A stretch of DNA of 64,000 bases, from positions 124,001 through 188,000 of the forward strand of contig JAACJO010000035.1 in assembly GCA_013368445.1 (NCBI GenBank), in the 5' to 3' direction. Of this stretch, positions 1 through 64,000 are shown one piece after another. Both the position numbers and the translations under genes were made by a program. The stretch comes from Leucocoprinus leucothites (lineage: Eukaryota; Basidiomycota; Agaricomycetes; Agaricales; Agaricaceae). The notes below the pieces were generated by a model that saw only the letters and a program-made list of their open reading frames with translations, was not told the DNA's origin and did no database searches. Numbering within the stretch: the first letter of the stretch is position 1; each line of letters begins with the position of its first letter.

Positions 1-390
1 TATTTCTTCCCTCAAATTAGCATACTCCATCATTAACTCCATATGTACTGACCTCAGACTAGTCATCAAACATGACAAATCTGAGGTTTTCCACTTCTCT
101 TGTCACTACAACAATTCTAATCCCCCACTTGACCTATCTGATGTTGGTGGCCCCCTCTTTCACCCAAAATGCTTCTGGCGATACCTTAGTTTCTATTTCA
201 ACTACTGACTCTTGTTTCAAGAGCATGTTCAATATTACTCTACCAAAGCATTATCCACAGTGAAAGCTATGGGTATGCTAGGTAACTCAACCCAAGGACT
301 TCTCCCTCTCCAAAAATGACTCCTATATAGGTCATGCGTTGTCCCTGTGGCAATGTATGGCTATCAACTATGGTACTATGAGGGCACTCA
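1..390 (+). pseudogene. LINE A fragment: reverse transcriptase C-terminal part
   Basis: This is the end of a plus-strand non-LTR retrotransposon reverse transcriptase, cut by the window edge. Read with frame changes it gives HDKSEVFHFS, then SNPPLDLSDVGGP and KALSTVKAMGMLGNST, which match the intact-frame equivalent in LINE B (minus strand, about 4236-4470). In-frame breaks show it is dead. The element is interrupted after position 403 by a reverse-oriented LINE and resumes at 1214. The 13-bp word TAACAAGGTGCTT flanks that insert at 391-403 and 1214-1226, and reading across the gap restores the order seen in LINE B. It would have encoded the RT that copies the LINE RNA at a nicked target. Confidence 0.85.
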
Positions 391-403
391 TAACAAGGTG
401 CTT

Positions 404-1213
404 TTTTTTTTAAAAAAAATCAATGAATTTATATACCGGTGCTTGATTGCAGTCCGCTTTTCAACTAAATACAAACAGGTGGTACACTAGGGCAAGCCGG
501 GGTACACAAAGCAGTCGAAGACCGCTTAAGACAAAGACTATATACAATTAGTCCAGTAAAATAGGGAAGACTTGAGAGAGACTATAGTATGAGGTGTCAT
601 ACACAGAGATTGGACTCAAGTGAAAATAAAATAGAAGAGATGAAAGAGTATAGTTCACCTTCATTTGGTTTGGCGGGCACAGGGGCTTGAAGTGGTGGTG
701 GATGTGTATCTTGATTGGTAAAAGCAAAAGCAGCTGGGTTCTTTTTTAAGAACTCGACAAGGAACTCGTATTGAGGAAAGGCGCATTGCACCCATTGAGT
801 GCGGATGGAATATAGGGGGCAATAGCACAGGATATGATGTCGTGTTTCAAGGCAATGGCCACAAAGACAGGATATAGGCTTGAGGGGAAAGAATCTCTCA
901 TGATAAGCCCTGATTGGAGCATGATTGAGGATAGCATGAGTCATGCATGCATATAATGATGGCAATTCATTTGCTAGAGGAAGCCAGGTACCCCCTTTGA
1001 CATAAGAGGAGATGAGAAACTTGCGATTCTTTTTTGAAAGAAGGAAACCGTTGCTGCAGTACTTCTTCTTCCAGAATGTAGACTCCCATGATTTCTGGCA
1101 GTCATTGGTGACTTTGCGTCACAAGAAGTTGAGGGTGGCACCCATATGGGGAGGGGCATGGATACGTGTGGAAGTGACATCATTGTGAACTTTAAGGTGG
1201 GGCTTCCAACTTG
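404..1213 (-). mobile_element. 5'-truncated LINE copy inserted in LINE A
   Basis: A minus-strand LINE 3' end, about 0.8 kb. It starts on the plus strand with T/A homopolymers and the complement of the family tail (TAAATTCATTGA). On the minus strand, 965-597 encodes the post-RNase H region: CLCGHCLETRHHILCYC, a CCHC-like knuckle, then an ORF end in LCV. The stretch 1231-974 continues the same protein in another frame, so a frameshift is present. A 13-bp target-site duplication TAACAAGGTGCTT (391-403, 1214-1226) and the 5' truncation are the standard signs of target-primed reverse transcription. Confidence 0.9.
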
Positions 1214-2471
1214 TAACAAGGTGCTTCTCAAGTCCTTATCCTCTATGCAAAGGCATGTGGCTCTTTGGATTACTGGTGCCTTCTACACTTCTCCATCTGG
1301 TGGCGTTGAAAGTATTGCTGGACTTATTCCTATCCATCTTCATCTTCGTAAACTAGCTATTTGTTTGTCATATCAAGTCTCTACTTTACCTTCAAATCAT
1401 ACATTACACTCTCTTTTATCTGATCATTTCTCTCTTAATCCTTCCCCCCATCCCCAATTGCTTTGCCTTCTCACCATGGCCAAAAAAGCTAAAGTCAAAG
1501 GCCCCATCATTGATGTAGATAATTCTCTTTCTCATCTCTCTAATTCTTTCTCTCCCTTTGCTCCTGAATCCAAGCCTGGATCTCACCTCATGGACATCTT
1601 TTCTGATTCCATTCACTTTCATCCTTGTAACCACTCAGACAAACATGATATGTACAAACATGTATCTTCCCTCGATTTTGTTTTCTCTTCTTCTTCTGAT
1701 TGTACTTGTATATCAGTTGTTACTGACACTTCTGTTCCACTTGTAGGTTCCCTTCAGGCGGTTTCAGTGGCACATTTATATTGCAGCGGATGACAAGTGT
1801 CCCATGCAAAACAGGCAAGTGGCTGGGCATCTTCCACAGATGCTGCACTCTACTCTATTTGCATTGGAATCGCCAAGGCCATCTCTCTCCAGTGTGACCA
1901 TATCATCCTCATCACTGACTGTCTTCCAGCAGCCAAACTGGCAGTTGATCCTTCCATTCACTCGAGTCAGTCACACTCTATCCAAGTCTGCTGACTCCTA
2001 TCCAACTGGCTTACAGCCAAACCATCCTGCTCCATCTACTTCTGGGATGTCCCATCCAAGTGGCATTGGAAGCCCCACCTCAAAGTCCACAATGACGTCA
2101 CTACCACACATATCCACACCCCTCCCCACACAAGTGCCACTCTCGACATCTTGTGACGCAAAGCCACCAATGACTGCCAGATATACTGGGAGTCTACATT
2201 TTGAAAGAAGAAGTACTGCAGCAATGGTTTCCTTCTTTCAAAGAAAAATCACAAGTTCCTCATCCCCACATATGTCAAGGGGGGCACTTGGCTTCCTCTA
2301 GCCAATGAGTCACCATTGTTATGCACTCGCATGACTCGAGCTATTCTAAATCACACTCCAATTGGTGCTTATTGTGAGAGGTTCTTTCCCCTCAAACCTG
2401 TATCCTGTCACTGTGGCCATCACTTGGAATCATGACATCATATTCTGTGTTATTGCCCCTTTTATCCCATC
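1214..2471 (+). pseudogene. LINE A: RT thumb to RNase H
   Basis: Continuation of LINE A. Residues such as SLSSMQRHVALWITGAF and the long linker KAKVKGPIIDVDNSLSHLS match LINE B. RNase H signatures follow: a TD(T/A)S aspartate, the helix with SSTDAALYSICIGIAKAI, and ILITDC. Frames shift near 1795 and 2000, and several CGA codons read TGA, so no intact protein remains. At 2471 a full-length LINE B in the opposite direction splits the gene. The duplicated word beginning ATTGCCCC and ending ATCCCATC lies at 2452-2471 and 10015-10033, and LINE A resumes there. Confidence 0.85.
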
Positions 2472-2673
2472 TTTTTTTTTTTTTTTTTTTTAAATCAATG
2501 AATTTATATAGTGGTGCTCGATCGCAGTCCGCTTTCAACTAAATATTACACACAGACAGTACACTACAACAAGCTGGGGTACACAAAGCGGTCAAAGACC
2601 GCTTAAGACAGAGACTATACATGATTAGTCCAGCAACATAGAAAAGACTCAATAGAGACTATTGAACAAGGTG

Positions 2674-5600
2674 TCATACACAGAGATCGGACTCAAAGGA
2701 AAAGAGAAGAGATGAAATGAAAGAGTATAGTTCACCTTCATTTGGTTCGGCGGGCACAGGAGCTTGAGGTGGCGGTGGACGTGTGTTATGATTGTTGAAG
2801 GCAAAAGCGGCCGGGTTCTTTTTCAAGAACTCGATGAGGAACTCGTACTGAGGGAAAGCGCATTGCACCCATTGAGTGCGGAAGGGATAAAGGGGGCAGT
2901 AACACAGGATATGATGTTGTGTTTCCAGGTGATGGCCACAATGACAGGACTTGAGTTCAAGGGGGAAGAACCTCTCGTGATAAGCTCCAATAGGAGCATG
3001 GTTGAGTATGGCATGGATCATGCATGCGCATAGTGATGGTGACTCATTGGCTAAGGGAAGCCAGGTACCCCCTTTGATGTAGGTGGGGATGAGGAATTTA
3101 CGGTTCTTTTTTGAAAGAAGGAAACTACTGCCACAGTACTTCTTCTTCCAGAATGTGGATTCCCAGGATTTCTGGCAGTCATTGGTGACCTTGCATTGCA
3201 AGAAGTCAAGAGTAGCACCTAAGTGATGAGGAGCATGTATACGTGTGGAGGTGACGTCATTATGGACTTTAAGGTGGGGCTTCCATTGCCATTTGGAAGG
3301 GACGTCCCAGAAGTCGATAGAGCGAGAAGGTTTGGCCGTGAGCCAATCGGATAAAAGTCGGCAGACTTGGATGGATTGTGATTGACTTGAATGGATAGAG
3401 GGATTGACTGCCAGTATAGCTGCTGGGAGACAGTCAGTGATGAGGATGATGTGATTGCACTGGAGGGAAATGGCCTTGGCAATGCCAATACAAATGGAAT
3501 AAAGCTCGGTGTCAGTAGACGACACCCGACCGCTAGCCTGTTTGCATGGGACACTTGTCGTCCACCGTGATATATGTGTGCCACCGAAACTGCCTGAAGG
3601 GAACCTACAAGTGGAACAGAAGCATCAGTAACAACCGAAATACAATTACGATTGGAAGAGGAAGAGGAGAAAACAGAATCAAGAGCCGATACATGTTTAT
3701 ACATTTCATGTTTATCCGAGTGATTACAAGGATGAAAGTGAATAGAATCAGAAAAAATGTCCATGAGACGAGACCCAGGCTTGGATTCAGGAGTGAATGG
3801 AGAAAAGGATTCAGAAAGATGAGAAAGAGAACTATCTACATCAATAAGAGGGCCTTTGACTTTAGCTTTTTTGGCCAGAGTAAGAAGGCGAAGCGATTGG
3901 GAATGAGGGGGAGCATTAAGAGAGAAATGATCAGATAAAAGGGAATGTAACGCATGATTAGAGGGTAAAGTAGAGACTCGGTACGAAGAACAAATAGCTA
4001 ATTTATAAAGATGGAGGTGAATTGGGATAAGTCCAGCAATACTTTCGGTGCTGCCTGAAGGGGAAGTGCGGAAGGCACCTGTAATCCAAAGAGCAGCACA
4101 CCTCTGCATAGATGATAGGGATTTGAGAAGTGCCTTGTTACGAGCACCCTCAAAGTACCAGAGTCAGAAGCCATATGTAGCCACAGGGACAATGCATGAC
4201 CTATAGAGCAGGCATTTCTGTAAAGGGAGGAGGCCTCAGGTGGAGTTGCCTAGCATACCCATAGCTTTCACCGTGGATAGTGCTTTGGTAGAATAGTATC
4301 GAACATGTTCTTGAAATGAGAGTCGGCGATCGAAATAAAAGCCCAGGTATCGCCAGACGTGTTTGGGATGCAAGAGAGGGCTGCCGACATCAGATAAATC
4401 AAGGGGGGGATTAGAGTCGTTATGATGTCGGGAGAAGTGAAAGACCTCAGATTTGTCATGTTCGACGACAAGTCCAAGATCGGTGCAGATGGAGTTAATA
4501 ATGGAATAGGCTAATTTGAGGGAAGAAATAGTGTCAGTATAGTTCTTCACTTGAGATATACAAAGCCCATCATCGACAAAGGATAAAAGGGAAGAGGGAA
4601 TAGACTGTAAGCGAGCATGTTGGTCAAACATGAACATGAGGGGCGCTAAATAGAGCACGGATAGTATGGGGGATAAAGCGGAACCTTGCCCTACGCCAAC
4701 ATCCGCATCATGGGCATCAGATAGGAATGTGTTCCACATGAACTGGGTGGAATGACCTATAAGGTAATGTGAAAAGAAGTTCATGAGTTCTGGGGCAAAC
4801 CCCTGGCATCGTAGGATGTTAGTGAGAATTTCGTGGTTTAGGGATGGGAAGAATTGGGTGATATCAAAAGCACAAACACTAGTGATCATACCTTGGCCCA
4901 TCTGGCCCGAATAATGTGGGTGAGGAATACTCCTGCATCCTCTGTAGATCGTTGGATTACTCCACCCATTTGATTGGGATGAAGAACTTCTAGAGATACC
5001 GCTTCATACTGCATGCGTCGCATGATCATCTTCTCGATTAGTTTTCCTAAAGTGTTTAGTAGGACAATAGGATGAAACACTTTTGGGGTATCATAGGCCG
5101 GTTTATTTGGCTTGGGAATGATGATAGAGACCAAGTCTTTGAAGTGACTCGGCCAATGAGATAGACATACACACGCATTAGCAATGAGTAATATGTTTTT
5201 GAGGCACTCGTTGTGTGCTACGATAGACTTCAAATGTTTCCAGGAGACATGATCAGGCCCAGGTGCTGAAGAATTAGTGCAAGAAGAGAGAGATTCAGAT
5301 AGTTCGAGAGTGGAGAAATTAGCCCAAGAACGGGGGGGAAAGGATTTCATCTCATTCAGAATGTTGGGGCTTACTGGACGACCGGATGCTGAATTGTATG
5401 ACAAATGGAGTGCATTCCATAAATCCGGAAGATCATTACAAGGTCGTCCTTGATATCGAATACCCTCAATGGCAGGGAGTTTGCATTGTTTGACCCATTC
5501 CATAAGATCCCAGGGTCGCTTGTTGGTCGATGTGATTTCATGGATGCACGCATCAAAGAAAGAACGTTTGGCAGCTCGAGTAGCTGCTCTGAATGCCCGC

Positions 5601-6625
5601 CAGTCTTTTCGATCCTTTGTTCTCCTGTAAGTAAGAAGAGTCTCAGAGCAGTGGGGGGACCACCATTCCTTCGACCAGTTAGTAATCCATACAATTTTAG
5701 AATTAATATTCCAAGATTCAGAAAAGATATGAGAAATAGAGTTAGAAATATTGTTCAGACAAGAAATAGAATGAATGTTTGAACAATCAAGAGCCGCTAA
5801 ATGCTCAGAGACTTGAGAAATAAAAGCTGTCTCTTCATTGCTATCTTTTGGCAGTACGCATTTTTTATAATTAATATAATCTGGGCGAATTGGGAGATCC
5901 ATAATCAATGGAGCGTGATCCGAAGGAAGTCTCGAATTGGTGTCGATGATATGGGAAATAGAATTATTTGCACAGAAGATGAGATCAATAACTGAATTGT
6001 CATGACTTTTGATAGGGGAGAAATGGGTTGGAAAGAACACGGTCAGTATTGACCTATTGAGATTGTAACACTCTACTAACTCCGTTAGAGTTATCACAGA
6101 TTGGGGTACATGGGAGGTTGAGGGATCCCATTCTGGAGAATGACAATTGAAGTCGCCTCCCATATACACAATATTAGGGATGTCAATGAAGTTTGTCGAA
6201 AGAAAGTTAATCGCTAATAACGACAAGTCAGAATAGATGTTAAGTAAGTGGATATAGTTACCCTGGTTAAATAATCCCAAGATTTGTATATCCCAATGGT
6301 TAACCCATTCCTGTCAAAGGATGGGTCTCATACGAATAAGACGCCTGTGGACATAGGTCATAGTACAGGGTTGGGGGTCGTTAGGCTTGGTAGGGCGAAC
6401 CATACACAGCCACTCAGGATGAATAGGGGCACCTATGACATCATCCCCTTCAGGGTTAGTTGTAGAAGGCGCTTTATGAATGTGGTTCCAAGGGGGTTCC
6501 TGTATAAAAATTATATGAAAGTCCAGCTTTTTGGATTCAAGGAGAGTGTCAATCAGGGGGTAAGATCGTCCCACGTTTTGCGAATAGATACAAACAGAGG
6601 AAATCTGATTATTCTTACCAGACAT
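2674..6625 (-). pseudogene. LINE B ORF2: APE endonuclease, reverse transcriptase, RNase H
   Basis: Polyprotein that nicks the target, copies RNA and removes RNA. The start is MSGKNNQISS at 6625, two bases after the ORF1 stop. Endonuclease motifs: FIQEPPW, GGDFNCHSPEWD, DLIFC and SDHAPL. RT motifs: SAPGPDHVSWKHLK, IVLLNTLGKLIEKM, FDITQFFPSLNH, GQGSALSPILS and the catalytic FVDDGL. RNase H: VVTDASVP, TELYSICIG and ILITDC, then a CHCGHHLETQHHILCYC knuckle. Breaks: TGA after RMRPIL (about 6312), a one-base deletion at about 4888, TGA after GNST (about 4234), and a one-base deletion at about 3545 that splits RNase H. LINE A has the longer A-run at that last site, which shows the deletion directly. 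Confidence 0.92.
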
Positions 6626-6627
6626 AT

Positions 6628-9600
6628 TTAAACTGCAACTCCACCACCGGAGCGATTGGAATTGGCATGGACAGCACATGCAGTACGTGACTCAGCAGCT
6701 TTGTTAGAGTGCCAGGTCCGGTCGAACCTGTTCCTCCAGAATGGACATTTAGTATCATTTGCATGATGATTGCCTTTACAGTTAAGGCACTTGAAGTTCT
6801 CGAGGTGAGGACATGGGACACCATCAGGAGTGGTGTTACGAGGGGGATTGGATTTGGGATTGGCCTTGCAACACCAGGCCATGGATCGATGATTCTCAAC
6901 ACAGTGAGGGCCACCACAAATTTGACAGTGCGCACCGAGGGCACGACATGCATGAGTGGGATGACCCCACTGCCAGCAGTTCCTACACTGTGCAACACCG
7001 GGATGCATACTTGTAGCACGAATAGTCCTGATATGTCAGCCAAAATTGATAGTATGGTTAACCAATGTCTTGGCTTTGGTACCATTCTGAGAATCCCAGA
7101 TATCAAACCATACAACCACTGTGTCCGATTTTGGGGAGGCTTTCATAATGCGAGGGCAAGCGGCAAGAATGACATTTTTGAAAAGTGATGACTGGCCAAG
7201 GGCTTGTTCAACAAATGCAGGGGAGAGAGGGTTGGAGGAGTTGGCTACCCAATATGGGATGCCAATGATTTTGAGGAATGATTTGGATTGTGGGAGATGA
7301 GGCTCAATAGGGATAGCGTCTCCTAATTGCCAGGCTTTTTTCAGCCATGATTTGATGGTGTCAAGGTCGGAGGGAGTGGCAACACCCGAGGTGGCAATGG
7401 AAATGCCGTTATACGATTCGTGGACAGACTCGACATGAAGTTTAGATTGGGCGGCAGTGAGACCATGGTTACAGAATTCTGCTGCCTTATTGAAATCTTT
7501 AATATGGTCAGTGACGATATTGCCCTTGAAGGGGATGAGGACTTGACGGCGAGTAGGTCTGTGCGTAGTCATTTTGGGTTTGGCGTGCTGAGCGCTTGTG
7601 GTTGATGGTTCAGGCACCTGAGATAGGGCATTTCCAAAACCTGCCTTGTACATGGCAAGGACTTTGTTGTAAGATAATTCAGGGAATGCGAGTATCATTT
7701 CTCGCATTTTAACCCCATCAATATTGGAGGAGGAGTTAAAAGAGGAAGTCGCTGGCTGGACACTCCGTCAGGTGGCATCAGCAAATGACACATTCTTCTT
7801 GTTAAAGTGTTCCATAAGGGGTTTGGTGGATGCCTTACGGTCAGGAGGGGGAATGGGAGGCGTGTCACGAGCCGATCCTCAAGAACGGCTGACGGTTTGA
7901 ACTTGGTATTATTTTCATGAACTCCTAGCCGCTTTCACATATCGGTTACATCGGTTTTTATCGGTCTTTCGCCTTCGGACTTATTCTGACATCTTCCATG
8001 TTATGAATTCATACCGCCTTGTCGAAATTTTCTGACAACCGTTTAATAGTAAATTTTATATCTTCTAGCCTTGTAAAATTTGCGGTCTCCACTTTGATTA
8101 TTTCTCCGTTTATTACTTTGTTTGTTTTCCTTATCCGATCCTGGATTCCGCATCGTATATAAGTAGCACGACTTTGTACTTGGGTTCCTCAGTCTGATAA
8201 TCAACTTAGCGATACGCTACTTTCCTCTGCTCTCTGTTCATCCTCAGCTCTCTTATATTGTCTGAAATCCGGGTCAAGCGTCAGTAGTCGGCACAACACA
8301 TAAGTTGAGGCCACGACCCGCTCCCGTGTCCGACGACCGGCTCCTGCCTTACCTCTGTCACACCTCTGTCCAACCGGTCCTTGACGTCGGCTCCCTATCC
8401 GTAGCGTTTGCGCGCTTAACAAGGCGGCATATCAGAAGCACTCTTGGGGTTAGGTCTTAATGGCTGAGCCTGGCCATCAGAAGAAGGGTGCCCAACTGAG
8501 CACTCGAAATTTCCATTCCCATTCCTTGGAGTCACGTGATTGGAAGGTGGAGGAGGGGCCCGGGAAACATGAATAGGACCGGCAGGCTTAGAAGACATAA
8601 CGTCATTCTTTGCCTGTAGGGAGCCTGACACAGACGAAATGTCACGTGCCTTACCAGAAGATGTAACATCATTCTGGGGGAGAGGAAGGGTGCCCTCAGC
8701 GGGAGGGGCTTGGTCGATGTTCATTCGTTCGTCATCAATTCAATCTGTGGAGTTAGTTTGCCCAACAACAATGCCAGGTGGGAATAGAGGGGTAGGGATG
8801 ATGGACGGAGAAGGTTTACGCGCCTTTTTTCCCTTCCCCTTACTCTTAGGAGGAGGGGAAGAGTCCGTCATGGGGATATCGGGAGGCGGGCCATAATAGT
8901 GCCTCAGCACGTCAACGATGGTAAGTCCACTTTTGCTGTTGATGGGTAAGCAGTCCCAGCCTGTTTCAAACATAGTTGTGAGTAAGCAATAGATTGGTTC
9001 CCCCATTTGGGAAACCCTTGGATCTTTCATACCAGGCTGTAAGCCCAGTGCAGCACGATGCTTAAAGAAGTTAGTAGCATATTTAAGCACTTCAAGTGCT
9101 TTATAGGCAGCTTCACCAATGATAACAGTTTCTTTGGTGGCAGTGTTGGATGGATCCTTAAGATCTGGAAGATGTGGCAGTGCAGGTCTAGGCTCCTGCG
9201 GCTGTACAGTGACATCACCAGTGACATCAAGTGTGACGTCATTCGTATCAGATGATCTGGCAAAGAAAGTAGCCAGAGTGCCGGATGGCACAGCATTTGC
9301 TGACTCAGTGGATCCATGGATCACATGAGGCAGCCTTGAGGTGGGTGGGGGTCCAAAGAACTGATTGGTGGGTTCCCCATTTCTGAGAATCCCATCCTCT
9401 TGGTCGCCCCACGTGTCCCCATGCAAGTTCAAATTGAGAGGATCAGGGGGATTTAACTCACCTGGGAATCCCTCTCCATACGGACAGAAAGGAATAGGTG
9501 ACTTGAAGCCGTCATATGTGCTCATCAACGCAGTTCTTGAAATGGCTTTTGGTGTAGTGTCCAATCCATGACAGATGTCACGAGCATGGGCTCGCTTAGT

Positions 9601-9978
9601 ACGCAAAGAGGGAGGAGGGGGAGTTCTAAGGGAGGAATGCAACACTGCATGGGAGAGTGCAACAGGGGCAATTATAGGGGAGGGAGGGGTTGAAGATTCA
9701 GATGAGTCAGAATCGCTCTCACCACTCTCTTCTTCATCAGAACCAGCTCTGGATGGAGCGGCAGACTTGGCATTATCAAGAACAGAGTGTTTAGTCAATT
9801 TGATTGAAAGCGGGGGCGAAGACGAGCAGTCACGCTTGTACATTGAGACACGTGTTTTGGTGTTGGCAATGTTCATGGGGTCCAAAGATGGTGGAGGGGT
9901 ACCCTTAAGGTCCACCCAATGCGATGGTGCAGTCATATTGGTAGAATTCATAGTCAATGTAGTATAAAGCACTGTCAA
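6628..9978 (-). pseudogene. LINE B ORF1: gag-like RNA-binding protein with zinc knuckles
   Basis: ORF1 packages element RNA into a ribonucleoprotein. Reading from 9978, an acidic, Ser/Pro-rich N-terminal half runs to a TGA near 8737 and continues in frame (MNIDQAPPAEG) to 8422. There a solo LTR with a 5-bp duplication interrupts it. Removing the LTR restores the frame (DMPPPIPPPDRKAS), followed by a second TGA near 7769. The C-terminal half (7707-7036) is the conserved gag region. The end (7008-6628) carries cysteine clusters CRNCWQWGHPTHAC, CQICGGPH and CLNCKGNHHANDTKC. Both TGA codons sit where CGA is expected, so they look like CpG decay. ORF2 starts only a few bases after the ORF1 stop. 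Confidence 0.88.
7863..8421. repeat. Solo LTR (K-type Ty3/gypsy) inside LINE B ORF1
   Basis: 559 bp bounded by TGTCACGAGC...GCTTAACA and by the 5-bp TSD AGGCG (7858-7862, 8422-8426). It matches the 3' LTR of K1 (25200) and K2 (51139) and is in plus orientation. It retains CpG sites that read CpA or TpG in the other copies, so it is the youngest K-type LTR here. A TATA-like GTATATAAGTAG at 8155-8166 marks the likely core promoter. The internal region was lost by LTR-LTR recombination. Confidence 0.95.
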
Positions 9979-10014
9979 AGAAATTGATGATGGTGGTAAG
10001 AGGGGATGACAACA

Positions 10015-10440
10015 ATTGCCCCTTTATCCCATCCACACTTAATGGATGCAATGCGCCTTCCCTCAATATGAGTTCCTTGTTGAATTCTTGAAAAAGAACC
10101 CGGCTGCTTTTGCCTTCACTAATCATGACACATGTCCACCACCACCTCAAGCTCCTGTGCCCGCTGAACCAAATGAAGGTGAACTATATTCTTTCATCTC
10201 CTCTCTTTTATTTTCTCTTGAGTCTGATCTCTGTGTATGACACCTTGTTCTATAAGTCTCCTCCGAGTCTTCTCTATTTTACTGGACTAATTGTATATAG
10301 TCTTTGTCTAAAGCAGTCTTCAACCACTTTGTGTACCCCAGCTTGCTGTAGTGTACTGTCCATTTGTAATATTTAGATGAAAGTGGACTGTGATCAAGCA
10401 CCACTATATAAATTCATTGATTTTTTTTTTTTAAAAAAAA
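10015..10440 (+). mobile_element. LINE A 3' end and tail
   Basis: LINE A resumes after the LINE B insert. It encodes the same C-terminus as LINE B (QCAFPQYEFLVEFLKK, ending in LCV at about 10240). A 3' UTR follows, ending in TATAAATTCATTGA and T/A homopolymers at 10420-10440. The downstream base is the interrupted ORF1 of the minus-strand host element. The left junction of LINE A lies outside the window, so its TSD cannot be checked. Confidence 0.88.
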
Positions 10441-11316
10441 AGCATGGCCTTGTGGTGGAGATAAGTGATCTCACTGGCATCACCAGTGAAATCAAGAAAC
10501 AATTGGTGGCAGGTGGGTCCGGCAGTGGTCATGTGCAGCTTCTCGGCAGAGCTGGTGGTGGCAGTGGTGGCCTGATGCATCACGGCAACACAATCAGGGT
10601 CAAGGGAGGAGTTTGCCTGTGCCAGCTTGATGAGCAACACAGGTGGCACCAAAGTGCTAGACCAAGTGGCTTCTGCAAATGAGCACTGACAAGGTGCCAG
10701 AGCAGAAGTGGGGATGGGTGCCTTCATGGGCACTTGAGGGGGGCCACTAGCACATGCCTTAGGGGGTGCTTGCTTGGGTGGTATGGGGGGATGGGCTGGG
10801 GCAGGCCGCAGAGCCTTGGGTGTTTGCTTGGGTGCCTTGGGGGAGCCCACATCAATGTTATGTGGTTCCACTTTGTCTGCAGATCCATGGGTTGCCTTGT
10901 GGATGATGTGCATGTCTTTAGGAGAGGCTTCAGGCTCATTGAACTGAGCAAAGCCTTGCATGAAGGAACAAAAGGTGGTCCAGGCATGGCTGGCCTACTG
11001 TTCATCCATGGAAATGCATGCACTCCCATGCCTGCTCATCTTGAATTCATAGACAGCACTAGCAAGATAGCTAGCACATGCCTTGGCATAGTCCTCATCA
11101 AGGAGGGAATCATCAGAGAGTTCATGCATAAAGCACAAGAATTTCTTGAGGCTGTTGAAAGCCCGCTTGGCCATGGCATTGTCTCCAGGTATAGTCCTGG
11201 AGGATGACAATGGGGTGGATGGCACAATCAGGGGAGGAGTGAGAACTGGGTAGTACGTGGTACCACCAGTGATGAGAGGGGCCTTGGGACCAAAGGTCAC
11301 TGGAAGCTGAGTAGTA
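10441..11316 (-). pseudogene. ORF1-only element D, central part of ORF1
   Basis: Minus-strand gag-like coding sequence. MTFGPKAPLITGGTTYYP and the stretch starting MQGFAQFNEPEASPKD align with the intact ORF1 of element C (FVAGGTTFYP, HVVHEVTHGSA, LHHKAM). One TAG separates the two reading blocks. The 3' side is cut by LINE A at 10440 and the 5' side by element C at 11316. Across the C insert and the E insert the frame is continuous with 14992-15204 (SVPADVP, then LLAPTTQLPVT, then FGPKAP), which proves that C and E are later insertions into D. Confidence 0.88.
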
Positions 11317-13656
11317 CACCCCTTCCTTGTCCTCTTACCACCACCATCAAAAGTTGGTTGTTGCTTTGAGGTCTTTATACATCGTTTATCTACAGTATCA
11401 TGGGTAGACGAAAGTCTAAGAATACTGCAAATCAGTTCGCATCACTTGAAACCAAGTCCACCGCCATATCTGATGACGAGCTCAACATCACCAAGATGGC
11501 CAAAGATGACTACCTCAATCCATACGATGATCCCCACAACATGCACAAGTTCTTTGGTCCTCCCCAGGATGACTTTAAGTCTCCTGGCCCCCTTCCCTCA
11601 ACATCTGGTGATGTTCCATCCCAGGCGCCTACTACTCAACCTCTGGTGACTACTGTCCCTGAGGTTCCCCTCATGCCCTTCGTGGCTGGTGGAACCACAT
11701 TCTACCCTGTGGAGAAGCCCCCTGCCCTGCCTGCCCCCCTGTCGACCTCCTCCAAGGGAAAGAAGGAGGACCTGGCCCAGAAAGGCCTCGCTGGTTTACA
11801 CTGCTTCCTCTCCTGGCTGGAGAAGGTCACTAATTCTCACTCCTCTCTCACTGAGGAGGATGCTTCCACTGCCACCACTTGCCTTGCTAAGGTGGCCATC
11901 ATCATTGTTGACAAACTTGAGCTTGACAGCACCCCCCTCACCTCACATTCGCTCATCTCTCATGGGATGGGTGATTTTGGGGATGTAATGTATGACCTTG
12001 GGCTCAAGTGTGGTATGCCCAAGACCGGCCCTAAAGCAATGCATGTTGTCCATGAGGTGACCCATGGATCTGCTAACTCAGCAGATCCACGTGACATCGA
12101 CATGGGCTCCCCCAAGGTGCCCACCATACCCCCTCCAGATCGTTGGCCTGCCCTGGCCCATTCTGCCCTACCACCCAAGCAAACGCCCACCAAAGTGTGT
12201 GCTAGTGGCCCTCCTCAAGCTAGGGTTAGGTCTGATGGCCAAGCCCAGCGAGTGCCTGCCAAGTTGCCCCCTCCTCCCTCCTCGGCCAAGAAGTCCTTTG
12301 CCAAGGCAGCCTGTACTCCCGCCACGGCTGCATCACTGATCAAGCTAGTGCAGTCCCACCCCACTCTTGAACCTGAGCATGTTGCCACAATGCACCAGGC
12401 CACCCAAGCCACCACTCCCACTGCCCAGAAGCTGCCTATGACAACCGCAGGCCTCACCTGCCACCAACTCTTTCTCGACTTCGCCGGCAGTGCCAATGAA
12501 GTCACCTATCTTCATCACAAGGCCATGTGCTTTCTCAATGACTCCCTCTCCCACACCAAGTCGATCTTGCATGTGGAGAACATTACCAAGGCATACAGCA
12601 TGATTGCACTGCACACCTCCTCTGTCCCCTCTGATGCCGATTGTGACGTCATTGAGGCCTCCATCCCCTCCATCTTCACCACACCCTTTGCAATCAAGAT
12701 ATGCCACTCCAGGTCGAGGTCCTACCTCAAGGTCCTCAATGTCCCTTACTTCATGAACAGTGTCCACATTATGCCAAATCACATGACTGACCGCATGCAA
12801 TTGTCCGCCTTCAAGGACATTTTCACAGATGTTTCCTCCATACAAATCATGCGCAACTCCTCCAGGGCTGACACTACCACTATCTGGTTCAACCTCTGGG
12901 ACTCTCAATCAGGAGCAAGTGCCAAGAAGCTCCTGGGCAAGTACCTCCACTTTGAGGGCGTTCAGTCCATGATCCAGGCCGCGCGTGCTCACCCAGGCAG
13001 TCCTCAGTGTCAGCGTTGCTGGTGCTGGGGGCACTCTACTTCATTGTGCTGCACCCATGCATTGCGATGTGCCGCATACAGCAGTCCTCACCATACTGAG
13101 AACCACCGCTCTCACTCGAGCTGTTGTAAGGGGAGTCCAAAGGCGAATCCCCCCATTCTGCCCACCGCTGCCAGGGTTCCCTGTCCCCACATCAAGTGCA
13201 TCAACTGCGCCAAGTCACATGCAGCTGACGATTGCAAATGCCCATTCTGGCGACACCAGTTTGACCAGCTTTGGCTTGAAAACCATTGCCGTGATGCCAC
13301 TTGTTCACGTCTGTAGAGTTCTCTTCCCTGCAGGTCGTATTGTCCATCTCTGTGCTGTGTGTGGTGGGCCCTGGAGATCCATGCCATGCATTTCCATCCA
13401 CTGGCGAATCAGAACAAGTTGATTTGTATAGTATCTCTCTTTCATCTTGGACTATATACCACTGTGTGAAGATGTCATATGTACTAAGTGGACTTCAGAC
13501 TCATATTTATACCTAGCTATATAGATGTGTAGTTGGTAGCAGTACTTTCTGCATGTTGTAGTAGTTGGGCATGGACTGCTATTGTGCACTGTGTTATAAA
13601 TTGGCAACCCCTCTGGGGTCGCATTTGATTTTTTTTTAAAAAAAAGAAAAAAAAAA
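11317..13656 (+). mobile_element. Complete ORF1-only non-LTR element C
   Basis: A 2.34-kb element bounded by a perfect 15-bp TSD, GGAAGCTGAGTAGTA (11302-11316, 13657-13671). The 5' end has CCTTGTCCTCTTACCACC, a motif shared with LINE B and other ORF1-only copies. A single long ORF (11400-13316) is followed by about 320 bp of 3' UTR and a tail ATTTGATTTTTTTT then A-rich. No trace of endonuclease or RT lies between ORF1 and the tail. It therefore inserted as a gag-only retroelement, presumably using ORF2 protein from a partner LINE. Confidence 0.92.
11400..13316 (+). CDS. Gag-like ORF1 protein of element C, intact, 638 aa
   Basis: The only long undamaged transposon ORF in the first 55 kb. It starts MGRRKSKNTANQF, the same start seen in elements D (MGRHKSK), F (MGRQKSK) and H (MGRCKSK), which supports this ATG. 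The N-terminal ~330 residues are Pro/Ser/Thr-rich and low complexity. The middle (~340-520) is the conserved gag-like core, with VTYLHHKAM and DADCDVIEASIPSIF. The C-terminus has cysteine clusters CQRCWCWGHSTSLC, HHTENHRSHSSCC and CINCAKSHAADDCKC, as expected for nucleic-acid-binding knuckles. Its role is inferred to be RNA packaging. No enzymatic domain is present. Confidence 0.9.
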   Translation: MGRRKSKNTANQFASLETKSTAISDDELNITKMAKDDYLNPYDDPHNMHKFFGPPQDDFKSPGPLPSTSGDVPSQAPTTQPLVTTVPEVPLMPFVAGGTTFYPVEKPPALPAPLSTSSKGKKEDLAQKGLAGLHCFLSWLEKVTNSHSSLTEEDASTATTCLAKVAIIIVDKLELDSTPLTSHSLISHGMGDFGDVMYDLGLKCGMPKTGPKAMHVVHEVTHGSANSADPRDIDMGSPKVPTIPPPDRWPALAHSALPPKQTPTKVCASGPPQARVRSDGQAQRVPAKLPPPPSSAKKSFAKAACTPATAASLIKLVQSHPTLEPEHVATMHQATQATTPTAQKLPMTTAGLTCHQLFLDFAGSANEVTYLHHKAMCFLNDSLSHTKSILHVENITKAYSMIALHTSSVPSDADCDVIEASIPSIFTTPFAIKICHSRSRSYLKVLNVPYFMNSVHIMPNHMTDRMQLSAFKDIFTDVSSIQIMRNSSRADTTTIWFNLWDSQSGASAKKLLGKYLHFEGVQSMIQAARAHPGSPQCQRCWCWGHSTSLCCTHALRCAAYSSPHHTENHRSHSSCCKGSPKANPPILPTAARVPCPHIKCINCAKSHAADDCKCPFWRHQFDQLWLENHCRDATCSRL

Positions 13657-13697
13657 GGAAGCTGAGTAGTAGGTGCCAGCAATGGAACATCAGCAGG

Positions 13698-14977
13698 CCC
13701 TCAAGCCTGAGCACGTCACTGTGATGCACCAGGCCACCCAAGCCACCACTCCCACCACCTGGAAGCTGCACATGACAACCACAGGTCCCACCCACTGCCA
13801 ACTCTTCCTTGATTTCTCCAGCAGCACCAAGAAAATCACCTACCTCCACCACAAGGCCATGCGCCTTCTCAATGATTCCCTCTCCTATGCCAAGTTGATC
13901 TTGCATATGGAGAACATTACCAAGGCGTACAGCATGATTGCGCTGCACACCTCCTCCATCCTCTCTGACGCTGACTGTGATGTCATTGAGGCCTCCATCC
14001 CCTCCATCTTCACCACGCCCTTTGCAATCAAGATACGCCACCCCAGGTCGAGGTCCTACCTCAAGGTCCTCAAGGTCCCTTACTTTGTGAACGGTGTCCG
14101 CATCATGCCAAATCACATAACTGACCGCATGTGATTGTCTGCCTTCAAGGACATTTTTGCAGATGTTTCCTCCATGCACATCATGTGCAATTCCTCCAGA
14201 GCCAACACTGCCACTGTCTGGTTTGACCTCTGGGACTCTCAATCAGGAGCGAGCACTAAGAAGCTCCTGGGCAAGTACCTCTACTTCGAGGGCATTCAGT
14301 CTGTCATCTGGGCCACATGTGCTCACCCAGGCAGTCTACAGTGTCAGCATTGCTGGCACTGGGGACACTCTACCCCATTGTGCCATGCCTGTGCATTGCG
14401 ATATGCCACTTGTGGCAGTCCTCATCATACTGAGAACCACCACTCCCACTCGAGCTGTTGTAAGGGGAGTCCAAAGGCAAATCCCCCATTCCACCCACCA
14501 CCACTAGGGATCCCTGTCCCCACATCAAGTGCGTCAACTGTGCCAAGTTGCATGCAGCTGATGACCACAAATGCCCATTCTGGTGACACTGGTTTGACCA
14601 GCTTTGGCTTGAATGCCATCATCATGATGCCACTTGGTCATGTTTGTAGGGTTCTCTTCCCTGCAGGTCATATTGTCCTCCCCTGCGCTGTGCATGGTGG
14701 GCCCTGGAGATCCATGCCATGCACTTTCACCCACTGGCAAATCAGAACAAGTCAATTTGTACAGTATTTCTTTCATCTCGGACCATGTACTACTGTGTGA
14801 AGATGTCATTTGTACTTGACAGACTTTGGACTTGTATTTATACCTAGCTATATAGATGTGTAGTTGGTAGCGGTACTTTCTGCATGTCGTAGTAGTTGGG
14901 CATGGACTGCTATCGCACACCGCATTATAAATTTGGACCCCTTTGGGGTCTACTGATTTAAAAGAAAAAAAAAAAAA
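13698..14977 (+). pseudogene. ORF1-only element E, 5'-truncated
   Basis: Second copy of the C-type element, starting in mid-ORF1 (ALKPEHVTVMHQATQATT) and ending with the same 3' UTR and an A-rich tail. It is flanked by GGAACATCAGCAGG/GGAACATCAGCGGG (13684-13697, 14978-14991), a 14-bp TSD with one mismatch. A TGA at about 14132 corresponds to CAA in copy C, and both are derivable from CGA. A one-base loss in a C-run near 14490 shifts the frame before the last knuckle. Positions 13672-13697 belong to host element D. Confidence 0.9.
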
Positions 14978-15289
14978 GGAACATCAGCGGGCACTGAGGG
15001 GAGAGGTGAGGGTGACTGAATGTCAGCCCTCATGGAGGCAGTCAGAGCCTTGAAATCCACCATTGTGCAGACTGGCTGGGTGGAGGTGGAGGGCCTGGGG
15101 GCCTCTTCGATCATATTGAGCTCATCATCACCAGATGTGATGTCAGAGTCGAGGTCCATGTTCACAATTTCACAAGCAACAGCTTTAGATTTATGCCTAC
15201 CCATGTTAGCTAGAGTAGAATCAGTGTATACTAGACATCTAACTGCACACCAACAAATAGATGGTGGTGGTAAGAGGTCAAGGAGGAAT
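14978..15289 (-). pseudogene. ORF1-only element D, 5' end and ORF1 start
   Basis: Minus-strand start of D. The 5' terminal motif CCTCTTACCACCACCATC lies at about 15262-15279. About 60 nt later the ORF begins at 15204 with MGRHKSKAVACEIVNMDLDS and runs to SVPADVP, where element E interrupts it. It continues at 13697-13672 and at 11316-10441. D itself lies inside another minus-strand ORF1 element, whose 5' part is at 15290-15535. Confidence 0.85.
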
Positions 15290-15535
15290 GGCCAGAGCCT
15301 TGAAGTCCACCATCATGTGGGCTGGCTGGGTAGAGGTGGAGGGCCTGGAGGCCTCTTTAATAGCCTCAAGCTCATCATTGCCAGATGTGATATCAGAGTT
15401 GAGGTCTATGTTTGCGATTTCGCAACTGATAGCTTTAGACTTTTGCCTACCCATGTTTTGCTAGTGTAGATGATGTAGTATTGTGCTCAAACTAAGACAC
15501 CAACTCAAGAGATAGTGGTGGTAAGAGGACAAGAA
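15290..15535 (-). pseudogene. ORF1-only element F, 5' end
   Basis: A second minus-strand copy of the ORF1 start, MGRQKSKAISCEIANIDLN, beginning at about 15453 and broken by a stop near the junction with D. The 5' terminal motif CTTGTCCTCTTACCACCAC is at about 15508-15530. The two starts lie head-to-tail only because D inserted into F. To the right it abuts a plus-strand LINE endonuclease fragment, so F probably inserted into that LINE. Confidence 0.8.
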
Positions 15536-16058
15536 GGGATGGCCCCCAAGCACCCAGACTGGTTATATATGGTATGTCCCCCTATACTAGACAGCTCCCC
15601 TCGTGTTATGGCATATGTCCATAAGCGCCTCTTGAAACTGAGGCCTGCTCTTTGGTGGTATCTCATTGATCATTGTGATGTACTAGTTCTCTCCCTGTTT
15701 TCCAGGGGAGAGCCACTTAATCTAATGAACATCTATTCTAATGACATACATATGGCTATCAACCTTCTCTCGAAGGAAGCTGATGCTCTTCCTACCTTCA
15801 TCTACATAGGTGGCAACTTCAATTGTCATTCATCGGTGTGGGATCCATCTGTGGACCACCACCATACTTCTGCTATCTCACTTCTTGAGACAGTATCCGA
15901 TCTTGGTGTTGAATAGGCCAGGCCCATCAATGCTGCCAATATCCATGTTCCCCACAATGTGGATCTTGAAGGCTCTGTGATTCATCTCATATTCACACAG
16001 GCCCCTGATTCAGATCTCAACCTCCCCAGGTTGGATTATTCACAGAAGGGGCCATTGG
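15536..16058 (+). pseudogene. LINE G fragment: APE-type endonuclease
   Basis: Plus-strand reading gives HPDWLYMVCPPILDSS, NLMNIYSNDIHMAINLLS and GGNFNCHSSVWDPS, the endonuclease core also seen in LINE B (GGDFNCHSPEWD). The catalytic Asp of the GGDFN motif reads Asn here. A stop follows DLGVE at 15914. The domain fades out before SDHAP, where a solo LTR begins. The left side is cut by element F. Only about 0.5 kb of the original LINE remains. Confidence 0.8.
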
Positions 16059-16309
16059 TGTCAGATGTGCTTTGGACAGTCTACAAGTATTTGTGATTGA
16101 TTTGTTGATGTGTGAACTTAGAGTTGATGCAGAGCTTGCTTAGTCAGTTGTAGATCACCTGACTGCATGTTCAACTCTCCTGTGGACACTTTCTTGACTC
16201 TCAGTCATTTACAGTTGTCCACAGATTCTTGTGTGAGTTGTGAGCTCCCTGGGTGATTTCTCTGGTTTCTAGGACCTCCTACACATCCCCTGTGTGGCAC
16301 CTTATAACA
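16059..16309. repeat. Solo LTR of a ~251-bp LTR family, no TSD
   Basis: Starts TGTCAGATGTGCTTTGG and ends CACCTTATAACA. The same 251-bp unit at 42910-43160 is flanked by a perfect 5-bp TSD, which fixes the ends. Here the flanks (ATTGG and ACAAA) do not match, and the neighbours are different elements: a LINE endonuclease to the left, an ORF1 knuckle region to the right. That suggests recombination between two LTR copies with loss of the intervening DNA. Confidence 0.8.
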
Positions 16310-16985
16310 ACAAATACCTTGACTTCAATGGTATGGAGGCTGTCATCAAGCCCACCTATGCCCACCCTGGTGTCCCCCAGTGCCAGCACTGCTGGTACTT
16401 TGGTCACTCTACTCCCACCTACCGCAATTGTGCACTCAGGTGTTCCTAGTGTGGTGGTCCTCACCATAGTGAGGAATCATTGCTCCATATCATCATGCTG
16501 TAAGGGGAGTCTGAAGGCAAACCCCCCCATCATGCCCACACCTGCTAGGGAACCCTGTCTCCATATCACATGTATCAACTGCAAGGGTGACCATGCAGCT
16601 GATGATTGAAAGTGCCTGTTCTAGCACCACTAGTTTGACTGTAATTGGCTTAGCTGTCACAAGGAGGACAATAGGAGACTCTGGGAGTAGGTCACATACC
16701 TGCTTCAATGCATCTTCCAAACCTGTCGGTACATTGCTAGGGCCACATGCACATGTAAGCTTACTGTTAGAGGTCTGCAAGTTGGATTTTAGTTTCATTT
16801 TGTTGCTATGCCATGTTTCTTTGCCAATCAAGTAGTGTACTATATTTGGACAGGACTTTATCTATTCCCATCTTTGTAGTATTTGGCTTAGGTAGTAGTA
16901 CTTAGGTCCTGTACTATGTTGGTAGGTGTGGACTGCAACCAGACACCACATAATAAATCATTGATTTTTTTTTAAAATAAAAAAG
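16310..16985 (+). pseudogene. ORF1-only element fragment (second subfamily), 3' end
   Basis: Begins in the gag core (KYLDFNGMEAVIKPTYAHPG), then knuckle remains CQHCWYFGHSTPTYRNC and CINCKGDHAADD with internal stops. A 3' UTR follows that differs from element C but matches 18722-19080. The tail reads AATAAATCATTGATTTTTTTT then A-rich at 16950-16985. As in C, the knuckles are followed by UTR and tail with no ORF2 sequence. Confidence 0.82.
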
Positions 16986-17011
16986 TGAAATGAACCCTCT
17001 GGTCCACATCC

Positions 17012-17400
17012 CTCCTTGACCTCTTACCACTACCATCTCTTAGTTGGTGTGCAGTTAGACATCCAGTATACACTGATTCTACTCTAGCTAACATGGGTAG
17101 GTGTAAATCTAAAGCTGTTGCCCACAAAATTGTAAACATGGACCTTGACTCTGACATCACAACTGGAAGCTTTCTTCCCATGCTCTTGATCACTGTCCTC
17201 AATGTTCTTGAATAGCATCCACTGGTCTGATTAGTCCATAATCTAGTATAACATGCCCCCACATTGTACTCAAGGCCATAATGGGGCCTGATCAGCAGGA
17301 TTGCCTATGGATCTCCCACAAACACCAACAGGAGAGGGGGCTACTCCTCCCTCTTCTCCCCTGATCCTCTCTTGGGCACTCCCCAGGCTCCTGCTCAGTA
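17012..17400 (+). pseudogene. ORF1-only element H, 5' end
   Basis: Starts with CCTCCTTGACCTCTTACC, the common 5' terminus, at about 17009. The ORF1 start follows at 17093 (MGRCKSKAVAHKIVNMDLDS), then frame breaks. It stops at 17400 against the tail of a minus-strand LINE. The 26 bases between the previous tail and this start are unassigned. Confidence 0.75.
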
Positions 17401-18462
17401 TCTTTTTTTTTATAATCATAAATTTATATACTGGTGTGCAATAGCAGTCTGGTCAAATACAAATGAGTACTCTAAATAGCAAACATGAGAGAAAGCACCC
17501 CTCACATCTTGAGTAGAATATACCTGCTCACTGCCATGGAAACCACCTGCCTCAGGCCGAAGCCCAATACAGATGTAGTAGTAATGGCCTGCCACTGTGA
17601 GAGAGCACAGCAATCGAGCCACCAGTATTGCCACCCATGCCATCGGTGAACCCCAGATCAATTGGTGGATTGGAGTCTCCCTTCTTGTGGGAGAAGTGAA
17701 AAAGCTCAGACTTGTCATGCTCCATGACAAGCCCAAACTGATTAAAGATGTTGAACATGATCCCATATGCACCTTCAGCACATTGAGATTCATGGCCCAG
17801 TCTTTCCCCTGGGCAATGAATGTGCTGTTATCCACATAGAAAAGAATGTCACATACAAGGTGTGTGGCCCACTGTTCAAAGAGTCAAGTAGCCAGAGCCA
17901 GATATAGCGCCAATAGGACCAGGGAGAGGGCTGAGCCCTGACCCACACCCACATCAGCTGCAAAGTTGCTGGAGGAATCCACCCCCCAGAGGTAGCACAT
18001 CTCCCTACCAACAAGGTATGAAGCAAAGAAGTCCCTCACATTAGGTGGGAACCACTGCTTTGCAAGGATAGCCATGAGCATGTCATGGTTTAGTGATGGG
18101 AAGGACTGTGTGATGTCAAAAGTGACAATGCTAGTCTTCAAGCCCTTCGCCTACTCTGTGCAAACAAGGTGAGTAAGGAATAGCCCAGCATCCTCAGTGG
18201 ACCTTTGGTATATGCTGCCAAGCTGGTTGGAATGGAAGACTTCATATTTGATACCATCAAACTGAAGCTGTGCACTGAGCATCTTCCCAATGAGCTTGCC
18301 AAGCATGTTCAGGAGCACAATGGGCCTGAACAACTTTGGTGTGGAATAGGAAGGTTTTCCCAGCTTTGGAATGATAACCGAGACAGACTCCTTGAAGTGT
18401 GTTGGCCAATACCCACCTGTAAGGCAGGCATTGGCAACAGATAGAAAGACAGCTATGCAGGC
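17401..18462 (-). pseudogene. LINE I fragment: reverse transcriptase with internal deletion
   Basis: Minus-strand LINE. The tail is at 17401-17425 (T-run, then the complement of TATAAATTTATGATTA). RT segments in order: ACIAVFLSVANACL, VIIPKLGKPSYSTPKLFRP, FDITQSFPSLNHDM and GVGQGSALSLV, then the catalytic box as YVDNSTFIAQGKDW. After HDKSELFHFS the sequence passes quickly into 3' UTR, so RNase H was lost by deletion. The second catalytic aspartate reads Asn (YVDN), the same as in LINE Q at 54549-54566. Stops and frameshifts split it into at least three pieces. Confidence 0.82.
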
Positions 18463-19112
18463 TGTCATCAAGTCCACCTGTGCCTACCCCGGTATCCCTC
18501 AGTGCCAGCGCTGCTGGCACTTTGGTCACTCTACCCCCACCTGTTGCAACCATGCTCTCAGGTGTTCCTAGTGTGGTGGTCCTCACCATAGTGAGAATCA
18601 TCGCTCTACATCATTGTGCTGTAAGGGGAGTCTGAAGGCAAACCCTCCCATTCTGCCCACACTTGCTGGGGAACCCTGTCCCCACATCTCATGTATCAAC
18701 TGCAAGGGTGACCATGCAGCTGATGATTGAAAGTGCCCGTTCTGGCACCACTGGTTCAACTGTGATTGGCTTAGCCATCATAAGGAGGATAATAGGAGGC
18801 TCTGGTAGTAGGTTGCATACCTGCTTCAACACATCTTCCAACCCTGTCAGTATGTTGCTTGGGCCACACATGCATGTAAGCTTACTGTTAGAGGTCTGCG
18901 AGTTGGACTTGTAGTTTCATTCTGTTACTATGCCACGTTTCTTTGCCATCAAGTAGTGTATTATATTTGGACAGGACTTTATCTATTCCTGTCTTGTAGT
19001 GTTTGGCTTAGGTAGTGGTACTTAGGTCCTGTACTATGTTGGCAGGCATGGACTGCAACTGGGCACTACATAATAAATCATTGATTTTTTTTTTTTTAAA
19101 AAAAAAAAGAGA
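18463..19112 (+). pseudogene. ORF1-only element fragment (second subfamily), 3' end
   Basis: Knuckle-bearing end of an ORF1: CQRCWHFGHSTPTCC, CGGPHHSENH and CINCKGDHAADD, with TAG and TGA at the same places as the copy at 16310-16985. The same 3' UTR follows, and a tail AATAAATCATTGA plus T and A runs at 19072-19110. The left edge joins LINE I at a few bases of shared sequence (GGCTGTCATC). The right edge abuts K1 gag directly. Confidence 0.82.
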
Positions 19113-19774
19113 TGCTCGATACCCTTCGTATGAAACTGGGGGACAAGATTGCCACCTACAATGTAGAGTTCCTCAAACATGCCTCCCAACTTGGTTGGAA
19201 TGACGAGGTTCTCTGTCACCATTACTACAAGGGACTTCCAAACTGCATCCAAGACCCTCTCAGCACTCACAAGTAGGGCAAACCTACTACCTTTGAAGAA
19301 ATGCACTGTTTGGACATCATTTATGACAGATGCTACTGGGAGCATGACCATGAACGTGTTCATGCCCACACTGTAGAAAAGGATGCTGCTGATTCTCTCA
19401 GTTGGAAGGAGCCCAACAAGCCCTTGACCTCCAATACTTCCAATCTGAATCTGCCATGTGGCCAGTCTCAACCTGGCAATAACAACAGCAACTGCAATCA
19501 GTCGCAGGCCCTGTCAACTAAATCCAACACCCCTGCTCCATCCACATCTAGTATCCAATGCCCTATGCTGAAATTTGACCTCTCAAGCAAACTTGGCCAA
19601 AATGGCAAATTGACACCCAAGGAGTGGAAACAATGTCTCAACAAAGATCTTTGTCTATTCTGCAGTGGCAAAGGCCACAAGGTTAAAAATTGCCATAAGA
19701 AACAAAATCAGGCCAAGATCCACAAGGTCAAAGTGGCTCCTCCCAAGGACTCTGAAAAGAGTCTGGAAAAATAG
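19113..19774 (+). pseudogene. K1 gag (C-terminal half)
   Basis: Structural protein of the particle. An initial stretch (KIATYNVEFLKHASQLGW, HHYYKGLP) matches J gag (YNIEF, LASILGW, HYYRGLP). After a frame change it reads WEHDHERVHAHTVEKDA to the nucleocapsid knuckle CLFCSGKGHKVKNC and stops at TAG 19772-19774. Protease follows in the -1 frame across an A-run at the stop. The N-terminus is missing because an ORF1-type element tail abuts it at 19112. Confidence 0.82.
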
Positions 19775-20241
19775 AGGGTGACCCTCAGGACTCTGCACAG
19801 ACTGGGGGTTGCATTGAGCTCATCTGTGCACCAGAGAGTCTCCTCCACCTCAATGCGTCCACTCTTTCTGATCCGAATTCTCTTATCACTTCCCTCACTT
19901 CTTCTCTCATTTGCTTATCTGATAATATTCAACAGATACCCTTTTGTGCTCTCATTGATTCCGGCTTGACTCATTGCTTCATAGATTCTGATTTCATCTG
20001 CACTCACTCTCTTCTGACTTTGCCCTTATCTCCTATTGAGCTTTGCCTATTTGACAGATCATCAAATAGTTACATTACTGAACTGGTGAATCTGCCTGTT
20101 ACTTTCTCTACCGGTGAATCTATGACTATTGACTTCTATGTCACTCAGCTTGATTCTTCCTGCTCTGTGGTACTAGGACATAACTGGCTCACCCGCTACA
20201 ATCCATTGATTGACTGGGTTTCAAGCAGTATATCTTTCTGA
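19775..20241 (+). pseudogene. K1 aspartic protease
   Basis: Retropepsin-type protease that cleaves Gag-Pol. The frame GDPQDSAQTGGCIELIC leads to FCALIDSGLTHCFID, the DSG active site (canonical DSGST reads DSGLT here), then [14 protein letters not shown] has the same region as [13 protein letters not shown]. It is read in -1 relative to gag. It ends at TGA 20239-20241, where J continues into the linker before RT. Confidence 0.85.
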
Positions 20242-20247
20242 TCACAT

Positions 20248-21936
20248 TTGCAGGATAATCTTGCCCCTTCTGCCTGCATTGCATCTGCTCCCATAGCAGC
20301 TCCTACATCATCACCTGCTCCTAGCCCGACAGCTGACACTCCTCCTCTGAATTCACCATCCTCTGGGACTTCTATGTCTACTCCTGGTATTGCAACAGCT
20401 CCTCATGTTTCTATCATCAATGCTGCTGCATACATTTGTGCTCCATGCCTTCCTGGTTCAGTAAATTTCTGCCTCAACCTCAGCTTGCCATCCACTTCCA
20501 CCAATTCAGCTCAGGTTTCTGACAAGTCAATTGACCTTTCTAAAGTGCTTGATGAATATCATGAATTCACCGATGTGTTCAGCAAAGCTTGTGCCAATAG
20601 CCTTGTGCTGCATTGCCCTTACAATCTCAAAATCAATATTGAAGAGGGTGCTCAACCTCCCATTGGCACTATCTATTCATTATCTCCATCTGAGCTTGAG
20701 TTGCTCCATGAATTCATTGACGAACACCTATCTATTGGATTTATCCACCCCACTTCCTCGCCTCACAGTGCACCTGTTCTCTTCGTTTGGAAGAAAGACA
20801 GTTCATTACAACTTTGTGTCAATTTCCATGGCCTTAATCGCATCATCAAGAAGGATCACTACCCACTTCTGCTCATTTCTGACCTACTCAACTCTCCTTG
20901 CAAAACCTGCATCTACACCAAAATAGGCCTTTAACATGCTTATCACCTTATTTGGATCGCTGAAGGAGATGAATGGAAAACAGCTTTCAGGACCTGCTAT
21001 AGATCCTTTGAATAGCTGGTTATGCCTTTCAGACTCACCAATGCATCTGCAGCCTTCCAGCAGTTCATGAACAATATCTTTTCTGACCTCCTTGACATAT
21101 GTGTCACAGTTTATCTTGATGATATCCTCATCTACTCTGATGACCTTGACACACACAAGAAACATGTTCAAGATGTCCTCAAGCAGCTCTGCAAGCATGG
21201 CCTATATGCTAAAGCAGAGAAATCTGAGTTCCATTCTGATTCTGTCAAATACCTCAGGTACATTCTCTCACCAGCCAGTCTCAAAATGTCGGAAGACAAG
21301 ATCAAAATCATCCAGGAGTGGCCTGAACCAAAGAAAGTCAAAGACATACAGTCTTTTCTTGGTTTTGCCAATTTCTACTGATGCTTCATTTACAACTATT
21401 CTGATATCACCATCCCACTTATGCACCTCACCCAAAAAGTGTCTAGATGGAACTTTGATGAACAGTGTTGTGAAGCCTTTAACTCCCTTAAAGAAGTGTT
21501 CACTACTGCTCCTATCCTCACTCACTGGATACCCAATGCCCAGATCATCATTGAGACTGATGCTTCCGATTATGCACTTGCTGCCATCCTTTCCATTGTC
21601 ATGGATGAAAACAAAGTTCACCCAATTGTGTTCCACTCCCACACCTTCAACACTGCCGAGTTAAACTATGACACTCACAACAAAGAGCTTCTTGCTATCT
21701 TCGAGGCTTTGTGCACCTGGCAGCATTACCTTGAAGGAGCCTCACTTTCTATTGACCTTGTTACCAATCACAAGAACCTGGAATACTTCTGCACTATGAA
21801 GATCCTAACTCATCAACAGGCTTGTTGGTCTGAGTTCATATCACAGTTCAATCTTATTATCTGTTTCCAACCTGGCTGACTTGGAACCAAGCCTGATGCT
21901 CTCACTAGATGATGGGACATCTACCCTAAAGGGGGG
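20248..21936 (+). pseudogene. K1 reverse transcriptase and RNase H
   Basis: Copies genomic RNA into DNA. The linker ends in YHEFTDVFSK. RT follows with PYNLKINIEEGAQPP, LCVNFHGLNRIIKKDHYP, a stop after TKIGL, then [27 protein letters not shown] and the catalytic [10 protein letters not shown]. The RNase H core is IETDASDYALAAILS with ELLAIFEA and DLVTNHKNLEYF, and it ends at KPDALTR. Stops at about 20933, 21015, 21381, 21880 and 21911 are TGA or TAG where homologues have Arg, Trp or Gln. Confidence 0.9.
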
Positions 21937-23514
21937 AATAATGGCTATGCTTTGGTCAATCCTCATAATTTCCATCCAGTATTTTCACATGAACAGTTAT
22001 CGGCTTCAGTTCAAGCTACTTATTTTTCAACTCCTTCCCTTTCCACTGCCACCATACTAGATCTCAAGAAACTTCATTCAGATATCCTTACTTCACTTCC
22101 TCAAGACCTGATCGCATCTGCTTATATCACTCATCCTAAAGGCCACTGGTCAGTCCATTCCACTGGCTTTCTTCGGCTTGACAACAGGATCTACATACCT
22201 GACATCAACAACCTTCAACTCAGAGTTCTACAATACAAACACAATTATGTCCTTTCTAGCCATTTTGGTCAGAATAAGACCCTTGAACTCATCCAATGCA
22301 AGTACACCTGGCCTGACATCTGATCTCAGGTCAAGGCTTTCTGTAAATCCTGTGTTACCTGTATGTGATCCAAGTCTCAACACCATAAGCCATATGATAA
22401 CCTCAAGCAACTCCCCATTCCTGAATGCCCTTAGAATTCAATTTCAATGGACTTCATCGAGAAACTCCCTTCCTCCTCTGGCTTTGACACCATCCTCATT
22501 ATCATCGACCAACTCTCAAAACAGGCTGTATTCATTCTGACTCATGACACTATCACTTCCGCAGAACTGGCACGGTTATTCGTCATTCACATATTCTCTA
22601 AGCACGGTGTTCCTTCTCATGTCACTTCCAATCGCAGTTCAGAGTTTGTCTCACACTTCTTCCATTCCCTTGGCACAGCTCTGGACATGCACCTTCACTT
22701 CACATCCAGAAGGTGACAGACAGACAGAATGAACTAACCAAATGCTAGAGCAGTACCTCTTCATTTACTGCAACTATCAGTAGGACAACTGGTCCGACCT
22801 CCTCCCACTTGCAGAATTTGCATACAACAACATGCCCAGTGCTACCACCGGAATTTCACCCTTCTTCACCAACAAGGGTTATCACCCTAACATTACAGTC
22901 CATCCTGAACACAATATTGCATTGGCTTGCGCATGCGACTTCACAGTCGACCTCAATGAATTACAGATGACTCTCAAGGCTGAGATAGCCACTGCTCAAG
23001 AATGCTACCAACAATCTGTTGATGCATGTCAGTTACCAGTCCTGGAGTTCAAAGTCAGCCAGAAAGTTTTTGTGAAAGCTCAATTTTTCCATACTACCTG
23101 TCCATCCAAGAAACTCTCTGAAAAATATCTTGGTCCATACAAAATGATTGCTCAACCTGGCTCTCACTTGTTCACCCTTTGCCTTCCAGATTCCATGCAT
23201 GCTGTTCATCCAGGCTTCCACATTTCCATGCTTGAGCTGACCACACCCAATCCATTTTCCAATTGCACAGAACCAGCTCCTGCTCCCATTGTCATTGACA
23301 GTGAACTGGAGTATGAGATCACCCACATTGTAGACTTGAAGATCAATTGATGTTGCACATGCAAACTTCTTTACAAGGTCATCTGGTTGGGATATGAAGA
23401 TGCTGACAAAGAATCTTCATGGTTACCTGCTACCAAACTTACGCACATGACTGAACTTCTTTCTGACTTCCATTCTGCTTACCCTGACAAGCCTGGCCCA
23501 CTTCCTTTATCCTA
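21937..23514 (+). pseudogene. K1 integrase with C-terminal chromodomain
   Basis: Inserts the cDNA and may direct it to marked chromatin. HHCC zinc-finger remnants (HFGQNKTLELI, CKSCVTC) precede the catalytic core: SMDFIEKLPSSSGFDTILI, then TSNRSSEF where the expected TSD Asp reads Asn. The region of the catalytic Glu (HPEGDGQTER in J) is scrambled by a deletion and frameshift near 22713. A GPY-like segment follows (KYLGPYKMIAQPGSH). The end, CKLLYKVIWLGYEDADKESSWLP, is a chromodomain, with one stop before it. Confidence 0.88.
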
Positions 23515-23818
23515 GACTTCATCTTGGCTATGTACTTTCACCTTCCGTTTTGTGATACCAGCTCACTCATTTTCTTTTGGACTTAAACAATTTTTCATAC
23601 TTTATTACTTACTGTTTTGTTTTCACTTACAGCCAATAGCCTCATCTCCCTCTCATCCTTTTCCTTACTTCAGATTCCTCCTTACTCACACCTTGTCCCA
23701 AGAAAATAACATGCAAATTTCAATGAAGTCCCAAAAAGTACAAGATATACATGACACAATAAACAGACAGAAGTCATGATGAGCACACAAGCCAAGTGGA
23801 GGGATTGGAGGAAATGAC

Positions 23819-25070
23819 CTATTTACTACTGTTCTCACCCTCATCCTCTGCCTCACCTTCCTCCTCTCCAGCTTCCCCCTCATCCCCAGATCCAGCATCC
23901 AACTTCTCTGGCACGGTTTTCTTCTTAGCAGCCAATCTGGCATCCAACTCCACCCATGCCTTTTCATGTGCCTCATCACCCATCACCTTGTCATCCAGGA
24001 CAAGCTGGTTGTAGAACTCTTCAAAGTCCTTGGCCAGCCCATCCATGACCTTTGTCTGGGAGCAGATACTCAACAACACTGCCAAGTGCTGTGTGCCCAA
24101 CTCAGCTCGGATACCCTTCAACTCCTTCAGAATAGCCAATTGCATGGTGTGGGTCTTCCTCTGCTTGATGATGAGCTCATACATTTGTTCATGAGGCTGT
24201 TTGTCAGCCTCTGTTGGAACTGCACACTTCTGCTTTGAAGTATGACATAGCTCACACATATACTTGCCACTGTGAATGTTGTCAGTTGGTCAGCTGACCC
24301 AAGGAATTGGGAGTTACTCACACGTCATTTTGCTCAGTGTGGTTCTTACCTAGATGCAAGCACTACCCACACTTGTTTTTTCTACCCATCTTTATCTTCC
24401 CTCCCTTGGCGTCATAGTTTCCACATTTTCGGAGGGCAGCAGTCTTGTCTCTTCCATCTCTGGCCAAACCTGAGCTGGGTGTCCACAATGGATTGTTGTC
24501 TTGGTCATCCAGCTCTGTAAGTTGATACTTGGAGGGACCAGCAGCCACACTCCATTGAGTTAGCCTGGCCGTCTCAGCCAGCCCACTTGTCAGTTTTGCA
24601 CAAGGCTTTCAAACCCTGGTCCCCACCTTCGCATTTTCTGTTGTTTTCATTTTCTTTGCCAGACTCTCCACAATCTTGACTTTGACCTCTCTCTTCTTTC
24701 CCTTCCCTTTTTCCTTCTCCTGTCTTTCCTTCTCCTTCTTCTCAGCCTTAAGCTGAATCTGTTCCACAAGTTTGGCCTCTTCCTTCTATTTTTGTAGCTA
24801 CTCCTCTTCCTTGGCCTCTTTCCTCTTCCTCTCAGCTTCCTCTGCCTCTTTCTGTTTCTTCTCTGCCATCTTCCTGTGCAACTCTTCTTTTCTCTTCTGT
24901 AGTTCCTCTTCCTCATATTTCTTTTTCTTGGCCTCCTCAGCCTCTTGTTTCTTCCATTCTTCTTCTTTGGCTGCCTTCCAATTGTCCTCTTCTTCCAGTT
25001 TGTGCAACTCATTCTCCAAGATGCTATTGCTTGATGGGTTGGATCCATGGGTCATGGAGCTAGGCATCAT
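23819..25070 (-). pseudogene. Antisense accessory gene of K1: coiled-coil, Cys-rich protein with an intron
   Basis: Lies between pol and the 3' LTR on the opposite strand. From ATG at 25070 the product is a Lys/Glu-rich coiled coil (HKLEEEDNWKAAKEEEWKK), a basic linker, a conserved AAGPSKYQLTELDDQDN, a Cys-rich domain, a second helical part (LAILKELKGIRAELG) and an acidic tail. A 52-nt spliceosomal intron (24270-24321; GTGAGT, branch-like CTGAC, CACAG) lies in the antisense direction. Splicing it keeps the frame, giving EQNDV then GKYMCELCHTSKQKC. Four in-frame stops (TAG/TGA at Gln/Arg-type codons) inactivate this copy. K2 carries the same gene. Function unknown. DNA or RNA binding is a guess from the cysteines and coiled coil. 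Confidence 0.8.
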
Positions 25071-25199
25071 GGTAGTGTTAAGGGATTAAGTTGTGAGAAA
25101 GCTTAATTTTTTCCTCAGAGTGGAATTTATATGGAGTTTGAATTGGTTCCCATGATCAAGTCATGTGGTTTCGAGGGCTCAGCCCTAAGGGGGGAATAC

Positions 25200-25655
25200 T
25201 GTCATGAGCCAATCCTCAAGAACGGCTGATGGTTTGAACTTGGTATTATTTTCATGAACTCTTATCTGTTTTTGCATATTAGTTACTTCAGTTTTTATTG
25301 GTCTTTCACCTTCAGACTTATTCTGACATCTTCCATTTTATTAATTCATACCACCTTGTTGAAATTTTCTGACAACCATTTAATAGTAAATTTTATATCT
25401 TCTAGCCTTGTAAAATTTGCACTTAGTTTGATAATCAATTTAGCAATACACTACTTTCCTCTATTCTCTGTTCATCCTCTGCTCTCTTCTCTCATCTGAA
25501 ATCTGGGTCAAGTGTCAGTAGTCAGCGCAACACATAAGTTGAGGCCATGACCCACTCCTGTGTCTGATGACTGGCTCCTACCTCACCTCTGTCATATCTC
25601 TGTTTACCCAGTCTCCAATGTCGGCTCCCCACCTGTAGTGTTTGCACATTTAACA
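25200..25655 (+). repeat. K1 3' LTR, internally deleted
   Basis: 456 bp from TGTCATGAGCC to CACATTTAACA. Compared with the solo LTR at 7863 (559 bp) and the K2 LTR at 51139 (547 bp), it lacks about 110 bp between AAAATTTGCA and TTTGATAATC, including the TATA-like GTATATAAGTAG. A polypurine tract lies immediately upstream. The 5 bases after it are TCAAT, but no left partner is present because the 5' end of K1 is lost. Confidence 0.9.
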
Positions 25656-26806
25656 TCAATGAGTAAAGGTGCATGATCTGAGGGAAGTCTCAAGCTCGCA
25701 TCAATAATATGGGGGGTGGAATCATTAGCACAAAAAATGAGATTGATAACCAAATTGTCATAACGCTCAATAGGGGAAAAATGGGTGGGAGAAACTATAG
25801 TCAGCATGGACCTTGTAAGATTGAAACTATCCACTAACTCTGTTAGAGTTATAGTGGAATGAGGGAGATGGGAAATGAGGGGATCCCATTCTAGAGAATG
25901 ACAATTGAAGTCACCTCCCATATATACAACATTTGGGATGTCAATAAAGTTTGTTGAAAGAAAAGTAATCACTGATGACAACAAGTCAGAATATATGTTG
26001 AGGAAGTGAATATAGTTACCCTGATTGAAAAGTCCGAGTATTTGGATATTGTGATGATTAACCCAATCCTGTCAAAGGATAGGTCTCATGCAAAGGAGAT
26101 GCCTGTGAACATAAGTCAAAGTGTGGGGTTGGGAATTGTTGGACTTGGTAGGGCAAACCATACACAGCCACTCAGGATGAATAGGGGCACTTATGACATC
26201 ATTCCCTTCAGGGTTAGTCATAGAGGGTGCCTTGCGGATGTGATTCCATGGAGGTTCCTGTAGAAAAATAATGTCAAAGTCCAGCTTCTTGGACTCAAGG
26301 ACAGTATCAACAAGGGCATAGGAGCATCCCACATTTTGCAAATAGATACAAACAGAAGAGATAACATTGTTCTTACCAGACACATTTAAACAGCAACTCT
26401 GCCACTGGAGCAATTGGTATTGGTGCAAACAGCACATGCAGTGCATGACTCAGTGGCTTTGTTGGAGTGCTAGGTGCAATTGAACCTGTTTCTCCAGAAA
26501 GGACACTTAATGTCGTTAGCATGATGGTCACCTTTACAGTTGAGACACTTGAAGTTCTCAAGGTGGGAGCAGGGGACACCATCAGGAGTAGTATCACAAG
26601 GGGAGTTGGATTTGGGGTTGGCCTTGCAACACCAGGCCATGGAGTAATGGTTTTCAACACGATGAGGGCCACCACAAATTTGATAGTGAGTGCCAAGGGC
26701 ATGACACACATGAGTGGGGTGACCCCAACACCAGCAATTCCTACATTGCACCACACCAGGGTGCATACTGGTGGCATGGATAGTGCTGACTTGTTGGCCA
26801 AAGTTA
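25656..26806 (-). pseudogene. LINE L fragment: ORF1 knuckles and ORF2 endonuclease
   Basis: Minus-strand relative of LINE B. ORF1 end: CRNCWCWGHPTHVC and CLNCKGDHHANDIKCPFW (about 26765-26470). ORF2 start: MSGKNNVISSVCIY at about 26380, then FLQEPPWNH, GGDFNCHSLEWD and SDHAPLLID. A TGA after RMRPIL is at the same place as in LINE B. The 3' part is cut by the K1 LTR at 25655 and the 5' part by a Harbinger-like end at 26807. Confidence 0.85.
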
Positions 26807-27256
26807 GGCCCTGTTTGGTAACAAGAAACCAGCTGCTCATAAACCCTTATATAGTATACAGATTTTAATGACTGATGCATGGCTTGAGTTGCATGTGTGA
26901 CATTGTGTGATCACCACCTTCCAGTTCTTTCCCACCTGCCTTTGAGCCTCCTATGCAGCCATTTTCATGCTTCTATGGCTAAAAACAGCACTGATGACAC
27001 TTCTGAGAAGAAGTCCAATACTATATGGATATGGGAGGATATAGGAAAGCTCCTAGATAAGCTCCAAGAGAGGAAATCTGTGAGTGGTGATGGCATTTGT
27101 TTTAAAATGCCAACATATAATGAAGTTGCTGAGAAACTCAATCCCCTGACCAAGGGTAATTCCAAAACTGGGATGTCTTGCAATAATAAATTCAATGCAG
27201 TATGTTTCCACCTATTTTCCCATAGTAATAAATATCTCACTGATTATAGTACATAG
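26807..27256 (+). mobile_element. PIF/Harbinger-like terminus with Myb/SANT-like ORF
   Basis: The LINE L reading frame stops at TTA (26804-26806), followed by GGCCCTGTTTGGTAAC. TTA target sites and GGCCTGTTTGG-type ends are typical of PIF/Harbinger transposons. An ORF starting at 26975 (MAKNSTDDTSEKKSN) contains WIWEDIGKLLDKLQ, FKMPTYNEVAEKLNP and KTGMSCNNKFNAV. This is the pattern of a Myb/SANT-like DNA-binding domain, a companion protein in that superfamily. No transposase and no opposite inverted terminus are visible before Ty3/gypsy N begins near 27257, so it is a fragment. A GTATGT donor after NKFNAV may start an intron. Confidence 0.62.
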
Positions 27257-30200
27257 TCTCAAACCATTAAACAGAGTCACTATAGCCTATTCAGGATTAC
27301 TACCAGCTACAGAGAAACTTGTGATGCATTTTTCAGGAAGGGCCTGTAGTGGAATTCTCGATCTATATGTTGGATACAACAAGAGAGTACTAGCAGAGTC
27401 TTCTAGAGACTTGACAACATTCTAGACACCTTTTGGAGTGCTTAGATTGGTTACTTTACCTATGAGATGGACCAATTCAGTGCCAATCTTTCATGATGAT
27501 GTCACTTACATCCTTTGTGATGAGATTCCTGAATTCACTAGACCTTATATTGATGATGTACCAATCAGAGGGCCAGCAACTTGCTATGAGTTGGCTGATG
27601 ACACTCCAGAATTATTGAAGGAGAATACAGGGATAAGAAGTTTTGTTTGGGAGCATTTGAACACAGTCAATAGGATCTTACAAAGGATGAAATATGCAGG
27701 AGGGACATTTTCAGGACCAAAGACCACAATCTGTGCTGATCATATCACTATTGTGGGATTTAACTGTTCTTACCAAGGCAGACACCCAACTCCAGATACT
27801 ATAGGAAAGATACTATGTTGGGGGGACTGTGAGTCTCCTACTGATGTTAGAGCCTTCCTAGGGATGGCAGTTGTCTGTAGAAACCATATTCCGAACTTTG
27901 TATCCATAGCAGCTCCTCTCTATAACATCTGTAAGAAGGGAGTTACCTTTGAGTGGGGTCCCAAACAGTAAGAAGCACAAGGACAACTCAAGGAGTTGAT
28001 TGAGAAGTGCTTCCATGCAAGAAATCCTAAGTTCCATAGTGAGCAACCTATTGTCTTAGCAGTAGATACCTCCTGGTGAGCAGTGGGATACTATATCTAT
28101 CAATGCGATGAGATAGAACCCAAGAAAATTCACTATGTGAAGTTCAACTCACTATTGATGGATCCTAGACAGCAACATTACTCACAGCCCAGATGTGAGT
28201 TGTATGGACTAATGATAGCTCTACAAGAAGAGGCTTACTTACTGAGGGACTGTCAAAACATGATAGTCAAGACAGATGCCAAATACTTAGTGGGTATGCT
28301 CAATAATCCAGAAAATATGCGAAATGCTACTATCAGTTACTAGGTTGAATATATACACATATATACACAATGGCTTCTTTTTTGATATAGTGCACAAGAG
28401 AGGCAAGACTTTTGGTCCGGATGGACTGTTACAATGAAGATAGTATCTAGGAGATCCTGTTGAGACCAAGCCTACTGAGGATTCTGAAGATGACCATGAA
28501 GAAATATATTGGACCAAAGATGATCCTGAGACTGAAGATCCATTGGATATCAAAAGTTTTGTCAAGGTTATTGATAGCAGAGGTGGCTATGTATAACTTG
28601 TACTTGATAGTGACCCCAGTTATGAGCTCGAGAGGGAGATAGCAAGAAGCGAGCTCATAATCAGACAAACCTTAGCTAGGAATGCCATCAGTCCTCCACC
28701 TATACAAGTATTTCTAGAAGAAACTACAGCTATTGAAGCAGCTTCAGCTCACAAGGGAAGTGATTGTGACAAGGAAGGCATCAATGGTGAAGTACCATAT
28801 GATGATAGCAGACAATCTGAAGCAGCTAATTGTATGGATGAAAGAATGGACAAAATCAAGGGGCTCCTAGCAAGCAAGCAAAGAGGGCTTAGTTTAGAGA
28901 AAATGAGACCTGAACAAGCCAAGGTCTTGAGAGCAGTGTTGCATTTCTGGCTAGACAATTCAGATGGTCATCTATATAGGAAAAATACATGGGGTAGTTA
29001 TCCACAACTTTTCATCGAGAAAGATCAAAGAATGAGTATATTGAAAGCCTACCACAATGAGATGGGACATAGAGGAGTGTATGCTACTAGCAGGCTCATC
29101 CAGCAATGCTTCTGGTGGCCAGAAGTAGAAGAGGATGTCACCTGGTATGTCAAGACCTGCCATCTGTGCCAGGTAAGGCAAAAGAGGGCTCTCAAGATGC
29201 CACCAGTAGTGAAGGGAAGGTGGACTAGGTGAGTGCAGATGTGGTTGCAAGCACAACAGCATCTGTCTGTCGTTGGTTCTGACCCAAGTAGTTAGATTGA
29301 TTAATAATTGTTTTTAATGAGATTTTAATCGAAATGATAACTCAGCACTTGTGCGACAATGTGAGACGTTGCTGAGGAGTGAAACAATGATAAGGGCGGC
29401 CGGTTTGAGTGAGAACAATATTTAAGAAGCTCAAACTTTAGAGCTAAACTGGGTCAGAAAGATGGGGGTCAATTTCACTAAAGAAAATGGAGATACATCG
29501 CAGTATTTAAAGTTACTGTTCTATGACTATCTACAATGCTGCAGGTGACTATAGAGAGCAGGAAGGAGCAGTTTACGAGACGATTTGTCGAGATTTTGTA
29601 AGGGAAAGGGAATTCTAAGGAATATTAGTGGTGGAAAAGTAGGTGGAGAGAGAGGTCCATGTGGCCATTTAGACCTACACTATTACATTATGCAATGAGA
29701 CGAAACAATAGCGGTTGAGCCGGAGCATGAATGACGATTTTATTAGATTTTTAGAAGGAGAAAGAGAGGAGGAATGGAAAAGGGAATATAAAGCAAACAT
29801 TAAATATTCAGACTTCTGTCATTTGGATGACAGATCCTAACTCGGTTGCGTTGAAGCGGAGATGCTGAATGCAAAATATGCGTAGTGAGTAATAAAAGGA
29901 AAGTGTAGAATGGAGAGAGGAAAGGGGCATGTGGAATTGAAAGAGGAAAGGGGAAGGTTGAGGGAGATAGTGGCTGTAAGTGGCAGCTACTGAGTGTTGA
30001 ATCTGTAGGGTTGTCTTGATATAGTTGCCAGCTATATTTGACAATTGGTTTGTTGCTAGAGTAGTGGGATATTGGTTAGTAGATGAGGAGTTGTTGAAGA
30101 GGGAGGGGACTTAATCAGTAGTAGAGAGAGGACATGTGATGGTGGTGATATGACATCATGTGACATCCAATCTCTACAGTAGTGACACATACACCTTTGA

Positions 30201-31291
30201 TATTCCAAATCCTACATGCAGACACAGTACATATCTCTCCCCTGTCTAATGGGTGTAGCTACATTGTTCATGGATGATGTGGGCTCTCATCCTGGATGGA
30301 AGTGAGAGCTCTGAGACAAGAGACAGCCAGAACTATTGGTCAGTGGCTGTTCAAGGATGTCATTTGTAGATGGAGAAGTTTGGTCAACATTGTAACAGAC
30401 AATGGTGCCCCTTTTAAGAAAGCTGTAGCTTGGCTAGAAGAAAAGTATGGCATTAAAGGTGTTACTATTTCTCCCTATAATTCTCAAGTGAATGGTGCAG
30501 TCAAGAGACCATATTGGGACCATAGACAGATGCTATTCAAAGCTACAGGTGGAGATATCAAGAAGTGGTACTGGTTGCTGCATCATGTGATGTGGGCAGA
30601 CAGGATCACTATCAGGAAGGGGACTGGTTGCTCACCATATTTTATGGTAACAGGAGTACACCCTACCATCCCCCTTGACATAGTTGAAGCATTTTGGCTA
30701 GTTAAGTACCCAGAGAAGATGATATCAACAACAGAGTTGATAGGGCTTTGAGCACAGCCTCTTGCAAAGCATGTGGATCATGTCAAAGACATGCAAGCTA
30801 GAATCAGTAAAGAAAAGATGCAGAGAGCTTTAAGACTAGAAGTAGAATTAAAGCACAAAATTAAAGAGTTCAACCTGGCACCAGGAAGTCTGATATTAGT
30901 AAAGAACTCTGCCATCACAATGTCTGCAGACAGAAAGATGAAGCCTTGCTATCTAGGACCTATGATTGTCATTAGGAAGCTGAAAGGAGGGGCATTCATA
31001 CTAGCTGAGATGGATGGATCTGTATGGCAGAATAAGGTGGTGGCAGTCCAAGTCATTCCCTATCTCACAAGACAGAGGATTAAATATAACAAGCATGTCA
31101 AGAATTTGCTTGACACAATGACTGAGGATATCAACGTGGTTGTGGTCAACAACAGAGGCCTGATAGCATTGAACAGAAGCCTCTACATGGTGGATACTGT
31201 TCAGAATGCATTCAGAGGCTACTACAAGACTGAATTGACCAACATCACTAATACACGATTGAAGCATAGAGTCATAAAGCTCTTCTGTTAG
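27257..31291 (+). pseudogene. Ty3/gypsy family N pol: RT, RNase H, integrase
   Basis: A gypsy-type pol of a different lineage from K and J. RT: LKPLNRVTIAYSGLLP, DLYVGYNKRVLAESSRDLTTF, LRLVTLPMRWTNSVP and the catalytic PYIDDVPIRGP. RNase H: ILAVDTSW, ELYGLMIALQEE and IVKTDAKYLVGML. Integrase: GHRGVYATSRL, FWWPEVEEDV and CHLCQVRQ (zinc part), then, after a ~0.95-kb insert, NIVTDNGAPFKKA. The region normally holding the third catalytic residue reads NGAVKRPYWDHRQ, so the expected Glu appears as Lys. No chromodomain is seen. Stops at about 27423, 27969, 28077 and 30751. The gag half is missing on the left, where the Harbinger fragment begins. Confidence 0.85.
29232..30183. mobile_element. ~0.95-kb non-coding insert in N integrase
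   Basis: The integrase reading stops at KGRWTR (29231) and resumes in frame at about 30185 (FQILHADTVHI). The stretch between has no ORF of note. It is visibly richer in CG dinucleotides than its host (GGGCGGCCGG, GAGACG, TCGGTTGCGTTG), so it is probably younger. GTGA occurs at both edges (29229-29232, 30182-30185) but I could not settle TG...CA ends with a 5-bp duplication. A solo LTR is the likeliest identity. Confidence 0.5.
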
Positions 31292-32507
31292 AGTCATGAA
31301 GCCAGATGTAGCCTTGACCCTAGAGGTTGCCATTGATGGGCTTTAATCAGTACAGTATATAGCTACCAGTAATGTGGCATGCTTACCATCTTGGGCACGA
31401 CTGGAGGAGAAGTGCACAGTCTTGGTAGTGAGCTAGATGGCACCTTTATAAGCCTTGCTGTGAATATCCATACCTGGTACAAAGCCATAAGGGATATACA
31501 TAGTAGAGGAATGCTTCTTGAAGTCCTGTAGCAAAGAGGGTTGAGTCTCAAGAGCAGAAAGTCAGCAGAGAAAATTTGATACCCCAATATTAGCATTATC
31601 AATAAAGCCAGACAGGGTAGCACTAGGAGTAGTGCTAGTAAAGCCTTCATTGTTGACTACCATTTGAGTCTGGAAGAAAGAAAGCATTAGCTATATAGAA
31701 CAAGAGCTGGGTGATCATGATGAACTGGCCCAGGGGATACAGCACAAGGAACAGTGTTCTCAGTAGTGTGGTTGACAATCTGGACTTTGTCATTTTCAGA
31801 ATCAGAAGATGGGACCATGTCAGGGGAGACAACAGTCTTGCCACAACATTGTTATAGATAGTCACTATCATCAGGATAGCAATCACAAGCAAGAGAAACT
31901 TGCCTTTTTAGGGGGAGCTGAAGACTTGCTGGTGTTACTATTGGCAGCAGTGGTGATAGCACTCATGATGTATGCAGCAGAGCTCTCAACAGGAGAAGTT
32001 GCAGCTGTAGCAGAAGCTCCTCCCTCTCCAGAATTGGCCTTGGTATGGTTATACTGTTGGTTAATAGACTGGAGCTGATTAGTGATGGGGGGAAAGACAT
32101 AAGTAGTATCATGGTCCTTTTCCCAAGTCTCGAATATGCAACGAGCTTGAGAAATTAGTCTGAAATGTTCAGGCTTGCTAGCAGCAGAAGGATTGGTAGA
32201 GAACAAGTGAACAAAGGCCTCCTGAACACAGGTATCAAGAGCTCAGTCTTTGATGTTACACTTAGAGATGGATGGTTACATACTACAGGGGTGATAATAG
32301 CATTGAGAGCACTCTTAGTAGAGTTCATAGTGGTCTCACCTTGCGAGAGTCATTGAAGATGGTGCTGAAAGTTTGCTACAGCATCATTAAACTTGATAAA
32401 GGCATTGGTGGTTTCACCAGAACAGGAAGGAGTAACAGTAGACATCTCTGTGGGGGAAGAGCAGGGCTTGCAATAGGATGGTTGTCAAGATAAGCATAGG
32501 TCATAGT
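31292..32507 (-). pseudogene. Antisense gene remnant downstream of N pol
   Basis: Minus-strand coding character lies just 3' of the N pol gene. A start at 32442 (MSTVTPSCSGETTNAFIKFN) and the block QEAFVHLFSTNPSAASKPEH, FETWEKDHDTTYVFPP (32220-31883) fit one protein if an intron lies between them (GTGAGACC at about 32342 to CCCTGTAG). Downstream to 31300 the frame is broken. No cysteine cluster was found in this part. I do not recognise the family. By position it parallels the antisense genes of K and J. Element J inserted just upstream of its start. Confidence 0.45.
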
Positions 32508-33053
32508 TGTCAAGATTTGCGAAATACCGGCACTTACTAAGCGCACAAAAGTTACAGAGAGGTTGGTCGTTGGCTTCAGTGTATGTGCTGCACCCTTCCA
32601 ATATTGCATCAACCAATTTGGTCTATAAGGAAGATGACAGACTATACAAATTGGAATTCAACACTGAAGGAATAACAGACAGAGAATTCAGAGTGGAATC
32701 TTAGTTGATATTCAGAATGGGTAATACATGAGCTAGTAGCAACATATTTAAGATAATGCAAAATTGGACAAATAACACGTAAATATTGTGAAGCTCACAA
32801 TGCGATGATAAACAAATAAACAGATAAACAAAAGGTAAATAGACAATGACAGATGCAACACAATGGAGAATGACAAACATAAATGGAATGGTGGAAACAA
32901 ATATGAGCGCAAGTGAAAAGATGATAGAATGATGAGTGGAAACAGGCTGCGAAATATTTATAGAAATGGTAGATAATGAAAAATCACAGGAATTGGAAAT
33001 TGAAAGAATAGTCGGAGATCAAATTGGAGAGGTCATGATTGCAGATCATGACA
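32508..33053 (-). repeat. J 3' LTR
   Basis: 546 bp, TGTCAAGATTTGCG on the plus strand to GATCATGACA. It is the same length as its partner at 39902-40447. Differences between the two are nearly all transitions at CG/TG/CA positions (for example CCGGCAC versus CTGGTGC), as expected for decay of methylated CpG since insertion. Confidence 0.95.
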
Positions 33054-33133
33054 GTATTCCCCTTTTAGGACCAAGCCCTCAAGGACTTACTAATCCTTGA
33101 TCTCTTATCAAGATCATCTTGCCTCCTACCACC

Positions 33134-34339
33134 ATGGCTCCCCACTCCTCAAAGAAGAACCCCAACCTAAGCGCAATGACAAATGATGAACTCATGGCCA
33201 AAATTCAATGTTGGAACACCAAACAGGGAGCAAACGTATGGCCAGCAATGGCTGCAGTGTTGGGAATGACAATGAGTCAACCCAGCAACAGTGCGATAAC
33301 AAATCCAGCTCCTACTGTGACATGAAGGACCACTAGATCGGGACAGATAGTCCAAAGTGATGATGACAATGATGATGAAGAGGAAGAGTTGCAGATATTG
33401 TCCAAGGGTAAGGGGAGAGTGCCAATGAGGGCATCAACATTGGGATCGTGCGAAGTAATGGATCATGTATCCATTTCTGTTGCGACATTGAGTAGGGCTT
33501 TGTCAAGCTTCACTTGGAAGAAGAATGGTGCCCATCAGCAGAATCTGACCGATGGGCTACCTTACCAAAAGAGTTAGGTGATGTGTTTGCAATGTGTCGC
33601 TGGGCAGTGGGAGTGTAAGTCGCAGTGTGGATTAGGGAAATGTACATATTGTGCGCAAGCAAAGAAGGGGTGTTATAATCCACAGGATGATCCGAAAAAG
33701 GAGGCCTCTAGTCAAGGAGTGAGCTTGTTGTTGATCAGAGCAACAGCATCAAAAAAACGAAAAATAATGGCACCTCCCATGAGTCAACCATTGCAATTGA
33801 GCTCTGGTGATTGGGGATCGAGTTTCACACCTCCTCTGTCCACTCAACTGTCGTCCTCTTTGCAGTGGAATCTTCCTGAAATCCCACCTACTGTGGATGA
33901 TGATACATTTGGAGCAATAGAGATCAGGTCACCCATGATCGTTGCTGAACAGGACACTAGGATGGTGGTAAGTTTGTTTGCAGATTTGTGATGCAATGTT
34001 ACTAAAATTGCAATGAAGTCTCCTCAGCCCCTTCCACCCCAACTATTGTGGGCTCCTGGTCATTCCCCAAGTCTTTCGTGAGAAGTCACATGATTATCAT
34101 CAGCAGTGGACAATCTGGAGATCATGACAAGGGAAAATATGCAGGTGCAACTTCAGAATCGGGTTATGTTGCAACAGCAGATTAGCACATTGGATGAGCA
34201 GGTGTCGGCATTGAGGGAGACTACAAGGGTGTTACAGGCGCATGGAAGGACACTTGAGAGGCTCGTGGCAATCGAGGAGGTGAAGCTAGTGATGGGACAG
34301 GGATTGAAGGATGGTGCGGGATGTGGGTATCGGAAATGA
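33134..34339 (+). pseudogene. Antisense accessory gene of J: six-cysteine zinc-cluster-like and coiled-coil protein
   Basis: Opposite strand to J pol, between pol and the 3' LTR, the same place as in K. From ATG 33134 (MAPHSSKKNPNLSAMTND) the frame runs through an acidic patch (DDDNDDEEEE). A Cys-rich block at 33584-33673 has spacing C-x2-C-x6-C-x8-C-x2-C-x6-C (CLQCVAGQWEC, then CTYCAQAKKGC). That equals the Gal4-type Zn2Cys6 spacing, but the basic residues sit in the second half. A 60-nt intron (33968-34027, GTAAGT...CTCCTCAG) leads in frame to a C-terminal coiled coil (LQQQISTLDEQVSALRE). Three to four TGA/TAG stops break it. Function unknown. Confidence 0.78.
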
Positions 34340-34639
34340 GGGAAGGAGGGAGTAAAAAGGAAAAGGACTATAAAGAAAGGACTATGAAGATTGCTGTCAT
34401 CATTGTCATTGCTGCTTTTAGTGAAGAATATATGTATACTACTTGAATGTTTTTTCTCTTGGTTTTTCTTGTTTTGTAATAAATGATATCTTGATGGAAT
34501 GAAGTGAGTATGGTGTGAAAGAAAAGGAAATCAAAAATGAGATGTTAAGGACTGGGAATATCGACTTGGAATGAAAAGGAATGTTGCGAAAACATGTGAA
34601 AGAATGTCTGTAAAAGATTGAAAATGATAGTGAGTAGTT

Positions 34640-36231
34640 TTAAAGTGAAGAGAGAGGTCCAGGTTTATTGGGGTACATGTAGTGGAAGTTAGAAACTAGG
34701 TCTATGGCATGTTTGAGCTCTGTTGCAGGTAACCATGACTCTGCTTCGTCCATATCTTTGTAACCAAGCCATACTACTTTGTAAAGGAGTTTACAAGTGC
34801 ATTGATGTTGATCGATCTTTGAATCAACAATGCAATCAACTTTGTATTCTAGTTCTCCATCAACCTCCACTGTAGGTGGTGGTGATGTGACATGATTTGG
34901 AATGGAGCTGGGGGTGAAAGGTTCAAGCATGGAAACATGGAATACAGGATGAACAGTGTGCATAGAGTCAGGAAGTCGAAGAGTAAAAGAATGTGAACCT
35001 GGTTGGGAAATAATTTCGTAGGGTCCAAGGTATTTTTCGGAGAGTTTCTTTGAAGGTCTTGTCGTGCGGAAGTACTGTGCTTTGACAAAAACCTTATCAC
35101 CAATCTTAAATGCATGTGCAACAAGACAGCGATCATCAGCATTGGCCTGATAGCAATGCTGGGCATGAGCGATTTCCAACTTGAGAGTTGAATGTAGTTT
35201 GTCTAAATCCACAGCGAAGTCGCAAGCACAAGCTGATGCGAGATCCCTCTCAGGGTGAACTGTGATATTAGGGTGGTAACCTTTATTAGGGAAGAACAGA
35301 GAGATACCAGTGGTAGCAGAAGGAAAATTATTGAAAGTGAACTCAGCTATAGGTAATAGGTCAGACCAATTACTCTGTTGGTAGTTGCAATAAATGTGCA
35401 AGTACTGTTCAAGAGTTTGGTTAGTTCGTTCAGTCTGACCATCACCTTCAGGATGATAACCCAATGTAAAGTGTAACTTCATGTCCAAAGCTTCTCCTAG
35501 CAATTGGAAAAAGTGCAAAACAAATTCTGAACTGCAGTCAGAGGTAACATTAGCAGGGATACCATGTTTGGAGAAGACATGAATGACGAAGAGTTTAGCA
35601 AGTTCTATGGAAGTAATGGTATCATGAGTTGGAATGAAAATTGCTTGTTTGGTTAGCCTATCCACAATGACCAGAATTGAGTCAAACCCTGAGGACTTTG
35701 GAAGTTTTTCAATGAAATCCATAGAAATTGAATCCCAAGGTTGTGATGGTATGGGAAGTTGCTTGAGAGTTCCATAGGGACAATGGCGTCAAGCTTTCGA
35801 TCTTGAACAGGTAACACAACTTTTGCAGTAATCCTTGACAAAGTTGTGGATATTTGGCCACATATACTCATGGCGAACAAGTTCTAGAGTTTTGTTTTGA
35901 CCAAAATGGCCAGCGAGTGTATGGTTGTGATAGTACTGCAAAATGCGCAAATGAAGATCATTAGTATCAGGAACATAGATTCTACCATCAAGTAACAAGA
36001 AACCCTCAGAGTCTTTGGACCAGTGACCCTCTGGATGAGCAAAGTGATCAGAAACAGAATTGTCAGTGGAAATAGCAGAAAGAATGTCTGTGCAAAGTTG
36101 CAAAGTGTCCATAATAAGATCAGTATGTAGTGCAGGTGTATAAAGATATGAAGCACAAATAGAAGTAGAAAGTTGTTTGTTAGTAAAGACAGGTTGGAAA
36201 TTGTGAGGATTAACCATGGCATAGCCATTAT
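34640..36231 (-). pseudogene. J integrase with chromodomain
   Basis: Mostly open. Zinc part: HFGQNKTLELV and CKSCVTCSRSKA. Catalytic core: SMDFIEKLPKSSGFDSIL, TSDCSSEF (Asp) and YHPEGDGQTERTNQTLEQY (Glu). KYLGPYEIISQPGSHSFTL is the GPY-like region. The last ~60 residues, CKLLYKVVWLGYKDMDEAESWLP, form a chromodomain. The 360-aa segment from 35722 to 34640 is intact, so the chromovirus identity is clear. One break near 35790 separates it from the zinc part. Confidence 0.92.
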
Positions 36232-37620
36232 TCCCCCCTTTTGGGTAGATGTCCCAATGTCTAGTTAGGGCATCTGGTTTCATTCCAAGCTTACCAGGTC
36301 TAAATCGAATAACAAGGTTGAACTGCAATAAGAACTCAGACCATCTGGTTTGTCTGCGTGTTAGTATCTTTGTGGTAGAGAAATACTCAAGGTTCCTATG
36401 ATCAGTGACCACATCAATAGGAAGTGCAGTGCCTTCAAGATAATGGTGCCAGATTCGGAATGCTTCAAAAATTGCAAGCAGTTCCTTGTCGTGGGTGTCA
36501 TAGTTAAGCTTGGATGTGGAAAATGTACAGGAATGAAAAGTGATAGGGTGAATATCTCTATCAGGAGCAATGATAGAGAGTATAGCTGCCAGGGCATAGT
36601 CAGAGGCATCAGTTTCCACAATAATTTGTGTATCAGGAATTCAATGGGTAAGAACTGGTGCATGCATAAAGGCCTCCTTGAGGGAGTTAAAAGCCTTACG
36701 AGCTTTTTCATTGAAGTTCCACTGTATGTGTTTTCATGTGAAGCGAGTTAGTGGTACAACAATATCGGAATAACCATAAATGAAACGATGATAGAAGTTC
36801 ACGGAACCAAGGAAGGATTGTATGTCCTTGACCTTCTTCAGTTTGGGCCAGTCCTGGATAGTTTTTACCTTTTCTTCTGACATTTTCAGACCATCTGGAG
36901 AAAGAATGTAGCTGAGGTATTTGACTGTGTCAGTATGGAACTCGCATTTATCAGCACAAGCATAAAGGCCATTTTGGCACAACCTTTTAAGGACTTCACA
37001 AATGTGTTTGTGATGCAAATTAATGTCCTCCGAATATATGAGAATATCATCAAGATAAACGGTTACACATGTATCAAGAAGATCCTTGAAAATGTTGTTC
37101 ATGAATCGCTGGAAGGCAGCAGGAGCGTTGGTGAGACCAAAAGGCATCACAAGCCACTCAAATGAACCATAGTGAGTGCGGAATGCAGTTTTCCACTCAT
37201 TGCCTTCAGCAATATGAACCAAATGATAAGCATGTCGGAGATCAATCTTGGTATAGATACCAGCCTTTCACAGAGAGTCCAGCAAGTCAGAAATGAGCAG
37301 TAGTGGGTAGTGATCTTTCCTAGTGATTCAGTTAAGACCACGGAAATCAACACAGAGTCAAAGAGAGCCATCTTTCTTTTTGATGAAGAGAACAGGAGCA
37401 CCATGAGGAGAATTAGAAGGTCAAATAAAGCCAATGGAAAGATTTTCGTCAATGAATTCTCAGAGTGCAGCAAGCTCAACCTGCAAAAGCAAATAAATTG
37501 TTCCAACAGGAGGAGAAGCACCTTCCTCGAGATTAATGCGCAAGTCATAAGGTCAGTGAGGTGGAAGACTGTCAGCATGGGATTTGCTGAAAACATCTGC
37601 AAATTTGTGATATTCCAAAG
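36232..37620 (-). pseudogene. J reverse transcriptase and RNase H
   Basis: RT core on minus strand: [36 protein letters not shown], catalytic [12 protein letters not shown]. RNase H: IVETDASDYALAAILS, ELLAIFEAFRIWHHYLEG and DVVTDHRNLEYFSTTKILT. The last part runs open to KPDALTRHWDIYPKGG. TGA codons at about 36733 and 36641, and others at 37270-37400, replace Arg or Trp codons. The upstream linker carries HKFADVFSKSHADSLPPH, as in K1. Confidence 0.9.
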
Positions 37621-37873
37621 GAATGTTAGAAAGGTTGATGGGATCCTGTGAAGAAGAAGCAGCTCCAGCCACAGATGAGCACTGGAGATCCAGACCAAAA
37701 TGCATAGAGCCAGGTTGACAACAGACATGTGCAAATGCAGCCACGCCAATCAGTCAAACGTCAGGTCATGAAGAAGAAGAATCAGGAACTGGTGAGATTG
37801 TATCAGGAGCCAGTGATTTGGCAGAGATAGGTGGGCAGACAGAAGGAGTAGCAAGATCTGATTACAGAGTAGA

Positions 37874-38322
37874 TCAGAAAGCGATTTGACCTGAAACCCA
37901 ATCAATCAATGGATTATAGCAGGCAAGCCAATTATGTCCAAGAACCACAGAGCAAGACAGGTCAAGCTGAGTGACATAGAAGTCCAGATTTATACATTCA
38001 CCAGTTGGAAAGGAGATAGGGATTTTCGCAGTCTCTGAAATGAATGAATTAGATGAACCATCAAACAATTGCAACTCTACAGGAGGAATCGGAATAGTGG
38101 GTACACAATATTTATGAATAAGCGAATTGTCTATGAAGCAATGAGTTGAACCACTATCAACGAGTGCAGTAAGTGAAATAGGGAGTGAAGAAAAAGTAAG
38201 TGAAATATGAAGAGAGTTCGGATTGGAAAGAGTGGATGCATTGAGTCGAATACTCTCTGAAGCACAGGAGAGTTCAACACAATTCTCAGCCTGTGCAGAG
38301 TTCTGAGGATCACTCACTATTT
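37874..38322 (-). pseudogene. J aspartic protease
   Basis: Read in the -1 frame after gag. [17 protein letters not shown] leads to the active site [16 protein letters not shown] and [17 protein letters not shown]. The match to K1 protease is residue for residue over most of its length. DSGST is the canonical retropepsin triad, so this copy keeps its catalytic residues. The ORF ends at 37874, where the linker to RT has a stop. Confidence 0.88.
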
Positions 38323-39861
38323 TTTTGAACTCTTGGATTGAGAGCCCGAAGGTTGCAAAGCATCCTTGGAGTCTGTGTCAGCCTTGGCTTTTCACCCTTT
38401 AGGCTTGTTCGCATTAGAAGAAGAAGAAGTAGAATTGGAATTATTATTAGTATTACTGGACTCATTCTTGCGAGGACAGTCACGAATCATGTGGTTTCCA
38501 CCACAGTATAAGCATTGTCCATTTGCAATGCGATGCTGATGCTCTTGAGCAGTCAGCTTACTGTCCTTGTTGAGTTTTCTGGTGAGAGGATTGGAGGATT
38601 GTGATGAGGAAGGAGGATTCAACAGTTTCTGGAATGGTTTAGGATTGTTGGAAGGAGGATTGGAAGGTGTGTTGGACTGCTGCAATGAGTTCTGCTGGCG
38701 ATTGTTGTTGTTCTTCTTCCCCTTGTTTTTATTCTGCTGGTTCTGTGTATCAGGACGTGTCAAAGACTGACCTAGTTTTTCACCAGTACACTTCTTTTCA
38801 CAGACATGGGACCAGTAGTTGTTGTCAATTTGCATAGTGAGACATTGCATAGCAGCAAGGGAAGAGGGTTTGCCAGTAGGAGAGCTGGAAATGATGTTGG
38901 AAATGCGATCTGGAAGGCCTCGATAATAGTGGTAAACTAGGACATTGTCAGGCCATCCCAAGATACTAGCAAGTCATGAGAACTCAATGTTATACTTGGT
39001 TATAGTCCAGTTATGACCCATGCAAAGGTGTTCCAACTCCTCTGCTGCCTCTGTATCATGATCAAGGGCCCCAAAATTCTCATGCAACTCATCCACAAAT
39101 AATTGGAAATCCTGAAACCAGGAAATGACATCCCAATCGTACTCCACTTGAAGAACCATTTGAAAGTGCTGCTGAGCAGGTCCCTTGAGAAAGGTCATCG
39201 CAAAGCTAACCTTCACATGTTCTGTAGTGAATTGTGATGGATTAGTATTGAAGTATAAGTGGCATTGAAAAAGGAACTCGTCTAGTTTCTGAGGCTTGGA
39301 GCTGTCAAATGTGTCAGGCTCTTTAGCCTGAATGTGTTTCGTTTTAACTACAGGCTGGGGAGTATGGTTGCGATTTTTGAGGTTAGTTGCAAAACGATCC
39401 ATAATGTTCAGAAATTGTTCTTCAGGGTCTGGGTTTTGATGACAGCAGCGATGAGGAGGCTCATCAGGCTCATCCTCTGGGTCACCTTCATCATCAGGAT
39501 CATCATTGGGAGGACCTCCATCACCACCTCCACCTCCTGTATCAGCACCATCATTATCCAAATGTTCATCATCCTGACCCAAATCTTCAGTTTCGAAAAA
39601 TTGGGTATTGCCCTCTGGTTCTTGTGTGTTATTCTCCTCTTCTTCCTCATTGTCTTTGTTGTGGTCAACACTGACCTGGTCGTGCTCAGGCTGGGGTTCA
39701 TCTTCTTTGGACTTATGAATAGTCCTACATGAAGCTTCACACCCATTTCGAGGTAGACCTGAAAACCAAGGAGTAGAAGGTGTGCATCGAGAGGGAAGTG
39801 GATGATTCTGGACAGAAATACCATCAGTACAAGCAGTATTGCAAGTAAGAGTTGTAGACAT
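38317..39861 (-). pseudogene. J gag
   Basis: Starts MSTTLTCNTACTDGIS at 39861. An acidic, Gly/Asp/Glu-rich N-terminal region (about 55-150) precedes the capsid-like part (TFDSSKPQKLDEFLFQCHLY, SFAMTFLKGPAQQHF). A TGA at 38974 stands in an Arg position. After it the frame continues (LASILGWPDN) to an Asn/Ser-rich stretch and the knuckle CLYCGGNHMIRDC. A second TGA lies at 38392. The true end is TAG at 38317-38319, immediately preceded by seven A (38320-38326, gag frame A AAA AAA), with protease in the -1 frame beyond. Confidence 0.88.
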
Positions 39862-39901
39862 ATTAAGAGAACAATACCAAAAGTTGAGATTCTGAATATA
39901 C

Positions 39902-40447
39902 TGTCAAGATTTGCGAAATACTGGTGCTTACTAAGCATGCGAAAGTTATGGAGAGGTTGGTTGTTGGCTTCAGCATATGTGCTGTGCCCTTCCAATATCG
40001 TGTCGACTGATTTGGTCTATAAAGAAGATGACAGACAGTGCAAATTGGAATTCAACACTGAAGGAATAACAGACAGAGAATTCAGAGTGGAATCTTAGTT
40101 GATATTCAGAATAGGTAATACATGAGCTAGTAGCGACATATTTAAGATAATGCAAAATTGGACAAATAACACATAAATATTGTGAAGCTCACAATGCGAC
40201 GATAAACAAATAAACAGATAAACAAAAGGTAAATAGACAATGACAGACGTGACACGACAGAGAATGACAAACATAAATGGAATGGCAGAAATGAATATGA
40301 GTGCAAATGAAAAGATGATAGAATGATGAGCAGAAACAGGCTGCAAAATATTTATAGAAATGGTAGATAATGAAAAATCACAGGAATTGGAAATTGAAAG
40401 AATAGTCAGAGATCAAATTGGAGAGGTCACAATCACAGATTGTGACA
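39902..40447 (-). repeat. J 5' LTR
   Basis: 546-bp partner of the LTR at 32508. Right flank ATAGT (40448-40452) equals the left flank of the element. The gag start lies about 40 nt inside, after GTATATTCAGAATC. I could not identify a tRNA-complementary primer site with confidence. Confidence 0.95.
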
Positions 40448-41289
40448 ATAGTGATGATAGTTGGGGCTTTTAAACCCATGTCCTAAGGCTAGTTGACTCA
40501 TTCTAGACAGGGTATCACTGATAAGGTTGAATTTCAATTTTATATTTTTGGCCAATACCACCACATGCTAGCAGCAGTGGAGCTCTGAAGTGATAGTGAG
40601 TAGTATTCCAGTTGCATCACATGCATGAGTGAGGCACAGGCAATATTGCAAATTAGAAATAAATGAAGGACTTCCCTATGTGTTAGTGACAGGGGCATCA
40701 TTTACATAGTGAGGGGGAAAGGGGCCAATGCAGTGATCAGTAACAGTACATCTAGAGCTAAAACTTTAGTAAAAGGCAATCACAAGAATCTTGCAAATCA
40801 GTAAAAAGCTTATGCTGGGGGTAGGGTCTCACAGGTCTCACATGCATAATTAGTGGAACACAAGAATAAAATTGGAGATGCCAATATACAAGTAGAGATG
40901 CATACAAATAGTGAAGATACAGGGCAATGATAACACATGAGTCTGAATAAGAAAATGACAAAGATGGGAGCTCACAAAAGAAAGCAGACTATTGAGACTC
41001 ATGACAAAACTAGGAAAGCACAAGAAAGTAAAAATAACACAAGACTGGAGTTGAACCCAACCATAGAAAGTGCTAACAGGTGGTTGAACACTTGTAGTGA
41101 AGGCACAGGATAAAAAATTCTAATGCTGTAGACAGGAGTTAGCAATAAAGAGCAGGACAAGATATATGAAAGTTACCTTCTTAGCCTTGTTGCAATTAGG
41201 AAGGACATGTTTGACACAAGAAGGGCCTGCTTGAGAAGATGATGGTGTCATGGGAACAGAAATTGGCAAAGAAGAAGGGAGTGAAGAGG
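40448..41289. other. No recognisable feature
   Basis: AT-rich DNA between element J and the decayed minus-strand gene. Only short ORFs occur on either strand, without recognisable motifs. It is part of whatever element J inserted into. Confidence 0.6.
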
Positions 41290-41293
41290 GAAC

Positions 41294-43257
41294 TTAGAAA
41301 GGGGAGGGCAGAGCTTTCTCTTCTTCTATTTCCTCTTCAAGAGTGCCTGTTTTGATCTTGTCCCCAGTATCAGCCTTGAGGGTGGCAGCAAACACAATCA
41401 CTCCCTTACAATGATGGGTCCAGGTTGTTGGGGGTGGAAGGGTAGGCCACTGGTCTTTGGAAACTTGGTGAAAACATGTCAGGAAGTTGTAAATGATTCC
41501 CTGAGACTTGAGAACCCAAGCACCAGTTTTGGCAGCAGTGAGAGGTGTGTCACAAACTAATCCTGCTTCTCTGCCACCCAGGACCACCTCTGCAGCTGTG
41601 AAAACCATGTCTACCTCCTCAAGGCTCTCTGCAAGGCCAGTCTCAACCCAGTAGTCAGGGTTGTCAGCATGGTAGTCCTGCATCTTGAGCAGGTCATGGG
41701 ACAGGTTGGATATGAGATGGGCAAAGCTCAAGGTAGAGAGCTACAGGTTGGCCAGAGCAGCCTCAACTTGGGTCCAAGCTATGCTGAGATGAACCAATCA
41801 TGAGCACAAATCTAATAAGAGACAATAAGCAAAAAATGTATAAAAAGAACTAGAAAAGTATTACTCACTGGTTCTGCTAGATGAGTGAAGCACTCACATC
41901 AATTTACTCAAGCTCTGGATGAGTAATGAGGGTTTGCAGTGGCTGCAGTGGGCAGCTCCCTTCTTGATACACCAATGGCAAGGGAACAGGGCCTCAGCCT
42001 CATCAGTGATCTTGTTCAAACCCTCAGGACCAGGAGGTCAGGTGAAGTCAATATGAGAGTGGTGGGTGCAGTGAGGAATGTGCTGAATAAAGCAAGTTAA
42101 ACATCACAGGTCTCTAGGACAGTACTTTTAGAAAGAATAAGAAAAGTTCAGCAGCAAAACAGATCAAGATGAGAATATAGCTTACCTTGAGAATGTCCAG
42201 TGGCAAATTATACAGATTGTGAGCCATCTTGATCAGTGGCAGGCCCACAGTGACACTGAAATCCCTGATGAGAATGTGCTTGGGGCAGTCTAGTTTATTA
42301 TCAGAAACACAGAAAGTGAGACAAACTAAACACAATACACTTTTTTCTGTAATCTTGTCTGGAGATAACTTGATACTGTCATTGGGAAAGGCAATGGAGT
42401 GAGAAGGGGTTACCATAGCAGCAGCTTTACCCTTTGTGATGACTGGGGGTGGTGCAGCAGCAACACTTTCTGATTTCTGAACCTTGCAAGGGCAAGGATG
42501 ACAAGCATCTGCAGCTGGAGCAGGGCATTTCTTTGAAGGGGTAGATGGTATCATGACAGGAGGTACTATGACCTCCATCTTGACATCAATGTCTTCCTCC
42601 TCATCAATTTCAGAGCTGGGAAGAATCTCAGGAACTAAGAACAAGAAAAGGTAAGTTAAAACAGAAGAAACAAGAATAACAAGTAACTCACTAGAGCTGC
42701 CTGTTGAAGTCCCAGCCTGGAGGAGTGGAGTGTGTGGTTGCAATGGTCTGGGTGGTCACAACAAGATGGATGTAGGAGCAACTGAGACCAATGATGCTGA
42801 AGGGTCATGGGTGCAGAGAGTATCATGCCAAAAGTTGACTTGGGACACAGGTTCTAAGTCCTGAATATAGGACAAGGTAGCAGAATCAATAGGGATGCAC
42901 TGGCAAGTGTGTCAGATGTGCTCTGGACAGTCTACAAGTATTTGTGATTGATTTGTTGATGTGTGAACTTAGAGTTGATGCAGAGGTTGCTTAGTCAGTT
43001 GTAGATCACCTGACTGGATGTTCAACTTTCCTGTGGACACTTTCTTGACTCTCAGTCATTTACAGTTGTCCACAGATTCCTGTGTGAGTTGTGAGCTCCC
43101 TGGGCAATTTCTCTGGTTTCTAGGACCTCCTACACATCTCCTGTGTGTCACCCTCTAACAAAGTGGCCTCTTCCATGAAATGACAGAGGTGAGCCTTGGG
43201 AGGCATTCCAGCAGGGAGGTTGAAGACAGAAAGGGGGGGACCACATTCAGAGGGCAT
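41294..43257 (-). pseudogene. Decayed multi-exon gene with Cys motif, transposon-associated
   Basis: A minus-strand gene reconstructable through introns. Start MPSECGPPLSVFNLPAGMPP at 43257, to HFMEEAT, where a solo LTR with TSD is inserted. Removing it gives CQCIPIDSATLSYIQDLEPV in frame. Later introns show GTGAGT...CTTAG (about 42689-42637), GTGTAT...AACTAG (about 42345-42290) and GTAAGC...TTCAG (about 42184-42081). Coding blocks include IPSTPSKKCPAPAADACHPC and FPCHWCIKKGAAHCSHC (C-x2-C-x7-C-x2-C). The last block (41731-41294, MSFAHLISNLSHDLLKMQDY) is open and helix-rich. Two TGA/TAG stops disable it. I do not recognise the family. It may be the antisense gene of N or of another element. 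Confidence 0.55.
42910..43160. repeat. Solo LTR of the 251-bp family, with TSD
   Basis: TGTCAGATGTGCTCTGG...CCCTCTAACA, flanked by AAGTG at 42905-42909 and 43161-43165. It is over 90% alike by eye to 16059-16309. It splits an exon of the minus-strand gene, and its removal rejoins the reading frame, so it inserted into a once-coding sequence. Confidence 0.92.
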
Positions 43258-43371
43258 TGTGAGAGTAAGGAAGGAAGAGAGAAGGGCCTCTAGCGAGCAG
43301 GTTTGACCATTTATATAAACAATCAGATGAAGTTTGGAAGTGCCATTTAAGGTTACCTCACAATACCTCAT

Positions 43372-45475
43372 GTTGTTCTAGGCTGTTCCAGAGCCTGGAA
43401 TGACTTAACTTGCAAGAACAAGCCAATCTCTCCATGGTGGACATGTAGGAAGAGTACAAGAACCAGATATAAGATAGAAAGATTGGCACCTAAGGCAATC
43501 AGAGCCCAGGGAAGCTCTGATGTCGAGAACTTGACATTAGAGACCAGAAAGAAACTGGGTTCCATATTGAGAAATTCCATCAGATTATTCCCAATCCCAT
43601 CAGATTGCGACCAAATACAGTAACTAGATCATCTTAGCCATCAATACTGGACCTGGTGAGTTGATACTCACTGGCATTAAGTCTAGAAGGTGCTACTACA
43701 GCAGAATGTACTGGAAAGTCATGGAGATAAGCTGTACAAAACATTGACAATGCAGAAACAGTCAAGAGACTGCAAGGGATGAGGTTAGATCCTCACTATT
43801 GAGGAGTTGTGGTCACTATTGAGTCAGTGCAAGTTATACCAAGTCAAAAGCAACAAGAGAGAGATCCAGCAATAAGTAGACTGAGGGCAGTCATCTATAG
43901 TGATAGGGAGATGATACAGCCAACATCCATATAAACCTATAAACACATATTTTGACATTCTATACCATCTAGAAGGGTCATCTCGAAGCTACTAGATTCT
44001 GTATAAGACTATCAAGAGACCTCCCTCATGACTAGTACAGCTGTAGTGAGGAAGTGAAAACTGTAGCTACAGTGCTATTGATGTCTCAAGGATTAGTGAC
44101 TATAGAATGGTTTCGCTATTTGGCAGTCATGATAGTGAACATATCCTATGATCAACTATGATCTCGACTCCTTGTGTTCAATATAGAGGAGTAGTGACAA
44201 AGCTGTGAGGTCTTCACAAATAGAGTTTTAACCTTTGCTACCATCATTAGCAGGATAGCTATTGAAGAGTATGACTACATTAATAAGCATACAATAGACT
44301 CTTGAAGAGACCACAAGCCTTGCTGATATAATAGTGATCAACCCTTCCAAGGATTACTCTGTCAGTATCTGTCAGCACAACATAGTGATCACTCTGGAAC
44401 ATTGTTGAGACTGTCACCAGACCCCATAAGCTTATAGAGCATATGATAATAAGCAGTGGCAACACAGTGGCAGTCCATTGGGATAATAGCCAACTGAAGA
44501 AACACTGTAGCAATAACTTCATAATCATACCAGGCACAAGATCCCTATCTAGAGCACATGAATGGACAATATTTCCTCTATTTTTCCTATTGGACAATGT
44601 ATTCAGGTTAGATGCTTATAGTTACCAAGTTGTATTCCTTTTCTAGACATTCCTGACAATATAAAAAGGCCTTGCAAGTGTATGGTGCAGCAAGGAAACC
44701 CCACCTACTGTAGCTATGCTTAGAAGGTCATGTAAAGCAATAATCTAACATTCTTGAATGCAATTAAGTGGTCTTCTCTTCAGTCTTTGACCAGTAGCAA
44801 GTCAAAAGCAATATAATCAAGTTCTATCTACAAGATTCCTATATGTTGGGAGTGAAGTTTGATTGCAAAGATCACTATTGAGTGTATTGACTACATATCA
44901 ACCAACAGTCACAGAACCTGTTGGGTATGATTCTGGTGCATTCTATAGAGCTGTCAGATATGGGTGTTGAGTAGCAAGCTCATACATTGCGATATTGAAG
45001 TATTGCATTCTTGAGGACCTATAGAAGGTGGATCACAACACTGTTGGATCAACTAGTTATTCTTGAGCAGCATTGTCTTGTCAGAAACTTTCCCCATATT
45101 AACTCTATTTTCTTCTTGTCTTGACCCCAATCTCTCAATACCCCTTGTGTTATTTCATTGGTTCTTCTATTGAGGAACATTCTCCTCTTGTGAAATACTC
45201 CCCACAAACTTGCAAAGCATGTAGCAATGTATTTTAGTGGTTATGTGTGGTGTGGTGTTATATATAAATTTCACTTTCAGTCCACTATCTATGTTTCTGC
45301 CTCTTCAGTGTCCTTTGGTCATAGACCATTAAAGAATTGGAAAACACCTTTTGAGAAAGAACATCACTGTGAGATTCATATAAGTTCAGAGTGTGATGAA
45401 GTCTGGAAAAGACTTATAAGCTGTATATTGCATCTAGTATCCAGGAGTGGTACTAGTCAGTGTCAGTTGTATTGT
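43372..45475. other. No assigned feature
   Basis: Low-CpG DNA with many short ORFs but none with a motif I recognise. Fragments such as RLQGMRLDPH on the plus strand hint at old retroelement coding sequence. A stretch near 45195-45300 (CCACAAACTTG..., TTTCTGCCTCTTCA) resembles 46300-46420, which suggests a diverged duplicate of some 120 bp. Confidence 0.5.
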
Positions 45476-46080
45476 TGTCAAGAACTGGGTTACTAAAGGA
45501 CGGGGGACGGAGCCGATGTTCAGGACCAGGTGTCTAAGACAGAGGAGCAGAGATGACTGATCCAGTTGCTGAATATGGGAGTGGGTCTTGGCCTCAACTT
45601 ATGTGTTGTGCCACTACTGACGCTGACTCAGATTTCAGAAATAGATAGAGATGGAAGGGTGAGGAGAGAGCAGAGGTCAGACAAGGTAGTAACACATGAC
45701 TTAGTCAATTATCAGACTGAGGAGTATGGTACAAGTTTGACTACTTATATATGAGACAGTAGATAGGATCAGGTAGTAACAAAACAAAGGTATTGCAGAA
45801 AAAGGATAAGAGCAGAATTATTGTCTAACATTTCAGAAAGGCTAGAAGATAAGAATATCCAAGACATCAGAAGGGGACTAAAAATGACAAGGGGAATGGA
45901 ATATGACATGACATGGGAAAGTCCAAATACAATGCACAAGAAGACACAGGGCAAAGAAGAAGGGTGAAGTGAATGAAGTGGAAGCGAGCTGATGCAATGA
46001 GATGGAAAGCAAAGCATACATAAAAAGATTCTAAGTAAGGTATTGCCAACCGGGCCAGTCAGGAGGATCGGGTCATGACA
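45476..46080 (-). repeat. Solo LTR, diverged relative of the K LTR
   Basis: 605 bp with TGTCAAGAACTGGG at one end and GATCGGGTCATGACA at the other, flanked by ATTGT (45471-45475, 46081-46085). Blocks such as CCTCAACTTATGTGTTGTGCC and TCAATTATCAGACTGAGGA match the complement of the K LTR, so it lies in minus orientation. Much of the middle is unalignable by eye, pointing to a separate subfamily. Confidence 0.82.
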
Positions 46081-46420
46081 ATTGTGCCAATTGTTAGTGA
46101 AAGTGATGATTCACAAATACCAGTCTATTACACTGCTGCATTCTAAGGGACTTGTAGTTGTGCAGCATTGCATAACAAGGATCATCAAGTACCTTTTATG
46201 AACTGGTCATTCCAGTACAAAACTGGTCTATAGACAACTTCCACTATCTATCATTATCAACCTTTGCACTTTTGCTAAACACCCTTCTTTATTGATTAAC
46301 CTCCCACAAACTTGTATTGAGTTTAGGAGTGTTGGTTGTTATTGTTATTATTGTTACCTATCATTCACTATCTGACTACCTTCCCTTTATTACCTTAACA
46401 TCCATATTTCTGCCTCTTCA

Positions 46421-47237
46421 ATGCTTGATTCCCTTTGGGGCCCACTTCATGGGACATACAATACAGCTTCTGGTAGGCCAGTTGATGTGTCAGTATTAGA
46501 GGACCTTCTATCTCTTGATGAGAGAGATTGGGTCCCCTTCTTGAGGGCTGAGGCATGGGACACACTTAGGGCATGTTTCTCATGCTCAGCACCTGGTCTG
46601 GACCACATCACATGGGCCCATCTGAAGGACATCCTGGTCAATTCTGACATCATGGCTGTCTTTCTATCTGTTGCCAATGCCTGCCTCACAGTTGGGTACT
46701 GGCTAACACACCTTAAGAAGTCTGTCTCAGTTATCATCCCAAAACTGGGCAAACCTTCCTATTCTATGCCAAAGTCATTCAGGCCCATTGTCCTCCTGAA
46801 TACACTTGGCAAACTTGTTGAGAAGATGCTCAGTGCTTAGCTTCAGTTTAACAGTGTCAAATATGAGATCTTCCATTCTAACTAGCTTGGCAGTATATGC
46901 CCAAGATTTACTGAGGATGCTGGTCTATTCTTGACTCACCTTGTTCATGCAGGCTTGAAGACTAGCTGTGTCACTTTTAACATTGTGCAGTTCTTCCCAT
47001 CTCTGAACCATGACATGCTCATAGCTATTCTTGCAAAGCAGGGGTTTCCACCCAACATGTCAGACTTCTTTGCTTCATACCTAGTTGGGAGGGAGACACA
47101 TTACCTCTGGGGGGCAGACTCTTCTAGCAACTTTGCAGTCAATGTGGGCATGGGACAAGACTCGGCCCTCTCCCTGGTCCTATTGGCATTATACCTAGCT
47201 CTGGCCATCTGGCTTTTTGAACAGCAAGCTACCCATC
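46421..47237 (+). pseudogene. LINE O fragment: reverse transcriptase
   Basis: Plus-strand RT N-terminal half: LWGPLHGTYNTASGRPV, SAPGLDHITWAHLKDIL, VIIPKLGKPSYSMPKSFRP, FNIVQFFPSLNHDM and GMGQDSALSLVLLAL. It is the same subfamily as LINE I and LINE Q. Stops fall after KMLSA and FHSN. Upstream and downstream parts are lost. At 47237 it meets the reverse tail of another LINE. Confidence 0.85.
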
Positions 47238-47308
47238 CTTTTTTTTTAAAAAAATCATTGATTTATTATGCAGGGCATGATAACAGTCCACACCCAACAA
47301 CTACTAGT
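47238..47308 (-). mobile_element. Extremely 5'-truncated LINE/ORF1-only tail
   Basis: About 70 bp. The minus strand reads GGGTGTGGACTG..., AATAAATCATTGATTTTTTT then A. This is the shared 3' terminus of the ORF1-only elements at 16985 and 19110. It sits exactly between LINE O and the K2 chromovirus. No TSD is detectable. Confidence 0.7.
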
Positions 47309-49455
47309 CTTTTCTTGGTTTTGCTGATTTCTATCAATGCTTCATCTACAACTACTCAGATATCATCATCCCACTTATGTGCCTCACCCAAAAAGTGTCT
47401 AGGTGGAGCTTCAACAAATGATGTCACAAAGCCTTTAACTCCCTCAAAGAAGTGTTCACTACTGCTCCTATCCTCACTCACTGAATACCCAATGCTCAGA
47501 TCATCATTGAGACTGATGCTTCCAATGATGTGCTTGCTGCTATCCTTTCCATTGTCACAGATGACAACAAAGTTCACCCAATTGTGTTCCATTCCCACAC
47601 CTTCAACATAGCCAAGTTAAACTATAACACTCATGACAAAGAGCTCCTTGCTATCTTCAAGGCTTTCTGCATCTGGTGGCATTACCTTGAAGGAGCCACA
47701 CTTCCTATTGACATTGTTACTGATCACAAAAACCTAGAATACTTCTGCACTATGAAGATCCTAACTTGTCGACAGGCTCATTGGTCTGAGTTCATATCAC
47801 AGTTCAACCTTATCATCTGTTTCCAACCCAGCCAACTTGAAACCAAGCCTGACACTCTCACTAGATGATGGGACATCTACCCTAAAGGGGGGAATAATGG
47901 CTATGCTTCAGTCAATCATCATAATTTCTATCCAGTATTTTCACATGAACAGTTAGCAGCTTCAGTTCAAGCTACCTATTTTTCCACACCTTCCCTTTGC
48001 ACTGCCACAATTCTAGATCTTGAGAAACTTCACTCTGATATTCTTATCTTGCTTCCTCAAGACCTGATTGCATCTACTCATATCACTCATCCTGAAGGCC
48101 ACTGGTCAGTTGATTTTGCTGGTTTCCTTCAGCTCAACAATAGGATCTATGTATCTACTGTCAACAACCTTTGACTCAGTTCTACAATACAAATATGATC
48201 ACATCCTTTCTGGCCATTCCAGTCAGAACAAGACCCTCAAACTCATCCAATACAAGTACACCTGGCCTGATATCTGATCTCAGGTCAAGGCTTTCTGTAA
48301 ATCCTGTGTTACCTGCATATGATCCAAGTCTCAGTGCTATAAGCCATATAGTAACCTCAAGCAACTCCCCATTCCTGAACACCCTTAGAATTCAATTTCA
48401 ATGGACTTCATTGAGAAACTCCCTTCCTCCTCTGGCTTTGACACCATCCTCATTATTGTCAACTGACTCTCCAAACAGGCTGTATTCATTCTGACTTATG
48501 ACACTATTACTTTGGCAGAACTGGCATGATTATTCATCATTCACATATTCTCTAAGCATGGTGTTCCTTCTCATGTCACTTCTGATCATGATTCAGAGTT
48601 CATCTCATGCTTCTTCCATTCTCTTGGAACAGCTCTGGACATGCACCCCCACTTCACATTTGGTTATCATCCTGAAGGTGATGGACAGACAGAATGAACT
48701 AACCAGATGCTAAAGCAATATCTTTGTGTTTACTGCAACTATCAACAGAACAACTGGTCTGACCTCCTCCCACTTGCAGAATTTGCATACAACAACATGG
48801 CCAGTGCTACCACTGGAATTTTGCCTTTCTTTGCCAACAAGGGTTATTACCCTAACATTACAGTCCACTGTGCATGCAACTTCACAGTCAACCTCAACAA
48901 ATTACACACTACTCTCAAAGCTGAGATAGCCACTGCTCAAGAACATTACCAATGATCTGCTGATGCCCATTAGTTACCAGCCCTGGAGTTCAAAGTTGGC
49001 CAGAAAGTTTTTGTGAAAGCTTAATTCTTCCACACTACCAATCCACCCAAGAAGCTTTCCAAAAAATATCTTGGTCCATACAAAATCATTTCTCAACCTG
49101 GCTCTCACTCATTCACCATTTGCCTTCCAGATTCCATGCATGCTGTTCATCCCATCTTTGATGTTTCCATGCTTGAGCCAACCACAACTAATACATTTGC
49201 CAACTGCACAGAACCAGCTCCTGCTCCTGTTGTTATTGACAGCAAGCTGGAATATGAGATCACCTACATCATAGACTCAAAGATTGATTGATGTTGCATA
49301 TGCAAACTTCTTTACAAGGTCATCTGGTTGGGATATGAAGATACTAACAAAGAATCTTCATGGTTACCTGCTACCAAACTTACATATGTAGCTGAACTTC
49401 TTTCTGACTTCCATTCAGCTTATCCTGATAAGCCTGGTTTGCTTCTGTTACCCTA
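47309..49455 (+). pseudogene. K2 RNase H, integrase and chromodomain
   Basis: RNase H remains: IETDASNDVLAAILSIVTDD, ELLAIFKAF and DIVTDHKNLEYF. Integrase: SMDFIEKLPSSSGFDTILI, then TSDHDSEF keeping the Asp. HPEGDGQTE is preserved here (about 48670-48700), unlike K1, and is followed by a stop. The chromodomain block LLYKVIWLGYEDTNKESSWLP lies near 49310-49380. Stops are frequent, almost all TGA or TAG at Arg, Gln or Trp positions. Confidence 0.85.
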
Positions 49456-49755
49456 GATCTCTTTTGGCTATGTACTTTCATTATCTGTTCTCTGATATCA
49501 GCTCACTCATTTTTCTTATCTGGACTTAGACAATTTTTTGTATTTCTTACTTATCTGCTTCTTATTTACACCAATAGCCTCATTTCCCTCTCATCTTTCT
49601 TTTCACTTTGGATGTTCCTATTCACACTTTAATGACCAAGAAAATGCAAAAATCATTATCCACAAGTCCAATGCCAGAAGCACACAAATAGGATATGTGA
49701 TATGAATACAATTAAGAAGCCAAGCCTAGAATGAGGAACAGGGGGGATGAGACAA

Positions 49756-51009
49756 CTACTTACTACCATTCTCACCCTCATTCTCACCCTTACCTTCTTC
49801 CTCTTCAGCCTCTCCCTTATCTCCAGACAGAGCATCTGATGTCTCTGGTATAGTTTCTTTTTAGTGGCCAATTTGGCATCCAACTCCATCTGTGCCTTTT
49901 CATGTGCCTCATCATCCATCACTTTGTCACCCAGGACAAGCATGTTATAGAACTCTTCAAAGTCCTTGGCCAGCCCATCCACAACCTTGGTCTGGGAATA
50001 GATACTTGATACTGCTGCCAAGTGCTGCATCCCCAACTTGGCTCAAATTCTCTTCAACTTCTTCAGGATAGCCAACTGCACAGCCCAGGTCTTCCTCTGC
50101 TCAACAATGAGCTTGTATGTTTGCTCATGAGGCTGTTTGTCAGCCTCTATCAGAACTGCATACTTCTGCTTTGAAGTGCAGCACAGCTCACACATGTACT
50201 TGCCACTGTGGATGTTTTCAGTTGATCAGCCAAACCAAGGAATTGGGAGTTACTCATGTGTCACTTTGCTCAGTGCAGTTCTTGCCCAAACACAAGCACT
50301 GCCCACACACATTATCTCTGCCCATCTTTATCTTTCCTCCCTTGACATCATAGTTTCTGCATTTTCAGAGGGTGGCAGTTTCATCTCTTCTATCCCCACC
50401 CAAACCTGAGCCAGGCATCCACAGCAGGTTGTTGTCTTGATCATCTAATTCCATAAGTTGGTACTTGGAGGGACCAGCAGCTGCACTCCATTGAATTAGC
50501 CTGGCTGTCTCAGCTGGCCCACTCATCAGTTTCACACAAGGTTTTTGAACCCCATTTCCCACCTTTGCATTTTCTGTCATTTTCTTCTTCTTTGTCAGAC
50601 TCTCCACTATCTCCACTTCCACCTCCATCACTGTCCTCTTTCCTTTCCCCTTCTCTTTCTCCTGTCTTTCCTTTTCCTTCTTTTCAGCCTCTAATCAAAT
50701 CCACTCTGTGAGCTCAGCCTCCTCCTCTCTTTGCAGCTGTGCAGCATCTTCAGCCTCTTTTATCTTCCTCTCTGCCTTTTCCACCTCTCAATGTTTCTTC
50801 TCAACCATTTTCTTCCTCAACTCTTCCTTCCTCTGTTGCCACTCTTCCTCTGCTCATTTCTTTTTTGCAGCTTCCTCAGCCTCCCTCCTTTTGTGATCCT
50901 CCTTCTTGGCCACTTGACAAGTGTCCTCTTCCTCCATCTTGTGAAGTTCCTCCTCCAGGTCATTGTTGGATATCAGATTGGAATCCTGGGTAGTGGAAGT
51001 AGGTGCCAT
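49756..51009 (-). pseudogene. Antisense accessory gene of K2
   Basis: Colinear with the K1 antisense gene. Start MAPTSTTQDSNLISNNDLEE at 51009, coiled coil with EEWQQRKEELRKKMVEKKH, then AAGPSKYQLMELDDQDN, and cysteines in VCGQCLCLGKNC and CELCCTSKQKYA-type remnants. At the K1 intron donor (GTGAGT) this copy reads ATGAGT, so splicing would fail. The acceptor side CATCCACAG is kept. The third Cys (TGC) corresponds to CAC in K1. Both can arise from CGC, so that Cys may not be ancestral. Confidence 0.72.
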
Positions 51010-51138
51010 GGTAATATTAGGGGATTAAGTTGTGAGAAAGTTTAATTTTTTCCTCAGAGCGGAATTTATATGGAGTTTGAATTGGTTTCCACAATCAAGT
51101 CACATGGCTTTGAGGGCTCAGCTCTAAGGGGGGAATAC

Positions 51139-51685
51139 TGTCATGAGCCAATCCTCAAGAACAGCTTATGATTCAGACTTGGTATTATTTCATAAACTTT
51201 TATCTGCTTTCACATATCAGTTTTATTGGTCTTTCACCTTTGGACTTATTCTGATATCTTCCATTTTATTAATTTATACTGCCTTGACAAAATTTCTGAC
51301 AACCATTTAATAGTAAATTTTATATCTTCTAGCCTTGTAAAATCTGTAGACTCCACTTTGATTATTTCTCCATTTACCACTTTGCTTGTTTTCCTTATCC
51401 AATCCTATATTCCACATTGTATATAAGTAGCACAACTTTGTACTTGGATTCCTCAGTCTGATAATCAACTTAGTGATATGCTACTTTCCTCTGCTCTCTG
51501 TTCATCCTCTGTTCTCTCCTCTCATCTGAAATCCAGGTCAAGTGTCAGTAGTCAGCACAACACATAAGTTGAGGCCACGACTTGCTCCCACATCTGACAA
51601 CTGGCTCCTATCTTACCTCTGTCATATCTCTGTTTACCTGGTCTCTGACGTTGGCTCCCCACCTGTAGCATTTGTGCATTTAACA
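51139..51685 (+). repeat. K2 3' LTR
   Basis: 547 bp, TGTCATGAGCCAATCC...GTGCATTTAACA, preceded by GGGGGGAATAC (polypurine tract). It includes the TATA-like GTATATAAGTAG at about 51419-51430 that K1 lacks. Positions that are CG in the solo LTR at 7863 are mostly CA or TG here. Confidence 0.93.
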
Positions 51686-51694
51686 CTGGGGTAC

Positions 51695-51826
51695 TGTTAA
51701 GCATGCAAATGCTATGGATAGGGGAGCCAACATCTGGGACTGGATGGACAGAGGTAGGACAGAGATAAGGCAGGGGCTGGTTATCAAATACAGGAGTGGG
51801 TCATGGCCTCAACTTATGTGCTGTGC
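51695..51826 (-). repeat. Partial K LTR (132 bp), minus orientation
   Basis: TGTTAAGCATGCAAATGC... to CTTATGTGCTGTGC equals the first ~130 bases of the complete minus-strand LTR that follows. It is a direct partial duplicate joined head-to-tail to it. The remainder of this copy is not found on the far side, so a nested insertion does not explain it. Confidence 0.75.
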
Positions 51827-52384
51827 TGTTAAACATGCAAACACTATGGGTGGGGAGCTGATGTCAGAAACCAGGTAAACAGAGATATGATAGAGGTAAG
51901 GTAGGAGCCAGTTGTCAGATGTGGGAGCAGGTCGTGGCCTCAACTTATATGTTGTGCCAACTACTGATGCTTGACCTGGATTTTAGATGAGAGGAGATAA
52001 CAGAGGACAAACAGAGACCAGAGGAAAGTAGTGTATTGCTAAGTTGATTATCAGACTGAGGAATCCAAGTACAAAGTCATGCTACTTATATATGATGTGG
52101 AATACAGGATTGGATAAGGAAAACAAGCAAAATAGTAAACAGAGAAATAATCAAAGTAGAGTCTGCAAATTTTAAGGGGCTAGAAGATATAAAATTTACT
52201 ATTAAACAGTTGTTAGAAAATTTCAACAAGGTAGTATGAATTAATAAAATGGAAGATATCAGAATAAATCTGAATGCGAAAGACTGATAAAACTGATGTA
52301 ACTAATAGGCAAAAGCAGATAAGAGCTCATAAGAATATTACCAAGTCCAAACTGTCAGCTGTTCTTGAGGATCAGCTTGTGACA
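51827..52384 (-). repeat. Solo K LTR, minus orientation
   Basis: 558 bp from TGTTAAACATGC to CAGCTTGTGACA, the complement of the K LTR. With the K2 3' LTR (51139-51685) it forms a large imperfect inverted repeat with a ~140-bp spacer. No 5-bp duplication is visible at its ends. Confidence 0.85.
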
Positions 52385-52556
52385 CCCAGGTGCAGTGCAT
52401 TACTACTAGCTGCCTTCCTGATCACAGAGCTTCACCCAGCCAAAAGCCTACCTTACCTCACCCAGGAGGGAACTGACCTGAACCTGCAGAACAGTTAGCA
52501 GTGTGGGACAGGACTCACCAGAACCCAGCAGACCCCAAAAGGCATGTGACAGAGTA

Positions 52557-55101
52557 AGTTAGCCCCTCTGGGGGGGCATGGTGAAAGAAAACACAAGTAG
52601 ATTCTTATCACAGAAATTGACAAGTTCATTGAAGTAGGAGGGAAAGTCTGCCTCCTCACTGTGGAACCTCTGACAGGAGGTTAAGATGTGCCAGTGTGTC
52701 TTAAAAGAGAACCTGCATGGACAAGAGATGTTCTCTTAGACATGGAACTGAGCCTGATAGGACCCAATAGGGGCATGATTGAGGATAGCCCAGCACACCC
52801 ATGCACAGAGCATTGAAGATGTGATTTTTGGCAGCCATACTCCACCATGGAGATATGTGGGCTGAATATATTTATCATCCCCCTTAAGGAGACAAAGGAA
52901 GTCCCTACCCACATAGGCAGAAAGAGCAAACTGTCTAGTTGTTCATGCTATAGTTGAGGACAATTCACTACATGATAGTTAGTATGGGTACTCAACATAG
53001 GGGAAATACTCACATCCTCAGTGTAGGGGAAACAACTGAGTACATGAGTAGATGTGGATGTACTTATATATGCAATAAACAAACATATAAACATCACATG
53101 ACTGTGATGATCAAAGCTTTCATTCAACACTAGTCCACTTGTCTTTGCAAGCCACAACCTTGGCCTTATGCAAATATCCAAGGGTGGTAGAGGGACAGGC
53201 CCCCATACCCACCTAGAAGGAGGGGTCAGTCACATAAGCATGAACTGACTGATGGAAAGGCCACTTCAAATGAGAGTGGACCTCATGGAATTCAATAGAG
53301 CACTTAGCATCAGTGTCAAGCCACTCCAGCAGATGACTGCACACCACTAGTGAATGAGCCTGGCTAGAATGGGTAGATGGGTCTACTACTGATCTTGCTA
53401 TAGCAATGTGGTCAGTGAACAGAACAATCAACTTGGCATCAGGCATGTGACACACATGCTTAATGCCAAGTCAGAGGGCAAATAGTTTTGCATCTGGTCC
53501 AGTGGCCTTACCCACTGTATGGCAGAACCACTGGAGTGGCTCATCCCAGTGCAGAATGCAGACAGTGGCAACTGCCTGTACTGTGTGATCAGTGCACACT
53601 GAAGCATCAGTAGCTACTGTCACACAGTTAGGATTGGATCTGGCATGCTTGTACCCAGTTTCCAAAGCCCAGAGCTTATCAGCATCATCATGATCACTGT
53701 TAACCTCCTCAAAGATGACCCTGTCTGCAAAGCAGTCCATGAGCTGGTGTCCTGGGCAAGCTTTGATTGCATCAGCATTGAAGTGCTCAGTAAGCTGGGG
53801 GAGTCATGAGGCAGACTCCACAATAGAAGATTGGGTGCAATCAGCCACTCTCCTGAGGTTCAGAAGGTGGTGGCAGTGCATGGACATGCCAGCTGAAGTG
53901 CCCCTGCCCACCAAGGATCTCAGTGGGTGGATGCATGAAAGAGTTGCAATGTGGAATGATGACTGTGAAGCAAACTTCTTAAGGTGTGGGTGGACCAGGA
54001 TGAGGCCTGCAAGGGCTTCAGCCCCACCTGTAGGGGAGGTGCAGAAAGCACTAATAATCCAAAGAGCAGCACAACACTGCATCTTGGTAAGGCTAGCCAA
54101 GTGCACTTTACATTGCACAAACTCATTATACCAGAGTCTATAGCCATATATCACAATCAGTATGACACACAATCTATAAAGCAGATGCCTCTGCTTAGGG
54201 GTAAGGCCCCTGAGAGAGTTCCCCAGCATCCCCATTGCACAGACTGTGGAGATGGCTTTGGTGAAGTAATAGCAAATATGCTCCCAGAACAAGAGCTGAT
54301 GATCAAAGTAGAAGCCCAAGTACCTCCAATAGGTCCTGGGTCTAAGTGGTATGTCACCAGTATGTGGGGCAAACCCCAAGTCAATCAGTGAATTGGTATC
54401 TCTCTTCTTGCAGGAGAAGTGAAAGAGTTCAGACTTGTCATGTTCCATGATGAGGCCAAACTGATTGAAGATATTGAACATAACCCTATATGCATCTTTC
54501 AACACATTGAGATTTGTGGCCCAATCTTTTCCCTGGGCAATGAATGTGCCATTATCCACATAGGACAACACATCACACATAAGGTGAGCAGCCCACTGTT
54601 CAAAAAGCTAAATAGCTGGAGCCAGGTAGAGTGCCAAGAGGACTGGGGAGAGGGCAGAGCCCTGTTCCATGTCCACATCAGCTACAAAGTTGCTGGAGGA
54701 GTCTGCCTCCCAAAGATAGTATGTTCCCCTTCTGACTAGGTACAAAGCAAAAAAGTCCCACACATTAGGTGGGAGCCCCTGCTTGGCAAGGATAGCCATG
54801 AGCATATCATGGTTCAGAGACAGGAAGAACTGAGCAATGTTGAACATGACAATCCTAGTCTTCAAGCCCTTCACCCACCCTGCACAAACAAGGTGGGTCA
54901 GGAATAAACTAGCATCCTCAGTGGATCTCTGGCATATACCACCAAGCTGGTTGGAATGGAAGACCTTATATTTGATGCTATCAAACTGAAGCCAAGTGCT
55001 GAGCATCTTCTCAATGAGCTTGCCAAGTGTATTCAGGAGCACAATAGGCCTGAATGACTTTGGTGTAGAATAGGATAGTTTGCCCAGCTTTGGAATAATA
55101 T
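52557..55101 (-). pseudogene. LINE Q: reverse transcriptase and RNase H
   Basis: Minus-strand LINE of the I/O subfamily. RT: IIPKLGKLSYSTPKSFRP, FNIAQFFLSLNHDM, MEQGSALSPVLLAL, then SYVDNGTFIAQGKDW, with Asn in place of the second catalytic Asp. A long open stretch (54580-53804) covers the RT C-terminal region to KMQCCAALWI. RNase H: TVATDASV (about 53600) and LFTDHIAIA (about 53425). The C-terminal knuckle is degraded (ILNHAPIGSYQ, CPCRF). The endonuclease and ORF1 are absent. It breaks off at 55101 in the RT N-terminus. A 3' tail is not clearly preserved. Confidence 0.85.
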
Positions 55102-55298
55102 TTATTTGTCTCATGCTTGCCTCTATTTTGTCTGGTCTGCCTGGGCCATGCCTTGCATGAGATGGACTGGGTAGGAGTCTGCCAAAAGGCAGGGATTAGG
55201 GAATAGAGGTTTTGAGACATATTTAGGAATGCCTATGGACATTTTAGCACAACTTTAGGTGTCTGTTTATGAATAATGATACTCAAAATATTCAACTA

Positions 55299-55770
55299 TG
55301 GTGCAGGTCACCTTGATGCTGCTACTTACAGTATGTGCAGTGGCCAATTCATTGGCTGACCAGATCCAAAAAAGATATCAATTTATTAAAAAAATTCAAA
55401 AAATTACCAAGGCTGCTGTTTGAGCTCCTGACAAAGTTATAAACATAAGAATGACATTTGGCAAAGGGGAAAAGAGCATCAGGGTGACTAAAATTTAAGA
55501 TATCATAAAATAATATCATTTTCCTTTGATGACTAATATACCAAAAATAGTAAGGGTATACCATATATGATCAGGTACTTGTGATGTGGCCAATTTCAGG
55601 TTGGGCTGAAAGAATAACTCTGTCATTTTTGACCTAATTAATTATCCCTCTAGACAATCAATTCAGCTTGTCAAAAGAAGCACTTTTACCAGAGGAATAG
55701 GAAATCAGACCAGATCTTCCAGCACTTTTTCAATTGCACAAAAGTAGCAGTGTTTAGGTGACCTGCACCA
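55299..55770. mobile_element. 472-bp TA-flanked MITE (Tc1/mariner-like)
   Basis: Perfect 15-bp inverted termini TGGTGCAGGTCACCT (55299-55313) and its complement (55756-55770). They extend imperfectly to about 27 bp (GTAGCAG shared). Each end is followed by TA (55297-55298, 55771-55772), the target of Tc1/mariner transposons. No ORF of note lies within, so it is a non-autonomous miniature element. Confidence 0.85.
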
Positions 55771-55844
55771 TATCAGTAAAAAAAGAGCCACACGTGACCT
55801 AGGTAATTTACTTATGCTAGCCCCTCTGGCAGGGGTAGAGGAAA

Positions 55845-55880
55845 ATTACCGGTAAATTACTGGTAAATTACTGGTAAATA
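55845..55880. repeat. Short tandem repeat, 11-bp unit
   Basis: GGTAAATTACT repeated head to tail (55851-55861, 55862-55872) with partial units on both sides. It lies at the boundary between the transposon block and the gene block. Confidence 0.8.
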
Positions 55881-56066
55881 ATTATTTGATAAAAAAACCG
55901 AGGGTATTTTACGCAGCCTACTGTCCGGACTCCGCTTAACCCCCACTGATGTGGGATCAAGCGGTCACGAGGCTATACCCAAGTAGCGAAATTACGTATT
56001 CGCGATAAGCGAGCGAGTTGAGAGTTTGAGCACCTGTCATCTTACCATCTATTTGAACGACCCACT

Positions 56067-57404
56067 ATGCCACCAAGATTCGGTAGAATTGGCGATTGGT
56101 CAAATGACAATGAACGCGACGAGCAATCCGGAGACGATGAGAACGACAAGCGCGAAAATTGGTTTGCAGGTGGAGAAAGAAGGTAAGTAATCGCTCCCTA
56201 CCTCCACCGCCTCTCTAACGATCAATATATCTCCTTGAACAGTGGCATCTCCGTGCAGAATCCGAATCGTCAACGGGATTCACCCTTCGCAGCAGGAGGT
56301 GGAGACTTGGTCAGAGAACTCCTTCGTCGGGCTGCAGAGTAAGTATACTCTTCTGGAGCGTTAGGCCTTGATTCTCAACTTCTCGCGCTTTAGGGGTGGT
56401 GGGGCCGCCCCACAGGAGCCTCAATCAAGTGGCGGGTTCCGTGTGTTTTCCGGGGGGGACACACCCTCGGAAGCGACGAGGTAGACTCATCGTATATTCC
56501 TGATCCGAACGCCCCAGCAGAGGAAGGTACGTCCACCCTCTCCACGATCGATGTTGATGGCCTTCTAAGCGCTTGGTGTACTACAGAAGAAGTAGTTACT
56601 CGGACAATTACGCTATGGCAAGACGGCTTTCAGATTGAAGATGGAGATCTCATGCGCTTCGATGACCCCAATAATGCGCAGATAATTGCGGACCTTAACG
56701 CTGGGTATGTAGCCCTCCCTCCTAGTGTCATCGCATCGTTCATTCTTCATCGAAACTAGCACGGCTCCACTGCATCTCCTCAACGTCAGACCTGGACAGC
56801 CAGTCGAACTCCGCATTAATCCACGGCAGCAAGAGCCTTACAGCCCTCCCCAAGGTGTCCGAGCGTTCAGGGGATCCGGCCATCGCCTTGGGGCTCCTGT
56901 CCCTGAACCAGTTGCAGGCAGCAGCTCGAGTGCTATGCCTGGCTCATTTCCTCCTGCTGCTACCGCGGCCGCCGCTCCGTCATCCTCACCCCCTTCCCAC
57001 TCCCAAGGAGCCGATCGGCCTAATATGACTACTCGATTCGAGGTTGATCAATCAAAACCCACTACAAGCATTCAAGTACGATTGGCTGATGGGACTCGGT
57101 ACGTACTTGAGCAAACAAATGCCCATACCGCCTTTTACTTGACTAAACTCTATTCACAGCATCGTGTGTCGAATGAACCTAAGTCATACTGTGGGTGACA
57201 TCAGGAATTTCATAAACGCGTATGTGGTTCGGGTATCTTAACCGAGAATAGAACTCAACCTGGTTGTGCAGGTCACGCCCTGAGAATGTATTTCGTCCAT
57301 ATACTATTGGAACCACATTCCCAAACCGTATTCTGGATGACGATACAGCGACAATCGAGAGTGCAGGATTAGGAAACAGCGTAGTGGTTCAAAGATGGGC
57401 CTAA
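56067..57404 (+). CDS. SHP1: Cdc48/p97 cofactor of the Shp1/p47 (UBX-SEP) family
   Basis: Adaptor that links the Cdc48 ATPase to ubiquitinated substrates and membrane fusion. Seven exons: 56067-56182, 56243-56338, 56394-56526, 56587-56704, 56760-57098, 57160-57219, 57272-57404. All introns are GT...AG, 51-61 nt. Motifs: [16 protein letters not shown] near residue 32; [16 protein letters not shown]; a SEP domain ([18 protein letters not shown] to QPVELRIN); a Pro/Ala/Ser linker; and a C-terminal UBX domain ([17 protein letters not shown], then [13 protein letters not shown] and VVQRWA). A run of seven G (56452-56458) needs one more G to keep the conserved frame, so the sequence as given is frameshifted in exon 3. 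A sequencing or assembly error is likelier than a real mutation, given the intact remainder (~331 aa). Confidence 0.9.
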
Positions 57405-57507
57405 AAGGTCGTATCGAGCGTCAAAATGCATGTACAGTAGTATAATGATTCATACCACGATCATACATGCTATTCAAGCTGAATTTATATATCTCGACTG
57501 AGCCTGC

Positions 57508-57535
57508 AACCATGACTCTGATCAGAGTCATGGTT
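57508..57535. repeat. Perfect 28-bp palindrome between convergent genes
   Basis: The half-site AACCATGACTCTGA is followed at once by its exact complement. It lies about 100 bp after the SHP1 stop and about 250 bp from the SEC13 stop. With no spacer it could form a cruciform in DNA, but in RNA only a hairpin with a tiny loop. No T-run follows, so no bacterial-type terminator is implied. The rest of 57405-57780 shows nothing else. Confidence 0.85.
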
Positions 57536-57780
57536 AGCCTCTGATCAATTGTGTGGATGTGATTGCCGAATATCGATTACCATTGATGCTGTTTATAATT
57601 TAATATTTGCAGGCTCGAAAGGCTCATAAATTTCTTCCTGTGAAGGACCTCGGGCTTCTGCCAGCGTTAGGAGTTTATCTTCGGCGTACGTGTGCAGCAC
57701 CTCAGCGATTACTGCGGCAGAAGCTATTCAAGGAATGGCATTGACAGAATCCAGGAAAAGTAGACCGAAACTCTACACGT

Positions 57781-59006
57781 TTAGCTGTTTACCTCGGATA
57801 CACACTCCCAATTGCCCTTAAGATTCTCCTTCCACAGAGTAACCTTTCCATCACCACAACTGACAGAGAGAAGGTTCCCGGACAAACTCCACGAGACACG
57901 CCAGACGACATCGGGGAATTTTCCAGCTGGTGGCTGAGCTCCGCCCGTGGACGCAAGACTTGAAGAAGGGTCAAGGGCCGTCTTGACCCAGGGAGAAGTA
58001 GGAGAATCCTTCGTCCAGATCAACACGGCTTTATCTTGAGAAGCAGTGGCGATATAGGAGCGAGGTAGACCGATATTAGGTGCCCATGCCACGTCTCGAA
58101 CCCAATCCGTATGGCCTTCTAGAGTCTCCTCCTCAACCCAGGATTGTGAATCCTCACGGTAACCCCAAATCTTCACAAGGTTGTCACAACCTGCGCTTGC
58201 AAAACGCTTAACAGAAGGTGCCTGCGTTGAAGGGGGTTGACCCGGTGCTGCGGGTGACTGCTGAGGGGAGATAAGAGAGCCAGGGAGTACAGCAGGGGAC
58301 CAGGAAACAGCGTTACACCCGATGGCATGGCCGTTGAATATATCAGCGTCCCACTGGCCATCATCTACGCGGTGTAAAATGTATCAGTGACGTGAATTAC
58401 TATCGAAGCTAGGGGACAAACTTTTGAAAGTTAACACGGAGAGCTTTCCATCTGAGGAGGCACAAGCGAGGATAGCTCCTAGTTCATGGGGTGCCCAAGA
58501 AACGGAGTTGACTGTGACGTATTTAAGTGATATAAGTGAATGAAGTCATGAAGCGAATCAATACGCACCTGAGGCAGAATGCAAACTATGCTCGCCGATT
58601 TTGATCCAACCACCTTGAGGAGCTTGTTCCTTCCATATTAATACTTTGCCATCATACGAGCATGAAGCCAGGATATGACCATATTTTGGATGGGCCCAGG
58701 CAACCTGCCAAACGGGGCCAGTATGTCTACCCGAATGTGAACAAGACTAGAGCGTGAAGGTCTTTGAAGTACTAACCCCTTGAGAGTCTGGCCACCCGAG
58801 GAGCGCTGGGCCTCACCATCGACGACATCGAAGACCTTTACGGTGCGATCGGAGGAGCAGGTGGCTAGTCGCTTTCCGTAGTAGTCTAACTGGGCATCAT
58901 GCTACGCGTCGACTCAGTAATAAGCGGAGAGACAACCAATTAATTGACACACGATCATGTCCTCATGGGACGTTTCAATCGGCACAGAGTCGGATGTCGC
59001 CGCCAT
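57781..59006 (-). CDS. SEC13: Sec13, COPII coat and nuclear pore beta-propeller
   Basis: WD40 protein that pairs with Sec31 in the COPII cage and with Nup145/Nup96 in the nuclear pore. Five exons on the minus strand: 59006-58953, 58901-58777, 58726-58569, 58511-58422, 58364-57781. They sum to 1011 nt, 336 aa plus stop, with phases consistent throughout. Evidence: [19 protein letters not shown] at the start, [72 protein letters not shown] and [15 protein letters not shown]. The last repeat ends [13 protein letters not shown] Pro/Ser/Gln-rich loop ([13 protein letters not shown]) interrupts blade 4 and makes it slightly longer than the yeast protein. Convergent with SHP1. Confidence 0.95.
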
Positions 59007-59150
59007 CTTGCAATAATAATCTGAGTTTGCTGAATGTCTTTGGTTGTGAGCTGAGCTTGGTCGTCACTGACACGTTCGCCATGAGTCTGGATGCGCAACA
59101 TTATAGAATGTCACGTGACTAGGGTATAACGTCAGAACTCGAGCACTAGG

Positions 59151-59217
59151 TTGCTATAGTCTAGTGGTAACCCCGCGTTTGTCATTTCCTGACGGCGGGT
59201 TCGATCCTCGGTAAGTA
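59151..59217 (+). tRNA. tRNA-like sequence, possibly a tRNA pseudogene
   Basis: An A-box match TAGTCTAGTGG and a B-box match GGTTCGATCC are spaced as in a tRNA gene, with GTC (Asp anticodon) between them in TTTGTCAT. I could not fold a proper acceptor stem or anticodon stem: the GCGGG that would close the anticodon arm runs straight into the T-loop. A degenerate tRNA-Asp or a pol III-type element is likelier than a functional tRNA. Confidence 0.4.
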
Positions 59218-59654
59218 GTAAAAGTATTACAAGTTATAACATTGGTCACACTACCGAATCTCCGCTCGAACCGCTTGTTGAGTCAGATTCCAGTGGGTAG
59301 GCCTTGCAACTGGGATTCGAGGAATCGAGGAAGCGTCATTCGAACTGGCCCATCCCTATTGAGTGGACCATGGATGGGCTCCATAGCTGTTATATCAATA
59401 GACGCTTCGAACCCAATAAAGCCAGTGTATGCACACTGTTGTCCACATCCCACGAGCCACCACTTCTCGCCGCCAGGGCCAATCGCCGGCACGTTTGAAC
59501 ACTCGACGTCCAACATTTAACTTCTGGTCAACTGACCTCTGCCATAGTTCAATCAACAAATCCACGTTGTACTTTCAGGCATCAATTCAAGCGCCCAACT
59601 CCTTGTTCGATCCCACGTTTCACGCCCCCCCCCCCGAGCTTCCTTCTCTAAGCG

Positions 59655-60928
59655 ATGGAATCAGGAGGCGGTATGGCTGATGAGCCCCCTATGGAAGAAA
59701 TAGGACATGTCGAAGGGAAGGGAGCGACGGCACCTCACGACCATTCACGAGTTGAGAAAATCGATGAAGCTTATTTTGCGTACGGCGACCATGCAGACGT
59801 TTACAAAGGACGTTTGGACGGCAAAAAGATAGTGGTGAATACCAAATATAACCCATTGTATTCATCTCACCCCTTCTCAGGTTATCAAACAATTACGGGG
59901 AGTAAACTCGAACAAAATAGAAATCAGAGACGAGCTACGTTCTGTATGTGGTAGTCTTCCATTCTACCTCAAAGAACCATCTCATTTCCGAATGGCAGAG
60001 GCTACAAACCGAGTTTAGCACAAATTGGCAGCGTTTAAACCATCCGAATGTTTGTCGGGTTCATCTAATTGTCAACGACTTCGGGTTTCTGCCTGCGCTG
60101 GTCCTGGACTACTTCCCTAAAGGCTCTCTTATCAAGCACATCGTGAAGAATACCCCCCCTGACGAACAGAGACTTCGATGGGTAATACCTCGGTGCACAT
60201 TTGCTTTGAAAGCCTGGCTAATCACAATGTCACCAGGTCCTCGAAATTGCTGGAGGGCTTGTTCATCTACATTCTTTTGGGGTTCACCATGGAGACCTCC
60301 GTTGCGTATGTATCCACCCGCTACCTCCTCATCAGCTGCTGACTTCCTTCCTGGCAGGCCAACGTCTTTCTAAACGGAAGTAACCAGGCTGTCATTGCGG
60401 ACTACGCTATTGCCCAATATTTTAGTAACTCAGATTTTACCTCTGCAAAATCAACCGGGACCGTTCGGTGGACTGGTCCCGAAGTCATTTCTATCCCACC
60501 TGATCCTAACTCGTCAAAAGAAAAGCTGGATATATTCGCTTTTGGCATGACAATGCTCGAGGTGTGTTTCACCTTGTTTTAGCCACGAGTCGCGTTCTCG
60601 CTTGACACCTCCTAGATCTTTTCAGGGGAGGCACCATACAACGGGAAATCAGATACAGGCGCTATTTTTGCTATTGCTAAGGGTGAACCACCGAAACTAC
60701 CCGAAAGAATGAGCAACGATGATGACCTCAAAATGCTATTTGAAGCATGTACATGTAAAAATCCGGGCGAAAGACCCTTCGCCACCGAGATTGCAAGTAA
60801 ACTGAGACCTGTAAGTCGATATCTAGATCAACTGATCTTCCTTTTTCTCATTCTATTTAAGCTTGTGCCGCCTCAAAGCCTTTTCCAAAGGTACGTGTTA
60901 CCACTCTATCTCCTCGCGCAGGACCTGA
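59655..60928 (+). CDS. TKL-like protein kinase
   Basis: Probable Ser/Thr kinase of the tyrosine-kinase-like type. Eight exons: 59655-59834, 59881-59943, 59999-60181, 60237-60305, 60358-60561, 60616-60810, 60862-60890, 60922-60928. Total 309 aa, all phases consistent. The last two exons are less sure. Motifs: a degenerate Gly-rich loop (FAYGDHADVYKGRL), ATP-binding Lys at about 63 (VVIKQLRG), HHGDLRCAN with catalytic Asp at about 162 and Asn at about 167, ADYAIA in place of DFG (Asp kept at about 180), a TGTVRWTGPE activation segment and the subdomain XI Arg in CTCKNPGERPF. Arg replaces the usual HGDLK lysine, and DFG is DYA, so activity may be altered. Substrate unknown. Confidence 0.82.
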
Positions 60929-61416
60929 GGTATCATGTCAGAGTCTTCCAGTATCTGGGTTCTTGGTTTCAGTAAATTCGTGCACGATCCCCCATGTTCT
61001 CATGATTCCATGGCCCTCCAAACGGGACCAGGATTTTGCTTTCAGCTTGCTTCTGGCACGTTCAGCCATGGCACAAGCCGAGTACTTGCTGGTTCAGCCA
61101 AGACACTTGCCTCCCCAGCTATGCTCGACTGTTATGATAATTTCCTGCGTGCCCTGTTTGTTTGTTTTCCTCGTACTTTGATACCGCCCGCCGGAGCAAT
61201 ATCTTCATTTATAGTCGCTTTCGGACCAAATTGCATTAAAATTTTTACTTCTACGACAAATGACAGTGAGATAAAACAAACCCATTCGTCCCACTCTCCG
61301 GTCTGTGAGAACTGTAAATGCTGTGAACACCGCCACCCAACAAACGGTGGTAAATCAAGTGTTTGTTATATGACCCTCCTTACCATAACCTCTGAACACA
61401 AGCCAGGCCTCTTCGC
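60929..61416 (+). other. Intergenic, kinase 3' region and F-box gene promoter
   Basis: An open frame (60935-61426) runs across this stretch but has no domain I recognise, starts inside the probable last kinase exon and overlaps the F-box start. I treat it as non-coding. CpG is frequent, as in the rest of the gene block. Confidence 0.55.
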
Positions 61417-63090
61417 ATGTCTATAAACTCCAGGACCAGAGACGTCCCTCCAGAGATTTGGTGTCATATCTGTCAATTTATACTTCCATCAGACAAACCC
61501 AACGTTGCTCTGGTCTGCCGCAGCCTTTATGGCATCATCGTCTTCGACTTGTATCGGCACGTTGAAGTCGTCAGTCGCAACCCCACTTTGTTCCTTCATG
61601 CATTTCGAACCCTAGAGTACGGCATCTCTCGGCTATTCTTAACAAAGGCTTGCTGACCCAATATTAAATGGAAATCACAGAAGGGAGCAGGACCTAGCCA
61701 AACGCTTGAACAAGCTGACCATCTGGATACACGCATTAAATGAAGTCATCCATCTCGAAGACACTACAGCCAAAGCCCCAGAGACTCCAAACCGCTCAAA
61801 GCATCAAGGGCCTGAGGGAAAACTCAGAGCGTTCCGCCAATTCTTTGGTCGCCGGAAATCTGACACCATCACAGTCACTGAATTCCCCCCAGAATCACCT
61901 TCCCCAGTTGTCAGCAAATACACCATGTTCATGAACGTGTTATCCAAACTTGAACATCTCCGTGATTTGGTCCTCGTATGGCGGACTGATGATGGATATA
62001 ATAGGACCTCACCAACAACATGCAGCCAACTTGCGATCGATACCTGGGCGAGGGTTGCTCCCCACATCTGTTCCCTAACCCTCGACATGGCCATGTTCAA
62101 CATTTACGAGTCCTTACGAGTCCCCCAAGAACTGAAAACTCTAGAAGAGTTGCATATCCGTATAACACTGGAAAAACATGGCGCCTTTCGGGGCAATGCC
62201 ATTCGCATCTTCACAAACACCCTTATCCCCTTCATCAATCAACTAACCCCGCAGCTAATTTCATTCTCCTTAACATCTCTTTGTAATCTTAATCTCGATC
62301 CTCTATTTCAAGGAATGGAACCCACCCCTCTCTTACGCCAGCTCGCCCTCTGCCTTGCATTTCAATGTACTGAAATTTGGAGCCCACTCGCTCTACAAAC
62401 ATTCTTAAAGGACCACAGTACTATCCGACAACTAGATCTGAGATATGGAGAGTGTTGCGCTGCACTCTTCCCTCATATGCATAACTGGTCCTCCCATGAT
62501 CGAGTGCTTATAGGCGAGGCCTTCGAGGGTTCTAACGCCTTTACCTTTCCTCAACTGGAAACTCTTACTCTTGGGCTCCAGTTCAAGCTGTCTAACAATT
62601 CCGATCTTGGAGCTTATGCCTCCCGGTTCAGTGGATCAGTCCACTCCTTGACACTCCTTGGTCGCAGCCTGAATGTTAACCAAATGAGAACTGTGCTTAT
62701 ACCATTCCAAAAAACTCTGAAATCCTTGTCAATGTTTCTCCGAACCCTTACCCCAGAAGTCCTCTGTCTACTAGCAACCCTACTACCCTCTCTCCAAGAC
62801 TTAACTCTCCATATTCAGAAATTTGCAAGTTCCCGCCCATATGATGCCCCAGTGCGTAGGAAACCCATAAATATCTTTGACCCTATTGTGACTCATACCA
62901 CTCCAAGACGAAGCAGAGATTCCTTGAGGACATGCATATCTCTGCAGGCAAGTCTGAAGCATTAAACCAATGGCAGCTAAAGCGTATACATATACGTGAG
63001 TTTGCCTACGGAAAAGGGGACGTTCCTGCTTGGGATGTCATGCCGGCTATAGCAGCCGCCATCCCAAATCTCAGTTCCTGGGATATCTAG
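61417..63090 (+). CDS. F-box protein with leucine-rich-repeat-like body
   Basis: Putative substrate receptor of an SCF ubiquitin ligase. Exon 1 (61417-61616) carries the F-box: VPPEIWCHICQFILPSDKPN, then VALVCRSLYGIIVFDLYRHV. Intron 61617-61680 (GTACGG...CTGAC...CACAG) joins in phase to exon 2 (61681-62851). Exon 2 has leucine-rich strand-like segments: LEHLRDLVLVWRTDDGY, LEELHIRITLE and FPQLETLTLGLQF. A further intron, 62852-62952 (GTGCGT...CAAG), would lead to a last exon (62953-63090) encoding LKRIHIREFAYGKGDVPAWD. Without it the frame stops at 62965. Total about 502 aa. Such F-box genes are numerous in agaricomycetes. The target is unknown. Confidence 0.75.
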
Positions 63091-63381
63091 TGTAATCATC
63101 CCCAACGTGGAGCTCCTCATCCATTGGTTGACATCCACTTGTTTGCACGAGATTTCGGTCGCAATATCACACCCAGATTGCACAAACTCTTTGCTCACGA
63201 GCTGACTGGAACGATCATAGAGTGTATTATTATTGTATTATATGTTGATACACGTTTCCTTCGCATGATGAATGTAACCCAGACGTAGGAAATCTATGCA
63301 CGTGAATGGCACTGTTGCAGGACATAACAGTCGTGAAAGCATTTAAAGTCATAATGAGTCGGAGGCCGTTGTATTGTCCGG

Positions 63382-64000
63382 TCACTGGTATAATCTCCGT
63401 TCCTCAACGACCTTTTGTACCCAAAGATCAAGGACAGATTTGAGCATGTCTTCCCAGCCCTCTTCCCCACGGGCAACTAGCTTTGCATCAAAAAATATAA
63501 AGGAATCCGAAGTAGACGAAGATTGGCGATGAATGACAGGGGCAGAAGGTGTAGATGGCAAGCCAAATCCTGTACCTGGCTTGAAAACTTGAGAAGGGAC
63601 TTGGATTGGAAGAAGGTAACGGAGTTTCAGAGCGCTAAGATGGGCGTTAGAACCATACAGACGGACAAGCGAGCTCAAGCCTCACCCAACCCAAAGGCGA
63701 AGGTTATCCGTCCGCCTAAAAGTCCACCCTTTCTTCGCACCCTCTTTTGTTTCCGTTTTACTTGCCTTCTCGAGAGAGATGATATCATGAATACTATCCT
63801 TGCTTATATATCCCCAGGGCTTCTTGGATTTTCGAACAATGGCATTATAAGCTGCGCAGAGAAGTTGGCCAGATGACAGGCTGTCCAAGAAAGCAGATGG
63901 AGAGCTTGAGGGTTGTAGGCTGCTCACGAGGTCTTTCGGAAGGAAAAAATTGAGAAGAGCGTGTGCTCGTCCTAGGTCTATAGATAAGTATCGAGCATCA
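63382..64000 (-). CDS. Partial gene, possible calponin-homology-like domain
   Basis: Minus-strand gene running off the right edge, so its N-terminus is missing. Two exons are visible: 64000-63686 and 63634-63382, joined across an intron of 51 nt (GTGAGG...CTTAG) that gives NLRLWVG then ALKLRYLLP in frame. The region FLDSLSSGQLLCAAYNAIVR, then SKKPWGYISKDSIHDI, and the closing WTFRRTDNLRLW resemble a calponin-homology-type helical fold. That is a pattern judgement only. The C-terminus after VPSQVFKPGTG is Ser/Pro-rich and ends in a helix (MLKSVLDLWVQKVV). I do not recognise the family with confidence. Confidence 0.65.

Follow-up and report, generated by a model that had tools for sequence, protein, structure and literature searches.

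An intron-bearing antisense gene with a cysteine cluster in Ty3/gypsy elements of the fungus Leucocoprinus leucothites

Elements of the J family in Leucocoprinus leucothites carry an intron-bearing gene that is read against the element, and we conclude with moderate confidence that it is a protein-coding antisense accessory gene of the J lineage, whose product is most likely a nuclear regulator of element transcription or silencing. Transcription of the gene would run inward from the element's 3' end, followed by splicing and translation, and the product would enter the nucleus and act on expression or silencing of its own element. The intron would not be lost on retrotransposition, since all that the spliceosome meets in the genomic (sense) RNA is the intron's complement.

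In the window (the whole 64-kb stretch of DNA that was analysed), J is a complete single Ty3/gypsy insertion on the minus strand, at 32508-40447, with LTRs of 546 bp and a 5-bp target duplication:

32503..32507, no strand: target-site duplication ATAGT, left of J
32508..33053, minus: 3' LTR of J, 546 bp, ends TGTCA...TGACA
34640..37749, minus: J pol remnants (Pfam)
38392..39903, minus: J gag region, DUF4939 above and Retrotrans_gag below the Pfam cut-off (38974-39903 scanned)
39902..40447, minus: 5' LTR of J, 546 bp
40448..40452, no strand: target-site duplication ATAGT, right of J

LTRs, target duplication and the order RT-RNaseH-integrase are all present in J, which belongs to the Ty3/gypsy lineage and probably to a lineage with a chromodomain. 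In Pfam scans of pol, RT, RNase H, H2C2 and SH3_Tf2-1 scored above their cut-offs and rve and Chromo below theirs, the Chromo match (E 8.6e-5, 22.8 bits vs a cut-off of 25.1) lying at the expected place, the integrase C-terminus. The 3' and 5' LTRs are 90.8% identical, and 44 of their 50 differences are CpG-like transitions, as are most of the shared differences among J copies. J elements thereby exhibit strong CpG decay, a pattern that would be expected from decay of methylated DNA. Elsewhere in the window, a minus-strand WD-repeat frame (57781-58383), which we take to be SEC13-like and probably a host gene, adjoins a repeat-rich stretch.

The antisense gene, listed here with its upstream elements, lies in the interval that separates pol (34640-37749, minus) from the 3' LTR (32508-33053):

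32955..32964, plus: candidate TATA TATTTATAGA for the J antisense gene, inside the 3' LTR, 179 nt before the ATG
33054..33133, plus: polypurine tract (element strand) and antisense-gene leader of J, the first part common to families K and M
33134..34339, plus: J antisense gene, whole, ATG at 33134, stop at 34337-34339
33134..33967, plus: exon 1, 278 codons, two in-frame stops in the window copy
33584..33673, plus: J Cys block, residues 151-180, seven Cys
33752..33763, plus: KKRK in the J product, residues 207-210 of copy L014, identical letters in the window copy
33968..34027, plus: intron, 60 nt, GTAAGT...TCAG
34028..34339, plus: exon 2, stop included, two internal stops in the window copy

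The first-pass annotation had placed an antisense gene with an intron at 33968-34027, and the ATG, the stop, the GTAAGT...TCAG boundaries and the placement all bear it out. The window copy is broken by four in-frame stops (at 33323, 33575, 34079 and 34091), so the J antisense gene is real at the level of the family and dead here. The motif TATTTATAGA occurs 178-180 nt upstream of the antisense ATG, inside the LTR, in 29 of 30 J copies, and is a candidate promoter element of the gene; the kind of TATA box that families K (six copies) and M (one copy) have outside the LTR, 59-63 nt ahead of the ATG, was absent from the four J copies inspected. The predicted product consists of an N-terminal helix, an acidic stretch, the cysteine cluster and a basic patch, and its KKRK is presumably a possible nuclear localisation signal. 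In the structure model of the J product, pLDDT was below 50 for 222 of 285 residues. The C-terminal coiled coil that had been assigned to J was not confirmed: its hydrophobic heptads were no better than those of shuffles (1485 of 2000 equally good), and Pfam gave sub-threshold matches only (e.g. Synaptobrevin, 17.4 bits vs a cut-off of 26.4).

A DNA search of the 47-Mb L. leucothites assembly with the J antisense gene returned 40 matches, and 43 were obtained with one protein segment as query; the copy statistics refer to the 30 best of the 40 DNA matches. The intron is 60 nt long in 29 of these copies and 61 nt in one; its GT persists in 29 copies and its AG in all 30, and each Cys of the block is retained in 29 or 30 copies. 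Frame length and terminal stop are kept in 18 of the 30, and a complete frame of 381-382 codons with no internal stop is present in three (L013, L014 and L016), among which L014 adjoins an open pol frame of 1260 aa. Twenty-three of the 40 gene matches lie antisense to and downstream of an RT match (19 of them at 2504-2579 nt), the RT matches being the best 150 of 661 candidates, so that the lack of a listed RT is no evidence that none exists. When all three families J, K and M are counted, an antisense gene lies 1.5-6.5 kb downstream of 61 of the same 150 RT matches; as controls, four have the gene in sense and four gene matches fall on the upstream side. The gene in these elements is therefore placed as in the plant element Retand, antisense and in the interval between pol and the 3' LTR.

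Selection on the J gene has to be read against its CpG decay, with 205 of 241 shared differences (shared meaning at least three copies) being transitions at CpG sites, where omega is 1.10. Under strict masking, with all columns removed in which at least one copy has CpG (29 J copies, shared meaning at least two copies), shared transitions numbered 30 non-synonymous to 24 synonymous, where a ratio of 2.23 would be expected (omega 0.56, p 0.025), and singletons 83 to 25 (omega 1.49; Fisher p 0.0067); in the control, the pol C-terminus of 24 copies, shared changes were 6 to 13 (omega 0.23) and singletons had an omega of 0.91. Looser CpG masking gave 15 to 19 for the J gene (omega 0.34, shared meaning at least three copies). 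Taken singly, neither exon was significant (p 0.056 and 0.19), and the signal was gone when CpG sites were pooled in (shared omega 0.94). The opposite-strand frame with aligned third positions gave an omega of 0.37 vs 0.34 for the gene under the looser masking, so the substitution test alone cannot fix the strand, which is established by start codon, intron and complete frames. Shared variants per masked site were 59/892 in the gene, 24/994 in pol, 4/50 in the intron, 49/273 between genes, and 11/242 and 21/252 in two LTR stretches; they are thus rarer in the gene than between genes, and the gene is not better conserved than the LTR. Pairwise omega was 0.31-0.32 for L016 vs L013 or L014 (dS 0.19-0.20) and 0.94 for the close pair L013-L014. 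Taken together, coding constraint on the J antisense gene is weak. One could regard the gene as a non-functional relic retained by hitchhiking, given that it is broken in 27 of the 30 copies (the window copy among them) and that one of these, L015, has a frameshifted gene even though it also has a 1260-aa open pol alongside; the coding bias in shared non-CpG changes and the low omega of the L016 pairs speak against this, and we hold it to be improbable.

The sister family K is represented in the window by a decayed copy of its antisense gene:

23819..25085, minus: K antisense gene, decayed window copy, upper limit approximate

A second K-type antisense remnant lies at 49851-50225 and 50752-51021 on the same strand. 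The K gene encodes 400 aa and has a 52-nt intron within the Cys block; the public annotation D9756_004556 (P0002) is the identical 400-aa model, and D9756_009846 is a further public L. leucothites protein of the K family. Our K sample comprised nine copies, several picked for adjoining open pol frames, and six of the nine are open, a share that is no rate, given this selection for open pol. Between three subgroups of K, dS was 0.42-0.70 and omega 0.07-0.13; in the youngest subgroup one pair of copies shows no difference, and omega was 0.60-1.90 in the remaining pairs, where changes are few. Comparison of L071 with L080 shows 10 synonymous changes in the Cys block and not one that is non-synonymous. 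Purifying selection acts strongly on the K antisense gene. In family M (L082) the antisense gene encodes 402 aa and has the Cys spacing and intron place of K; its intron could be 61 or 52 nt, both of which fit the frame, and 52 was chosen by analogy with K. Exon 2 of the M copies has 41% identity to that of K, and additional matches exist at 31-58%. The K structure model has additional long helices.

Convergent antisense transcription is known as one way to bring about silencing, and coupled with the weak coding constraint on J this could mean that the antisense unit acts mainly as RNA, through interference or as a silencing trigger, and that its frame is incidental. We regard such a role as very improbable in view of the low omega between K subgroups, the complete frames and the conserved splice pair, and retain the reading of a protein-coding gene.

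Several other gypsy copies were inspected. A reading of L075 (C4:1216800-1219800) as a third family without the Cys block was dropped: its sister copies carry the block, so L075, an M copy that lies beside a 1257-aa open pol, is one with an internal deletion that removed the Cys block and the C-terminal region and left the frame open. L076 (C2:71400-74400) and L078 (C9:447200-450200) form one gypsy family, with pol frames of 1138 aa and 1049 aa and, downstream of pol, two long and almost fully overlapping sense ORFs (440 and 454 aa; 402 and 450 aa), one of which has CCHC-like motifs. Another gypsy element, L077 (C15:437400-440400), has a 1309-aa pol frame followed by a 526-aa sense ORF, and no antisense frame above 106 aa in the 3 kb inspected.

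J had been described as differing from K in its LTRs and in most of its non-pol sequence, and this was confirmed. The pol pieces are 65-83% identical, the pieces that we take to be protease and gag are 61% (over 154 aa) and 34% (over 128 aa) identical, the LTRs align over a 35-nt boundary stretch only, and the antisense genes have no match at the DNA level. K and M do carry the antisense gene at the same position and in the same orientation as J, as had been proposed; the introns, also listed as a shared feature, are at different places, inside the Cys block in K and M and downstream of it in J. These differences, together with C-termini that show no similarity (1144 of 2000 shuffles as good), would fit J and K genes that were captured separately, unrelated to one another and convergent in position, orientation and Cys content. 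At the protein level, the J-K score of the first 30 residues was reached by 2 of 2000 shuffles, that of the first 60 by 27 of 2000, that of the Cys block by 3 of 2000 and that of the full proteins by 3 of 500, and none of 3000 shuffles reached the score of the J block vs K and M combined, all of which argues against separate captures. With Cys positions held fixed the block similarity becomes marginal (131 of 2000, or 291 of 2000 in global mode; 136 and 192 of 3000 for J vs K and M), and the full proteins give 41 of 500 in global mode. The profile-profile comparison that had been suggested was likewise divided, hhalign aligning J with K and M at an E of 0.0029 (for a single comparison) and a probability of 10.7%, with nothing found in global mode, and at a probability of 3.2% for K without M. 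At the DNA level, J, K and M have in common the boundary/leader and polypurine-tract DNA beside the start codon (J-K leader alignment score 62 vs 28 for the best of 500 shuffles), which, like the related pol pieces, speaks against separate captures. We consider these captures unlikely, and from the sequence comparisons common ancestry of the J and K antisense proteins is probable, though not proven. The proposal of an antisense accessory module kept in the lineage is upheld by the same place in K and M, the purifying selection on K, the common leader DNA and the N-terminal and Cys-block similarity; the part of regulator or silencing suppressor that had been suggested for it is a putative one.

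Zn2Cys6 clusters (PF00172) have six Cys in the spacing C-x2-C-x6-C-x5-12-C-x2-C-x6-8-C. The spacing of these elements is like that of Gal4 and AlcR, C-x2-C-x6-C-x8/10-C-x2-C-x6-C, with x8 between the triads in J and x10 in K and M. The spacing first reported for J is thus correct, except that its x8 spacer holds a seventh Cys (C-x2-C-x6-C-x3-C-x4-C-x2-C-x6-C); the basic second half noted at the same time is found in J (net +2 vs 0) and not in K and M, whose first half is more basic than the second (+3 vs +1). Zn_clus (PF00172, cut-off 21 bits) gave no match to J, either native or with the halves exchanged, and one of three Cys-fixed J shuffles gave 8.6 bits. Native K matched in fragments below the cut-off, its first half on the second half of the profile (18.0 bits; whole protein 13.1), and with halves exchanged it gave a single unbroken match that exceeded the cut-off (24.0 bits); M rose from 14.3 bits native, below the cut-off and alongside zf-CW at 14.1, to 19.0 bits. 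Among 13 Cys-fixed K shuffles, three scored 19.4, 19.3 and 12.9 bits and ten gave no match. In searches of the structure archive, the native K block found a PINCH chain best (E 0.016) and then AlcR (E 0.05), the exchanged K block found AlcR alone (E 0.022), and the J block found no match. An exon-wise search of the genome, which handicaps K, gave 20 Zn_clus matches, all of them away from J and K genes, and structure models of the Cys block are of low confidence. The reading of a zinc cluster with reversed halves is suggestive, and for K only, since scrambled controls come close, at up to 19.4 bits. The Gal4-type label that J had received found no profile or solved structure behind it, and stands on the spacing of the cysteines and on the resemblance to K, whose own Zn_clus match is sub-threshold in native form.

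The cysteine block may bind metal and nucleic acid. The product might serve replication or packaging rather than transcription, for example as an accessory protein that binds RNA or Gag. C-x2-C-x6-C clusters with lysine-rich helices could bind RNA, no profile favours DNA binding for J, and the strong constraint on K is silent on which step is served; the sub-threshold K matches to Zn_clus and AlcR and the acidic stretch and KKRK patch of J count against such a role, which we rate as unlikely. A far-reaching version of the nuclear regulator that we prefer would be an HBZ-like fungal system, with a spliced antisense gene, a dedicated promoter and a reversed-half Zn2Cys6 DNA-binding head, of which J and K would be diverged versions matched to their own LTRs; this is speculative and we think it distinctly unlikely in full.

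Relatives of these proteins are few. Searches with J, K and the K Cys block, by a method that requires shared 5-residue words, found only P0001, P0002 and P0003, and no further relatives were confirmed in scans of viral contigs. P0002 and P0003 are from L. leucothites. The only match not traced to the L. leucothites assembly is P0001, a protein from a JGI metagenome, which over 74% of the query has 99% identity to a J copy. Within the open-access literature, the titles and abstract openings of the matches listed contain neither a coding gene antisense to a fungal LTR element nor a permuted Zn2Cys6 cluster. PMC10648671 deals with non-coding antisense transposon RNAs in a fungus, and the word 'antisense' is absent from the searched text of PMC3411680 on Laccaria elements. 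Tcn1-like elements are fungal chromodomain Gypsy elements whose abstract opening is without an antisense gene (PMC2864245); J would resemble them as a probable chromodomain Ty3/gypsy element in a fungus.

Antisense accessory genes have already been described in plant retrotransposons and animal retroviruses, and by analogy with these the most likely role of the J product would be that of a regulator. According to passages of PMC11963269, the plant elements Retand, Grande and RIRE2 carry an antisense ORF in the interval from pol to the 3' LTR, and that of Retand, present in most clusters, has been proposed to encode a DNA-binding regulator. J resembles Retand in having an antisense gene in this interval, and differs in that Retand is of a plant non-chromovirus lineage and encodes a protein with a TRP28 domain (PF04195), whereas the J-type gene has an intron and a Cys cluster; TRP28 had no match in the J or K proteins scanned. 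HBZ of HTLV-1 is an antisense gene read from the 3' end, with a spliced form and a nuclear product that represses HTLV-1 via the 5' LTR, as passages of PMC10186651 describe. Here the likeness is the antisense gene, and reading from the 3' end, a spliced form and a nuclear, LTR-acting protein would extend it if J works as we propose; HBZ differs in being a bZIP protein (no Pfam match to bZIP was found in the J or K proteins scanned) of an animal retrovirus, and the TATA box of K and M lies outside the LTR. The layout itself is thus already known, and what is new here is an intron-bearing antisense accessory gene with a Cys cluster in fungi. If fungal elements do carry such a gene under purifying selection, the layout would have more than one origin or a greater age than has been assumed; J, K and M would offer natural pairs of antisense gene and LTR for studying how regulator and LTR are matched, and they suggest how a retroelement may retain an intron, namely by carrying it in the orientation opposite to that of its genomic RNA.
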